From Ipomoea triloba (taxonomy: Eukaryota; Streptophyta; Magnoliopsida; Solanales; Convolvulaceae), in the NCBI RefSeq assembly GCF_003576645.1, contig NC_044917.1:5547648-5611647 (forward strand): a stretch of 64,000 nucleotides of DNA, written 5' to 3'. Positions 1-64,000 of this stretch are shown here, one piece after another. A program made the position numbers and the translations under genes. Below the pieces are notes generated by a model, which saw only the letters and a program-made list of their open reading frames with translations, was not told the origin of the DNA and searched no databases. Position 1 is the first letter of the stretch. Every line of letters begins with the position of its first letter.

Positions 1-215
1 TGCCCCTTACTATATTCCATAATTCCTAAAGTGTTTCGTCAATATCTTTGTTCGGTGCACTGTTCTTTTTTTTTTTTTTAATACTATTAACTCTATTACA
101 ATGCAGTATCTGTTTTGTAATAGAGTTAGTAGTATTAAAAAAAAAAAAAAGAACAGTGCACCGAACAAAGATATTGACGAAACACTTTAGGAATTATGGA
201 ATATAGTAAGGGGCA
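1..215. repeat. Near-perfect 215-bp palindrome (hairpin)
   Basis: Bases 1-101 are the reverse complement of 115-215 with one mismatch (87/129), leaving a loop of about 13 nt. The inner part (80-136) is the tail of a SINE-like repeat family seen elsewhere (CTCTATTACAATGCAGTATC), with its T14/A14 run mirrored. The arm starts at the window edge, so it may extend further left. The near-identity of the arms points to a recent inverted duplication, or an assembly or cloning foldback. Confidence 0.9.
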
Positions 216-1489
216 CTGTTCTTTCATGCTTAAAGCTTTGATAACCAATAGTCATATTAAATCATTCAATTAAATGAATTGGTAACCATCCTTCTCTTCT
301 TTTTAAATTATTTAAATTCAATGGGCTGGGTCTAATCTCAATATAAATTCTAAGGATTTTTTTTTTTTGAATTTTGGACCTTATTTAAAGAGAATCTCTT
401 CCCATTCAAATCACGAGTTATTATTTTATTAATTAATAAACTGCTTTACAGATTTAGTATAAAATTATAGATTCACACTTGTGTTAATCGTTTCACGTAT
501 CCGTATCCATGAGATGAGTCGGGTTGGGTCGGGTCAATATGTAAGTGTCATATTTATACTAACAAATGTAATATTAATATAGAATAAAATGTTTGTTACT
601 TATAAAAAATGTCAAAATGTAATATTTTTACATTTTTGGATGTAAAAGTATTACTTTTGATGAAAAAATACTTTTACATCAAAATGTAAAAGTATTATAT
701 TTTATTTCAAAAGTATTGCATTTTTTCATATAATTAATAAATATTTTATTCATGATCTAGAATTACATTTGCTAGTATAAGTATTACATTTCATCTTGAC
801 TCGACTCGTCTCCGTGAGATGGTCTCAAACGAAGTGTTTGCCAAAATTCAATAGTGAGGATTATTTGTGGTATTAATGCTTTTATATATTTTTCCCAATT
901 TTCTTAAGATCAACGCTACTCTCCATAAGTCCATCCTAAAATCTAGCCTCTATTTGGGCAACGACTTTTATTTATTTAGAATATTTTATTTATATTTTAA
1001 AAATTTATATGGAAAGACAATTTGAAAGACGTATGATTCACATGATTCACAGGGAATTACAAGTGTCAGCCAGCAATTCTGGGGTGGAAGAAAAACAAGA
1101 AATTGGAATGCACGTGACTCCAACAAATCTGTCTTCTTTCTTTTGTTTTTGTTTTGGTGTTAGTTACGGAGTGTCTGGGAAGAATCAAAATGCAAGCGAT
1201 TTTCATCTCATGTCACTACAACATAAAGTGCTTTTCCTTGGTGTTCTCCCCTCGTTGATACTTGATATCATGATATGGAAATACAAGTGGATAAATACAA
1301 GCCTTGTCATCAACTTAGGTGTTGATACATTCAATATTTAATTATTAGGAAAATACCAAGTCAAACAATTGTTCATGATTTTTAGGTGATGAAAAAAATC
1401 GGTAATTATTATTTAAAAATATGTATTAAGTAAATCTCACTTTTGCGTTTACAATTTCATTTTTTTTTTTTGAAAGCAAAACAAGAATA
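216..1489. other. AT-rich intergenic DNA with a degenerate foldback repeat
   Basis: No gene recognised. About 480-830 holds an imperfect inverted repeat: CCATGAGATGAGTC and ACTAACAAATGTAAT on the left recur, reverse-complemented and diverged, near 760-825. The centre is a run of GTAAAAGTATTA-type palindromes, which looks like an old MITE. The open frame at 1009-1341 has no recognisable domain and is left uncalled. Confidence 0.5.
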
Positions 1490-1494
1490 TGTAG

Positions 1495-2082
1495 TGATGG
1501 GTAAATATGCACATGTACTAGTCAGTCCGTAAATCACCTGTCCGTCGGTCACCCAACCTGTCCGTCAACGGTCACCCAACCGGTCCGTCGACGGTCACCC
1601 GGTCCGTCGGCCGCATGATCGGAAGCAACACACCTTGTGGATTGGAGGCTCACGAGCGCAACAGTTGCTTGATGTGACGACCAACAACTTTTCGGGAACA
1701 AGGGATCCGTGTTTTCATCCCCTCGAGCAACTCAACCACTTCGAGCAAACCGATGCGCACTTTGCGGAGTGACAGCCCATATGCCCTCCACTTGCATATC
1801 AGACACCATGTGCATAGTGAATCCACTTTGTATAAAGAGGGGTCATTCCCCTCACTGGAAAGGGAACTCATCAGTACTACACTAATACACTTGCGATTTG
1901 CCGATTGTCTTTCTCCTGCTTACTCTTTATCACTGTTCGTCACCCGTAGAGCGATATAGCTTCGAACCGCTCAGTCGTTGACCGGTAGACCGACCGTCTG
2001 ACCGGCCGAGCGACATTCTTCACTACACGTAACACACGTATCCGTAGCGTAATCGTAGACCCCGTTTACATTTACGCTATCA
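1495..2082 (+). mobile_element. Solo LTR of an LTR retrotransposon
   Basis: A 588-bp segment begins TGATGGGTAAATATG and ends TTTACGCTATCA, giving canonical TG...CA termini. The same 5 bp, TGTAG, flanks it on both sides (1490-1494 and 2083-2087), the size expected for an integrase-made target duplication. The segment is GC-richer than its surroundings, has CGGTCACCC-type subrepeats near its 5' end and a TATAAAGAGG promoter-like box near 1830. No internal retroelement genes adjoin it, so a solo LTR left by LTR-LTR recombination is the simplest reading. Orientation is inferred from the TATA box. Confidence 0.72.
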
Positions 2083-2250
2083 TGTAGATTACGAAATAAG
2101 AGCCGAAATAGCATCGGGTGGGACTGAATCCCAGTACATCGAGTTTGCCTGAGTAATGGCAGAAGTAGCTAAAGTGTTTACAATTTCATTTAATACTTCA
2201 CTAAAAAAAAAAAAAAATCTTTTGCATGTAATTATATATACAATTGTATC

Positions 2251-2367
2251 GCCAAGGACCTTGTAGTCCAGTGACATCAAACCCTTTCTTTTATACGGGA
2301 GATGGTGGGTTCGAATCTCAGTGGAGGTAATACTCTTCAATAGAGTTAGTAGTATCCAAAAAATATA
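2251..2367 (+). mobile_element. tRNA-derived SINE with 18-bp target duplication
   Basis: An approximately 117-bp element flanked by an exact 18-bp direct repeat, TATATATACAATTGTATC, at 2233-2250 and 2368-2385. It carries a pol III A-box-like TTGTAGTCCAGTG and a near-consensus B box, GGTTCGAATCTC, and ends in the family tail CAATAGAGTTAGTAGTAT. Related copies or fragments occur near 9090, 33640, 46460, 48290 and 60580. Confidence 0.85.
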
Positions 2368-2385
2368 TATATATACAATTGTATC

Positions 2386-3250
2386 CTTAAAAGATTTGCC
2401 TTCAAATGAGTCCCAAATTCTATTAAATTAATCTCTTTTCATGTCGATGTCACTGAAATATGAAAAAGAATAATGTAACATTGATGAATCTTTTATAATC
2501 TAACTGATGCTTATTAGCCACCTAACTTGTTGAGCTAATCGTGCATTCCAACATATCTCATTGTTGGGCATCAGCCAGGTTAATCGAGTTTAGTCCATGC
2601 ACGATTTGAGACGTGACATTATGACGGACTATACTCTATGGTTAAACGTACTTGACTTATATCAATTACAAAATTAATTAGTATCAACGGGCGAGGCAAA
2701 AGCCGAGTCTAGTATGAGATCCATCACCTGTGATTTGATGTTAAAGTTAAACCCATAAAAAAAAGTCATAGATTCAGTTTTACTTGAAATAGCATTTTCA
2801 ATATTTAGTATGGTCAACCAAACTCGTTGGCATGAGTAATTGTGCATTTTCATCTATTAAAAGAGGTCGGAAGTTCAAAACGCCCTCTCGTATGAAAAAA
2901 TCAATACGACTAACACTTAATTGAGTCGACTATAATTAGAATTTACTCATGACACCCTGTAGTCTAAAAATATGGTCAAACTACATTTTATCTTGTATGT
3001 TGTTTTCAGTTTAATAAAAATTGAAAAACTAGAGGAATAAAAGACTAAAAAATAAAGTAAAATAAATGAAGTAAACAGAGTCTCAATGTCACAGCAGCTC
3101 AGTCTCCAGTCTGCAGGATAAACTGGACAATAACAGTGACATTTCACAAGCAGTAAAATGTTTAACAAGTAACAAAGTAACAGTTAAACACTTTTTTTTG
3201 AGTAAATAACAGTTAAACACTTAAAACTTAAACGTGGAAGAAAATAGAAT
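2386..3250. other. Intergenic AT-rich DNA, no gene seen
   Basis: Short open frames only. The right end (about 3250-3481) is probably the 3' UTR of the RABA1 gene read leftward from its stop codon. Around 2830-2930 there is a degenerate SINE-like stretch (GGTCGGAAGTTCAAAACGCCC). Confidence 0.4.
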
Positions 3251-3481
3251 TGCAATATTAATGAAATGTATAACCTGTCTGGCTGTCTTCAAAGCTGTTG
3301 GCAGAAGGAACAAATGGCCTATATATTGAAGAGTTTCTGCAAGTGCTTCTTAGCATGATCTCATGGCTACTGTAATGTTCACGCCTTCCCACAAACAAAA
3401 GAAACCCAAAATACAAAAGTAAAATCGGAGGAAAATCATGATTTAATGATAATGTACAGGAAGATGGTGCAGCAGCTTCAT

Positions 3482-7401
<3,920 letters not shown>

Positions 7402-7552
7402 TCAGCTTCAATTTGATTTAAGCAAGCGGAGAAATCGGAAGTGATCGAGAGAGACACTAATTTAAGACAGGCTAGTTGTTGTCTTGCTGTCTGGGGTTGG
7501 CTAGATTCTAGGAGGAGAAAGCTTTGAACTCAAAGTCTCAAATAAGGAACAT

Positions 7553-7560
7553 CTATTTAT
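7553..7560 (-). promoter_or_regulatory. Candidate TATA box of RABA1
   Basis: ATAAATAG on the minus strand, about 170 bp upstream of the RABA1 ATG. It lies only about 20 bp from the target duplication of the foldback element at 7588-8130, so the transposon abuts this core promoter. Assigned by position and sequence only. Confidence 0.4.
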
Positions 7561-7587
7561 GAATTTACAGACATACCCCAAAATATA

Positions 7588-8130
7588 GGGAAAAGGGTCA
7601 AATAGGCCCTCGAACATTTCATAAAAAGTCAATTAGGTCCACGAACTTTTAAAAGGTGCAATTAAACCCTCAAACATTACAAATCGAAGCAATGAAGCCC
7701 AAAAACCGGTAATTGACCTGTTATCACCAGTCATTGACATTTTCCGGCGATCGGGCGTCAATTTCCGGCGACGGGCGACGACCGAATCGTCGCCGGTCAC
7801 CATTTCCGGCGAAAAGGTCGCCTTCTCCGGCAAAGGCGACCTCACTGGTCGCATTCGCCGGAGAAGGCGACCAGTGAGGTCGCCTTTGCCGGAGAAGGCG
7901 ACCTTTTCGCCGGAAATGGCGACCGGTGACGATTCGGTCGTCGCCGGTCGCCGGAAATTGACGATGATCGCCGGAAAATGCCAATGACCGGTGATAACAG
8001 GTCAATTACCGGTTTTTGGGCTTCATTGCTTCGATTTGTAATGTTTGAGGGTTTAATTGCACCTTTTAAAAGTTCGTGGACCTAATTGACTTTTTATGAA
8101 ATGTTCGAGGACCTATTTGACCCTTTTCCC
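7588..8130. mobile_element. Foldback Mutator-like element, 9-bp TSD
   Basis: A 543-bp near-perfect inverted repeat with arms of about 265 bp. The termini are GGGAAAAGGGTCAAATAGG and its complement. An exact 9-bp direct repeat, CAAAATATA, flanks it (7579-7587 and 8131-8139). A 9-bp duplication with long inverted repeats is the hallmark of Mutator-like (MULE) elements. The centre is GC-rich, built from TTTCCGGCGA/GGCGACC palindromes, and has no transposase frame, so it is non-autonomous. It lies about 200 bp upstream of the RABA1 ATG. Confidence 0.88.
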
Positions 8131-8139
8131 CAAAATATA

Positions 8140-9346
8140 TTATAAAGTCTTAAATTAAAAATAAGAAAATAATATTCCTTAAAAAGATAAGTGAAAATAT
8201 ATTATAAAGTCTAAATTTATAAGTTTTATACCACACTATCATCACACACTCATAAACTATCATCTTACTCATACTACTAATTTACCACCTAATTGCTAAT
8301 AATCTTTCACCCACCGGCCACCACATTTTCTGACCTAGACATTTACTAATAAATGCCATCAAAAATTACATTTTCACCATAAAATTTCTTCCCATACAAA
8401 AGACCTAATTGAATGAGACATATCTTTAGAGTACAATGAAAGAAATAAGCTAGCAAGGAGAGGGTCGATGCCCTCTCGTATGTCTTCATGTTGACTCGAG
8501 AAGCTATTAATTTAATAAGAGAAAATATTTTTAAAAAAATTCTATGAAAAAAGAGTAAGTAGTTAAAATTTTTCTCTGATCTAATATATTCATCCATTCT
8601 TTGAAGCTTTTCACTCTTAGGGTATGTTTAGAAACTAGAAAAATGACTTCTAGAAAATGAGTCATGTTTCATAAAATATTTTCATTTTCAGTGCATTTCA
8701 AAAAGCTGTCTGGAGGTGTTTGGTATATTTTTTAAAAATGAGCAGAATTGTATAATTAAACATTTTGATTGTTTTGTTTAGAATATAACAACAATAATAA
8801 TAATATTAATTGTGATAGTGTGGTGGTTGGTGGTGGCGAAGGTGGTGTTGGTGATGATAGTGGTAGTAGTGGTGGTGTGGTGTTAATGGTGGTAGTTAGT
8901 GGTGGTGTTATTTGTTATATAATAATAATAATAATAATAATAAGTGGTGGAGTGTGGGTGGCAGTGATAGTGTACGTGATGGCGGTGGCGACGATTGTGT
9001 TCGTAGTGGTAGTGGCGGTGGTGTTGGTGGTATGGTGATAGTGTTGATGGTGTGAAAATTATAAAATGACTTTTCAAAAAAGATGGAAAGTTATGAACAG
9101 ATACTGCATTGTAACAGAGTCCGTAGATTGCACTCCCATATGAAAGGGAGTGAGTTCAAACCTCAATGAGAATATTTTTCTTTAACCAAACAATTATTTT
9201 CATTTGACTCAAAATTTTAACTATTTATCAAACACTGAAAACAAGAAACTTTAGTCATCTTTATTTCATTGCATTAATGATTGACTCTTTAAAATAAATG
9301 AAAATTTTATTCACTTTTGATCCTTAAATTTTAAAAATTAATTGAT
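8140..9346. other. Intergenic DNA with GGT-rich low-complexity block and SINE fragment
   Basis: No gene. 8815-9045 is a strongly strand-asymmetric (GGT/GTG)n block interrupted by (AAT)n. 9085-9185 carries a SINE fragment: tail-type GAACAGATACTGCATTGTAA followed by B-box-like GAGTTCAAACCTC. The Gly/Val-rich and His/Tyr-rich frames here are translations of the microsatellite. Confidence 0.6.
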
Positions 9347-9661
9347 ACTTCATCCGTCTTATTTTATGTGTCTAATTCGGTTTACGAGTCTTAATTGAAT
9401 TTGTTTTTAATTCAACTAGTGTTTTCTCCCTGCGTTGCACGAAATTAATTTTGTTATAATATTTTAAGAATATTAGGATTGATATATAATTATATAAATT
9501 ATAATATCGAATATTATATAGTATAGATTAAATATATTTCCTCAAAATTGATTTTCATTCCTTATCTTACTTTATTTATTGATATTTTTAATAGACACCA
9601 TTTAAGAATGAATATATTCTATATTTATTTGTTCCGTTTCATTAAGAAAAAAAAATTATGC

Positions 9662-9990
9662 CATTTAATGTACTTATTATTACTCTCTCTATCCCATTGT
9701 ATTTACACTTTTTTTTTAAATGCATTTTACTTGTATTATTTACCCTTCATTGTGAAAATTATTTATTTTTCTTTAACAAGAATATCAATTCGTATATACT
9801 AAAATTATTATTATTTTATATTAAATATTAGTATTCATGAATATAATTAATCAATTATTATTCACAAAATTTGCAAACAATAATATTACTAATTAGGCAA
9901 TTATATTATAGAATACCATATATAATATTACCAATTATGCTATTATGTTATTACATAATTAATATGTATTTTTTACATGGTATTATGTTA
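9662..9990. repeat. Left copy of a direct duplication inside the Helitron
   Basis: Matches 10798-11245 base for base over long stretches (CATTTAATGTA through GAATACCATA, then AATATGT through TAGAAACAATATT). The right copy is interrupted by a SINE at about 11061-11170 that is absent here, so the duplication pre-dates that insertion. The offset is about 1.14 kb. Confidence 0.85.
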
Positions 9991-10030
9991 TTACGTTAAT
10001 ATAGAAACAATATTACCAATATAGGAGTTT

Positions 10031-10135
10031 GCCTATAAATATGCCCCTCCCTCCTCATTTCTCATTTCTATTTTCTCTCTCTAACATCTCTCTACCTTCC
10101 TCCTTTTCCTATTCCATTGCCTCCGGTAAGTTTTC
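10031..10135 (+). promoter_or_regulatory. Promoter and 5'-leader-like segment carried in the Helitron
   Basis: A TATA box (CTATAAATATG) is followed by a pyrimidine-rich leader (CCTCCCTCCTCATTTC, TTTTCTCTCTCT) and an apparent splice donor (CCTCCGGTAAGTTT) with no coding frame after it. This looks like the first exon end of a plant gene captured by the Helitron. Function and origin are unknown. Confidence 0.4.
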
Positions 10136-10159
10136 TGATGATCTTTTTTTTTTTTTCCC

Positions 10160-10460
10160 TACGAATCTGGCCAACCGTCCTTGAGGTGGTTGGGCCTTGG
10201 TCGACTGCCATAGAGGCAGTCGGATCTGGATGATTGCCTCATTAGGCAGTCAGATCTGACCGATTGCCTCATGAGGCAGTCGGTCCTCGGCTCTGGCCGA
10301 CTACCATAGAGGCAGTCGGATATGCCTGACTGCCTCATTACTTTGCCCATCCGACTACCTCATTACTTTGCTCATGGGATAGTCGGATATGGCCGACTGC
10401 CTCATTAGGCAATCAGATCTGGCCGATTGCCTCATGAGTCGTGAGGCAGTCGGCTGCTTG
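10160..10460. repeat. Array of short palindromes (GACTGCCTCAT/ATGAGGCAGTC)
   Basis: Roughly seven to eight imperfect units of about 30-35 bp, each built on GAYTGCCTCATNAGGCAGTC-type dyads separated by GGATCTGGCC-like spacers. It lies inside the Helitron. The Arg/Ser/Cys-rich minus-strand frame over it is a by-product. Confidence 0.8.
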
Positions 10461-10793
10461 ACTCATTTTTTTAAGGAAAAATATATGGAGAGAATATAGG
10501 TATTGTATTGCTCAGAATTGCTAACCCCCTCCATGTATTGAGGATCTATTTATACATTTTTTGGGACTAGAGCCTTACAAGGAATAGGAATCCTGTACTA
10601 CCTCATAACTATAAACCCTAATCTTGCTAATATTATAAGTACTAAGTCTAGTCTTTATATTTAAAAAAAAAAAAAGTCTACTCGTTATCGAACTCTTTAG
10701 TAGCTCTACGCTGGTTCTCCTTCTTGGGTCTTCTCGGTCTTGTTGTTCTCTTGGGTCGGTCCATGTGGCCCAGGCCTAGTATATTATCCATCA
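10459..10793 (-). mobile_element. Possible LTR-like fragment
   Basis: On the minus strand: TGATGGATAATATACTAGG, then TATAAATAGATCC as a TATA-like box, ending AAAAAAATGAGTCA. The TG...CA termini and the promoter suggest an LTR, but no target duplication flanks it, so it is a weak call. Confidence 0.3.
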
Positions 10794-11060
10794 ACGTCAT
10801 TTAATGTATTTATTATTACACCCTCTATCCCATTGTATTTACACTTTTTTTTTAAAGAAATGCATTTTACTTGTATTATTTACTCTTCATTGTGCAAATT
10901 AATTATTTTTCTTTAACAAGATTATCAATTCGTATATACTAAAACTATTATTATTTTATATTAAATATTAGTATTTATGAATATAATTAATCAATTATTA
11001 TTCACAGAATTTGAAAACAATAATATTACTAATCAAGTAATTATATTATAGAATACCATA

Positions 11061-11170
11061 CAACCTAATGGGGTAGTTTAAGTGGTAAGTGAGCTCTCTT
11101 TGTGGGGAGGAATTCTAGGAGAACCTGGGTTCAATTCTCACAAGTGACTACATTTACCCTGTAAATTTAC
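11061..11170 (+). mobile_element. SINE-like insertion
   Basis: A-box-like GTAGTTTAAGTGGTAAG and B-box-like GGGTTCAATTCTC, about 50 bp apart. It interrupts the right copy of the Helitron-internal duplication; the left copy (9662-9990) is uninterrupted at the same point. Confidence 0.65.
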
Positions 11171-11841
11171 CAAGAAACATAATCAATATGTCTTTTTGTA
11201 CACGGTATTACGTTAATACGGTGAATATAGAAACAATATTATTAATTAATAGATATTAGTTAATTTCCATTTTACATTTTCTTACCTAAACTTTATTAAT
11301 TATTTAATTAATAAAATATTTAATTAATTGACTACAAAAATTTGGGCGTATGAGGATTTTACTTTTATATATAATATAGATATAGATTTTTCATAATATT
11401 GAGTTTACTATTATTATACAAAATTTATATATTTCAAAACTATACTAAAAGTAATATTAAAAACAAAAAATTAAATTTAAAAATAAGTAAAAACATGTTA
11501 AAGAGAATTTAAAAAAAATAAAAAGAGTTAATTTGACTAATTAATAGTAAACATAACCATGATTCCAAAAAATAAGCATAACAGATAAAATAGTACAGAG
11601 GAATATTATTTTTTAGCAACAGCTTTGAATAGTGATCCTTCTGCAGAGATTGTGGGTTTACTATTCACACATCAGTTCTGCTCATTTCAGTATCAGGCTA
11701 TATATTTTTGGATATATAGGACAACAATTGTCATTTATTGCAAGACAAAAGATGCATGCCTATGTCTCATTTTTTTGAGGTTCCCCCCCTACCCCAAAAA
11801 AAAAATAAAGACACAAGGGTTCTCACACTTCCTAGAGGCCC

Positions 11842-11847
11842 TATATA
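11842..11847 (+). promoter_or_regulatory. TATA box of CYP72A gene A
   Basis: TATATA in GGCCCTATATACCC, 70 bp before the ATG. The surrounding AGACACAAGGGTT...CTTCCTAGAGGCC block is shared with gene C, where the equivalent is GGCCCCATATACCC, and is missing from gene B. Confidence 0.6.
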
Positions 11848-11916
11848 CCCTCTTTGTGAGTCCTCATAGTAAAACTCTATTCAGAGAGATCACACTCTGA
11901 TTTTGCAGGCCAGGTG

Positions 11917-14117
11917 ATGATGAGAATGGAGTTCTTGTGCAACTTGTTCCTTTTTTCTTTCTCAATAATCTTCTTGGTTTGTGCATGGAGAGTGGTGAAT
12001 TGGGCATGGCTTAGACCCAAGACTTTGGAGAAGTGGCTCAGGGGACAGGATCTCAAGGGTAATGCCTATAGACTCTTTTATGGGGACACAAAAGAGATTG
12101 CCAAGATGATCAATGCAACCAAATCCAAACCCATGAAAATTCTGTCAGATGAAGTAGTTCCTAGAGCAATACCATACTTCTTTGAATCCATCCAGAAACA
12201 CGGTATGCTATGCATTACAAATTTAATTATATATGTTTATAATGCTAGTTAATCGATTGGATTTCATTTTTCAGTCATGGTTTGAGTCACGTGCATTATA
12301 GTCCAGTAATATGTAAATACTGCCGGTTTTCTTTCCCTTTTTGCTTTGTAACATCTAAGTCAATCCTGAAACTGTGTTCTGCAGGTAAAAAATCCTTCGT
12401 ATGGACGGGGACAGTTCCCATGGTGATCATCACAGACTCTGATCATGTGAAAGAGGTTCTGTCTAAGCACAACACTTTCCAGAAGAATCTTGCTGATCCA
12501 ATAATAGATAAATTGGCACAAGGGCTACTGAAATATGAGAAAGATAAATGGAGCAAACACAGAAAAATAGTCAACCATGCCTTCCAATTGGAGAAGTTAA
12601 AGGTTTGATTCTTCCCCCCTCCCCATGCCTGCAAACAGTGATTATACATTCAACAAGTTCATATGTTAATTAAAAGCATATATTATTAAGACAATGACGC
12701 CAATTAGTATATATTATCTTTTCACCCTTCTTGTGTTTGATATATATATAGTAAAATGTTGAATGTATATGTTCAGACATATTGTGACCAACAGGCCTGA
12801 AGTTTGTGATTGAGTGTTTCTTGTCTTTTTCTGAAATTTCTAGTACGAGACCCATGTTCCTAACGTCTTGATCTCAATCAGCACATGGTACCAGCAATGA
12901 ACAAGATCTGTAGTGAAATGGTGGGAAGATGGGAGGAAATTGTGTCGAGGAACGAATCTGGGGAGCTGGATGTGTGGCCTGACCTTAAAACCATGACTGC
13001 TAATGTGATTTCTCTTACAGCATTCGGGATCAATTATGAAGATGGAAGAAGGGTGTTTGAACTTCAATGTGAACAAGCTGAACATGCCATGGAGCTTAGG
13101 AATTCAGTTTTTGTCCCTGGAGGGAGGTGCTTTTATCTCTTTACCATAATCTAGTTCAGAGAATTTAAACAAATCTACTGCCTTTACAACTATTTATCTT
13201 TCATGGAATGATACTGCAGATTTTTGCAAACAAAGAGGAGCAGGAGAATGGATGAAATTGATAAGGAAATCAATGCAGTAGTCGGAAGGATCATCGGGAA
13301 AAGGATCGAGGCAATGAAAGAGGGGGAGGCAAATAACAATGATTTATTGGACATGTTACTGGAATCCAACTTCAAAGAAATCAATCACCATGGAAACCAG
13401 GAATTTGGAATGACCATTGAAGAGATCATTTCAGAGTGCAAGCTGTTTTACCTGGCTGGCCAGGAGACTACTTCATCTTTACTTGTGTGGACAATGTTTC
13501 TGCTAAGTAGAAACCAAGAGTGGCAAGAACGAGCTCGAGAGGAGGTCGTGCATGTCTTTGGGGACGACAAACCAGATTTTGATGGACTAAATCGCCTGAA
13601 AATTGTGAGTACAGTGTACTACTCGATCTCCAGTCTCCAAACCTGTTTAATTTCCTCAAACTTGTCTGTCTGTTTTGCTTGATCCCAACAGGTGACAATG
13701 ATTCTGCACGAGTCTTTGAGGCTATACCCGCCAGTGGTATCCCTAATTCGAGTAGTTAAGGAAGATACTAAACTAGGAAACCTGTCTCTACCAGCAGGGG
13801 TGCTGCTCTTTGTACCAACAATCTTGCTGCAACACGACCCCGAAATATGGGGTGACGATGCAAATGAGTTCAAGCCGGAGAGATTCAGGGAAGGGGTATC
13901 CAAGGCAACAAATGGTCAAGCCTGTTTTCTACCCTTCGGCGGGGGGCCTAGAATCTGCCTTGGCCTAAACTTCACAATGGTTGAAGCAAAAATAGCACTG
14001 TCTTGCATCCTGCGACGTTTCTCCTTTCAGCTCTCTCCATCCTATGCACATGCTCCTTACATGCTTATCACTATAAAGCCTCTGTATGGTGCCCCTCTTA
14101 TTCTGCACAAGCTTTAA
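11917..14117 (+). CDS. CYP72A: CYP72A cytochrome P450, gene A
   Basis: Exons 11917-12202, 12385-12602, 12882-13126, 13220-13604 and 13692-14117 give 519 aa with every splice site GT-AG. An N-terminal hydrophobic ER anchor precedes [10 protein letters not shown]. Then come the C-helix WSKHR, the I-helix oxygen motif AGQETT (329-334), ExxR as ESLR (385-388), PERF (440-443) and the haem loop [11 protein letters not shown] with Cys467 as iron ligand. It is a full-length microsomal monooxygenase needing a P450 reductase; the CYP72 clan oxidises terpenoids and hormones, and the substrate here is unknown. Start: the first of clustered ATGs (MMRMEF); the fourth codon is also ATG. A small oddity is NHAF in place of the usual NPAF after the C-helix. 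Most similar to genes B and C downstream. Confidence 0.95.
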
Positions 14118-14224
14118 TTTCAGCATCTCTATGTTCTACTGCATTTGTTTATGAGCTAGCTCTATGTGTTACTTTTGAGATTGAAGATGAAGATTTTACT
14201 TTTATTAATAGTATAGATAGTTAA

Positions 14225-15376
14225 TCAATTATAAGATTATTAAATATTTCATCAATTTCAATTTTGGGTAATGATCCCCTAGCATATACTCCGTATATCA
14301 ATTGCTTATATTAGTTCGTGATCCCCTAGCGTCGTATAGAATTGAATAACGACTGAAAATAGAATAAGCATCCAAATACTATTGATTTCCATTCTTGTTT
14401 TCTACCATATATACGGAAATAAAAAAAAATGTAAATAAAATATGTACTCTCTATATAGAAGTTGGTCAAAATAGAAGATAATTATTACGTAATATAAATA
14501 TTGTAATATATTAGTAGATATATTCTTACCGTATGCAGTAAGTATTAAAAAAAATGACCAACTTACCATAAATATCAATTGTCGTATACATACACTTGAT
14601 AGGAAATATTCATCGAGTTTAACCTTCTTTATGGTCATTACCCTCACTTTATAGTTGGGTCGATGTAGAATGGTTCGAGTCAAATGTCCGAAAGTCAGTC
14701 AATATTTTTAGGCCTAAAGGCCATTACTAGTTAGTCTTATGAAATAAAGGGGCTTTTGGGTCCCCTCTCCAATTCTGTCGAAAAACACCCAAGGGTAAAT
14801 GGGTAATGCTCTCTGTTCTCTCTAATTGAAGAAGAATGAATAAAAGGGTTTCTTGGAGCTAAATTCTTCGATCCATTCTATACTATACACGGAGCAATTT
14901 AGTTCTATGAAATGGGGCCGTCGGTGGGGATTCCAACAAGAAGCTGTGTTCCTCTAATCGTAAAAAATCATAGAAGTATGGGGCAGAAACTTATTGGAGG
15001 GGTGTAAATGTGGGTCTGATGATGATATTTGGTGATTAGGAGATGTGGCAGTGAAGTTTGCTATGGCAGAAAGATTCTGTTGGTATAGGCCGTTTAGCAG
15101 GTGCCAGTTCTCCAAGGGCAAGGTGATCTGTAGCTTCACTATACTATCATCTTCATCATCAACTCCTCTGTCCATACTTCGCCGTCCACCCCCAACCAGC
15201 ATGCAATGGGATTATATTGGTCTGTAGTGGGTTACAAAAACAAGAAAGATGGTCAGATGGCGCAGCTCTTGGTTATGCAATGAGTGGTGGATTTGGGCGG
15301 TGCATTAAAGAAACCAAAAAATAATCTGCCCTGCTCTTTAATAACATGCATGCCAGAATGCTCTACAGGCCAGGTG
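14225..15376. other. Intergenic A-B: unrelated sequence replacing the promoter
   Basis: 14460-14570 has an inverted repeat (AAGTTGGTCA...TGACCAACTT). From about 14700 to 15360 the sequence does not match the upstream region shared by A and C. It contains AAATGGGGCCGTCGGTGGGG followed by a broken frame (MGPSVGIPTRSCVPL... with stops), resembling the leader/gag start of an LTR retroelement; this identification is tentative. The homology with gene A resumes at about 15366 (CAGGCCAGGTGATGATG). Confidence 0.5.
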
Positions 15377-16313
15377 ATGATGACAATGGAGGTCTTGTGC
15401 AACTTGTTCCTTTTTTCTTTCTCAATAATCTTCTTGGTTTGTGCATGGAGAGTGGTGAATTGGGCATGGCTTAGACCCAAGAGATTGGAGAAATGGCTCA
15501 GGGGACAGGATCTCAAGGGTAATGCCTATACACTCTTCTATGGGGACACCAAAGAGCTTGCCAAGATGATCAATCAAACCAAATCCAAACCCATGAAAAT
15601 TCTGTCAGATGATCAAGTAGTTCCTAGAGCAATACCTTACTTCTTTGAATCCATCCAGAAACACGGTATGCTATATATGCATTACAAATTTAATCATATA
15701 TATATGTTTATAATGCACACTAGTTAATCGATTGGATTCAATTTTTTAGTCCTAGTTTGACTCATGTGCATTATAGTCCAGTAATATGTAAATCCGGCCA
15801 GTTTTTTTTCCCCTTTTTGTTTGGTAACATCTAAGTCAATCCTGAAACTGTGTTCTGCAGGTAAAAAATCCTTCGTATGGCTGGGGACAGTTCCCATGGT
15901 GATCATCACAGACCCTGATCATGTGAAAGAGGTTCTGTCTAAGCACAACACTTTCCAGAGGAATCTTGCTGATCCAGTAATAGATAAATTGGCACAAGGG
16001 CTACTGAAATATGAGACAGATAAATGGAGTAAACACAGAAAAATAGTCAACCCTGCCTTCCAATTGGAGAAGTTAAAGGTTTGATTCTTCCCCCCTCCCC
16101 ATGCCTGCAAACAGTGATTATACATTCAACAAGTTCATATGTTAATTAAAAACATATATTATTAAGACAATGACACCAATTAGTATATATTATCTTTTCA
16201 CCTTTCTTGTGTTTGATATTTATATAGTAAAATGTTGAATGTATATGTTCAGACATGTTTACGGGAAACATAAATAATATTTTAGTCCTGAAGATTGTGA
16301 TCGATTGTTTCTT

Positions 16314-16345
<32 letters not shown>

Positions 16346-17318
16346 NNNNNNNNNNNNNNNNNNNNNNNNNNNNNNNNNNNNNNNNNNNNNNNNNNNNNNN
16401 NNNNNNNNNNNNNNNNNNNNNNNNNNNNNNNNNNNNNNNNNNNNNNNNNNNNNNNNNNNNNNNNNNNNNNNNNNNNNNNNNNNNNNNNNNNNNNNNNNNN
16501 NNNNNNNNNNNNNNNNNNNNNNNNNNNNNNNNNNNNNNNNNNNNNNNNNNNNNNNNNNNNNNNNNNNNNNNNNNNNNNNNNNNNNNNNNNNNNNNNNNNN
16601 NNNNNNNNNNNNNNNNNNNNNNNNNNNNNNNNNNNNNNNNNNNNNNNNNNNNNNNNNNNNNNNNNNNNNNNNNNNNNNNNNNNNNNNNNNNNNNNNNNNN
16701 NNNNNNNNNNNNNNNNNNNNNNNNNNNNNNNNNNNNNNNNNNNNNNNNNNNNNNNNNNNNNNNNNNNNNNNNNNNNNNNNNNNNNNNNNNNNNNNNNNNN
16801 NNNNNNNNNNNNNNNNNNNNNNNNNNNNNNNNNNNNNNNNNNNNNNNNNNNNNNNNNNNNNNNNNNNNNNNNNNNNNNNNNNNNNNNNNNNNNNNNNNNN
16901 NNNNNNNNNNNNNNNNNNNNNNNNNNNNNNNNNNNNNNNNNNNNNNNNNNNNNNNNNNNNNNNNNNNNNNNNNNNNNNNNNNNNNNNNNNNNNNNNNNNN
17001 NNNNNNNNNNNNNNNNNNNNNNNNNNNNNNNNNNNNNNNNNNNNNNNNNNNNNNNNNNNNNNNNNNNNNNNNNNNNNNNNNNNNNNNNNNNNNNNNNNNN
17101 NNNNNNNNNNNNNNNNNNNNNNNNNNNNNNNNNNNNNNNNNNNNNNNNNNNNNNNNNNNNNNNNNNNNNNNNNNNNNNNNNNNNNNNNNNNNNNNNNNNN
17201 NNNNNNNNNNNNNNNNNNNNNNNNNNNNNNNNNNNNNNNNNNNNNNNNNNNNNNNNNNNNNNNNNNNNNNNNNNNNNNNNNNNNNNNNNNNNNNNNNNNN
17301 NNNNNNNNNNNNNNNNNN

Positions 17319-17384
<66 letters not shown>

Positions 17385-18662
17385 CTGAAATTTCTAGTAC
17401 AAGACCTGTGTTCCTAACATCTTGATCTCAATCAGCACATGGTACCAGCTATGAACAAGATCTGTAGTGAAATGGTGGGAAGATGGGAGGAAATTGTGTC
17501 GAGGAACGAATCTGGCGAGCTGGATGTGTGGCCTGAGCTTCAAACCATGGCTGCTAATGTGATTTCTCTTACAGCATTCGGCATCAATTATGAAGACGGA
17601 AGAAGGGTGTTTGAACTTCAAAGTGAACAAGCTGAGCATGCCATGGAGCTTAGGCATTCAGTTTATGTCCCTGGAGGGAGGTGTTTTATCTTTTTTACCA
17701 TAATCTAGTTCAAAGAATTTAATCAAATCTATTGCCTTTACAACTATTTATCTTTCATGGAATGATACTGCAGATTTTTGCCAACAAAGAGGAACAGGAG
17801 AATGAATGAAATTGATAAGGAAATCAATGCAGTAGTCAGAAGGATCGTCGAGAAAAGGATCGAGGCAGTGAAAGAGGGGGAGGCAAATAACAATGATTTA
17901 TTGGACATGTTACTGGATTCAAACTTCAAAGAAATCAAGCACCATGGAAACCAGGCATTTGGAATGACCATTGAAGAGATCATTTCAGAGTGCAAGCTGT
18001 TTTACCTGGCTGGCCAGGAGACTAGTTCAGCTTTACTTGTGTGGACAATGGTTCTGCTAAGTAGAAACCAAGAGTGGCAAGAACGAGCTCGAGAGGAGGT
18101 TGTGCATGTCTTTGGGGACGACGAACCAGATTTTGATGGACTAAATCGCCTGAAAATTGTGAGTACTACTACTCGATCTCCAGTCTCCAAACCTGTCTCC
18201 TCAAACATGTGTGTCTGTTTTGCTTGATCCCAACAGGTGACCATGATTCTGCACGAGTCTTTGAGGCTATACCCGCCAGTGGCAACACTAATCCGAATAG
18301 TCAAGGAAGAGGCTAAACTAGGAAACCTGTCTCTGCCAGCAGGGGTGCTGCTCCTAGTACCAACAATATTGCTGCACCACGACCCCGAAATGTGGGGTGA
18401 AGATGCAAATGAGTTCAAGCCGGAGAGATTCAGGGAAGGGGTATCCAAGGCAACAAATGGTCAAGCCTGTTTTCTACCCTTCGGCGGGGGGCCTAGAATC
18501 TGCATTGGCCTAAACTTCACAATGGTTGAAGCAAAAATAGCACTGTCTTGCATCCTGCGACGTTTCTCCTTCAAGCTCTCTCCATCCTATGCACATGCTC
18601 CTTACATGCTTCTCACTATAAAGCCTCTGTATGGTGCCCCTCTTATTCTGCACAAGCTTTAA
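15377..18662 (+). CDS. CYP72A: CYP72A cytochrome P450, gene B
   Basis: Exons 15377-15665, 15861-16078, 17436-17680, 17774-18158 and 18237-18662 encode 520 aa. One codon is added relative to A in exon 1 (SDDQVVPRA). Motifs: AGQETS (330-335), ESLR, PERF and the haem loop [11 protein letters not shown] with Cys468. Intron 2 contains a 973-bp N gap (16346-17318) bounded by T-runs, so its true length is unknown, but all exons are complete. Upstream, an in-frame ATG at 15284 would add 31 residues (MVDLGGALKK...); I favour 15377 because A and C start there and the extra segment is non-hydrophobic. The gene lacks the promoter block common to A and C, so it may be expressed differently or be silent. 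Confidence 0.92.
16346..17318. other. Assembly gap (973 N) in intron 2 of gene B
   Basis: An N run between long T homopolymers. The two long open frames that cross it are artefacts of translating T-runs and N. Confidence 0.98.
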
Positions 18663-19157
18663 TTTCAGCATTGCCAGCAAGCAGCATCTCTATGTTCTAC
18701 TGCATTTATTTATGAGCTAGCTCTGTGTGTTACTTTTGAGATTGAATGGCAGTGCTTGTATCATATAAAATATATCAAATAATAAATGAGTACCCTCATT
18801 TAACTGCTTAAATTTTTAATTGTGGGTTTATTATTCACTATTGGCAATTTCTCACTATAACATTGATGTTTGATTTCTTACCTAAATTGATGGCATTGCA
18901 TTTAGATTTAGAATTCTTGATGGGGCACACCAGTTCTGCTAATTTCAGTATCAGGCTACTTTTTCCAGTTTTACTTAATAATTTTTGGATATATAGTACA
19001 ACAATTCTGGTTTATTACAGAACAAAAGATGCTTGCCAATATCCACTCTCTCTGATAAAGACACAAGGGTTAGTTCTGACACTTCCTAGAGGCCCCATAT
19101 ACCCACCCTCTTTGTATTGATGATATTCAGAGAGATCACACTGTGATTGTGCAGGTG
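18663..19157 (+). other. Intergenic B-C with gene C promoter
   Basis: 3' flank of B, then a block shared with the gene A upstream region and with a reversed relic at 34640-34805 (GTGGGTTTATTATTCAC, AACATTGATGTTTGATTTCT). The C core promoter is CCCCATATACCC (about 19096-19102), a C-for-T change from A's CTATATAC that weakens the TATA consensus. Confidence 0.55.
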
Positions 19158-21238
19158 ATGATGAGAATGGAGGTCTTCTGCTACTTGTTCCTTTTTTCTT
19201 TCTCAATAATCTTCTTGATATGTGCATGGAGAGTGGTGAATTGGGCATGGCTTAGACCCAAAACTTTGGAGAAATGGCTCAGGGGACAGGATCTCAAGAG
19301 TAATGCCTATAGACTTTTCTATGGGGACATAAAAGAGCTTGCCAAGATGAGGAATGAAACCAAGTCCAAACCCATGAAAGTTCTTTCAGATGAAGTAGTT
19401 CCTAGAGCAATACCTTACTTCTTTGAATCCATCCAGAAACACGGTACGCTACACCCTAGAAATTTAATTATATATGTTTATAATGCCATGGTGAGGCTAT
19501 ACTTCTTATAATTATTGGTTTGACTCACGTGCATTATAGTCCAGTAATATGTAAATCCGGCCAGTTTTCTTTCCCTTTTTGCTTTGTAACATCTAAGTCA
19601 ATCCTGAAACTGTGTTCTGCAGGTAAAAATTCCTTCGTATGGCTGGGGACAATTCCCATGGTGATCATCACAGACCCTGATCATGTGAAAGAGGTTCTGT
19701 CTAAGCACGACACTTTTCAGCAGAATCTTACTGATCCAGTAGTGTATAAATTGTCACAAGGGCTACTGAAATATGAGGCAGATAAATGGAGTAAACACAG
19801 AAAAATAGTTATTCCTGCCTTCCAATTGGAGAAGTTAAAGGTTTGATTCTTCCCCCCCTCCCCATGCCTGCAAACAATGATTATATGTTAGAAGTATATA
19901 TTATTAAGGCAATGGCACTAATTTGTATATACTGTCTTTTCTGAAATTTCTTGTATGAGACCCATGTTCCTAACATCTTGATCTCAATCAGCACATGGTA
20001 CCAGCAATGAACAAGATCTGTAGTGAAATGGTGGGAAGATGGGAGGAAATTGTGTCGAGGAACGAATCTGGGGAGCTGGATGTGTGGCCTGACCTTAAAA
20101 CCATGACTGCTAATGTGATTTCTCTTGCAGCATTCGGGATCAATTATGAAGACGGAAGAAGGGTGTTTGAACTTCAATGTGAACAAGCTGAAGATGCCAT
20201 GGAGCTTAGGAATTCAGTTTATGTCCCTGGAGGGAGGTGCTTTTTATCTCTTTACCATAATCTAGTTCAAAGAATTTAAACAAATCTACTGCCTTTACAA
20301 CTATTTATCTTTCATGGAATGATACTGCAGATTTTTGCCAACAAAGAGGAACAGGAGAGTGAATGAAATTGATAAGGAAATCAATGCAGTAGTCAGAAGG
20401 ATCATCGAGAAAAGGATCAAGGCAATGAAAGAGGGGGAGGCAAATAACAATGATTTATTGGACATGTTACTGGAATCCAACTTCAAAGAAATCAAGCACC
20501 ACGGAAACCAGGAATTCGGAATTACCATTGAAGAGATCATTTCAGAGTGCAAGCTGTTTTACCTGGCTGGCCAGGTGACTACTTCAGCTTTACTTGTGTG
20601 GACAATGGTTCTGCTAAGTAGAAACCAAGAGTGGCAAGAACGAGCTCGAGAGGAGGTTGTGCATGTCTTTGGGGACGACAAACCAGATTTTGATGGACTA
20701 AATCGCCTGAAAATTGTAAGTACTACTACTCGTTCTCCAGTCTACAAACCTATAACCCACAGACAAATTTGTTTCCTCAAACATGTGTGTCTGTTTTTCT
20801 TGACCCCAACAGGTGACAATGATTCTGCACGAGTCTTTGAGGCTATACCCGCCAGCACCATCAATAACCCGAATAGTCAAGCAAGATGCTAAACTAGGAA
20901 ACTTGTCTCTTCCAGCAGGAGTGTTGCTCCTAGTACCAATAATCCTGCTGCACCACGACCGCGAAATATGGGGTGACGATGCGAATGAGTTCAAGCCGGA
21001 GAGATTCAGGGAAGGGGTATCTAAGGCAACAAATGGTCGAGCCTGTTATTTACCCTTCAGTGGGGGGCCTAGAATCTGCATTGGCCTAAACTTCGCAATG
21101 GTTGAAGCAAAAATAGCACTGTCTTGCATCCTGCGACGTTTCTCCTTCAAGCTCTCTCCATCCTATGCACATGCTCCTTACACGGTTGCGACTATCCAGC
21201 CTCTGTATGGTGCCCCTCTTATTCTGCAGAATCTTTAA
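19158..21238 (+). CDS. CYP72A: CYP72A cytochrome P450, gene C (altered I-helix)
   Basis: Exons 19158-19443, 19623-19840, 19992-20236, 20331-20715 and 20813-21238 encode 519 aa with intact GT-AG splicing. ESLR, PERF and the haem loop ([11 protein letters not shown], Cys467) are present. The I-helix motif reads AGQVTT instead of AGQETT: codon 332 is GTG where every other copy has an acidic codon. That acid belongs to the (A/G)Gx(D/E)T(T/S) oxygen-activation motif, so catalysis may be reduced or uncoupled (inference). The second haem-loop residue is Ser instead of Gly, which the consensus tolerates. Closest to A and B; the frame is otherwise undamaged. Confidence 0.93.
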
Positions 21239-21424
21239 TTTCAGCATTGCCAGCACCATCTTTATGTTCTACTGCGTTTATGAGCTGTGTTACTTTTGAG
21301 ATTCAATGGCAGTGTTTGTATCAAATAAAATGTACTCCGTATCAAATAATAAATGAGCACCCTCAGCTCAGTTAAGTGCTTAAATTTTTTACTCTGATTC
21401 TCCAATTATATAAAATCTAATATT

Positions 21425-21931
21425 GGGCTTGTTTGGAAAATGTGGGACCCGCCAAAATTTTGACGGATCCGTCATTTTTTTTTACGTTTTGATCATGTCA
21501 AAATACCAAAATTTTCGTTTGGTAATTCAGTGGTTTTGAGCAAACCGTTGAAATCCCAAATGCTGCATTTTGCAGGGCTTGGGGTTAGCGTTATGAAAAT
21601 CCTTCTCCAAAACGCCCTCCTATTAATAAAAAAATAGTATTATAATTATTATTATTACTCCGTATTATTATTATTATCATTATTATAATTACTATTATTT
21701 TTATCTTGTTAAGGAGTATTTTAATTTTATTATTACATAATAAAGTTAATAATAATATTATTATTATTACTATTATTGTTATGAATGTCTTTTAAGTCTT
21801 TTTACATGTTAACCGCTAATTTAAAAAGTTAATTTTATTAAATATTTTTTTACAATTCTCTGATCAAACTCGTTAACACAATCCGTTATCCGTGAACCGC
21901 TAGTATAATTCGTTAAATGCAAAACAAAGCC
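21425..21931. mobile_element. MITE, GGGCTTGTTTGG family
   Basis: Starts GGGCTTGTTTGG and ends ACAAAGCC. ATT lies at both edges (21422-21424 and 21932-21934). Same terminal type as 38807-39341. The interior is AT-rich, with an (ATT/TAT)n microsatellite at about 21630-21780. The 3-bp flank suggests a PIF/Harbinger-like or similar element; the superfamily is uncertain. Confidence 0.6.
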
Positions 21932-22113
21932 ATTGTCTAATATCGTTTTTTAAAACAGCATTTTTTGTTAATCTATTTATATCAAATAGCAGTTTTAGTC
22001 CTACCATTATTAACGTGAGCATTATTGAGTGACCCTCCAATTTTTTTTATAAGGTGACAACTTTGGTTCATCACCAATCGAGATAGCTAAAGTCCTTCAA
22101 ATTTGCTTTGCAC

Positions 22114-24150
22114 ATGGAGAATATGTTAGTCAAACAAATACAAACAATTTTCTATAATTTTTCTATGCAAAAATACAAACTATTGATTATAGTGAAAATT
22201 TACAAGACCAAATGCTTGGGACAGTCTATTCTGAGACCGTCAACTTCCCGCGCATTCACCACAGTAAGCTCCAGAGATTACGCAGTGTGTTCCGAAGGCT
22301 ATGTCAACACCTCTCAGATATGGTTAAACCCATCCCTCTTCTCTCATTTTCTCCAAGAATGCATCCGAGTCCAGTCTCTACCCCTGGCCAAACAGCTCCA
22401 CTCGTTGATCCTGACATCTGGGTGCTTCAGAGACCGGTTTGTATCCAACCACCTCCTCAATACGTACGCGAAATTGGGTCGTTTAGATGTTGCCCATTTC
22501 TTGTTTGATAGAATTCCCAGGAGAAATGTAATGTCTTTTAACATTTTGGTTGGCGGGTACATTCAGAATGGAGATTTGGATGTTGCCGCCAAGTTGTTTG
22601 ATCAAATGGGCGAGAGAAATTTGGCAACTTGGAATGCAGTAATCACTGGGTTTACCGAGTTCGAGTTCAATGATAAGGCGTGGGGCTTGTTTTCTGAAAT
22701 GCATGTGCTTGGTTTCTCGCCTGATGCGTTTACTCTTGGGAGTGTTCTGAGAGCCTGCGCTGGATTAAGAGATTTGGTTAGGGGCAAGCAAGTTCATGGG
22801 TATGCGGTGAGATCAGGGTTGGATGGCGATTTGGTTGTTTCGAATGCATTGGCTCACATGTACATGAAGTCTGGTGTTCTGGAAGAAGGGGAGAGAGTGA
22901 TTAGGGAGATGCCATTTCAGAATGTGGTTGCTTGCAATACTCTCATCTCAGGGAAGGCACAAAACCAGTGTTCTGAAGGTGCTCTGGATCAGTATAATAT
23001 GATGAAGATAGCTGGGTTGAGACCTGATAAGATTACATTTGTGAGCGTGATCAGTTCATGTTCTGAGCTGGGTATTCTTGGACAGGGCCAGCAGATTCAC
23101 GCTGACGCGATAAAAACCGGTGCCATTTCTGTGGTTTCAGTTGTCAGTTCATTGGTCAGTATGTATTCAAGATGTGGATGCTTGGAGGATGCCATTAAGG
23201 CCTTTGAAGAGAGGCAGGAAGCAGATGCTGTTCTGTGGAGTGCCATTATTGCTGCTTACGGGTTTCACGGGAGGGGAGCCGAGGCTGTAGAAATCTTTGA
23301 TAGGATGGAGCTGATAGGATTGGAGGCAAATGACATCACATTCTTGAGTCTGCTCTATGCTTGTAGCCATTGTGGAATGAAAGATAAAGGGCTTGAAATT
23401 TTCGACTTGATGGTGGAAAAGTACAAATTGAAGCCTCGACTCGAACATTACACCTGTGTGGTCGACCTTCTGGGAAGATCAGGCCGTTTGGAGGAGGCTG
23501 AAGCCTTCATAAGATCTATGCCTGTCGAGGCAGACGCTATTATATGGAAAACTCTGCTATCAGCCTGTAAAATTCACAAAAATGCAGATATGGCAAGAAG
23601 GATGGCCGAAGAAGTTCTGCAGATTGATCCCCGAGATTCAGCTTCTTATGTGCTTCTTTCGCACACTCAAGCCTCTGTCCGAAGATGGCAGCAGGTTTCC
23701 GAAGTGAGGAAAGCAATGAAAGAGCGCGGCGTTAAGAAAGAGCCCGGAATAAGCTGGGTGGAACTGAAGAACCAAGTTCATGAATTTATTATGGGGAGTA
23801 ACTCTCATCCCCAGTCTGAGGAGATTGACAGGTATCTAAAGGAATTAACTGCAGAATTAAGGCTAAGTGGCTATGTGCCAGATACAGGGTCAGTTTTGCA
23901 TGATATGGATGTGGAGGAAAAAGAGTACAACTTGTTGCATCACAGTGAGAAGTTGGCAATTGCTTTTGCTCTTATGAACACCCCAGAAGGTGCCCAGATT
24001 AGGGTTATGAAGAATTTGAGAGTCTGCAATGATTGTCATGTGGCTATAAAGTATATATCCAAGATCAAAGGGCGCGAAATTGTTGTTCGTGATTCAAGTA
24101 GGTTTCATCACTTCAAAAATGGAAATTGTTCTTGTGGGGATTACTGGTGA
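22114..24150 (+). CDS. DYW-type pentatricopeptide repeat protein
   Basis: An intronless frame of 678 aa from the first ATG at 22114. The N-terminus is basic and Ser/Thr-rich (RPSTSRAFTTVSSR), consistent with mitochondrial or plastid import. PLS-type PPR motifs run through the middle (e.g. NILVGGYIQNGDLDVAAKLF, NAVITGFTEFEFNDKAWGLF), followed by E/E+ regions and a C-terminal DYW cytidine-deaminase domain with HSE (about 610-612), CNDCH and the terminal CSCGDYW. Such proteins bind organelle transcripts and edit C to U. From memory it looks like the orthologue of Arabidopsis At2g41080. Sequence upstream of about residue 45 is poorly conserved in this family, so a later start (e.g. MQKYKLL) is possible. 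It separates the plus-strand P450 array from TPS7. Confidence 0.94.
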   Translation: MENMLVKQIQTIFYNFSMQKYKLLIIVKIYKTKCLGQSILRPSTSRAFTTVSSRDYAVCSEGYVNTSQIWLNPSLFSHFLQECIRVQSLPLAKQLHSLILTSGCFRDRFVSNHLLNTYAKLGRLDVAHFLFDRIPRRNVMSFNILVGGYIQNGDLDVAAKLFDQMGERNLATWNAVITGFTEFEFNDKAWGLFSEMHVLGFSPDAFTLGSVLRACAGLRDLVRGKQVHGYAVRSGLDGDLVVSNALAHMYMKSGVLEEGERVIREMPFQNVVACNTLISGKAQNQCSEGALDQYNMMKIAGLRPDKITFVSVISSCSELGILGQGQQIHADAIKTGAISVVSVVSSLVSMYSRCGCLEDAIKAFEERQEADAVLWSAIIAAYGFHGRGAEAVEIFDRMELIGLEANDITFLSLLYACSHCGMKDKGLEIFDLMVEKYKLKPRLEHYTCVVDLLGRSGRLEEAEAFIRSMPVEADAIIWKTLLSACKIHKNADMARRMAEEVLQIDPRDSASYVLLSHTQASVRRWQQVSEVRKAMKERGVKKEPGISWVELKNQVHEFIMGSNSHPQSEEIDRYLKELTAELRLSGYVPDTGSVLHDMDVEEKEYNLLHHSEKLAIAFALMNTPEGAQIRVMKNLRVCNDCHVAIKYISKIKGREIVVRDSSRFHHFKNGNCSCGDYW

Positions 24151-24228
24151 CTTGTGAGGAACAATATAACAGTGCCCCGGGGATACACGTGAGCAGTTAC
24201 CACTTGCCAGATTTATCATCTGCCCGTA

Positions 24229-24366
24229 AGATCATTAATAAATATTCATTTTTAATATACAAGGTTTATTTTTATTATATTAAAAATTCATTTCCCAGGA
24301 TCACTAATAAATATTCATTTTTAATATATAAGGTTTATTTTTATTATATTAAAAATTCATTTTTAG
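24229..24366. repeat. Two tandem 70-bp repeats downstream of PPR
   Basis: AATAAATATTCATTTTTAAT followed by AAGGTTTATTTTTATTATAT and AAAAATTCATTT occurs twice in a row just after the PPR stop codon. Confidence 0.85.
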
Positions 24367-25461
24367 GTTGAGTATGTTACTATATTAAAAATTAGGGGTG
24401 TATAACAGAAACTACTCGTATTGTGTTCGGAGAGCATTCGTTTATGTTCATTTATTAATATAAACATTTATAAATTCGTTAGTGTTCATTTTATAATGTC
24501 CATGAACAAACAAACACAAACAACCTTTATTCATTCATTAACGACCCTATTAAAAGTAAACCTTATGTTAGTGATCCACACTCCACGATACAATGATTGC
24601 TAATTGTCTACTCTCCCAAGTGACCTTTAAAAACTAAAACAAACATGAATATATCAAATTGCATGCTGTTAATGAACGGCCAAGTAATCTCCAACCTCTA
24701 GCACACAAATATTATTGCAAACTTATCTCCAAATAGTTTGCTGTACGACAAAAATGTCAAAAGGGATAAAACTTGGTTTTTGGGACTCTTATCACCCATG
24801 GTGTTCAATACAACATCTGATTTATACATTAAAGAGGACTTCCCCCTAATGAAATTGCATCAATCCATTCAAGTATAAGCTACATATTTGATTTACAAAG
24901 TGCTTCGACTTCACTGAATCCACAACCGCAATCTAATTTACCCCAAAGATATCGACTGAAAGTTCGATGAGCTTGAGCCAAGCAATCTCATGCAATAAGA
25001 TGTTAGAAATATGTCATAAAATGTGAACCAACCTCTAGTTCCAGCATGATAAAAGATTTTAGTCAGTCGCTAGCCTAGCAGCATAAACCACTTCGAAAGA
25101 ATATGGCGTTTTCATCATTCAGCAGTCTTCAACTTTATTACCTTTCCTCTGATGGCTTCATATCCACGCAGATCATCTGTTTTCTTTTTAAAGATTGACT
25201 TAAACTCTGCAACCATCGAATTTACTTCTTTTTCTTTCACACAGATGAATAATTGCAGACAAGGGATAAAGGAATAAACATAAAAAAGAAAAAAATAAAA
25301 AGCAAATAAAGAATGAACGGTAAAGTCACTACATCTTCGATCCCATAGGCCTGAAATCTATTGTCCTACAGGACATATGCCATCTTCCAACATGGATTTT
25401 ATGCAACTAACCAGGACCCCGAGTTCAGCAAAAGAATCGAGTCGACACCTCTCAACATCCT
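24367..25461. other. Intergenic DNA between convergent PPR and TPS7
   Basis: No gene. The right portion (roughly 24900-25461) is probably the TPS7 3' UTR on the minus strand. Confidence 0.45.
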
Positions 25462-28400
25462 TCAAGAGTCGTCATCAGCTTCTTCGTCAGAAGTGACCGG
25501 GGTGCTGGTTGATTCAGCAAGAGATTCAAGCATGACTATAACCTCGGATGGGTCGTCCAAATAATACTTCGCCTTGCTTGGCTTTTGTCCAACAGTGCAG
25601 GCAAAAACCTTCGCGTTGAAAGAGAGGATACTTCTAGAGACCGCATCACCAATTACTTCAAACATATCCTCATCAGATCTGTCGTCACCAATGCAAAGCA
25701 CAAAATCCGCCAGTTTCCCTTTCTCTGCCATAGAGGTGAATATTTTCTCTGCAACCAAACCTTTGGTGACTCCCTGTAAAGAAAAAGCATAAAAAACTTG
25801 AGAATTCATACAGATGGCTGATGAAACTAAAGGGTACCATAATAAAAAAGAACCAAAATAGCGCAGATTAAGCATGCAAATGATGAAATGCAACATAATC
25901 AGAAAAATAGAAGCAAACAAGAGTTCAGAAATTGTTCACAGCAGTACCACGATATGTAATGTCTAAATAGAAAGAACAAGGGGGCAAGGCAACCCAGCCA
26001 AGTTGGTCAGGCTGTTGACTTGGTAGCCACAAGGTTACAAGTTTGATTCCTAGCAGGAGTGACCTATTGGTCTTCTTAGTTTGAGTCGGTTATTGCTATC
26101 GTAACCTTTTCTCCCGGTGTATGTGAAAAAGAGTGACGAACTATAGGCAACCTAGGCTGATTTACTTCCTTGGGGTCCTTTGCAGGCTAGGGTCACAAGG
26201 CAAGGATTGCCCAGTGTGCACTCGGATAGTGGCTGTGGGTTTCCCTCGTCACTCAAAAACAAAATAAAAAGAACATTTTGAAATGCCAACACATAACAGA
26301 ATGCAGCATACTCTACAACCAAAACAGTCCAAATTGATGATACATACCTGAGGCTTGACTTCTACAATGTGCTGCCCACTTTTCACCGCAACAGGTTCAT
26401 TTGCCAAAACGCTCTCGAGATGATCAAGCATCTCCTTTGCCTGAGAAAAACCAAAACCAGGATCTGCATCACGATACTGCCAAACTATAGCACTTTCCTT
26501 CTTTTCAATGGAAGAACCATCTGTAGCATCAGTATAGGACTGCATCACAGGCTCAGCAAGCTGCATCCATCCAAAATCAGAGCCCTGACCAGACAGTTCC
26601 CAATCATGGTCTTGTGACCGCCTATGTTTTACAAGTTCAAAAGTTAGCAAACTTCAAAAGCAAAAGAGGTTAAGAAAGCAATGCCACTTGACTCCATAAA
26701 ATAAACCAAATAAAAGCCTAAGTGCACCCACAAAATCATTATCTACACTTTCTTACATTATCCTTGCTAAGACAAAAGTTCATTGACAATGGGTAAGGCA
26801 CCTCTTCTCAAACCAGAACACTTCCAAAATTATAGATTCTGATCATATAAATAGAAAAGAAAAACAAAAATTGTGCTAACATAAAAAATTATGTTCTGAG
26901 AACTGAACAGTACAAAATATGATATATAAATATTCCTGCCGAACTCTATAATAGAAAGATATATAAAGCAGGAAGGGTGAAGGATGCAAGGATAATGATA
27001 CGAGAATAGAGATCCCCTCTGTTTGTGCTTTTGTCATATAAGTGCATCATCACGACTTTATCCAATCAGATATATATCACTAAGATACGTAATCTAGTAA
27101 GGGAAAGAGTAGGAAATCATACCTCAAGAAGTAACCATGTTCTGCAGCAAGCCCCAATTTCCTACAAGGAGAGAACCACTTGCTTAAACTGTCCCTTCCT
27201 CTTCCACTAACTATAAAGACTGTATTATTTTGATCACTACAGATTCTGTTTAAAATTGAGAGGACTCTTTCACTAGGAGACTTGATGATAGAATTTTGGG
27301 GCATAACAGTTCCATCATAGTCCAGTAATATCGCTCTGCTCTTAGCCTTAATATAGGCTGCCTCAATATCATCTATTGAGAGCTTTCTGAAGTTGGGATC
27401 AAGGGCCACAACTCTGAAACCAAAGCCCAAACCAATGCCATAGCATCTTTTCCTAAAGTGATCAGCACAAGTTCTCTCCATATCTTGCAAAAAGCTCCGT
27501 GACCAATAAGCTATATCATGAGTGCTAACATAACGATAATGTTTCTCATGTCGCATTTGTTTCTCTTGCTCAGACATTGATAAAGCCTCATTCATTGCCT
27601 CAGCAGTAGCTTCAACATTCCATGGGTTAACACGGATGGCCCCACTTAGCGAAGGAGAACACCCAATAAATTCAGATATCACTAGCATGCTCTTCATGGC
27701 TCCAGCCAAATCAGAATCTGCTTCTGCACCAGGAATTCCTTGTCTACACACAACATATTCATATGGAGTCAGGTTCATCCCGTCCCTTACAGCTGTAACA
27801 ACAACACATTCTGCGACACTATAGTAAGCCATTTTTTCACTGCTTGATATGGAGTTATCAATGAAAACTACTGGCTCATATCCAGGATTGCCAAATTCCT
27901 TATTGATTCTCTTGCAGCTTTCCTGCATCTCAGCATGTATTTCCTCCAAATCAATCCCTTTCCCTCTTGCAGGATTTGCAATTTGGATGAGCACAGCCCT
28001 TCCTTGCCACTTTGGATGTTGTTTGAGCATGTGTTCCATAGCTAGAAGTTTTAAGTTGATGCCTTTGAAAATATCCATGTCATCAACTCCAAGCAACACG
28101 ATTTTTCCTTCAAATTGCTGTCTTAGCTCCTTGAACTTCTTCTCTTTATCAGCAAGTCTCATCACTGATTCAATATGTCCCATATGTATACCAACAGGCA
28201 TAATCTTTATCCCTACCGTCCTCCCATAGTACTCCAGCCCAATATAACCCCTTTTTGACTGGTACTCTAAGCCTAACATCCGACTGCAGCAAGAGAGGAA
28301 ATGTCGTGCATAATCAAAAGTGTGGAAACCAACAAGGTCAGAGCAAAGCAGAGCCTTGAGAATTTCGTCTCTGACAGGAAGTGTCCTGTAAATCTCAGAA

Positions 28401-29116
28401 GAAGGAAATGGGCTATGAAGGAAGAAACCCATTCTCAGTCGGTTGAATCGCCTCCTCAAGAATGTGGGCAACACCATCAAATGATAATCATGAATCCAAA
28501 CAAAATCATCCTCAGGATTAAGAACTTCAATCACCTTTTGTGAAAAAATCTTATTCGCAGACACATATGCTTCCCACATAGATCGATCAAAGCGGCCTCC
28601 ATGATCAGGTGAAAACGGCAACATGTAGTGAAAAAGCGGCCACAAATGTTTCTTGCAGAATCCTTCATAATACTTCTCCATTAAATTTGGGGGAAGGAAA
28701 GTAGGAACGCACTGGAATTTTTCCAAAAGATAGCTGGAGACATCATCCTGTTCAATTGGATCAACATCAACACACAAAGATCCAACGTATTGCACTTCCA
28801 TTTCTTCCGGTAAACCATCCTTAAGTCGGAATAGTATCGAGTCCTCATTCCAACTAAAGCTCCACCCTTCATTATCTGGTCTTCGCTTTGCTTTCAAGGG
28901 CAACTGATTAGCAACAATAATCATCCTATCACAGACTAGTGAAGACACATTATCAGAAGCAACACTATTAGCCTGTTCATCTTCAAACTCACAGATACTA
29001 CCAGGCACCGTCATTACCCTTGGCATTGGCATCCGTTTACGCTCCCTTTCCCTCCCCATTTCTGGAAAATTTCCAGCTGCCAAATCTAAAAGGTTTGTAT
29101 ACGATCTTGACATCAT
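25462..29116 (-). CDS. TPS7: Class II trehalose-phosphate synthase (TPS7-like)
   Basis: Exons 29116-27123, 26621-26348 and 25773-25462 encode 859 aa. The start MMSRSYTNLLDLAAGNFP is the class II signature. An N-terminal glycosyltransferase-20 domain (about 70-550: WIHDYHLMVLP, GFFLHSPFPSSEIYR, GYIGLEYYGRTVGIKIMPVG) is followed by a HAD phosphatase domain (about 590-850: ILLDYDGT, FIVSGRGR, CIGDDRSDEDMF). Arabidopsis class II proteins generally lack measurable T6P synthase activity and are treated as regulators of sugar signalling. The acidic tail ends SDEEADDDS. A non-coding first exon and a 5'-UTR intron (29523-29223, GTGAGA...TTCAG) are visible, as in Arabidopsis homologues. Intron 2 carries a SINE. 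I assign TPS7 over TPS5, 6 or 8-11 from the N-terminal wording, not an alignment. Confidence 0.94.
25979..26267 (+). mobile_element. Longer SINE-like element in TPS7 intron 2
   Basis: Flanked by AAAGAACA on both sides (25971-25978 and 26268-26275). A-box-like CCAAGTTGGTCAGG and B-box-like AAGTTTGATTCC, then family blocks TGACCTATTGGTCTTCTTAG and CTAGGGTCACAAGGC. It ends in an A-rich tail. Same family as 5990-6250 (reverse) and 57575-57785. Confidence 0.75.
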
Positions 29117-29222
29117 CTTTGCAAAGATACTAGGAGTCTCTCCTCAACTTCACCAAGTAAGCAGACAACGTCGGCACCCAAAATTCACTATTGTCTCCGC
29201 AAATGGGTAATTCTCAATTCCC

Positions 29223-29523
29223 TGAACAGCACAAATCCACACCATCAAAGATCAAACCCCTAAATCGAGCTAAAAATAATACTCAGGAAAAAAGAAAACA
29301 ATAAAATCGAACAGAAACACAATTCTCATACCCAGACAAGCATCTGATCCGATGCACATCTAGAGCAAAAAATCGAAATAAAAACACTGAATTGTAAAAA
29401 CCCTAACTTTCACATAACACAACAGAAAGACAAACAATTCCAAACTGGGAAATACCTATATGGCTGAATTGGGATAAGCATAAAAGCCAAAAAATAATAA
29501 TAATAATAATCCAATCTTCTCAC
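29223..29523 (-). other. 5'-UTR intron of TPS7
   Basis: Donor TTTCG/GTGAGAAG at 29523 and acceptor CTGTTCAG/GGAATT at 29223, 106 nt upstream of the ATG. Leader introns are usual for class II TPS genes. The upstream non-coding exon contains a 35-codon ATG-initiated frame (MLYRLDHNKY..., stop at 29532) that could act as a uORF if transcription begins far enough upstream. Confidence 0.6.
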
Positions 29524-29783
29524 CGAAAGACTCAAGCTTTGGGGTTAAATTGGACGGATTTCTTACGCCGGAATGATACTTGAGAATCAAAGCAATTGGA
29601 AATTGAGAAATACTTGTTGTGGTCCAGTCGATATAGCATAGAATCCAAATCTTCTTGAGTGATAGAGTCGATCTCTGGGGCTAAATTGAATGGATTTCTA
29701 GGGTTGGAAAAGAAACCAGGAAATCTAGAGTACTTGCTCTTTTTATCAACATTTATTTGTGGGTACACATAAAGCTCCCCCAA

Positions 29784-30930
29784 AAAAATATGTACGCTGG
29801 AAAGTCCTGGTCCCCTGTCCCCAGGAAAATGAATATTCAGGGAATAAATTTTCTACAATAAAATAACACAATTATAAATCCGTACAAGCCCACTGTTTTT
29901 TTTTCCCCAAAAAAAAAAAAAAAAAAACTAATTTTCATGTAAAACGTGGTACCCTGTAAGGAACAACTCGTAGGTACATGAATCCAGCACTCATTACAAA
30001 ATAATTTGGCCGGAGTATTAAAATAATCCTGCACTCATTACAACTCGTAAGTTACGGAGTATTAAAATAATTTTTTAAATAAAAATTAAATAAATTAGTC
30101 GGTCACCGGTGACTTCGCCGGAAATTTGGCCGGAAAATTTAACGGCAGGACCAAATGTGATACAAAATGAATAGTCATGTACCTAATTTGAAAATGTTAA
30201 TAGTCAAGGACCAAATGTGATACAAATTGAATAGTCATGCACCTAATTTGAAATTTTTAATAGTCAAGGACCAAAATTGATACATGTATTATAGTTGAGG
30301 GACTAAAAATGATATTTTCTCTTATTTTAACTAGCTTATTCTTTAAAAAAAAATCACTTTTTTCTTTTTTTTTTTTCTTTTTTTTTTTCTTTTTGTAAAA
30401 GATTTTTGTTTTTTATTTGTATCATATTTGATTTGGAATATATGCACCATCAGCTTATTGTCAATAAAGTATTTTTATTTTTATTTTATTATGGTACCAA
30501 TATTATAATTATAATAGAAAAATTATAAGAAACACTATTTGCATTTGCTAAAAGCTATTTTTTTTTTGTATGCAATACCTATTATGTTCAATGCATTTTC
30601 AAAAAAATTATGATAGATAATAATATTTTTAATAAGAAAAAAATTAAAACTTCATCTTCTAATATTTATAAGATATATGTGTTTCTTTATTTATTTTGAT
30701 CATTTAGTTTTACTAACTTTTGATTATTCATTGAACATTATTCAAATGCACATGACGCGTATTTACAACTAGTAATTTTATTAAGCAACAAACTTTTGGT
30801 TGAATCTCATCAACAACATTTTAAATTTTTGTTAAATCCAACAAACTATATGACATGTTAGAAAGATGACATGACATATAATATGATATGGCAAGGATAA
30901 CGGTCACAGTGTGTATGACATGATAATAGC
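29784..30930. other. Intergenic AT-rich DNA with a 60-bp tandem repeat
   Basis: 30148-30307 holds three in-phase 60-bp units starting GGACCAAA (30148, 30208, 30268). They follow TCGCCGGAAATTTGGCCGG and end in GGGACTAAAAATGATATTTT, wording typical of MULE foldback ends; only one end is present. The rest is low-complexity AT with no gene. Confidence 0.6.
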
Positions 30931-31960
30931 AATTCAATTATTAAACAATAACATTTTTAATTATTGTTATTATGCCAGTCTATGTAGCATGAAAATCGAC
31001 AGGGAAATGATAATTTTAGAAAACGACGCGTTTGACATGACAATAACAACTCAAACATTAAACAAATAAACAATAACGTAACATTTTTAATTATTGTTAT
31101 CATGCCAGCCTATGTAGCATGAAAATCGACAGGGAAATGATAATTTTAGAAAACGACGCATTTGACATGGCAATAACAACTCAAACATTAAGACAAATAA
31201 ACAATAACATTTTTAATTATTGTTATTATGCCAGCCTATGTAGCATGAAAATTGACAGGGAAATTATAATTTTAGAAAACGACGCGTTTGACATGGTAAT
31301 AACAACTCAAACATTAAACAAATAAACAATAGCATTTTTAATTATTGTTATTATACCAGCCTATGTAGCATGAAAATCGACGAAATGATAATTTTAGAAA
31401 ACCGACGCGTTTGACATGCCAATAACAACTCAAACATGAAACAAATAAACAATAACATTTTTAATTATTGTCATTATGCCAGCCGTAGCATGAAAATCGA
31501 CAGGGAAATGATAATTTTAGAAAACGACGCATTTGACATGGCAATAACAACTCAAATATTAAACAAATAAACAATAACATTTTTAATTATTGTTATTATG
31601 CCAACCTATGTAGCATGAAAATCAACAGGGAAATGATAATTTTAGAAAACGACGTGCTTGACATGGTAATAACAACTCAAACATTAAACAAATAAACAAT
31701 AGCAATTTTAATTATTGTTATTATACCAGCCTATGTAGCATGAAAATCGATAGGAAAATGATAATTTTAGAAAAACGACGCATTGGACATGCCAATAACA
31801 ACTCAATCATTAAACAAATAAACAATAGCATTTTTAATTATTGTTATTATACTAGCCTATTTAGCATGAAAATCGACAGGGAAATTATAATTTTAAAAAA
31901 CAACGCGTTTGACATGACAATGACAACTCAATCATTAAACAACAACATTTTAAATTATAT
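30930..31960. repeat. Minisatellite, about 125-bp unit, eight copies
   Basis: TAGCATGAAAATCGAC recurs at 30985, 31115, 31241, 31366, 31486, 31611, 31736 and 31862 (spacing 120-130). Each unit includes the dyad AATAACATTTTTAATTATTG and the block AAAACGACGCGTTTGACATG. Short plus-strand frames of 68-94 codons over it are repeat by-products. Confidence 0.95.
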
Positions 31961-34139
31961 ATATATATATATCATAATTAGAAGTATTACACTAATAAAC
32001 AAACGTAGTATATCAAATCACTAATAAATAATTAAATAGTAAATATCAATTATCACAAATTTATGAGTGTGTTTGTTTCACAGGTTTAGGTACATATCAG
32101 GAATGAGTATCAAAATACTTGGTGATGATAATGGATTTTGGTGAAAGTATTGTGTATGTTTGGTAGTAGGGTGGAATGAGAATAATTATTAATAGTTGAG
32201 GAAGCGGAGGAGGAAGGGAAATGGAACCCTTATTTGATTAGGGAATGAGTTTTGCAATTAAGAAGTAATCAAAACTTATAGTAGTGTTCTGTAAATCTGT
32301 CAACCCAACAATACAATGATTTTGATACCCATTCCTGATAGCTAAATATGTCAACCAAACATATCCTAACTGATGTCAATGTCTTTTTATATATGTTCAC
32401 AAATATCTACATTATATTGTTTTCGATTCTTTTTTAATACAACTGGCTCTATTACGTACATTGTAGTATCTGTTCATACATACTTTAAAAAAAAATATTG
32501 TTTTCGATTTAAGAAATGCATCTTTTTTTTTTAATTTTTAATTTTTAATTTGTGCCGAAATTATAAAATGGGTCAACATTTTTTTTTTATTTGCGTCAAT
32601 TTTTTATTTTTTATTTTTAAATTTTGGTGATAACGCAAAAACATGTTTATGAATTTAAATCAACTAGCGTATTAACACATGAAATGAAACACAAGTACAC
32701 CCAGTACAAATCATTTGGCAAAATCACCATTGTCGATTTGAGTTCAAAAATATCTACAATTTTAAATGATTTTCAATTTGATGAAACTAGGATTCTCATA
32801 TGGGCACCCAAGAAATTAGTCCTGATGAGATGAAGAAATAAAAAATAAGTGATAGAGAATAATAGTTATATGTCAGTACACAATGTAATTCTATTACAAT
32901 AAGCTTTCTAAAGTCTAGATAGTTATGACATAGATTCTTAATTAGATACATTTCATTTTTTCCAGTTTAATATTCGTCTTTATCAAGCCAACCACCCATC
33001 TATCTCATCCATATCACTTTATCCTAAATGAAGTACATAATCTCCTTTATTGCCACTACTCCACTAGTTCATGCTTTACGTCCTAGGTCAACTCATGAGT
33101 CATGATCAAGCTCGAAAATCATGTCCTAACACTGCACATTTGTTTGATAGGTTATATTGATTTTTTTTTTTACTGAGTATTCTTAATATATCATTTTCAA
33201 CCAGGATTACATGCAAGTGGGCAAGTGGCAACCCCCCCCCCCACCCCCACCCCTCATAAAAAAAAATTTTGTCAGTTGTTTTAGCTGGATAGGATTGGGG
33301 CAAGATTGTCGAAAGTGAAGAACTTTACTATGACATGTTTGTACGTGTGAGATGATGGTGGTCCATTTCTTCTTCCATCATTTTTTTGTCCTTCTCAACA
33401 AAACATTGCCCATTATAGGGTAAGCAGCCTACTACTACTAATAATTCAATTTGGTTCAATGCTTCCCTTTTTTGGATTTTTTTGGGGTTGTCATCACAAG
33501 CTACTCTTGTGGTTAGGGTTTAAAGAAGTGAAGTCATGCTTGCTTTTCAATTTTGCTTTGATGAAATATCTAGATTCTTTTTGAATACTATCAAATTTAA
33601 TTTAATTTTGAACCGTTTAAATATTGAGTCAAAGTAAAACTTATGGTTTGAGTAGCACCCGATTGCATTCCCATATGAAAGGGGGTGAGTTCATTGGTTC
33701 AAGTCTCAATTGAAGCGATATTGACTCTTTGTGTTTCAGTAGGTTGAGAAATGAAACGTAAAAATTAGACTCTTATTTATTTTTATAATTACTTGTTCAG
33801 CTATTTGTTAGATCGATTTGATTGTATAAAGTTGGGCCTCAATGCATAACAATTTGTTATTAATCTTTCGACAATTGAGTTTATATAAATATTATAATCT
33901 CTGAAAATAAATAAAAATAAAAATTAATTTTACTTAAATGTCATTAGCCAAAAAATTGTGCCAAATAATTGAATAAGAAATACATTGGGCATTGCTTTCA
34001 AAAAGAAATACATTGGGCATTGGTGAACATAGATGATATATAAGCCAAATTACAAGGAAACCACCGACATGTGAGGCAAATTATACAGGCCATTGATGGC
34101 CAATTTATATCATGGACCAGGGTCCAAGTCCACAACTTT
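31961..34139. other. Repeat-rich intergenic DNA, no gene seen
   Basis: 32055-32370 looks like a MITE with ends GTGTTTGTTTCACAGG and CAACCAAACATATCC. 32436-32486 is a SINE tail (minus). 33229-33252 is a C-rich run. 33640-33735 is a SINE-like copy with GTGAGTTCATTGGTTCAAGTC. No coding sequence is supported. Confidence 0.5.
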
Positions 34140-34324
34140 CACTCTTCAATCACCTCTGGAGTGGTCATTACAAAATCCTGCTAATACGATTTCTTAAAAA
34201 TTGGATTCTAGTAAAATACCCAATTCATCATCTTCATCATTTCCTGTCAATTATACTCCGGATTGATGCTTGAACTTGCTTATCAATTTCCACCATTCTT
34301 CTGTTCTTATTAATAGGGACAAAC
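34140..34324 (-). pseudogene. Decayed CYP72A exon 4 fragment
   Basis: On the minus strand, after an acceptor-like CTCCTTCAG, the frame reads [14 protein letters not shown], then QVQASIRSIIDR, closely matching exon 4 of gene E ([20 protein letters not shown]). It then breaks, with a deletion and a stop after DR, and picks up LGILLESNF and, after another shift, a MTTPEVIEE-like piece. No other exon is found nearby. This is the remnant of a tenth CYP72A copy beyond the end of the minus-strand array. Confidence 0.85.
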
Positions 34325-34344
34325 CTGAAGGAGAAAAAACCAAT

Positions 34345-34600
34345 TTAGGGATAATTGAAGGATGTGTCCCTTCTCAAAAAGTCTAAACTGATAGTTAGAT
34401 GGTACATTTATGTCTATGCATTGTATGTCAATACATCATCTCACATGTGCGGGTTGAATACTACTTTTTGATGGGCTCCAACCCATGACCTCTTCATAGA
34501 GTTGATTTTGGTACCAAAATTGAAAGATGTGTTCATAGTTGAGTTTTACATTTATGTTTATAGAGAGAACCCTAAACCCTATATATCCTGAAATTATCAA
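34345..34600. repeat. Dispersed repeat (…GATACCAAATTGAA… family)
   Basis: Blocks AAACTGATAGTTAGATGG, ACATTTATGT and GGTACCAAAATTGAA recur in intron 1 of gene D (36675-36845, itself internally duplicated) and partly in intron 4 of gene F (44655-44705). The GGGCTCCAACCCATGACC stretch reads as a B box in reverse, suggesting a SINE-type origin. Confidence 0.45.
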
Positions 34601-34639
34601 GTAAAAAGTAGCCTGGTGCTGAAATGAGTAGAATTGATG

Positions 34640-34805
34640 TGTAATTCTATATCTGAATGCAATGCAATTACTAAATGCTGAGCTGCTTCTTTAATGATTT
34701 AGCTAAGAAATCAAACATCAATGTTATAGTGCCAAATTGCCAAGGATTAGTGAATAGTAAACCCACAATCTCTGCAAAAGTATCACTATTCAAAGCTGCT
34801 GCTAA
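34640..34805 (-). repeat. Relic of CYP72A intergenic/promoter sequence
   Basis: The minus strand reads AGCTTTGAATAGTGATACTT, GTGGGTTTACTATTCAC and ATAACATTGATGTTTGATTT. This matches the upstream region of gene A (about 11620-11670) and the B-C intergenic (about 18820-18920). It lies 3' of gene D and next to the exon 4 relic, the same order as B-spacer-C. Confidence 0.75.
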
Positions 34806-35073
34806 AAGAAGGAAGAAAGAAAGAACGAAACGCGATGTTTGACTTGAGTTATTTAAAGCAAGTTCCATTATTTAAGACATGATATGGTGCAAAAGTCACA
34901 ATAATGCAAGATGAAGTTTGCTTGTTCTTTAGCTAACAAATCACATAGCAATATAGCCTGGAAGTGGCAAACATGCGTAGATGCACAGTTAAGATCCTTC
35001 AAACTAAGGATTTCTGTTATGTTCATAACTGATGTATTAATGTATAGGATTAATCATGTCTGCAGCTATGGTT

Positions 35074-37179
35074 TTACAGTCTCTGCAGAATGAGGGGAGC
35101 GCCGTGCTGAGGGTGAACGGTTACTATTGCGAATGGAGCGTGAGCATAGGACGGAGACAGTTCAAAGGAGAAGCGCTGCAAGATCATAGCCAGAGCCATT
35201 TTTGCTTCTAACATCGCGAAGTTTTGTCCAATGCATACTCGAGGCCCCCATGAGAAAGGGAAGAAGCATATTTTCCCCTCGGTTGCCTTTGACACTCCTT
35301 CGCTGAATCTCTCCGGGTTGAACTCTTTTGCATTTTCGCCCCAAATCTCCTTGTCGTGGTGTAATAGAATCGTTGGTAGAAACAGCAACACTCCAGCTGG
35401 TAGATGTAATTCTCCCAATTTAGTGTCCTTATGGACCCTTCGGCCTGTTGTTGCCAACGGTGGGTATAGCCTCAAAGATTCGAGCAAAATCATTGTCACC
35501 TGTACATATTAGAACATGTCAATGAACTTTACAATTTTTACAGTCCAAGTTTACAAAGAACTTACAATTTTTAGCTTATTCAATCCATCGAGGTCTGGTT
35601 TATTCTTCCCAAAGAGCTGCAAAACCTCCTCTCTCGCTCTCGCCTGCCAATCTTGATTCATGCTCAGCAAAATCATAGTCCAGACAAGCACCACAGAGGT
35701 GGTCTCTTGCCCAGCAAAATAGAAAAGCTTGCACTCATCAATCACTTCTGATATTGTCATCCCGAAATCCTTATTTCCATGTTCTTCGATTTCTCTAGAA
35801 TTGGACTCCAACAATATCCCCAATAGATCCTCCTTACTGGCCTCCCCGGCCTCCATTGCCTTCAATCTTTTATTAATTATGCCCCTTATCGACGTTTGAA
35901 CTATGTTCTCTATTTCATACATTCTTTTGTTCCTTTTAGTTGGCAAAAACCTAGGAATAATCATATTTGCTTTAGTTAATAAAAGTAAAACCAGACATAC
36001 ATTTAGGCAAAGACTGTGCTAAACTGGGGAAGGACTTGATCTTACCTCGACCCCGGGATATAAATTGAGCGCGACATTTCCATTACATGCTCAGCTTGTT
36101 CTCTTTGAAGTTCGAATATCTTTTGCCCTTCTTCATAGCTACTACCAAACGCTGTGCGTGAAATCACTTCACTAGTCATTTTCTCGAGGAAAGGCCACAC
36201 ATTAACCTCTCCTGATCCTCCCTCTGGGATAACATTGTCCCATTTAGCCAACATCTCAGTGCAGCTCATGTAGAATGCTGGTAGCATATGCTACATGAAA
36301 AAGATCAGAATTCCTTAATCAGAATACATATCTATTTATGTTAAAAGCAAAATCTCAAAATCACACAAGGGAATTAGCTAGGAACCTTTAATTTCTCAGA
36401 ATGGAAGGCAGGATTGATGAGTTTTCTATGTTTGGCCCATTTGTCTTCCTCAAGGGATACTAGTCCTTGAGCCAACAACTTGGTCTGTGGATTGGGGTGA
36501 AGGATCTTCTGAAAAACATCATATTTTGCATAGATTTCCTTTACAAGTTCAGTATCAGTGACTATTACCATAGGACTTGGCCCAAGCCACATAAAGCAAT
36601 TCTCACCTGCAAGTTAATTGCCATTTCTACCATGTTACTTTTGACAGACTACAAGCAACACGTGGACAATGCCTAACTTTGATACCAAATTGAAGCATAT
36701 GGTCCATCTCAAAGTTAGATTGCTACACATAGACAATCTCTAACTTTGATACCAATATCAAATTGAAGTATGTGGTCCATCTCAACTAAAAATTTAAGCT
36801 GATAGTTGGATTGCACATTTATGTTTATATATTATTGGATCAACACAACTATAATCCATCCTATATATCTACTGAACCAGAGAGTAGAGGATTTGGGTAA
36901 AATACCATATTTGATGATGGAGTCAAGAATGAAAGGCATGATTCTTGGGATTGTATCATCTGAGAGATTGATGGGTCTGGACTTGGCTTCAGTGATGCTG
37001 CTGATTAGGTCTGGCAGGTTTCCATAAGGGGCCCTGTAAGGGCTCCCCTTAAGACCTTGTTCTCTAAGGCACTTCTCCAAACTCCTTGGCTTAAACCAAG
37101 CCCACTTCAACAGTCTCCATACATAATATGAACACACTGAGACTACTGCAAACCATATGCCAATTGTTGTACTGGACAT
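35074..37179 (-). CDS. CYP72A: CYP72A cytochrome P450, gene D
   Basis: Exons 37179-36906, 36606-36386, 36290-36046, 35950-35566 and 35499-35074 encode 516 aa from the first true ATG (MSSTTIGIW); the frame extends 8 codons upstream but only from TTG. Anchor then [21 protein letters not shown] (326-331); ESLR (382-385); [15 protein letters not shown] with Cys464. Exon 2 is one codon longer than in A. Intron 1 carries a twice-repeated dispersed element. A TATA box (ATTATATATAG, 37276-37268) is about 90 bp upstream of the ATG. D is clearly diverged from A-C and from E-G, so it is an older branch of the array. Confidence 0.94.
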
Positions 37180-37203
37180 AGTCTCAGGTTCTGTCTTCTT
37201 CAA

Positions 37204-38806
37204 ATCCTAGAATTAATGGAGTTCTGTTTAGCTTTGTGCCTTCTTTAATGTCTGTCTGTGTGTACAGCTATATATAATTATTCCCTTCTTGTCATCCACA
37301 AGTACTGCCACAGTGCCCCACACAAATCAAATTTTAATTGCATTATAGAACAGTTGGAAGATCTAATTGACCTTATTTCAATTTTATATTAACTATAATT
37401 ATTTTTATATAACTAATGTGTAATTCTACCTATACTAAAATTCTATATTCTCATTTTTCTACTCCCTAATACTCCCTCGTCCCATTTTATGTGTCTGGTT
37501 CGGTTAACGACGTTTGACTGAAATTATTATTATTATTTTTTAATGACTGAAATTATTTTTAATTCAATTTTTCTTAATATTAAGTTTAGTATTAATATAT
37601 AAAATTTATATATATAGAAACTACACTAAAAGTACTATTAAACACAAAAAATCAAATTTAAAAACAAGTAAAAAATAATAAAGAAAATAAACAAATAAGA
37701 AAGAGTTTTTGACTCATATGAATAGTAAATATGACAGATAAAATGAGACAGAGGGAGTATATGACATGCTTTTGATTGCTTAATATAAGGGGGCCATAAT
37801 TTTATCAATTACTTTTTTTTTTCCTCTAATAAACTTTGAATGTACAGAGTAAAAGTTGGGAATAAATTTTTGGAATCCAAATAATATTTTTGAATTAATT
37901 TATAATAAAAATGATTAATTCATACAAAAGATCAATCATGTCAACAAATACTTTCTTTCTTTTTTTTCTTTTTTTTTTGGGTCCTCCTAATGTTGTCGTG
38001 GATAATAATTGCTTGGTACACTAAGTCAATATGTCACTATCTAGTAGGTGGGAATTGGGAAACATGCATGGGAGTACTCGTCCACGGTACACTCGATGTA
38101 ATAATAATTCGTTCATCGATTATTCAAATTTTATGACTTTAATCTCCAATTTTTTAATTTACTTAATTTCATCCTTAATTATATAATTTTTTACCTAAAT
38201 TAATCTTTTGACTACATCAAAATAATCCTAAGCAAGTTGACAAGACAATATAAAAGAAAAATAATTTTGATATTTTTTTCTTGAATTAAGAATAATGTTG
38301 TAATATTGCAATCAAATCATATCAAAAGTATTCTAAAATATTACATGCATTCAACATGAATGAGTATTATATATACTGAAAGCATCTTCTAACATAAACT
38401 AACCCCAGCAAACATATTATTTTTCCAAGATGTTTTTGTACTCATTCATTGACTATTTATTTTTTAAAGAATAAATAAATAAATCCCAAAAGAAAATACA
38501 AAATGTACTTGTCGCACATGATGTATGTACGAGACTATCGATGCCCAATAGCTTCGCCAATTAACTTTAGCTCTTGTTCGAAGAAAGTTACGTGCGAAAA
38601 TAAAGGCATCGACGTAACTCTCCTATTTTATTAGCCATTTAATAGTTTTGACTTTTATTTCCTAATAAATTCATTAATATTTTTGAACATAGAATTGTAC
38701 ATTAAAATATGTTGAACATACTAACATCCCGACTTTAGCCCGTGGACAACTAAAGCCCGTGTGTTTTTTCTGTTGAGGGGTAGAAACAAATGGGCTAAAA
38801 CACATT
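37204..38806. other. Intergenic D-E, AT-rich with an intact MITE
   Basis: Promoter of D at the left, then the Stowaway-like MITE (37472-37757) and unremarkable AT-rich DNA. No gene. Confidence 0.5.
37472..37757. mobile_element. Intact Stowaway-like MITE, 286 bp
   Basis: Termini CTCCCTCGTCCCATTTTATG and CATTT...complementary AAAATGAGACAGAGGGAG, with TA at both edges (37470-37471 and 37758-37759), as for Tc1/mariner elements. It is the uninterrupted counterpart of 9349-11603 and supplies the Helitron's empty site (ATTCAA/TTTTTC, junction 37567/37568). Confidence 0.88.
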
Positions 38807-39341
38807 GGCCTTGTTTGGTTAGTAGCGGATCCGTCAATTGTTTTCAGCGTTTTGACTAAAAACCTTGTTTGGTTAATGGCGGTTTGGAGCAGCGGATTTG
38901 CTCCAAACCGCAAAGTTACAAAACACTAACGCCCTTATATAATATTAAAAAAAAATTAAACCTTATAGTTTGCCCAGCCTCAAGGCTCCATTCCCCACTT
39001 ATTCCACGGATGTGGGATAAATGGGGAAACAAAGGGCCTCACCCCCACCCCTCCTCCCTTTTTTTTTTTTTCTTTTTTTTTTTTTGTTTTTGTTTTTTAA
39101 TTTTAAAACATTATTATTATTGTTATTATTTATTATTTATTATTTATTGTTATATATATATATATACCATTTTGGTCATTTTACGTTTTAATCGCTAATC
39201 TAAACAGCTAATTTTACCAAAACATCTTTTTACAAACCGCTAATACAATCCACTGGTCAAACCGACTAATACAATCCGCTATTTGATAACCGCTAACACA
39301 ATCCGCTACCGCTAAAATCTAACCGCTGATAAAACAAGCCC
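38807..39341. mobile_element. MITE abutting the stop codon of gene E
   Basis: Ends GGCCTTGTTTGGTT (left) and AAAACAAGCCC (right), flanked by ATT at 38804-38806 and 39342-39344. The left terminus is partly repeated inside (CCTTGTTTGGTTAATGGCGG at about 38862). The right flank overlaps the gene E stop codon (39345-39343), so this element supplies nearly all of the 3' UTR. Same family as 21425-21931. Confidence 0.75.
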
Positions 39342-39342
39342 A

Positions 39343-41681
39343 TTACAACTTGTGGAAAACCAGGGGAGCACCATATTGGGGATGAATAGTGATGACAGTG
39401 GTGGGAGAGTGGGCATATGATGGAGAGAGCTCGAAGGTGAAGCGTTGCAGTATCATAGCTAGCGCCAATTTACTCTCAAGCATTGTAAAGTTTAGGCCGA
39501 TGCATATTCGCGGTCCACCGCCAAATGGGAGGAAGGCTAGCTGTCCATTAGTCACTTTTGAAACTCCTTCGCTGAATCTCTCTGGCTTGAACTCCTTTGC
39601 ATCGTTGCCCCATAATTCTTCATCATGATGCAATAAGATAATTGGTATTGAGATTAGAACCCCCGAAGGTAATGATAGATTCCCAAGTTTAGTTTCTTCA
39701 TTTGTCCTCCTGTTTATGGTTGGTCCTGGTGGGTACAATCTCAATGACTCGTTTAAAATCATCGGCACCTGTATTTCCAACAAAAATGCTTAAATTAGAG
39801 GCTATTGAAATATGTTAATTTGTACTGGTGACTTTTGTACACTATAGATACTACTCCGACAAGTATAAATAGTTGTGCCCAATACAAAAATACACCAAAT
39901 CAGTACCTTATTAGCTTCAATTTTGCAAGTAACTAAACAATAATTTTGCTGGATTACTTACGATTTTCATACGATTTAATCCTTCAAGAGTGGGTTTATC
40001 TCTGCCAAACAGCTGCAAAACCTCTTCTCTGGCTCGCGTTTGCCATTCTTGATGCCTACTCAACAAGACCATAGTCCAGACAAGTAACACAGCGCTGGTC
40101 TCTTGCCCAGCAAAATAGAATAGCTTGCACTCTTCAATCACCTCATTGATAGTCATTCCAAAATCCTTGTTTTCATGTTGTTTGATTTCTTTAAAATTGG
40201 AGTCCAGTAAAATGCCCAATAGATCATCCTTAGCAGCTTCTCCAGCTTCCATTGCCTTCACTCTCCTGTCAACTATATCCCCAATTGATGCTTGAACTTG
40301 CCTGTCAATTTCCACCATTCTCCTGTTCTTCTTAGTAGGAATAAACCTGCAGTAGAAAAAAAAAAACCAGTTTAATCTTATCACTGCGCCAAAAGATATA
40401 GTTATTCTGGTCGGCCACCAGGTGCTAGACTTGGCCCTTCAGGCATCCCGACACTTATGTTACCTCCATCCCGGGATATAAATTGAGCGTGACGTCTCGA
40501 TTACATGCCCTGCTTGTTCCATTTGGAGCTTAAATATCTTCCTTCCTTCTTCGTAGTTACTCCCAAAAGCTGTCCGCGAAATGGCATCACAGGTCAATTG
40601 CTGAAGGTGAGGCCACACATCTATCTCTGAACATCCTTCCTCAGCCATAACCTTCTCCCATTTGCCCAACATCTCAGCACAACTCGTGTAGAAAGCCGGG
40701 AACATATGCTATATATAATATGTTTGACATTCAAAGTAGCAACAACTACATAATTAAGAAGCCTGAGAGAGATATATGTTATACTAGGTAGCAGTAAATG
40801 ATAAAAAAAAAAAGAAGGAACCTTTATCTTTTCAACATGGAAGGCGGGATTAATGATTTTTCTGTGTTTATTCCATTTATCTTCTTCAGAGGCAGCTAGT
40901 CCTTCAGCCAATAATTTGGTCAGGGGACTGAAACGCGGCTTCTGATAGACAGTATACTTATTTAAGACCTCCTTTATAAGCTCAGGGTCCTTGATGAACA
41001 CCATTGGGTTTGGCCCAAGCCATATAAAGCAATTCTTACCTGCAATTTTAATTTGTTTCGTTTTTGCTTATAGCTCTGTTTGGTAAATAATCACCTATCA
41101 GTCAATTTTGACTTATTTGACCATTATTAGTTGTTTGGTTAATAAGTTTTTGTAACTCTAAAATACTAAAATTCAAAAGATACTCAATGCACCTTTTCAA
41201 TTAACTTTGTGAGAAAAGAAATTATACCAAACAGCTTTCAGCAAATAGCTAATTTTACTAAACAACTTTCTACAATGAGCTAATGTTATCAACTAATCGT
41301 ACTTTCTAACTCAATCGGCTAACAACCATTTACCAAAGAGTCATATATGAACAATTATTATACTGGATCTGAAGAAATTAAAGATGGTGAAACAAGCGTA
41401 CCATATTCTTGAATGGAATCAATGAAGTAAGGAACAATTCTTGAGGCTATGTCATCTGAAAGATTATTCAATGGCGGCTTGGACTTGGCTTCTTTCAGGG
41501 ACTTGTTCAGCTCTCTTAGATCTCCAAACAAGAAACGATAAGAATTCCCCTTGAAGCCCTGCTGTCTGAGGCATTTCTCTAGTTTTCTGGGTTTCAGCCA
41601 TGCCCAGTTCAAAGCTCTCCAGGAAAGTAGAAAGATAACTACTGCAAATGGAAAAGCTAAAAGGGCATGAACAATCTCCAT
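39343..41681 (-). CDS. CYP72A: CYP72A cytochrome P450, gene E
   Basis: Exons 41681-41402, 41039-40822, 40708-40464, 40346-39962 and 39768-39343 encode 517 aa starting MEIVHALL; upstream in-frame codons have no ATG. Anchor, [21 protein letters not shown] (327-332); ESLR (383-386); [15 protein letters not shown] with Cys465. Exon 5 opens VPM where the others have VTM. Intron 1 contains a MITE (about 41073-41342). The stop codon is followed at once by another MITE. Minus-strand TATA-type ATAAATATATAT lies at 41750-41739, about 60 bp upstream of the ATG. The exon 4 relic at 34140-34324 is closest to this copy. Confidence 0.94.
41073..41342. mobile_element. MITE in intron 1 of gene E
   Basis: Inverted ends GCTCTGTTTGGTAAATAA and, on the other strand, GACTCTTTGGTAAATGG; about 270 bp, AT-rich, flanked by short ATA repeats. 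Absent from intron 1 of the other copies. Confidence 0.65.
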
Positions 41682-41711
41682 CTCAGTGGACAAAAAATGG
41701 ATACTATTCAA

Positions 41712-44193
41712 TTCTAGCTTCTTCCAACTTTATGTGCAATATATATTTATGTTGATCGATAAAGAAGGGCTCAAATAATATCTCTACAAGATTGTGTGGC
41801 AGAAGGGGCCAGTCAGTGGTGGAAACGAGTCCAAACGTTTATTTAATCATTTCTGCTACAGTGCGACTTTGCCCGAACGTGACTAAAATTGTGACAGAGA
41901 TATATAGATACGGAGTATATTTTTTGAAACCGACAGAGACTTAAAACATATCATTTTTTTTTTTTTATTTCTTTCCCCTTTTTTTTTTTGAATGCTTTAA
42001 ACATGTTCATTTCTGGTACAGTGTGGGCGAAAGTGATTTGTTTGTATTTGTTTTTTCAATCTTTAAAAGCAACCCCGGAGTTTTTTGCTTAGATTTTTTA
42101 TTTTTATTTTTGCTTATTTTTTTTTAAATACTCATAATTCTTTACAAATTAGTATATATTCCATGGTGTCATTTTCATTTTTGGTCCTACTATTATTGTG
42201 GAATTGCCAATTTTAGTCCACTTCATTAATTTTTGCCACATTGCGGCCAGTCTTATTTAGTCATTGCCACTTTTAGTCCACCGTTAAAATTTTTGTCAAA
42301 TGGCCGTCCAAAACATGGGTATTTTTTGTCTTTTCATGCTTTGGTCATCTCCTTGACCCTTTGCAGTGGTTTTCCTTACACATTTTCGTCCAATGAAGAG
42401 GTCCGACAAAAGTCATGGCTTTGTAATGTGGCTCACATGGCTTTCATCTGACCTCTTCATTGGATGAAAATGTGTAAGGAAAACCACTACAAAGGGTCAA
42501 GGAGATTACCAAAGCATGAAAAGACCAAAAATATCCCTGCTTTGGACGACTCTTTGACGAAAATTTTAACGGTGGACTAAAAGTGGCAAAGACTAAATAA
42601 GAATGGCTGCAATGTGGCAAAAATTAATGAAGTGGACTAAAATTGGTAATGCCACAATAACAATACGACCAAAAATGAAAATGACTCTATTCTATGCTTT
42701 ATCAATCTTTTCCAACCTAATAATTAATGTCCCCATTACCGATGTTCAATCTAGTGACCACACATTTAGAATGATGACAGAAGTGCCATCGGGCTTAAAA
42801 AAACATTTGCTCTTGCAAATTGATTTTTTTTTTTAATCTCTCATCTCTTATCTTCTTGGGTTAGGAAGAAGAAAAATTGGGTTGAGAATTTCGATTACTT
42901 CAATTTTATTGCATCTTTTTATTGTGGTATGCAAAAGAAATTGTTTTGAGATGTATAAATTGAAAGAGTGATATAAATGAAGAGTGGGTAGTATAGGAAT
43001 GAATTGAGAGTATGATGAAAATCATTTGGTATTTATATAAAATAAAAACTGTTTTTTTTTAATATGCAAAAATTAGTGCACCGGAGGGAAATCACTTGTT
43101 CAAAAATCAATATTTCCATTTGTGAAAACCATTCCATTAGTTGATTGAAAAAACTTCTATTTGGGATGCTTTTATAGTCCTAGCTTGCCAATACTTTTTT
43201 TTTTTTTTTTTAATAATGGTTTATAACGATAAACTATCAAATTTGAACTATAATCAACAATTCATGGTTTGTCAAAATAAAAAACTTTAATTGTAACCAT
43301 AGTCTATCTTTTTCAAACTTTAACTATAACCGTATGTGTCTTTATGATTTAAGGTTGTTTCGCATCATGTATGATTTGATTTTAAATTTTCAATTAAATT
43401 GAATTGAGACCACCTCTACTTAAAATAGTTATTTTTAAAAACAAAAATGTCAAAATAGTAACGGAATTAAACACGAAAATATATTTGAACCACTAAACTT
43501 TAAAAATTAAAGTGTAATTAACACCCAAACACCTAAAATCTGTGCAATCAAATCAATTTGCATGTTGTTGATTTTTTAATAATTTAATTAATTGTCATAT
43601 GATGTGGCATTTTTAAAACATGTAATGCTCACGTGTTTTACAAATAATCAATAGTGTTCTTCCCCATAGTCAACAAGTATTCTTCATCGTAGCCAACAAG
43701 CAGCTTTGCCACTGCCGACCATCCTTACCACCATAATCAACCATCTTTGCCACCACCAAGTATTTAGCTCAAATTCGAAAATTTCTTAACTTTGCTACCA
43801 ACAATCAAGCTATCAATCCACTTCGTTGTTCTTCGTCGTCTCCTTCATATGCCTTAGTTTCAGAGATGAAGATTTCTTCATCTCAGAGGTCTGAGATGAA
43901 GGTGTTGGATTTCCAAGTATAATATAAAGCATGGGATATATATAGGATATACATAAGCACATTCACTTTACAGTATTCATACTATTCAAAATAATACTAA
44001 TACACCATTTAAGGTTCTGAGTCAAGAAGGTATTCGGAGTATTGTGATCTCTAAAACCACTATGAAACAAAAGGGAAGGTTGGAGATGGAAATGGTATAC
44101 TAATTTCACATAAGTTGGTAATTTGATAACCAAAGTTATAAAAGTTGTATAATCCTTCAAGCCTGAATATATATGTGATATTCCTAAATTTAA
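41712..44193. other. Intergenic E-F with a foldback element, no gene seen
   Basis: Apart from the foldback at 42166-42687 this is AT-rich DNA. 43860-43905 has a small dyad (GATGAAGATTTCTTCATC). No coding frame is supported. Confidence 0.5.
42166..42687. mobile_element. Foldback Mutator-like element
   Basis: An approximately 522-bp inverted repeat with arms of about 240 bp. Termini GTGTCATTTTCATTTTTGGT and the near-complement. Candidate 9-bp flanks TATTCCATG (42157-42165) and TATTCTATG (42688-42696) differ at one base. No transposase. Same architecture as 7588-8130 and 59292-59592. Confidence 0.78.
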
Positions 44194-46242
44194 CTACAGT
44201 TTGCGCAGCACAAGCGGAGCGCCGTACTGAGGCTGCAGAGTTATGACAGTGGTGGGGGCATGTGTGTACGATGGGGAGAGCTCAAAAGAGTAATGCTGCA
44301 AAATCATGGCCATTACCAATTTTGCTTCAAGCATTGTGAAGTTTAGCCCAACACATATTCGAGGTCCTCCGCCAAAGGGGAGGAACGTTAGCTGTCCTTT
44401 AGTTGCTTTTGACACTCCTTCACTGAATCTTTCTGGCTTGAACTCGTTTGCGTCATCGCCCCATATCTTCTTGTCGTGGTGAATTAAGATCAACGGCATT
44501 GAGATAATAACTCCGGGGGGAAGTGTTAAGTCCCCTAGCTTAGTTTCTTGTTTAGTCATTCGAGCTAGTGACACTGCAGGTGAATATAGCCTCAAAGATT
44601 CGTTTAAAATCATTGTCACCTGTTTTTAACCATGTACATATTTAGTGTGGAGATTCAAAAAACTGATAGTTAAACTATACATTTATGTTTTATAATATTA
44701 TATGCACTAAATATACCAAATTGTTTAATGCACTTACAATTTTCAGACGATTTAATCCATCAATATCTGGTTTATCTTTGCCATATAGTTGGAAAACCTC
44801 TTCTCTAGCTCTTGTTTGCCATTCTTGATGCCTACTCAACAAGATCATAGTCCAAACAAGCAACACAGAGGTGGTCTCTTGTCCAGCAAAATAGAACAAC
44901 TTGCACTCTTCAATCACCTCTCCAGTGGTCATTCCAAAATCCCTATTTCCATGTTTTTCAATTTCTTTAAAATTGGATTCTAATAATATGCCCAATAGAT
45001 CATCCTTACTACCCTCCCCTGCTTTCATTGCTTTCACTCTCTTGTCAATTATACACCTAATTGATGCTTGAACTTGCTTCTCAATATCCTTCATTCTTCT
45101 GTTCCTCTTAGTTGGTAAGAATCTGCATCATCAATAACTCACTAACTTAAAAAAACCAAAACTTCAATTATCAAGCTAAAAACATAAAAACAGCTCTGAT
45201 CTGACATATCCAAAAACATTTAATAGCTTTAGGACTGAGGTGTAATCCTTTAATTCCTTTTAAAATATAAAAGTGATCGAATTTAACTTTACCTCCATCC
45301 CGGGATATATATAGAGCGAGTAACTTCTATTACATGCTCGGCTTGTTCCTTTTGGAGTTCAAATATCTTCCTTCCTTCTTCATAGTTGCTCCCAAATGCG
45401 GTTCGCGAAATTGCATCACTGCTCAACTGTTGAAGGTGAGGCCACACATCTACCTCGGCTAAACCTTGGTTGTCCATCTTCTTTTCCCATTCGCCCAACA
45501 TTTCGATACAGCTCAAGTAGAAAGCCGGTATCATATGCTATATTTTAAGAAAATTGTAAAACCAAACTTATGATCAATTCGTTAGTTCATCGTTTTAGGG
45601 CAAAAGCAAAATGAAATGATACTAGGGAAAAAACCAAACCTTTAATTTCTCCATATGAAAGGCTGGATTGATGATTCTTCTGTGTTTGGACCACTTATCT
45701 TCTTCATAAGATACAACTCCTTGGGCTAACAATTTGGTGAGGGGATTGGAAGGAGGCTTCTGAAACACAGTATGCTTAGTTAAGACATCCCTTATGAGTT
45801 CAGATTCCTTGATGAATAGCAGTGGGATTGGCCCAAGCCATATAAACGAATTCTCACCTACATATGTTAATTTCCTTTCCAGTTAGATAACTGTCAGTCT
45901 TTTCTATTATAGAGACAGTTCTGACTCTTCAAGTGAGGCTATTTTAAAGCTAAGATTGTGAAACTTACCATTTTTGTGGATGGCATCAATGAAGAAAGGA
46001 AGTATTCTTGGGGATATGTCATCTGAGAGATTCATTGGCTTTGACTCGGCTTCTTTGATGCTCTTGGTTAGGTGTTTGAGGTCCCCAAAGATGAAGTTAT
46101 ATTTGTTCCCCTTAAGGCCCTGTTGTCTCAGGCACTTCTGCAACTTTCTTGGCCTAAACCATGCCCAGTTCAGCACTCTCCACAGGTATACCAAGAAAAC
46201 AACAGCAAAAGAAACAGCTGCCAGACCAAACACCATCTCCAT
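44194..46242 (-). CDS. CYP72A: CYP72A cytochrome P450, gene F
   Basis: Exons 46242-45969, 45857-45640, 45537-45293, 45122-44738 and 44619-44194 encode 515 aa starting [12 protein letters not shown]. Exon 2 has no internal ATG but is open and reads [18 protein letters not shown], then [12 protein letters not shown]. Motifs: AGQETT (325-330), [19 protein letters not shown] with Cys463. A strong TATA (TATATAAATATAT, 46344-46331) lies about 90 bp upstream of the ATG. Closest to gene G, with which it shares the N-terminal MEMVFG and the NKYNF-FGDLK stretch; F and G are a recent tandem pair. Confidence 0.94.
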
Positions 46243-46380
46243 CTGGACTGTACTTGTGTATGTTCTGCAAAAATGTTTGTAGAAATTCTCCTTCTTAGTT
46301 TCTGTATGATTGAAGAGGACAGGGCCTGAGATATATTTATATACACACACAACCTGTAGAAGCTGACCCACATTTATCAA

Positions 46381-49214
46381 AAGCTACTCACCAATTTTAT
46401 TTATTTATTTATTTTTTAATGAATTATATATGTGGGTTGCTTAATTTTTGAAGTCTTTTTTATTTTTTTATTTTAGGTACTATTGACTTTGTTACAATGT
46501 AGTATATGTCCATATAGATTTGTACAAAGAGTCATTGCCTCAATATTTGTTGCCCTATTGGGGTTCAAACCCAGTCACAATTATACCAGTGACCATAAGA
46601 CCAGGGGATTGGGGGAGTAATACCCTTTTATTTTTTATTTTTGGAAACATATGGAAGGGGGAGACCCCAAAGCCGACACTATCTATCGGTTCTCAAGAAA
46701 ACACTTGTCCTTCACAAAATTCTCCATCACTTCACGTGGAGATTCTTGAACTCGATTCAATCACACCGCTCTCAAACCGCAAAGCTTAGCAAATGAGTGA
46801 TGATATCTTAAATAATTGTCTGTGTCATATATTGAAAGTGTAGTTAATAGTTATGAGTATTGTATTTGGACGATTTTGATTTATAAAATTACACTTACTT
46901 TTATTTTACCTCATTATATCAAATATAATACTCCGTATATATCTAACTCTTTCACTCTGTCGGTGACTATTACAACGAGCACTAAAGAATATTCGCTTCA
47001 TTGTTAATTTCATATAATATTAGTGTGTATTATTTAATTAATTATTACATTAATTTTTACGAAAATATTTGATTAAATTATGACGATGACGGTTAATTAT
47101 GAATAATGATAAATAAATATATTTTTTTATTTAACTTCATGCGAGAATATATTATTAAAGAGTGAATATTAAGAGGAAACAACATTTTTTTTAAAAAGAA
47201 TTTCAAAGAAACCCAAGGTAAAACCAGTTTCTCAAAATCTTCACAACCAAGAAAGAAAGAAAATATTGTCAAAAAAAGAAAGAAAGAAAGAAAGAAAGAA
47301 AATGCCAAAAGCAACAAAAGAAATGCAAAAAACACAAAAACAAAAACAAAACAAAAAAAAAGAAGAAAATTTTTGGATTTATCCAAAAGGTATCACTATT
47401 AAGCCATCTCATAAGAGAACCAACGAATGAATGATCCAAAATGTGTCGCTCCTAACAGAACAAACCGTTGAAATTATCATACTTTGCACAATTGCACATA
47501 ATAATCTGTGTTTTATATGCCATTATTCCTCTGTATGTCTCGATCCGGCCTTTTAATTAAAGAACAATATTTAAGAAAACATTGCTGTATTTTATTTTTA
47601 CTATGTGATGTTTTGTTAGCTTTCGTTGTTCTTCTCTTGAGTAAAAAGAAAAATGCTATGTGTACTCCAATTTTTTATCCTCACATAAAATTTTTATACA
47701 TTTGCGTTGAGATTCACATAAAAAATGTAATTTATCAGTGTTTGTTATATTAGAGAGTAAAATTTAGGGTGTAAGATTTGAGAGTCTACGGTAGAAATCT
47801 GAGTAAAATTATTTTATCATAACATGTGGCAGTAGTGTTTCTGTGGCGTGACATCAACCTTCTAGAATTATAAATGCATGTGGACAGAAGTCAACGACAA
47901 AAACAATAGATGTTTTAAGTAATTGTTGAGTTGCGTGATGGACATTATAATGGCTGATTTATTAATGAATTTTGGTCCTCAATTATATTTAGCGTATATG
48001 CAATATAGTTCATGATTTTTAATTTGATCAGATTTGACCCCTCAATCTTTCTAACTTTGATCAATTTTGTCATTTCATTATTTTTCTAGTTAAAATCCAT
48101 TTAAGGCCGGGATAATTTCAAAATTAGCATAGTATATACTCCTTAATTAGCATATAGTAATCATAATAAAAAACCTCATTTTTATTAAGAATAATATATT
48201 ATTAAGAATAATATATACACTTTGATTACCATAATTATTCGGATTCACGGACGTCATAATTAGCATAATTATTGAGAAAAGTAGTTATGAACAGATACTA
48301 CATTGTAATAGAGTCGGTAGTATTAAAAAAAATATTAATTAAGAATAATATATACTCCTTAATTAACATATAGTAATCATAATAAAAAACCTCATTTTTA
48401 TTGAAATTAATGGTAAATTTTCCGTGCCCATATAGAAAATTAAACATACAGATGTTACGGTGGGTAATTAAAGAAAAATAAAAACACACATATTACATCC
48501 ATAATTAAAGAAAATTAAACATACACATATTACGTCCATATTACCAACTTGTATTTAACACTTTAATAATCTTACGATGGTAATTAAACATAGAGATTTC
48601 TTTCATTTGATTATAGTATATTTTTGTTTCTTAAAATAATATCAATTAGTCCTGATCTTATTTCTATTTTTTTTTTAGACTTTTCCTAATATAATTTTTA
48701 AGTAATCAATTTTTGAACTAACACTAATATACAATTTTGACATAAAGATATATATCCTAAAAGGAGGGTGGACGTGGAAACTTGAGAGTGTGTACCTAGT
48801 AATATTCATTTTTTTATTTTTTTTTTGTAACGAGAGAATAATCCGCAAACATTATTAATGGTATACATTGGGTAATACTCAATACTTTGTTGGGATGATA
48901 TGCTGCATATGCATCCTTATATATAGTCTATAAGATGAAAAAAGCCCAATTTAAATAAGAATAATTTGCGCAAACAAGCATAAGGGAGGAGATTTATAAT
49001 ACTCAAACCATTATTATTATTATTTTTTATTGCAAAAATAAAATAAAATAATGGTTTGAGTGTTTGACAATATAATTGTTTAAAACAAAAAACACCAACC
49101 TTTTAAGAGCCATAGGCACTAGACAATGTCTTTAATTTGGTCTGTTCCTAAGACGAACATTTTCAGAATGATATTGAAAAACAGTAGAAGTCTGAATATA
49201 TTTGATAGTCCTAC
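46381..49214. other. Intergenic F-G, no gene seen
   Basis: 46455-46620 is a reverse SINE copy (B box read as GGGTTTGAACCCC, tail TACTACATTGTAACAAAGTC). 47240-47360 is purine-rich (AAAG)n. A 50-bp direct repeat (ACTCCTTAATTA-CATATAGTAATC) occurs at about 48138 and 48355, with a SINE tail at 48285-48325 between. 47990-48110 resembles a single MULE-foldback end. No coding frame is supported. Confidence 0.5.
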
Positions 49215-51903
49215 TTACAGTTTGTGCAACAGAAGCGGAGCTCCATATTGAGGTTGCACAGTTATAACGGCGGTGGGGGCATGTGTGTACGAAGGGGAGA
49301 GCTCAAAAGAGTAACGCTGTAAAATCATGGCCATTACCAGTTTTGCTTCGATCATTGCGAAGTTTAGCCCAACACATATTCGAGGTCCTCCACCAAAGGG
49401 AAAGAAAGTTAGTTGTCCTTCAGTTGCCCTTGACACTCCTTCACTGAATCTCTCCGGTTTGAACTCTTTTGCATCCTCGCCCCATATCTTTTCATCGTGA
49501 TGAATTAACATCATTGGCATTAAGATTAGAACCTCCGGGGGAAGCATTAGGTCTCCTAGCCTAGTTTCATGTTTTGTCTGTCGAGTCATTGATATCGAAG
49601 GTGGGTATAGTCTGAAAGATTCATTTAGAATCATTGTCACCTGTTTTTGGCCATATACATGTTTAGTATGGAGATTCAAAAAGTTGATAATGGAATGTGT
49701 ACCAAATTAAATTGTTTAGTGTACTTACAATTTTCATATGATTTAATCCGTTGATATCTGGTTTATCTTTACCGAATAGTCGAAAAACCTCTTCTCTAGC
49801 TCTTGTTTGCCATTCTTGATGCCTACTCAACAAGATTATAGTCCAAACAAGCAACACAGAGGTGGTCTCTTGACCAGCAAAATAAAACAACTTGCACTCT
49901 TCAATCACTTCTCCCGTGGTCATTCCAAAATCACTATTTCCATGTTTTTCAATTTCTTTAAAATTTGATTCCAATAATATGCCCAATAGATCATCCTTAC
50001 TACCTTCCCCTGCTTTCATTGCCTTCACTCTCTTGTCAATTATACACCTAATTGATGCATGAACCTGCTTCACAATTTCCTTCATTCTTCTGTTCTTCCT
50101 AGTTGGTAAGAACCTGCACCAATAATTCATCAACTCAATAGAGAACCACAACTACTTTATTATCAAGAGGAACATAAAATTAAAGCTAACCGGATGACAT
50201 AATTCAATTGCTGGTTGGCCAATTCAAAAAGAGTTTATAACTTTATTTCGCTAGCTAACAACAATAGCAAATTAAAGTGATATATAAGGCCCTTCTGAAT
50301 TGGAGTACGTGCAATTCTTTAATTTTACCTCAATCCTGGTATATATATAGACTCCAAAACTTGTACCCTATGCTGGATTTGCTCCTTTTGGAGTTCAAAT
50401 ATCTTTCTTCCTTCTTCATAGTTACTTCCGAATGCAGTTCTTGAAATTGCATCACCGCTCAGGTGTTGAAGGTGAGGCCACACATCCACCTCGGCTAAAC
50501 CTTGCTCACCCACTTTCTTCTCCCATTCGCCCAACATTTCAATACAGCTCATGTAGAAAGCTGGTACCATATGCTGCACTTATTATGAATTCATTATTTT
50601 TAATTAGAACGTACAAAATTAAAGCAAAATGAAAGGAAACTTGGGAAGAAACTAACCAACCTTTAACTTCTCCATATGAAAAGCAGGATTGATGATTCTT
50701 CTATGTTTGGACCATTTTTCTTCTTCGTAAGTTGCAACTCCTTGGACTAGCAGTTTGGTCAGCGGATTGTAAGTAGGCTTATGATACACAGTGTACTTAG
50801 TTAAGACTTCCTTTATGAGTTCAGGTTCCTTGATGAGTACCATTGGGTTTGTCCCATGCCATACAAACGAATTCTCACCTTCCATGAAAAACAAAGCTTT
50901 GTATTTTCTTACAATATAATAATTGTAGTCAATAACTCTAAACATATATAATTCAAATCTCTTGATTTAAGTATTAATTAGTGACTGTAATATTCAAACA
51001 CCCTTTTATATTCTAAACTATTTGTTTGAAGAGTTTAATTTTGAACTTTTACGTAGATATTTTTATACATTATATTTTTAAAAACCATGTTATGTTGTTC
51101 ATTTTTAAATAATTTGTGCACAAACTCAACAAGTTTGGGTTAAAAATTATAATTGTTATAAAATACAAATGTTTGACGATATCAATTTATCAAACTTTAA
51201 TTTACAAGTTTTTAAATATTCTATGCATAATAGGGTATATCTGTGTAGTGTTATGACACATCTGTTATCATTTCAAATATGTAGTCATATATCGAATCTT
51301 GGGTGGGGACATTGATTATTTGGGCTGAAATATTAAAAAAAAAAAAAAAGTATAGAACAAATACATTATGTAAATAACCATGAGTGTTTCAAAAAAAAAA
51401 AAATTGGTATACTTGTCAAGAAATACAATTTTTTTTTCACTAAATTTAAATGTTTGGATATAATTATTGCCACAAGACTTGTGTGTGTTCCAAAATTCAT
51501 TATATCTAATCAGTTCCCTAATTCGCAATATCAATATTAGATTTCTAACAATTTAGAAACGGATTCGAGCCAAATAATAGTGAATCTTGAAATCAGCCCA
51601 CACAAAAGATAGATTGTGAAACATACCATTTCTTTGGATGGCATCAACATAGAAAGGAATGACTCTTGGGGATATGTCATCTGATGAGAGATTCATTGGC
51701 TTGGACATAGCTTCTTTGTTGCTCTTGGATAGCTGTTTGAGGTCCCCAAAGACGAAATTATATTTGTTCCCCTTTAGGCCCTGCTGTCTGAGGCACTTCT
51801 CTAATTTTCTTGGCCTAAACCATGCCCAGTTCACAACTGTCCATAGGTACACCATGAAAACAACAGCAAAAGAAACAGCTGCCATACCAAACACCATCTC
51901 CAT
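49215..51903 (-). CDS. CYP72A: CYP72A cytochrome P450, gene G
   Basis: Exons 51903-51627, 50878-50661, 50573-50329, 50113-49729 and 49640-49215 encode 516 aa starting [12 protein letters not shown]. One codon more than F in exon 1 (NLSSDDISP). Motifs: WSKHR, AGQETT (326-331), ESFR for Exx[16 protein letters not shown] with Cys464. The exon 3 tail differs from its sisters ([18 protein letters not shown]). The exon 2 acceptor is GGAAG, weaker than the CAG/TAG used elsewhere. TATA box CTATATAAAC (51986-51977) lies about 80 bp upstream of the ATG, and the satellite array begins right behind it. Confidence 0.93.
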
Positions 51904-51977
51904 CTTTGTTCCAGAAATGTTTCTAGTAATTCTCTTCTTACTTTCTGTATAATTGAAGAGGCAGGGTCTGAGATTTG

Positions 51978-51985
51978 TTTATATA
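51978..51985 (-). promoter_or_regulatory. TATA box of gene G at the satellite edge
   Basis: TATATAAA on the minus strand. The base immediately upstream (51986 onward) is already the first satellite unit (GGGGTGGATTCTCAA). Confidence 0.65.
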
Positions 51986-54661
51986 GGGGTGGATTCTCAA
52001 ATCTCAGTGCAGAAATTTTTTGAAAAGCGTGGACAAATACTATATACATATTAGTGTAAATGCTTAAATTAAGGTGAACTTTTACTTTATTGGTGTAAAA
52101 GTCAAAAGTATGACATATAGACATATAATAAATGCAGATTTTTTTTAGATTGTGTGAACAAAATAGAGAAGATTTTGTGGATAAGCCAAAAAAAGAAAAA
52201 ACTACAATGTACTTGCCCTTTTTAATTAGAAATTAATTTTTCCCTATCTTTTCAAATTACACAATACTGTACACATACGGTATATTTACGTTATATTTGA
52301 TATTATATAATTATTTTACTTTTTTTTTTTTAAATAAAGACTCCTATTTGTACTCTTTTATTAATTCTTGTTCGGTTGTTCCGTTGCTTCAGCCGGTAAT
52401 TGTCGTTCTAATTTTATTGAGAAAATATAAAGAGAATAATGAACTTCTTTATTAAATTTTGGCTCAAATATAGGATTTAAATAGGTGTCATAATTTATTC
52501 TAACTAATTAGAATTTTAATATTACATAGAATATTATGTAAATTTAATATAGGGGTGGATTCTCAATGCAGAAATATTTTGAAAAGTGTGGACAAATATT
52601 ATATACATATTACACGTTATGCTGTAAATGCTTAAATTAAGGTGAATTTTTACTTTGTTGGTGTAAAAGTCAAAAGTAACGCATATAGACATGCAATAAA
52701 TGCAGAATTTTTTTTTAGAAAGTGTGAACAAAATAGGGAAGATTTTGGGGACAAGCCAAAAAAAGAAAAAACTACAATGTACTCGCCGTTTTTAACTAAA
52801 AGTTAATTTTTCCATATCTTTTCAAATTAAACAATACTATACACATACGGGATATTTACGTTATATTTGATATTATATAATTTTTTTTTATTAATAAAGA
52901 CTCCTATTTGTACCCTTTTATTAATTCTTGTTCGGTTGTTCCGTTGCTTCAGCCGGTCATTGTCGTTCTAATTTTATTGAGAAAATATTAAGAGAATAAT
53001 GAACTTCTTTATTAAATTTCGACTCAAATATAGGATTTAAATATGTGTCATAATTTATTCTAACTAATTAGAATTTTAATATTACATAGAATATTATGTA
53101 AATTTAATATAGGGGTGGATTCTCAATGCCATTTTTTTTGAAAAGTGTGGATAAATACTATATACATATTACATGTTATGCTGTAAATGTTTAAATTAAG
53201 GTGAATTTTCACTTTGTCGGTGGAAAAGTCAAAAGTAACACATGTAGACATGCAATAAATGCAAATTTTTTCTGGAAAGTGTGAACGAAATAGGAAAATT
53301 TTTGGGGACAAGCCAAAAAAGAAAAAACTACAATATACTTGCCCTTTTTAATTAGAAATTAATTTTTCCCTATCTTTTCAAATTACACAATACTGTACAC
53401 ATACGGTATATTTACGTTATATTTGATATTGTATAATTATTTTACTTTTTTTTTTAAATAAAGACTCCTATTTGTACTCTTTTATTAATTCTTATTCGGT
53501 TGTTCCGTTGCTTCAGCCGTTCATTGTCGTTCTAATTTTATTGAGAAAATATTAAGAGAATAATGAACTTCTTTATTAAATTTTGGCTCAAATATAGGAT
53601 TTAAATAGGTGTCATAATTTATTCTAACTAATTAGAATTTTAATATTACATAGAATATTATGTAAATTTAATATAAGGGTGGATTCTCAATGCATAAATA
53701 TTTTGAAAAGTGTGGACAAATATTATATACATATTACACGTTATGCTGTAAATGCTTAAATTAAGGTGAATTTTTACTTTGTTGGTGTAAAAGTCAAAAG
53801 TAACGCATATAGACATGCAATAAATGCAGAAATTTTTTTTAGAAAGTGTGAACAAAATAGGGAAGATTTTGGGGACAAGCCAAAAAAAGAAAAAACTACA
53901 ATGTACTCGCTGTTTTTAATTAAAAGTTAATTTTTCCCTATCTTTTCAAATTACACAATATTGTACACATACGGGATATTTACGTTATATTTCATATTAT
54001 ATAATTATTTTACTTTTTTTTTTTAATAAAGGCTCCTATTGGTACCCTTTTATTAATTCTTGTTCGGTTGTTCCGTTGCTTCAGCCTGTCATTGTTGTTC
54101 TAATTTTATTGAGAAAATATTAAGAGAATAATGAACTTCTTTATTAAATTTAGGCTCAAATATAGGATTTAAATAGGTGTGATAATTTATTCTACCTAAT
54201 TAGAATTTTAATATTACATACAATATTATGTAAATTTAATATCGAGGTGGATTCTCAATGCAGAAATTTTTTGAAAAGTGTGGACAAATACTATATACAT
54301 ATTAGACGTTATGCTGGAAATGCTTAAATTAAGGTGAATTTTTACTTTGTCAGTGTAAAAGTCAAAAGTAACGCATGTAGACATGCAATAAATGCAATTT
54401 TTGTTGGAAAGTGTGAACGAAATAAGAAAATTTTTGGGGACAAGCCAAAAATGAAAAAATTACAATGTACTTGCCCTTTTTAATTAAAAATTAATTTTTC
54501 CCTATCTTTTCAAATTTCACAATACTGTACACATACGGTGTATTTACGTTATATATGATATTATATAATTATTTTACTTTTTTTTTTTTAAATAAAGACT
54601 CCTATGTGTACTCTTTTATTAATTCTTGTTCGGTTGTTCCGTTGCTTCAGCCGGTCATTGT
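51986..54661. repeat. Satellite array, about 565-bp unit, five copies
   Basis: Unit start GGTGGATTCTCAA at 51988, 52554, 53114, 53678 and 54246 (steps 566, 560, 564, 568). The last unit ends at TTCAGCCGGTCATTG near 54661. Units share TGTTCGGTTGTTCCGTTGCT and ACACATACGG blocks. The roughly 60-codon minus-strand frames in each unit are not genes. The array occupies the upstream region of gene G. Confidence 0.95.
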
Positions 54662-54976
54662 TTGAGTTTATACAACTTTCCCATATATATTCACCTATAG
54701 CATTATTTGATTGAATTTTTAATATTTGATTACTAATTATGTTAATTTCTTTTAATATTTGCCTCACACCATTGGTTGTTCGCCTTTCATTATTAAAAGT
54801 TGCAAATTAAGGGTGTGTTTGGTTCATGGGTTTACACACTATGAATGTGAATTAAAAATTGAATACTATGAGTGTGCGCGGAAGAGTAGAGAAATGTAAT
54901 AAATTAATAATAGGTTACCATAGACAAAAAGGATTATTGCATTTAACGATTTGAACTGTGAATCATTTGATTCAAN

Positions 54977-56130
54977 AAATGCAGAAATTTTTTTTAGAAA
55001 GTGTGAACAAAATAGGGAAGATTTTGGGGACAAGCCAAAAAAAGAAAAAACTACAATGTACTCGCTGTTTTTAATTAAAAGTTAATTTTTCCCTATCTTT
55101 TCAAATTACACAATATTGTACACATACGGGATATTTACGTTATATTTCATATTATATAATTATTTTACTTTTTTTTTTTAATAAAGGCTCCTATTGGTAC
55201 CCTTTTATTAATTCTTGTTCGGTTGTTCCGTTGCTTCAGCCTGTCATTGTTGTTCTAATTTTATTGAGAAAATATTAAGAGAATAATGAACTTCTTTATT
55301 AAATTTAGGCTCAAATATAGGATTTAAATAGGTGTGATAATTTATTCTACCTAATTAGAATTTTAATATTACATACAATATTATGTAAATTTAATATCGA
55401 GGTGGATTCTCAATGCAGAAATTTTTTGAAAAGTGTGGACAAATACTATATACATATTAGACGTTATGCTGGAAATGCTTAAATTAAGGTGAATTTTTAC
55501 TTTGTCAGTGTAAAAGTCAAAAGTAACGCATGTAGACATGCAATAAATGCAATTTTTGTTGGAAAGTGTGAACGAAATAAGAAAATTTTTGGGGACAAGC
55601 CAAAAATGAAAAAATTACAATGTACTTGCCCTTTTTAATTAAAAATTAATTTTTCCCTATCTTTTCAAATTTCACAATACTGTACACATACGGTGTATTT
55701 ACGTTATATATGATATTATATAATTATTTTACTTTTTTTTTTTTAAATAAAGACTCCTATGTGTACTCTTTTATTAATTCTTGTTCGGTTGTTCCGTTGC
55801 TTCAGCCGGTCATTGTTTGAGTTTATACAACTTTCCCATATATATTCACCTATAGCATTATTTGATTGAATTTTTAATATTTGATTACTAATTATGTTAA
55901 TTTCTTTTAATATTTGCCTCACACCATTGGTTGTTCGCCTTTCATTATTAAAAGTTGCAAATTAAGGGTGTGTTTGGTTCATGGGTTTACACACTATGAA
56001 TGTGAATTAAAAATTGAATACTATGAGTGTGCGCGGAAGAGTAGAGAAATGTAATAAATTAATAATAGGTTACCATAGACAAAAAGGATTATTGCATTTA
56101 ACGATTTGAACTGTGAATCATTTGATTCAA
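54977..56130. other. Exact repeat of 53822-54975 across one N: likely assembly artefact
   Basis: 1154 bp appear identical to 53822-54975 at a constant offset of 1155, including non-satellite sequence (TTTGAGTTTATACAACTTTC through TTTGATTCAA). A single N at 54976 joins them. Two overlapping contig ends left unmerged explain this better than biology. Confidence 0.85.
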
Positions 56131-56531
56131 ATTACGGTTCACTAATATAAAAATTCTAATCTTGTTTTTTTTTTTTTTTTTTTTTTAATGAGGAGGAAAA
56201 TTCATAGTGGCTATTCGAAATTTAAGTTATTGAGTTGAACTAACTTTTGACCAAGTTTAGAAAGAAACAAGGATTAAATTACTTGAATCTTCATGCATAG
56301 TAAGAATGCTAACATCAATTGATATTTATTTAATTACATAATTAGAACACAAGAAATACAATTATTTAAATATATTAAAGATAATGATAGTCCCAGATGT
56401 ATAATACATAAGCTGGTAAGCATAGTACAAGTACTCTGAGATAAAACACGCACTCAAGATTCAAGAAGCTAAGCTAAGCTTAAGCAGTATTTTCAAAAGC
56501 AACTTTATTTAGTATTCATACAAACCTTAAT
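56131..56531. other. 3' flank of gene H, no gene seen
   Basis: A T-run of about 22 at 56166-56187, then AT-rich DNA leading to the gene H stop codon. Confidence 0.4.
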
Positions 56532-58838
56532 CTAATTGTTCTCTAGTTTTCTCAGAATTAACTGAGCGCCATACTGAGGTATGAGAGCCATTCCAGCTTG
56601 AGGAGCATGCGCATAAGACGGGGACAACTCGAAAGCATAGCCCCGTAGGATCATAGCCAATGTCATCTTGGCCTCTAACATGGCGAAGTTCAGTCCGATG
56701 CAAATCCGAGGTCCCCACCCGAATGGGAAGAAGCATAACTTCCCTTTCGTTGCTTTGCTAATCCCTTCGCTGAACCTCTCTGGCTTGAACTCCTTTGCAT
56801 CTTCGCCCCACATTTCTTCATCATGATGCAGTACAATGACTGGGATGTGGATATGAATTCCGGCCGGTAAGGTTATGTTTCCCAGTTCGGCGTCTTGTTC
56901 AATAGCTCGAGTGAATAGAACTCCCGGTGGATACAACCTCAAAACCTCGTTCAGGATCATAGTTACCTAGACAAATTGGCAAGTTTATATATGGCTCTGA
57001 TATGATTTTGTTTTTTTAAGTACTATTGACTCTGTTAGAACGTAGTATCTGTCCATAGCTACTGAACAGATATCTGATATGGCTATAATATGATAGATGC
57101 TGAAAGTTCAGAAGATGAGATGAGAAAGAATACTAACAATTTTGAGTTGGTTTAGCTTGTCGGAATCTGGTTCCTCAGTTGTGCCAATGACTTGTAAAAC
57201 CTCTTGTCTAGCTCGTTCTTGCCAGTCCAAATGCTTACCTAGTAAGATCATGGTCCAGAGCAGTAAAGTTGAGGTTGTCTCAAGCCCGGCTAAGTAGAAT
57301 AGCTTGCACTCCTCAACTATTTCGTCTATACTCATTCCGTAGCTCTTACTTCTATGCTGTTGGATTTCAGTGAGGTTTGATTCCAGCATTATGCCCAACA
57401 AGTCATCATTTCTTGATCCCCCTGCCTCAATTGCCCTCATTCTTTTATCAATCATTCCTAGTACTAATGATCTCACTTCGTTAAAGATGTGCTTCATCCT
57501 CCTGTTCCTTTTGGTTGGCAGAAAGCTATATATACAGAGAAAGGAATACAAAATCAAGATTCAAGAATCCATGAGTCTATTGGGACAACCAGTCAAGTTG
57601 ATTAGATTGTTGACTAGGTAACTAGAATGGTACAAATACGTTCGACTCTCACTAGGAGTAGCCTATTGGCCTTCTTTATTTGAGCCACTTAGTTATATCT
57701 CCTTGTCATTCTCTGCTGATTAGGGTCACAACGTAATGATTACCCTTGAATAGTGGTTAAGGGTTGTTCTGATTACTTAAAAAAAAGTTAAAAATCCAAG
57801 AAATCAAGAATCTATTGTTGAAAATTGCAGGATATGATTGATGGTGTGATTACCTTAAACCTGGAATGTTCAAGGAGCGTACTACTTGAATAGTAAGCAC
57901 TCCTTGTTCTTCTTGAAGTTCAAATATCTTTTTTCCTTCATCATAGTTACTGCCAAAGGCTGCTCTTGAAATCCCATCAGCTGTGAGTGTTCTGAGATAA
58001 GGCCAAACATCCAACTCCGATCCTTCTGCGCCCACAAGTTTTTCCCATTTGCTTAGCATCTCCGAACAGCTCAAATAGAATGCTGGTACCATATTCTATA
58101 TATGTGCAACAAAAACATAATCTGTATTATCAGTACCATTCAAGAACAGACCATTAAATATCTATCTGTTTAGCACAGTAAACCATGAATTTGATAGAAT
58201 AAGAAATCACTACCTTCAGTTTTTCTGCGTGAAAAGCTGGATTAAGAAGTCTTCTGTGCTTAGCCCATTTATCTTTCTCAAATGATACCACTCCATAGGC
58301 TAGCAGTTTAGTCAGTGGGTTACTTGGAGTCTTCTGAAACACAGTGTGTTTGGAGAATATCTCCCTTATAAGTTCAGGGTCCATGATGAAGACCTCTGGT
58401 TCTGGCCCCTTCCAGATAAAAGCATTCTTGCCTGCCAATAAAAACACAACATACACCAATAAGAAACAACCTTAAATTAATCAAAATTCTCAAACTAACC
58501 CCACAGAAATTCTTGATAACTAGATATACATGAGAGAGGAGGAATTGAAAACGTTAGTTCTTACCATAATTCTTGATAGTTTTGTGAAGGGATGGCAAAA
58601 CTCTAGGAAATATTTCATTGGTGAAACTGATAGGCTTGGAATTGGCTTCTTCAATCAACTTGAGAGTCTCTTTGTAGTCCCCGAATGGCGGCCGGTACGA
58701 GTTTCCATTGAAACCCTCTTGTCTGAGTCTCTTCTCCAACTTCTTTGGCTCAAACCATAACCAGCTCAAGGTTTTCCAGGCCAAATAAGCCAAGAAAAGT
58801 GCTGAACAAAGTATTGCAATGCTAAAGCTGCTCATCAT
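56532..58838 (-). CDS. CYP72A: CYP72A cytochrome P450, gene H
   Basis: Exons 58838-58565, 58431-58214, 58095-57854, 57525-57138 and 56966-56532 encode 518 aa starting [11 protein letters not shown] and its sister I differ from the other copies: exon 3 shorter by one codon, exon 4 longer by one, three extra C-terminal residues (KLENN end), KG in place of the usual LG after the exon 2 start, and NMVPAFY at the start of exon 3. Motifs: WAKHR, AGLETT (324-329; Leu for the usual Gln), EVLR (381-384), [15 protein letters not shown] with Cys463. The codon split by intron 3 reads Ser here but Arg in its sister I. Intron 3 holds a SINE shared with I; intron 4 holds a SINE tail absent from I. Confidence 0.92.
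57575..57785 (+). mobile_element. SINE-like element in intron 3 of gene H
   Basis: AGTCAAGTTGATTAGATTGT, GTAGCCTATTGGCCTTCTTT and TAGGGTCACAACG follow the block order of 25979-26267. The same insertion, shortened by a deletion, is at 62432-62600 in intron 3 of gene I, so it pre-dates the H/I duplication. Confidence 0.75.
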
Positions 58839-58873
58839 ATTCAGTATTTCTACTAAAATTGCCCAAATCCCAA

Positions 58874-59000
58874 CTCTATGTATAGTTTGATGAATAAAAA
58901 AGAAGACAATAAAGTAGTAGTGACCCAACTCTATATATAGTACAGTTGATGATTAAAAAGGAATACAATAAAGCCGAAGTGACCCAACTCTATATATATA
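58874..59000 (-). promoter_or_regulatory. Three tandem TATA modules upstream of gene H
   Basis: CTCTATGTATAG (58874-58885), CTCTATATATAG (58930-58941) and CTCTATATATAT (58989-59000) sit in near-repeats of about 57 bp that also share CAGTTGATGA and ACAATAAAG. On the minus strand each reads as a TATATATAGAG-type TATA box, starting about 36 bp upstream of the ATG. Confidence 0.6.
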
Positions 59001-59291
59001 CAGTTGATGAAATAAAGTAGAAGTTTCTCTCTTGTTTCCCTTTCGCCTTATCCGACTTTTCTTTCTTTGTGTGGGGATAAAGCTAACTTTGGCAGTAAAG
59101 TCAAAGGAGTCAAAGGATCTATGACTATATTCTTGCTTTGTGTGGGGAGAAAGCTAACACGTGTTTGCATTGTTTTAACGAGCAGTAGATATCAGCCAAT
59201 TATATTTTGACATGTCAGGTAGCTTGGATGGATTTGGCTGAGCATCCACACTTGTGAATGTTATGGGATTTTTGCAAATTAAAAAAATCAA

Positions 59292-59592
59292 GGCAAAATT
59301 ACACTTTTCATTCTAAGTTATAGGGTAATTGTTGAATTCTTCTCTAAGTATTAATCATACTCACTTTTCGTCTTCAATTTATCATTGAGTTTGCACTTTT
59401 CGTCCCTTTACTAATAAAATATTAGAAACAGAATTTGCAATTTTAGTTTAACTTAGAGACGAAAAGTAAGCACGAAAGGACGAAAAATATAACGCCAATA
59501 ATAACTTAGGGACCAAAGGTGAGCATGACCAATACTCAGTGACAAATTCTACAATTATGCTATAACTTATGGACAAAAAGTGTAATTTTTTC
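59292..59592. mobile_element. Foldback Mutator-like element, 9-bp TSD
   Basis: A 301-bp imperfect inverted repeat: GCAAAATTACACTTTT and CTAAGTTATAGGGTAATTGT on the left recur reverse-complemented on the right. Exact 9-bp flanks AAAAATCAA at 59283-59291 and 59593-59601. No transposase. Confidence 0.82.
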
Positions 59593-60577
59593 AAAAATCA
59601 AAGAAAGGGTTTTAACAAATGTGGGGATGGATTTTTAAGATAGTATGTTTTCCAAGTTAATGTTTTTTTTTTTTTTTGTGGGGCCCATCATGTAAGCAAA
59701 AAAAAAGGCAATGCAAAACTGAGATGCTGGGCATAAAGGGCAGGGAGTGCGCCCAGTAGGTGTGTGCGCGTTTCAATAACTTTTTCAATTTGATGTCAGC
59801 GTTTTTTTTTTTCTTTTTCTCCATTTTTTCTTGGCATCCTCTCTCTCTTGAATGTTACTTAAAAAAGGGGGATAAAGCTTGAGCTAACATGGTTGTTCTA
59901 AATGTAATCAAATTTTGTTAAAATATTACTCTCCCCGGCCCTAATTGCTTGTCACATTTTTTTTTTGCATGAACTTTAATGCAACAAAATTAATAATGGA
60001 GCTAGAGGAAGAGATGAATTTTGTATATATTCCTTCTTAGGGAGTACGATTTTACAAAGAGACGGGTATTTACAAGATAAAGATTAAATAAATAAAGATT
60101 TTACAAGATAAGGATAGTTATCCTTTGACTTATCACTTCCTCACAGCATTCAACATTATTACAATTTACAAGAGGTAATGTGTTCCATACCCCTTCACAT
60201 GAGTCAATCCTTTTTTAAACTTGGAAACTGATTGTGCTCCATACTCTCCATTATGAGTCAGTTCTTTTTTAAACTTGGAAACTGATTGTGTTGACAATGA
60301 CCATTTATGTTCAATGTGTCCTACCTGTAAATATTAACTCAAATTGGCCTATAGCTCAGTGGGTAAAGGCTCTTGTTTTTTAAACTAGGTGGTTATTTTA
60401 TTTTATAATGTTTATTATTTTAATACGTGCAAAAATTAAGTAATTTTTTTAATATTAAAATGATATCGTTTTGGATCGTGGTCTATACATAATTTGTCTT
60501 TAATCACACCTGTTATGTTGTAAATATTACAATTTCAGTTATAAGTATTATAATATTTTTTTTTTCAAAAGTAAAAC

Positions 60578-60672
60578 TAGTACTTTGACTCTGTTACAAT
60601 ATTGAAACTCAAACCCACAACCTTCCATATGAGAGAGCAACTTGGTGTCACTAGACCATAAGATCCTTAGCA
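60578..60672 (-). mobile_element. SINE, reverse copy
   Basis: The minus strand reads AAGGATCTTATGGTCTAGTG (A box) then GTGGGTTTGAGTTTC (B box) and the tail ATTGTAACAGAGTCAAAGTA, the same order as the SINE at 2251-2367. Confidence 0.7.
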
Positions 60673-60832
60673 CTTCACATATTAATATTACAATATTTAC
60701 ATTAGAATTACATTTTGTAAGTATCACAATTTCAATTATAAATATTCAATATTTATAGTTTACAATTATTTTTACCCTAAATAAATTTACAATCACATAT
60801 AAATACTACAATATATATATATATATATATAG

Positions 60833-61092
60833 GGTCATGTTCAGGTGTGGCTGTGCTCTCCCGTGCGGCCGTGCGGTTCACACCACTCAATGTTAAGAAA
60901 TACACCACTCAATGTTAAGAAACACACCACACAAATATGCACTGTGGTGTGTTTCTTAACATTATGATGTGTTTCATTGTGTTTCACTGTGGTGTGTTTC
61001 GTAACATTGAGTGGTGTATTTCGTAACATTGAGTGGTGTGTGACCGCACGGCCGCACGAGAGAGAGCACGACCGCATTTGAACCAAAATCTA
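60833..61092. mobile_element. MITE with GC-rich inverted ends in an AT microsatellite
   Basis: The left end runs CTGTGCTCTCCCGTGCGGCC then GTGCGGTTCACACCACTCAA; the right end is its near-complement (CACGGCCGCACGAGAGAGAG). TTAAGAAACACACCAC units repeat inside. It is embedded in (TA)n on both sides, so the target duplication cannot be read. Confidence 0.75.
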
Positions 61093-61456
61093 TATATATA
61101 TATATATATACCTATTATATAAGTAACAATTTATTTATTTCAAATTGGTATTAAATTTTCTGTAATACGTATTATGATTTATATCATAAGAAACAAACAA
61201 TTATTCTATATTCTACCTGTGTCGCAAATTAAAGTCCATAATACCGTCTCACACAAGTGTAACTCTTGTCAAAAAGTTATTTATCAACACTCGTATTAAA
61301 TATTTGACAAATCAAATACTGAGTATGTTAAAGTTGGTCAAATAAACTATATGTTGACTGATAAATTATTTTCCAAACACTTCATAACTGGATAAAAAAG
61401 ATTAAAAGAGAGGGATGATTTTCCAAATAAACTAAGCAGTATTCATTTTTCTCCAA

Positions 61457-63636
61457 CTAATCGTTCTCTAGTTTTTTAAGAATTAACTGAGCGCCATACT
61501 GAGGTACGAGAGCCATTCCAACTTGAGGAGCATGCGCATAAGACGGGGACAACTCGAAAGCATAGCGGCGTAGGATCATAGCGAATGCCATCTTGGCCTC
61601 TAACATGGCGAAGTTCTGTCCGATGCAAATCCGAGGTCCCCACCCGAACGGGAAGAAGGAGAACTGCCCTTTCGTTGCTTTGCTGATCCCTTCGCTGAAC
61701 CTCTCGGGGTTGAACTCCTTCGCATCTTCGCCCCACATTTCTTCGTCTTGATGCAGTAGAATGAGTGGGATGTGGATATGAATTCCGGCCGGTAAGGTTA
61801 TGTTTCCCAATTTGGCGTCTTGTTCAATGGCTCGAGTTAATAGAACCCCCGGTGTATACAACCTCAAAACCTCGTTCAAGATCATAGTTACCTGAATGCA
61901 TGTGCACAAATTCACAAGTTTATATATGGCTCTGAAAGTTGAAAATTGATAAACGTTAAGAAGATGAGATGAGAAAGAATATATACTAACAATTTTGAGT
62001 TGGTTTAGCTTGTCGGAATCTGGTTCCTCAGTTGTGCCAATGACTTGTAAAACCTCTTCTCTAGCTCGTTCTTGCCAGTCCAAATGCTTACCTAGTAAGA
62101 TCATTGTCCAGATCAGTAAAGTTGAGGTTGTCTCCTGCCCCGCAAAGTAGAATAGCTTGCACTCGTCTATTATTTCGTCGATACTCATTCCGTAGCTCTT
62201 ACTTCCATGCTGTTGGATTTCAGTGAGGTTTGATTCCAGCATTATGCCCAACAAGTCATCATTTCTTGATTCTCCTGTCTCAATTGCCCTCATTCTTTTA
62301 TCAATCATTCCTAGTACTAATGATCTCACTTCGTTAAAGATTTGCTTCATCCTCCTGTTCCTTTTGGTTGGCAGAAACCTATATATACAGAGAAAGAAAT
62401 ACAAAATCAAGATTCAAGAATTCTTAAGTCTATGGGGATAATCTCAGCCAAGTTGATTGGATTGTTGATTATGGTAACCAGAATGCTACAAGTACACTCT
62501 ACTCTTACTAAGAGCGGCCTCTTAGCCTTCTTTATTTGAATTAGTCAGCTATATCTCCTTGTTATTCTGTGCTGATTAGGGTTTTTCTAATTACTCAAAA
62601 CAAATTAAAAAAATCCTTGAAATCAGGAATCTATTGTTGAAAATTGCAGGATATGATTGATGGTGCGATTACCTTAAACCTGGAATGTTCAAGGAGCGTT
62701 GTACTTGAATAGCAAGCACTCCTTGTTCTTCTTGAAGTTCAAATATCTTTTTTCCTTCTTCATAGTTACTGCCAAAGGCTGTTCTTGAAATCCCATCAGC
62801 TGTTAGTGTTCCGAGATAAGGCCAAACATCCAACTCTGATCCATTCTGGGCCCACAAGTTTTTCCCATTTGCTTAGCATCTCCGAACAGCTCAAATAGAA
62901 TGCTGGTACCATATTCTATATATATATGTGCAGCAAAAACATAATCTTTATTATCAGTACCAGAGCTACTAATTCAAGAACACATACAGCATTAAATAAC
63001 GATCTGTTTAACACAGTTAACAATGAATTTGATAGAATAAGAAATCACCTTCAGTTTTTCTGATTGAAAAGCTGGATTAAGAAGTCTTCTGTGCTTAACC
63101 CATTTATCTTTCTCAAATGCTACCACTCCATAGGCTAGCAGTTTAATCAGTGGGTTAACTGGAGTCTTCTGAAACACAGTATATTTGGAGAATATCTCCC
63201 TTATAAGTTCAGGGTCCATGATGACGACCTCTGGTTGTGGCCCCTTCCAAATAAAAGCATTCTTGCCTGCCAATAAAACCACAACTACCTTAAATTAATC
63301 AAAATTCTTGATAACTAGACATACTACATGAGAGGGGAGGAATTGAAAACGTCAGTTCTTACCATAATTCTTGATAGTTTTGTGAAGGGATGGCAAAACT
63401 CTTGGAAATATTTCATTGGTGAAACTGATAGGCTTGGAATTGGCTTTTTCAATCAACTTGACAGTCTCTTTGTGGTCCCCGAACGGCGGGCGGTAAGAGT
63501 TTCCATTGAAACCCTCTTGTCTGAGTCTCTTCTCCAACTTCTTAGGCTCAAACCATAACCAGCTCAAGATTTTCCAGGCCCAATAAGCCAAGAAAACTGC
63601 TGAACAAAATATTGCAATGCTAAAGCTGCTCATCAT
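61457..63636 (-). pseudogene. CYP72A: CYP72A gene I with a frameshift in exon 3
   Basis: Exons 63636-63363, 63266-63049, 62915-62673, 62378-61991 and 61891-61457 match gene H throughout, with all GT-AG sites. Exon 3 is 243 nt, not 242: an extra A at 62843 (CTGATCCATTCTGG against CCGATCCTTCTGC in H) shifts the frame after KWEKLVGPE. Conserved residues continue in another frame ([10 protein letters not shown]). The motifs AGQETT, EVLR, PERF and [11 protein letters not shown] remain intact, so the loss is very recent or the base is a sequencing error. Intron 4 is only 99 nt and open, so exons 4 and 5 read as one frame. Its promoter also has three TATA modules. Confidence 0.85.
62432..62600 (+). 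mobile_element. Truncated SINE-like element in intron 3 of gene I
   Basis: The same insertion as 57575-57785 at the same intron position (AGCCAAGTTGATTGGATTGT). The segment between GCTGATTAGGGT and TTCTAATTACT, about 40 bp present in H, is deleted. Confidence 0.72.
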
Positions 63637-63671
63637 ATTCAGTATTTCTACTAAAATTGCCCAAATCCCAA

Positions 63672-63764
63672 CTCTATATATAGTATAGTTTGATGAATAA
63701 AAAATCCAACTCTATATATAGTACAGTTGATGATTAAAAAAGAAGTGACCCACTCTATATATAG
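63672..63764 (-). promoter_or_regulatory. Three tandem TATA modules upstream of gene I
   Basis: CTCTATATATAG occurs at about 63672, 63710 and 63753, with shared CAGTTGATGA. Spacing (about 40 bp) is shorter than in gene H because of small deletions. 63765-64000 is further promoter sequence matching H (GCTTTGTGTGGGGAGAAAG) and runs off the window. Confidence 0.6.
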
Positions 63765-64000
63765 TGCAGTTGATGAAATAAAGTAGAAGTTCCTCTCTTT
63801 TTTCCCTTATGGCCTTATCCGACTTTTCTTGCTTTGTGTGGGGAGAAAGGTAAATTTGGCAGTAAAATCAAAGGATCTACTATATATTCTTGCTTTGTGT
63901 GGGGAGAAAGCTAACACACGTGTTTGCACTGTTTTAACGAGTGCAGTAGATATCAGCCAATTATATTTTGATATGTCCGGTAGCTTGGATTTGACCGAGC

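Follow-up and report, generated by a model that had tools for sequence, protein, structure and literature searches.

Positions 9416 to 11386 of the window, by which we mean the whole 64,000-nucleotide stretch of the Ipomoea triloba genome analyzed here (contig NC_044917.1, positions 5,547,648 to 5,611,647), almost certainly constitute a minus-strand, non-autonomous Helitron that entered a Stowaway-like MITE between A and T with no duplication of the target (Table 1). A first-pass annotation had read the segment as a Helitron, and that reading is supported by the agreement, at the level of sequence, of the ends, the A^T site, the lack of a target duplication, the hairpin of the family, the copy number and matches to the Rep domain. 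The observation on which it is built, that of a MITE split into two halves, is confirmed.

Table 1. Positions in the window of the Helitron, its internal parts and the MITE copies used to delimit it
Feature	Position	Strand	Remarks
Left half of the target Stowaway-like MITE	9348-9415	+	Preceded by TA at 9346-9347
Non-autonomous Helitron (assignment almost certain), 1971 bp	9416-11386	-	5' TC at 11386, 3' CTAG at 9416
Helitron 3' terminus, CTAG	9416-9419	-	Read directly; family termini
Subterminal hairpin of the 3' side, degraded here, 13 bases from the end	9429-9442	-	One stem base missing
AT-rich internal unit, first copy (tandem in relatives)	9662-10020	-	Matches 10798-11060 over 263 bp (93%), with a further 65 bp at 88%
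Foreign stretch, GC-rich array of short repeats	10022-10473		452 bp; no other place and no genomic source found among 40 scored candidates
LTR-like fragment	10474-10793	-	Minus strand begins TGATGG; 39 other places, 75-79%
Second unit copy, reaching the 5' end, split by the SINE-like insert	10798-11386	-	Self-match; arrays in the family
SINE-like insert, about 116 bp	11061-11176	+	Not in the first unit copy
Helitron 5' terminus, TC	11385-11386	-	T next on the plus strand
Right half of the target Stowaway-like MITE	11387-11603	+	Followed by TA at 11604-11605
Intact MITE of the same family, paralogous empty site	37472-37757	+	TA at 37470-37471 and 37758-37759

It had been claimed that the two half-MITEs join to give the sequence of the intact MITE at 37472-37757, and this was borne out. 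In a BLAST comparison of the joined flanks, joined positions 48-238 aligned through the junction to 37548-37735 in one alignment (83.5%, E 2e-51), in which the proposed junction ATTCAA/TTTTTC was exact. By itself the left half matches 37478-37532 (E 1.5e-6) and the right half 37568-37735 (E 2e-43). Global alignment of the joined MITE with the intact copy gave 217 identities, 36 mismatches and 65 gap positions; about 29 of the latter are extra bases in the intact copy, which lie near 37512-37544 and are not present in the 258-base copies of the MITE. The right half in turn holds about 25 bases, near 11558-11582, that are absent from the other aligned copies. The coordinates first given for the right half hold, while the left half begins at 9348 and not at 9349. 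What had been described as an exact empty site in the window is indeed an intact MITE of the same family, but it is paralogous, has diverged from the split MITE by about 14-17% and does not fix the boundary alone.

As a control, random joins with the same spacing were made in the window, leaving out those less than 300 bases from the true join, and in none of 3000 did both halves match adjacent places elsewhere in the window; the gap permitted between such places (35 bases at most) was chosen in the knowledge that the true halves sit about 29 bases apart on the intact copy. When the count was widened to any HSP passing the junction by 10 bases, 57 of 3000 random joins qualified. Among the 40 of these that were listed, 14 start in a duplicated stretch at 50-56 kb and two are close to the true join (9417/11389 and 9411/11383). 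This junction-overrun version was judged too lax, and the two-halves control was used after it.

Genome searches with the intact MITE (37472-37757) revealed at least 47 matches, with 40 of 3392 candidates scored. Apart from the window's own copy, which has 286 bases, the near full-length matches comprise 25 of 251-261 bases and one of 291 bases, and 20 of these 26 places were taken with 30-base flanks for scoring of the boundary. Most of the 20 start with CTCCCTC, end with GAGGGAG and adjoin TA, the left edge of one copy (L094) showing no visible TA. Flanking TA together with CTCCCTC...GAGGGAG ends are the marks of Stowaway elements, which belong to the Tc1/mariner group. The target element is short (about 258 bp), has terminal inverted repeats and is present in many copies; it is like Stowaway MITEs in flanks, ends, length and abundance, and no difference from them was seen.

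The boundary of the insertion was determined by scoring every join of a left position from 9395 to 9435 with a right position from 11366 to 11407 against each of the 20 further MITE copies. Summed over these copies, the optimum is a tie between 9414/11386 and 9415/11387. Exactly this two-way tie was obtained with 18 of the 20; another (L083) gave a four-way tie that includes the same pair, and the last (L084), in which the T run is one base shorter, favours 9415/11388. The exact 12-mer ATTCAATTTTTC occurs in 6 of the 20 copies, and the rest differ nearby by about one base. The tie of one base arises because A9415 equals A11386, so that the two are interchangeable, and between the tied ends 9416-11386 is picked by the rule that Helitrons run from TC to CTAG and lie between A and T. 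The extent originally proposed for the Helitron is thus upheld, with its last base resting on the rules for termini, since the alignments leave one base undecided at the ends. The absence of a target duplication likewise stands: given the shared A, no base is lost or doubled in the best join in 18 of the 20 comparisons. The statement that the boundary can be read directly is true to within one base, and it needs more copies of the MITE than the single one within the window.

Placement of the boundary from 37472-37757 alone was rejected. With lenient gap costs this copy slightly prefers a wrong join, 9409/11359, over the right one (138.8 vs 137.5) because of its approximately 29 extra bases, and its placement of the boundary hence depends on the scoring. 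Scoring of fixed lengths against the same copy placed 9416/11388 first (70 vs 61 for 9415/11387), a result that was judged to be out of register, as the lengths were forced.

On its own strand the element starts with TCTATATC and finishes with ACACTAG, and the 5' TC and 3' CTAG assigned to the minus strand by the first-pass annotation were read at both ends, with A and T as the flanking bases. The element accordingly shows a 5' TC and a 3' CTRR, insertion between A and T (with the ambiguity of one base), no target site duplication and copies elsewhere with the same ends. The hairpin that Helitrons have some 10-13 bp before their 3' end is present in the family, at 13 bases, and is imperfect in the window copy, where it is weak (-1.4 kcal/mol); the missing stem base suggests, rather than demonstrates, that this copy is now inactive. 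No stop-to-stop open reading frame of 120 amino acids or more is found within 9416-11386.

The genome searched for further copies comprises 462 Mb in 17 sequences. With the 3' end, 40 matches were obtained from 1346 candidates, and 31 of the 40 fall in loci that were read. The 44 loci compared contain 43 distinct matches to the 3' end. CTAG is kept in 34 of them, counting the one in the window, and every one of the 34 follows an A; in the window as background, A precedes CTAG in 39 of 134 cases. The 34 ends are not all independent, since one flank is common to three loci (L003-L005) and L026 contributes four ends that form two duplicated pairs. Of the nine matches without CTAG, six are inner matches of partial length, and the other three are ends altered or cut in their first bases. 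Genome-wide, the exact family pattern follows a base other than A at 2 places, both times G. Two places on C13 (22300469 and 22317633) have TCAG instead of CTAG.

Seventeen distinct 3' ends have in common a six-pair hairpin located 13 bases from the end. In it 94.1% of the cells are paired, vs 13.7-51.5% in slid versions, and two of the six pairs have changes on both sides. Shuffles reached the observed value in 16 of 500 cases for the percentage paired, in 6 of 500 for the covariation score and in 65 of 500 for the doubly changed pairs, for which reason the covariation of the hairpin is modest.

The search with the 5' end gave 41 matches, again including the window's own, and 20 of the 39 others were read and judged by eye. 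Seven of these have one common continuation and three another, one (L106) looks internal and one (L096) lacks GA|T. The remaining eight have flanks that are not so shared and T as the next base after GA, two of them (L100 and L104) running into TTA repeats. As the position of the end was chosen by eye within TATAGAT repeats, the T following it is partly built in and lends weak support. In one locus (L002) both ends are apparently present, with A and T outside. Elsewhere in the window, 33 bases at 14187-14219, directly after a piece of a P450 gene, are 88% like the 5' end of the Helitron and are perhaps a relic of another Helitron.

The inner part of the element is repetitive, 9662-9920 and 10798-11060 being 93% alike. 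In other members of the family the equivalent of 9511-10021 together with the 5' end is repeated head to tail behind a 3' end, with starts mostly about 570-750 bases apart. Several such copies of the 5' unit are found in each of seven loci (L059-L063, L067 and L068), and the joints between units, located behind the 3' end, are of the type ...GATATAGA followed immediately by TTAAATAT. Each head-to-tail 5' unit with a TC-like end could conceivably serve as another starting point for transposition, in which case the copy in the window would be a two-unit member; we regard this as unlikely. If it were true, the block of repeats would be a by-product of skipping of start sites during rolling-circle transposition and not of ordinary slippage.

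Matches to the LTR-like fragment at 10474-10793 include three same-strand pairs 2.2-3.9 kb apart, as expected for LTRs. In one locus (L072) a tandem array adjoins the LTR-like repeat and matches its last 57 or so bases at a spacing of 106 bases. The insert at 11061-11176 is called SINE-like for its tRNA-type A and B boxes; it has a 47-bp match at C15:5300681-5300727. The foreign pieces may have been captured by the Helitron or may have entered it as insertions.

If membership in the family is a guide, the Rep/helicase of an autonomous Helitron would have mobilised 9416-11386 in trans by a transfer of the rolling-circle type. Duplication of the AT-rich unit would then have enlarged the inner part of the element, the LTR-like fragment and the 452 bp of foreign DNA would have come to lie between the unit copies, and the SINE-like element would have been inserted later. 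Helpers may be at hand, since the genome contains at least 154 matches to Helitron_like_N (PF14214; 513 candidates, of which 150 were scored), and an open frame of over 1000 amino acids is reported for at least 22 of the listed matches; the same domain gave matches in none of 14 control genomes. The earlier claim that the mechanism, too, is read directly from the sequence was too strong, as we infer the rolling-circle mode from family membership.

Since the empty-site comparison cannot tell A9415 from A11386, the alignments would also accommodate an element of another class, having either a 1-bp target duplication (A) with ends at 9416-11385 or ends at 9415-11385. However, the two termini are not linked by any inverted repeat of at least 16 bases, and the set of TC, CTAG and hairpin, together with the 34 of 34 CTAG ends that follow A, belongs to Helitrons, which makes such an element very improbable. 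Smaller still is the likelihood that the intact MITE at 37472 is a restored site from which a Helitron was lost by precise excision. Putative Helitron excisions are reported for the rice element Mothra in PMC4683698, yet none of the 20 MITE copies read holds anything at the site, and consequently nothing needs excision.

Equally slight is the prospect that the half-MITEs are unrelated fragments, brought to the sides of a mosaic by rearrangement or by chance. Repeats do make up a mosaic in this region, as such an origin would have it, but the two halves complement each other without loss or doubling of a base (given the shared A), TA is present on both outer sides, and none of the 3000 random joins of the two-halves control behaved in this way. 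A Helitron inserted into a MITE is thus the preferred reading.

According to PMC4683698, Mothra (DHH_Mothra) is a non-autonomous Helitron with 5' TC, 3' CTAG and a hairpin 13 bp from the 3' end. It has a consensus of 1993 bp and goes in between A and T, leaving no target duplication. Its AT-rich block of direct repeats varies in number between copies, with extra sequence between or within the blocks and a presumed captured gene fragment. The window Helitron is like this description in its ends, hairpin distance, insertion site, similar size, variable AT-rich repeats and presumed captured piece. It differs in host and sequence, the likeness being judged by described features, and in the unit of its family, which is longer (with the spacing of starts given above) and reaches the 5' end.

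Canonical Helitrons, as PMC4067079 describes them, have 5' TC, 3' CTRR, a palindrome near the 3' end, an A/T site and no TSD, and paralogous empty sites are a published means of confirming their boundaries. The window element shares all five features, whereas this copy has a damaged palindrome and no open reading frame of the length stated above. Among the papers listed by a literature search, judged by their titles and the openings of their abstracts, none described a closer case of a Helitron with captured LTR or SINE pieces. The window Helitron is an ordinary case of a well-known event. The fixing of its boundaries by paralogous empty sites in a high-copy MITE is tidy and checkable, and the element could aid a repeat library for this genome, leaving knowledge of Helitrons unchanged.

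Elsewhere in the window, Pfam searches of five open reading frames identified a piece of a Ras-type GTPase, two cytochrome P450 pieces, a DYW-type PPR protein and a trehalose-phosphate synthase, and Rfam gave no match across the window at gathering scores. Series of P450-like open reading frames, of which the two pieces just mentioned are confirmed by Pfam, extend over 11860-21240 on the plus strand and 35074-62413 on the minus strand. An N gap between T runs is located near 16346-17318, and a 125-base unit forms a tandem array of 8 copies at 30942-31942.
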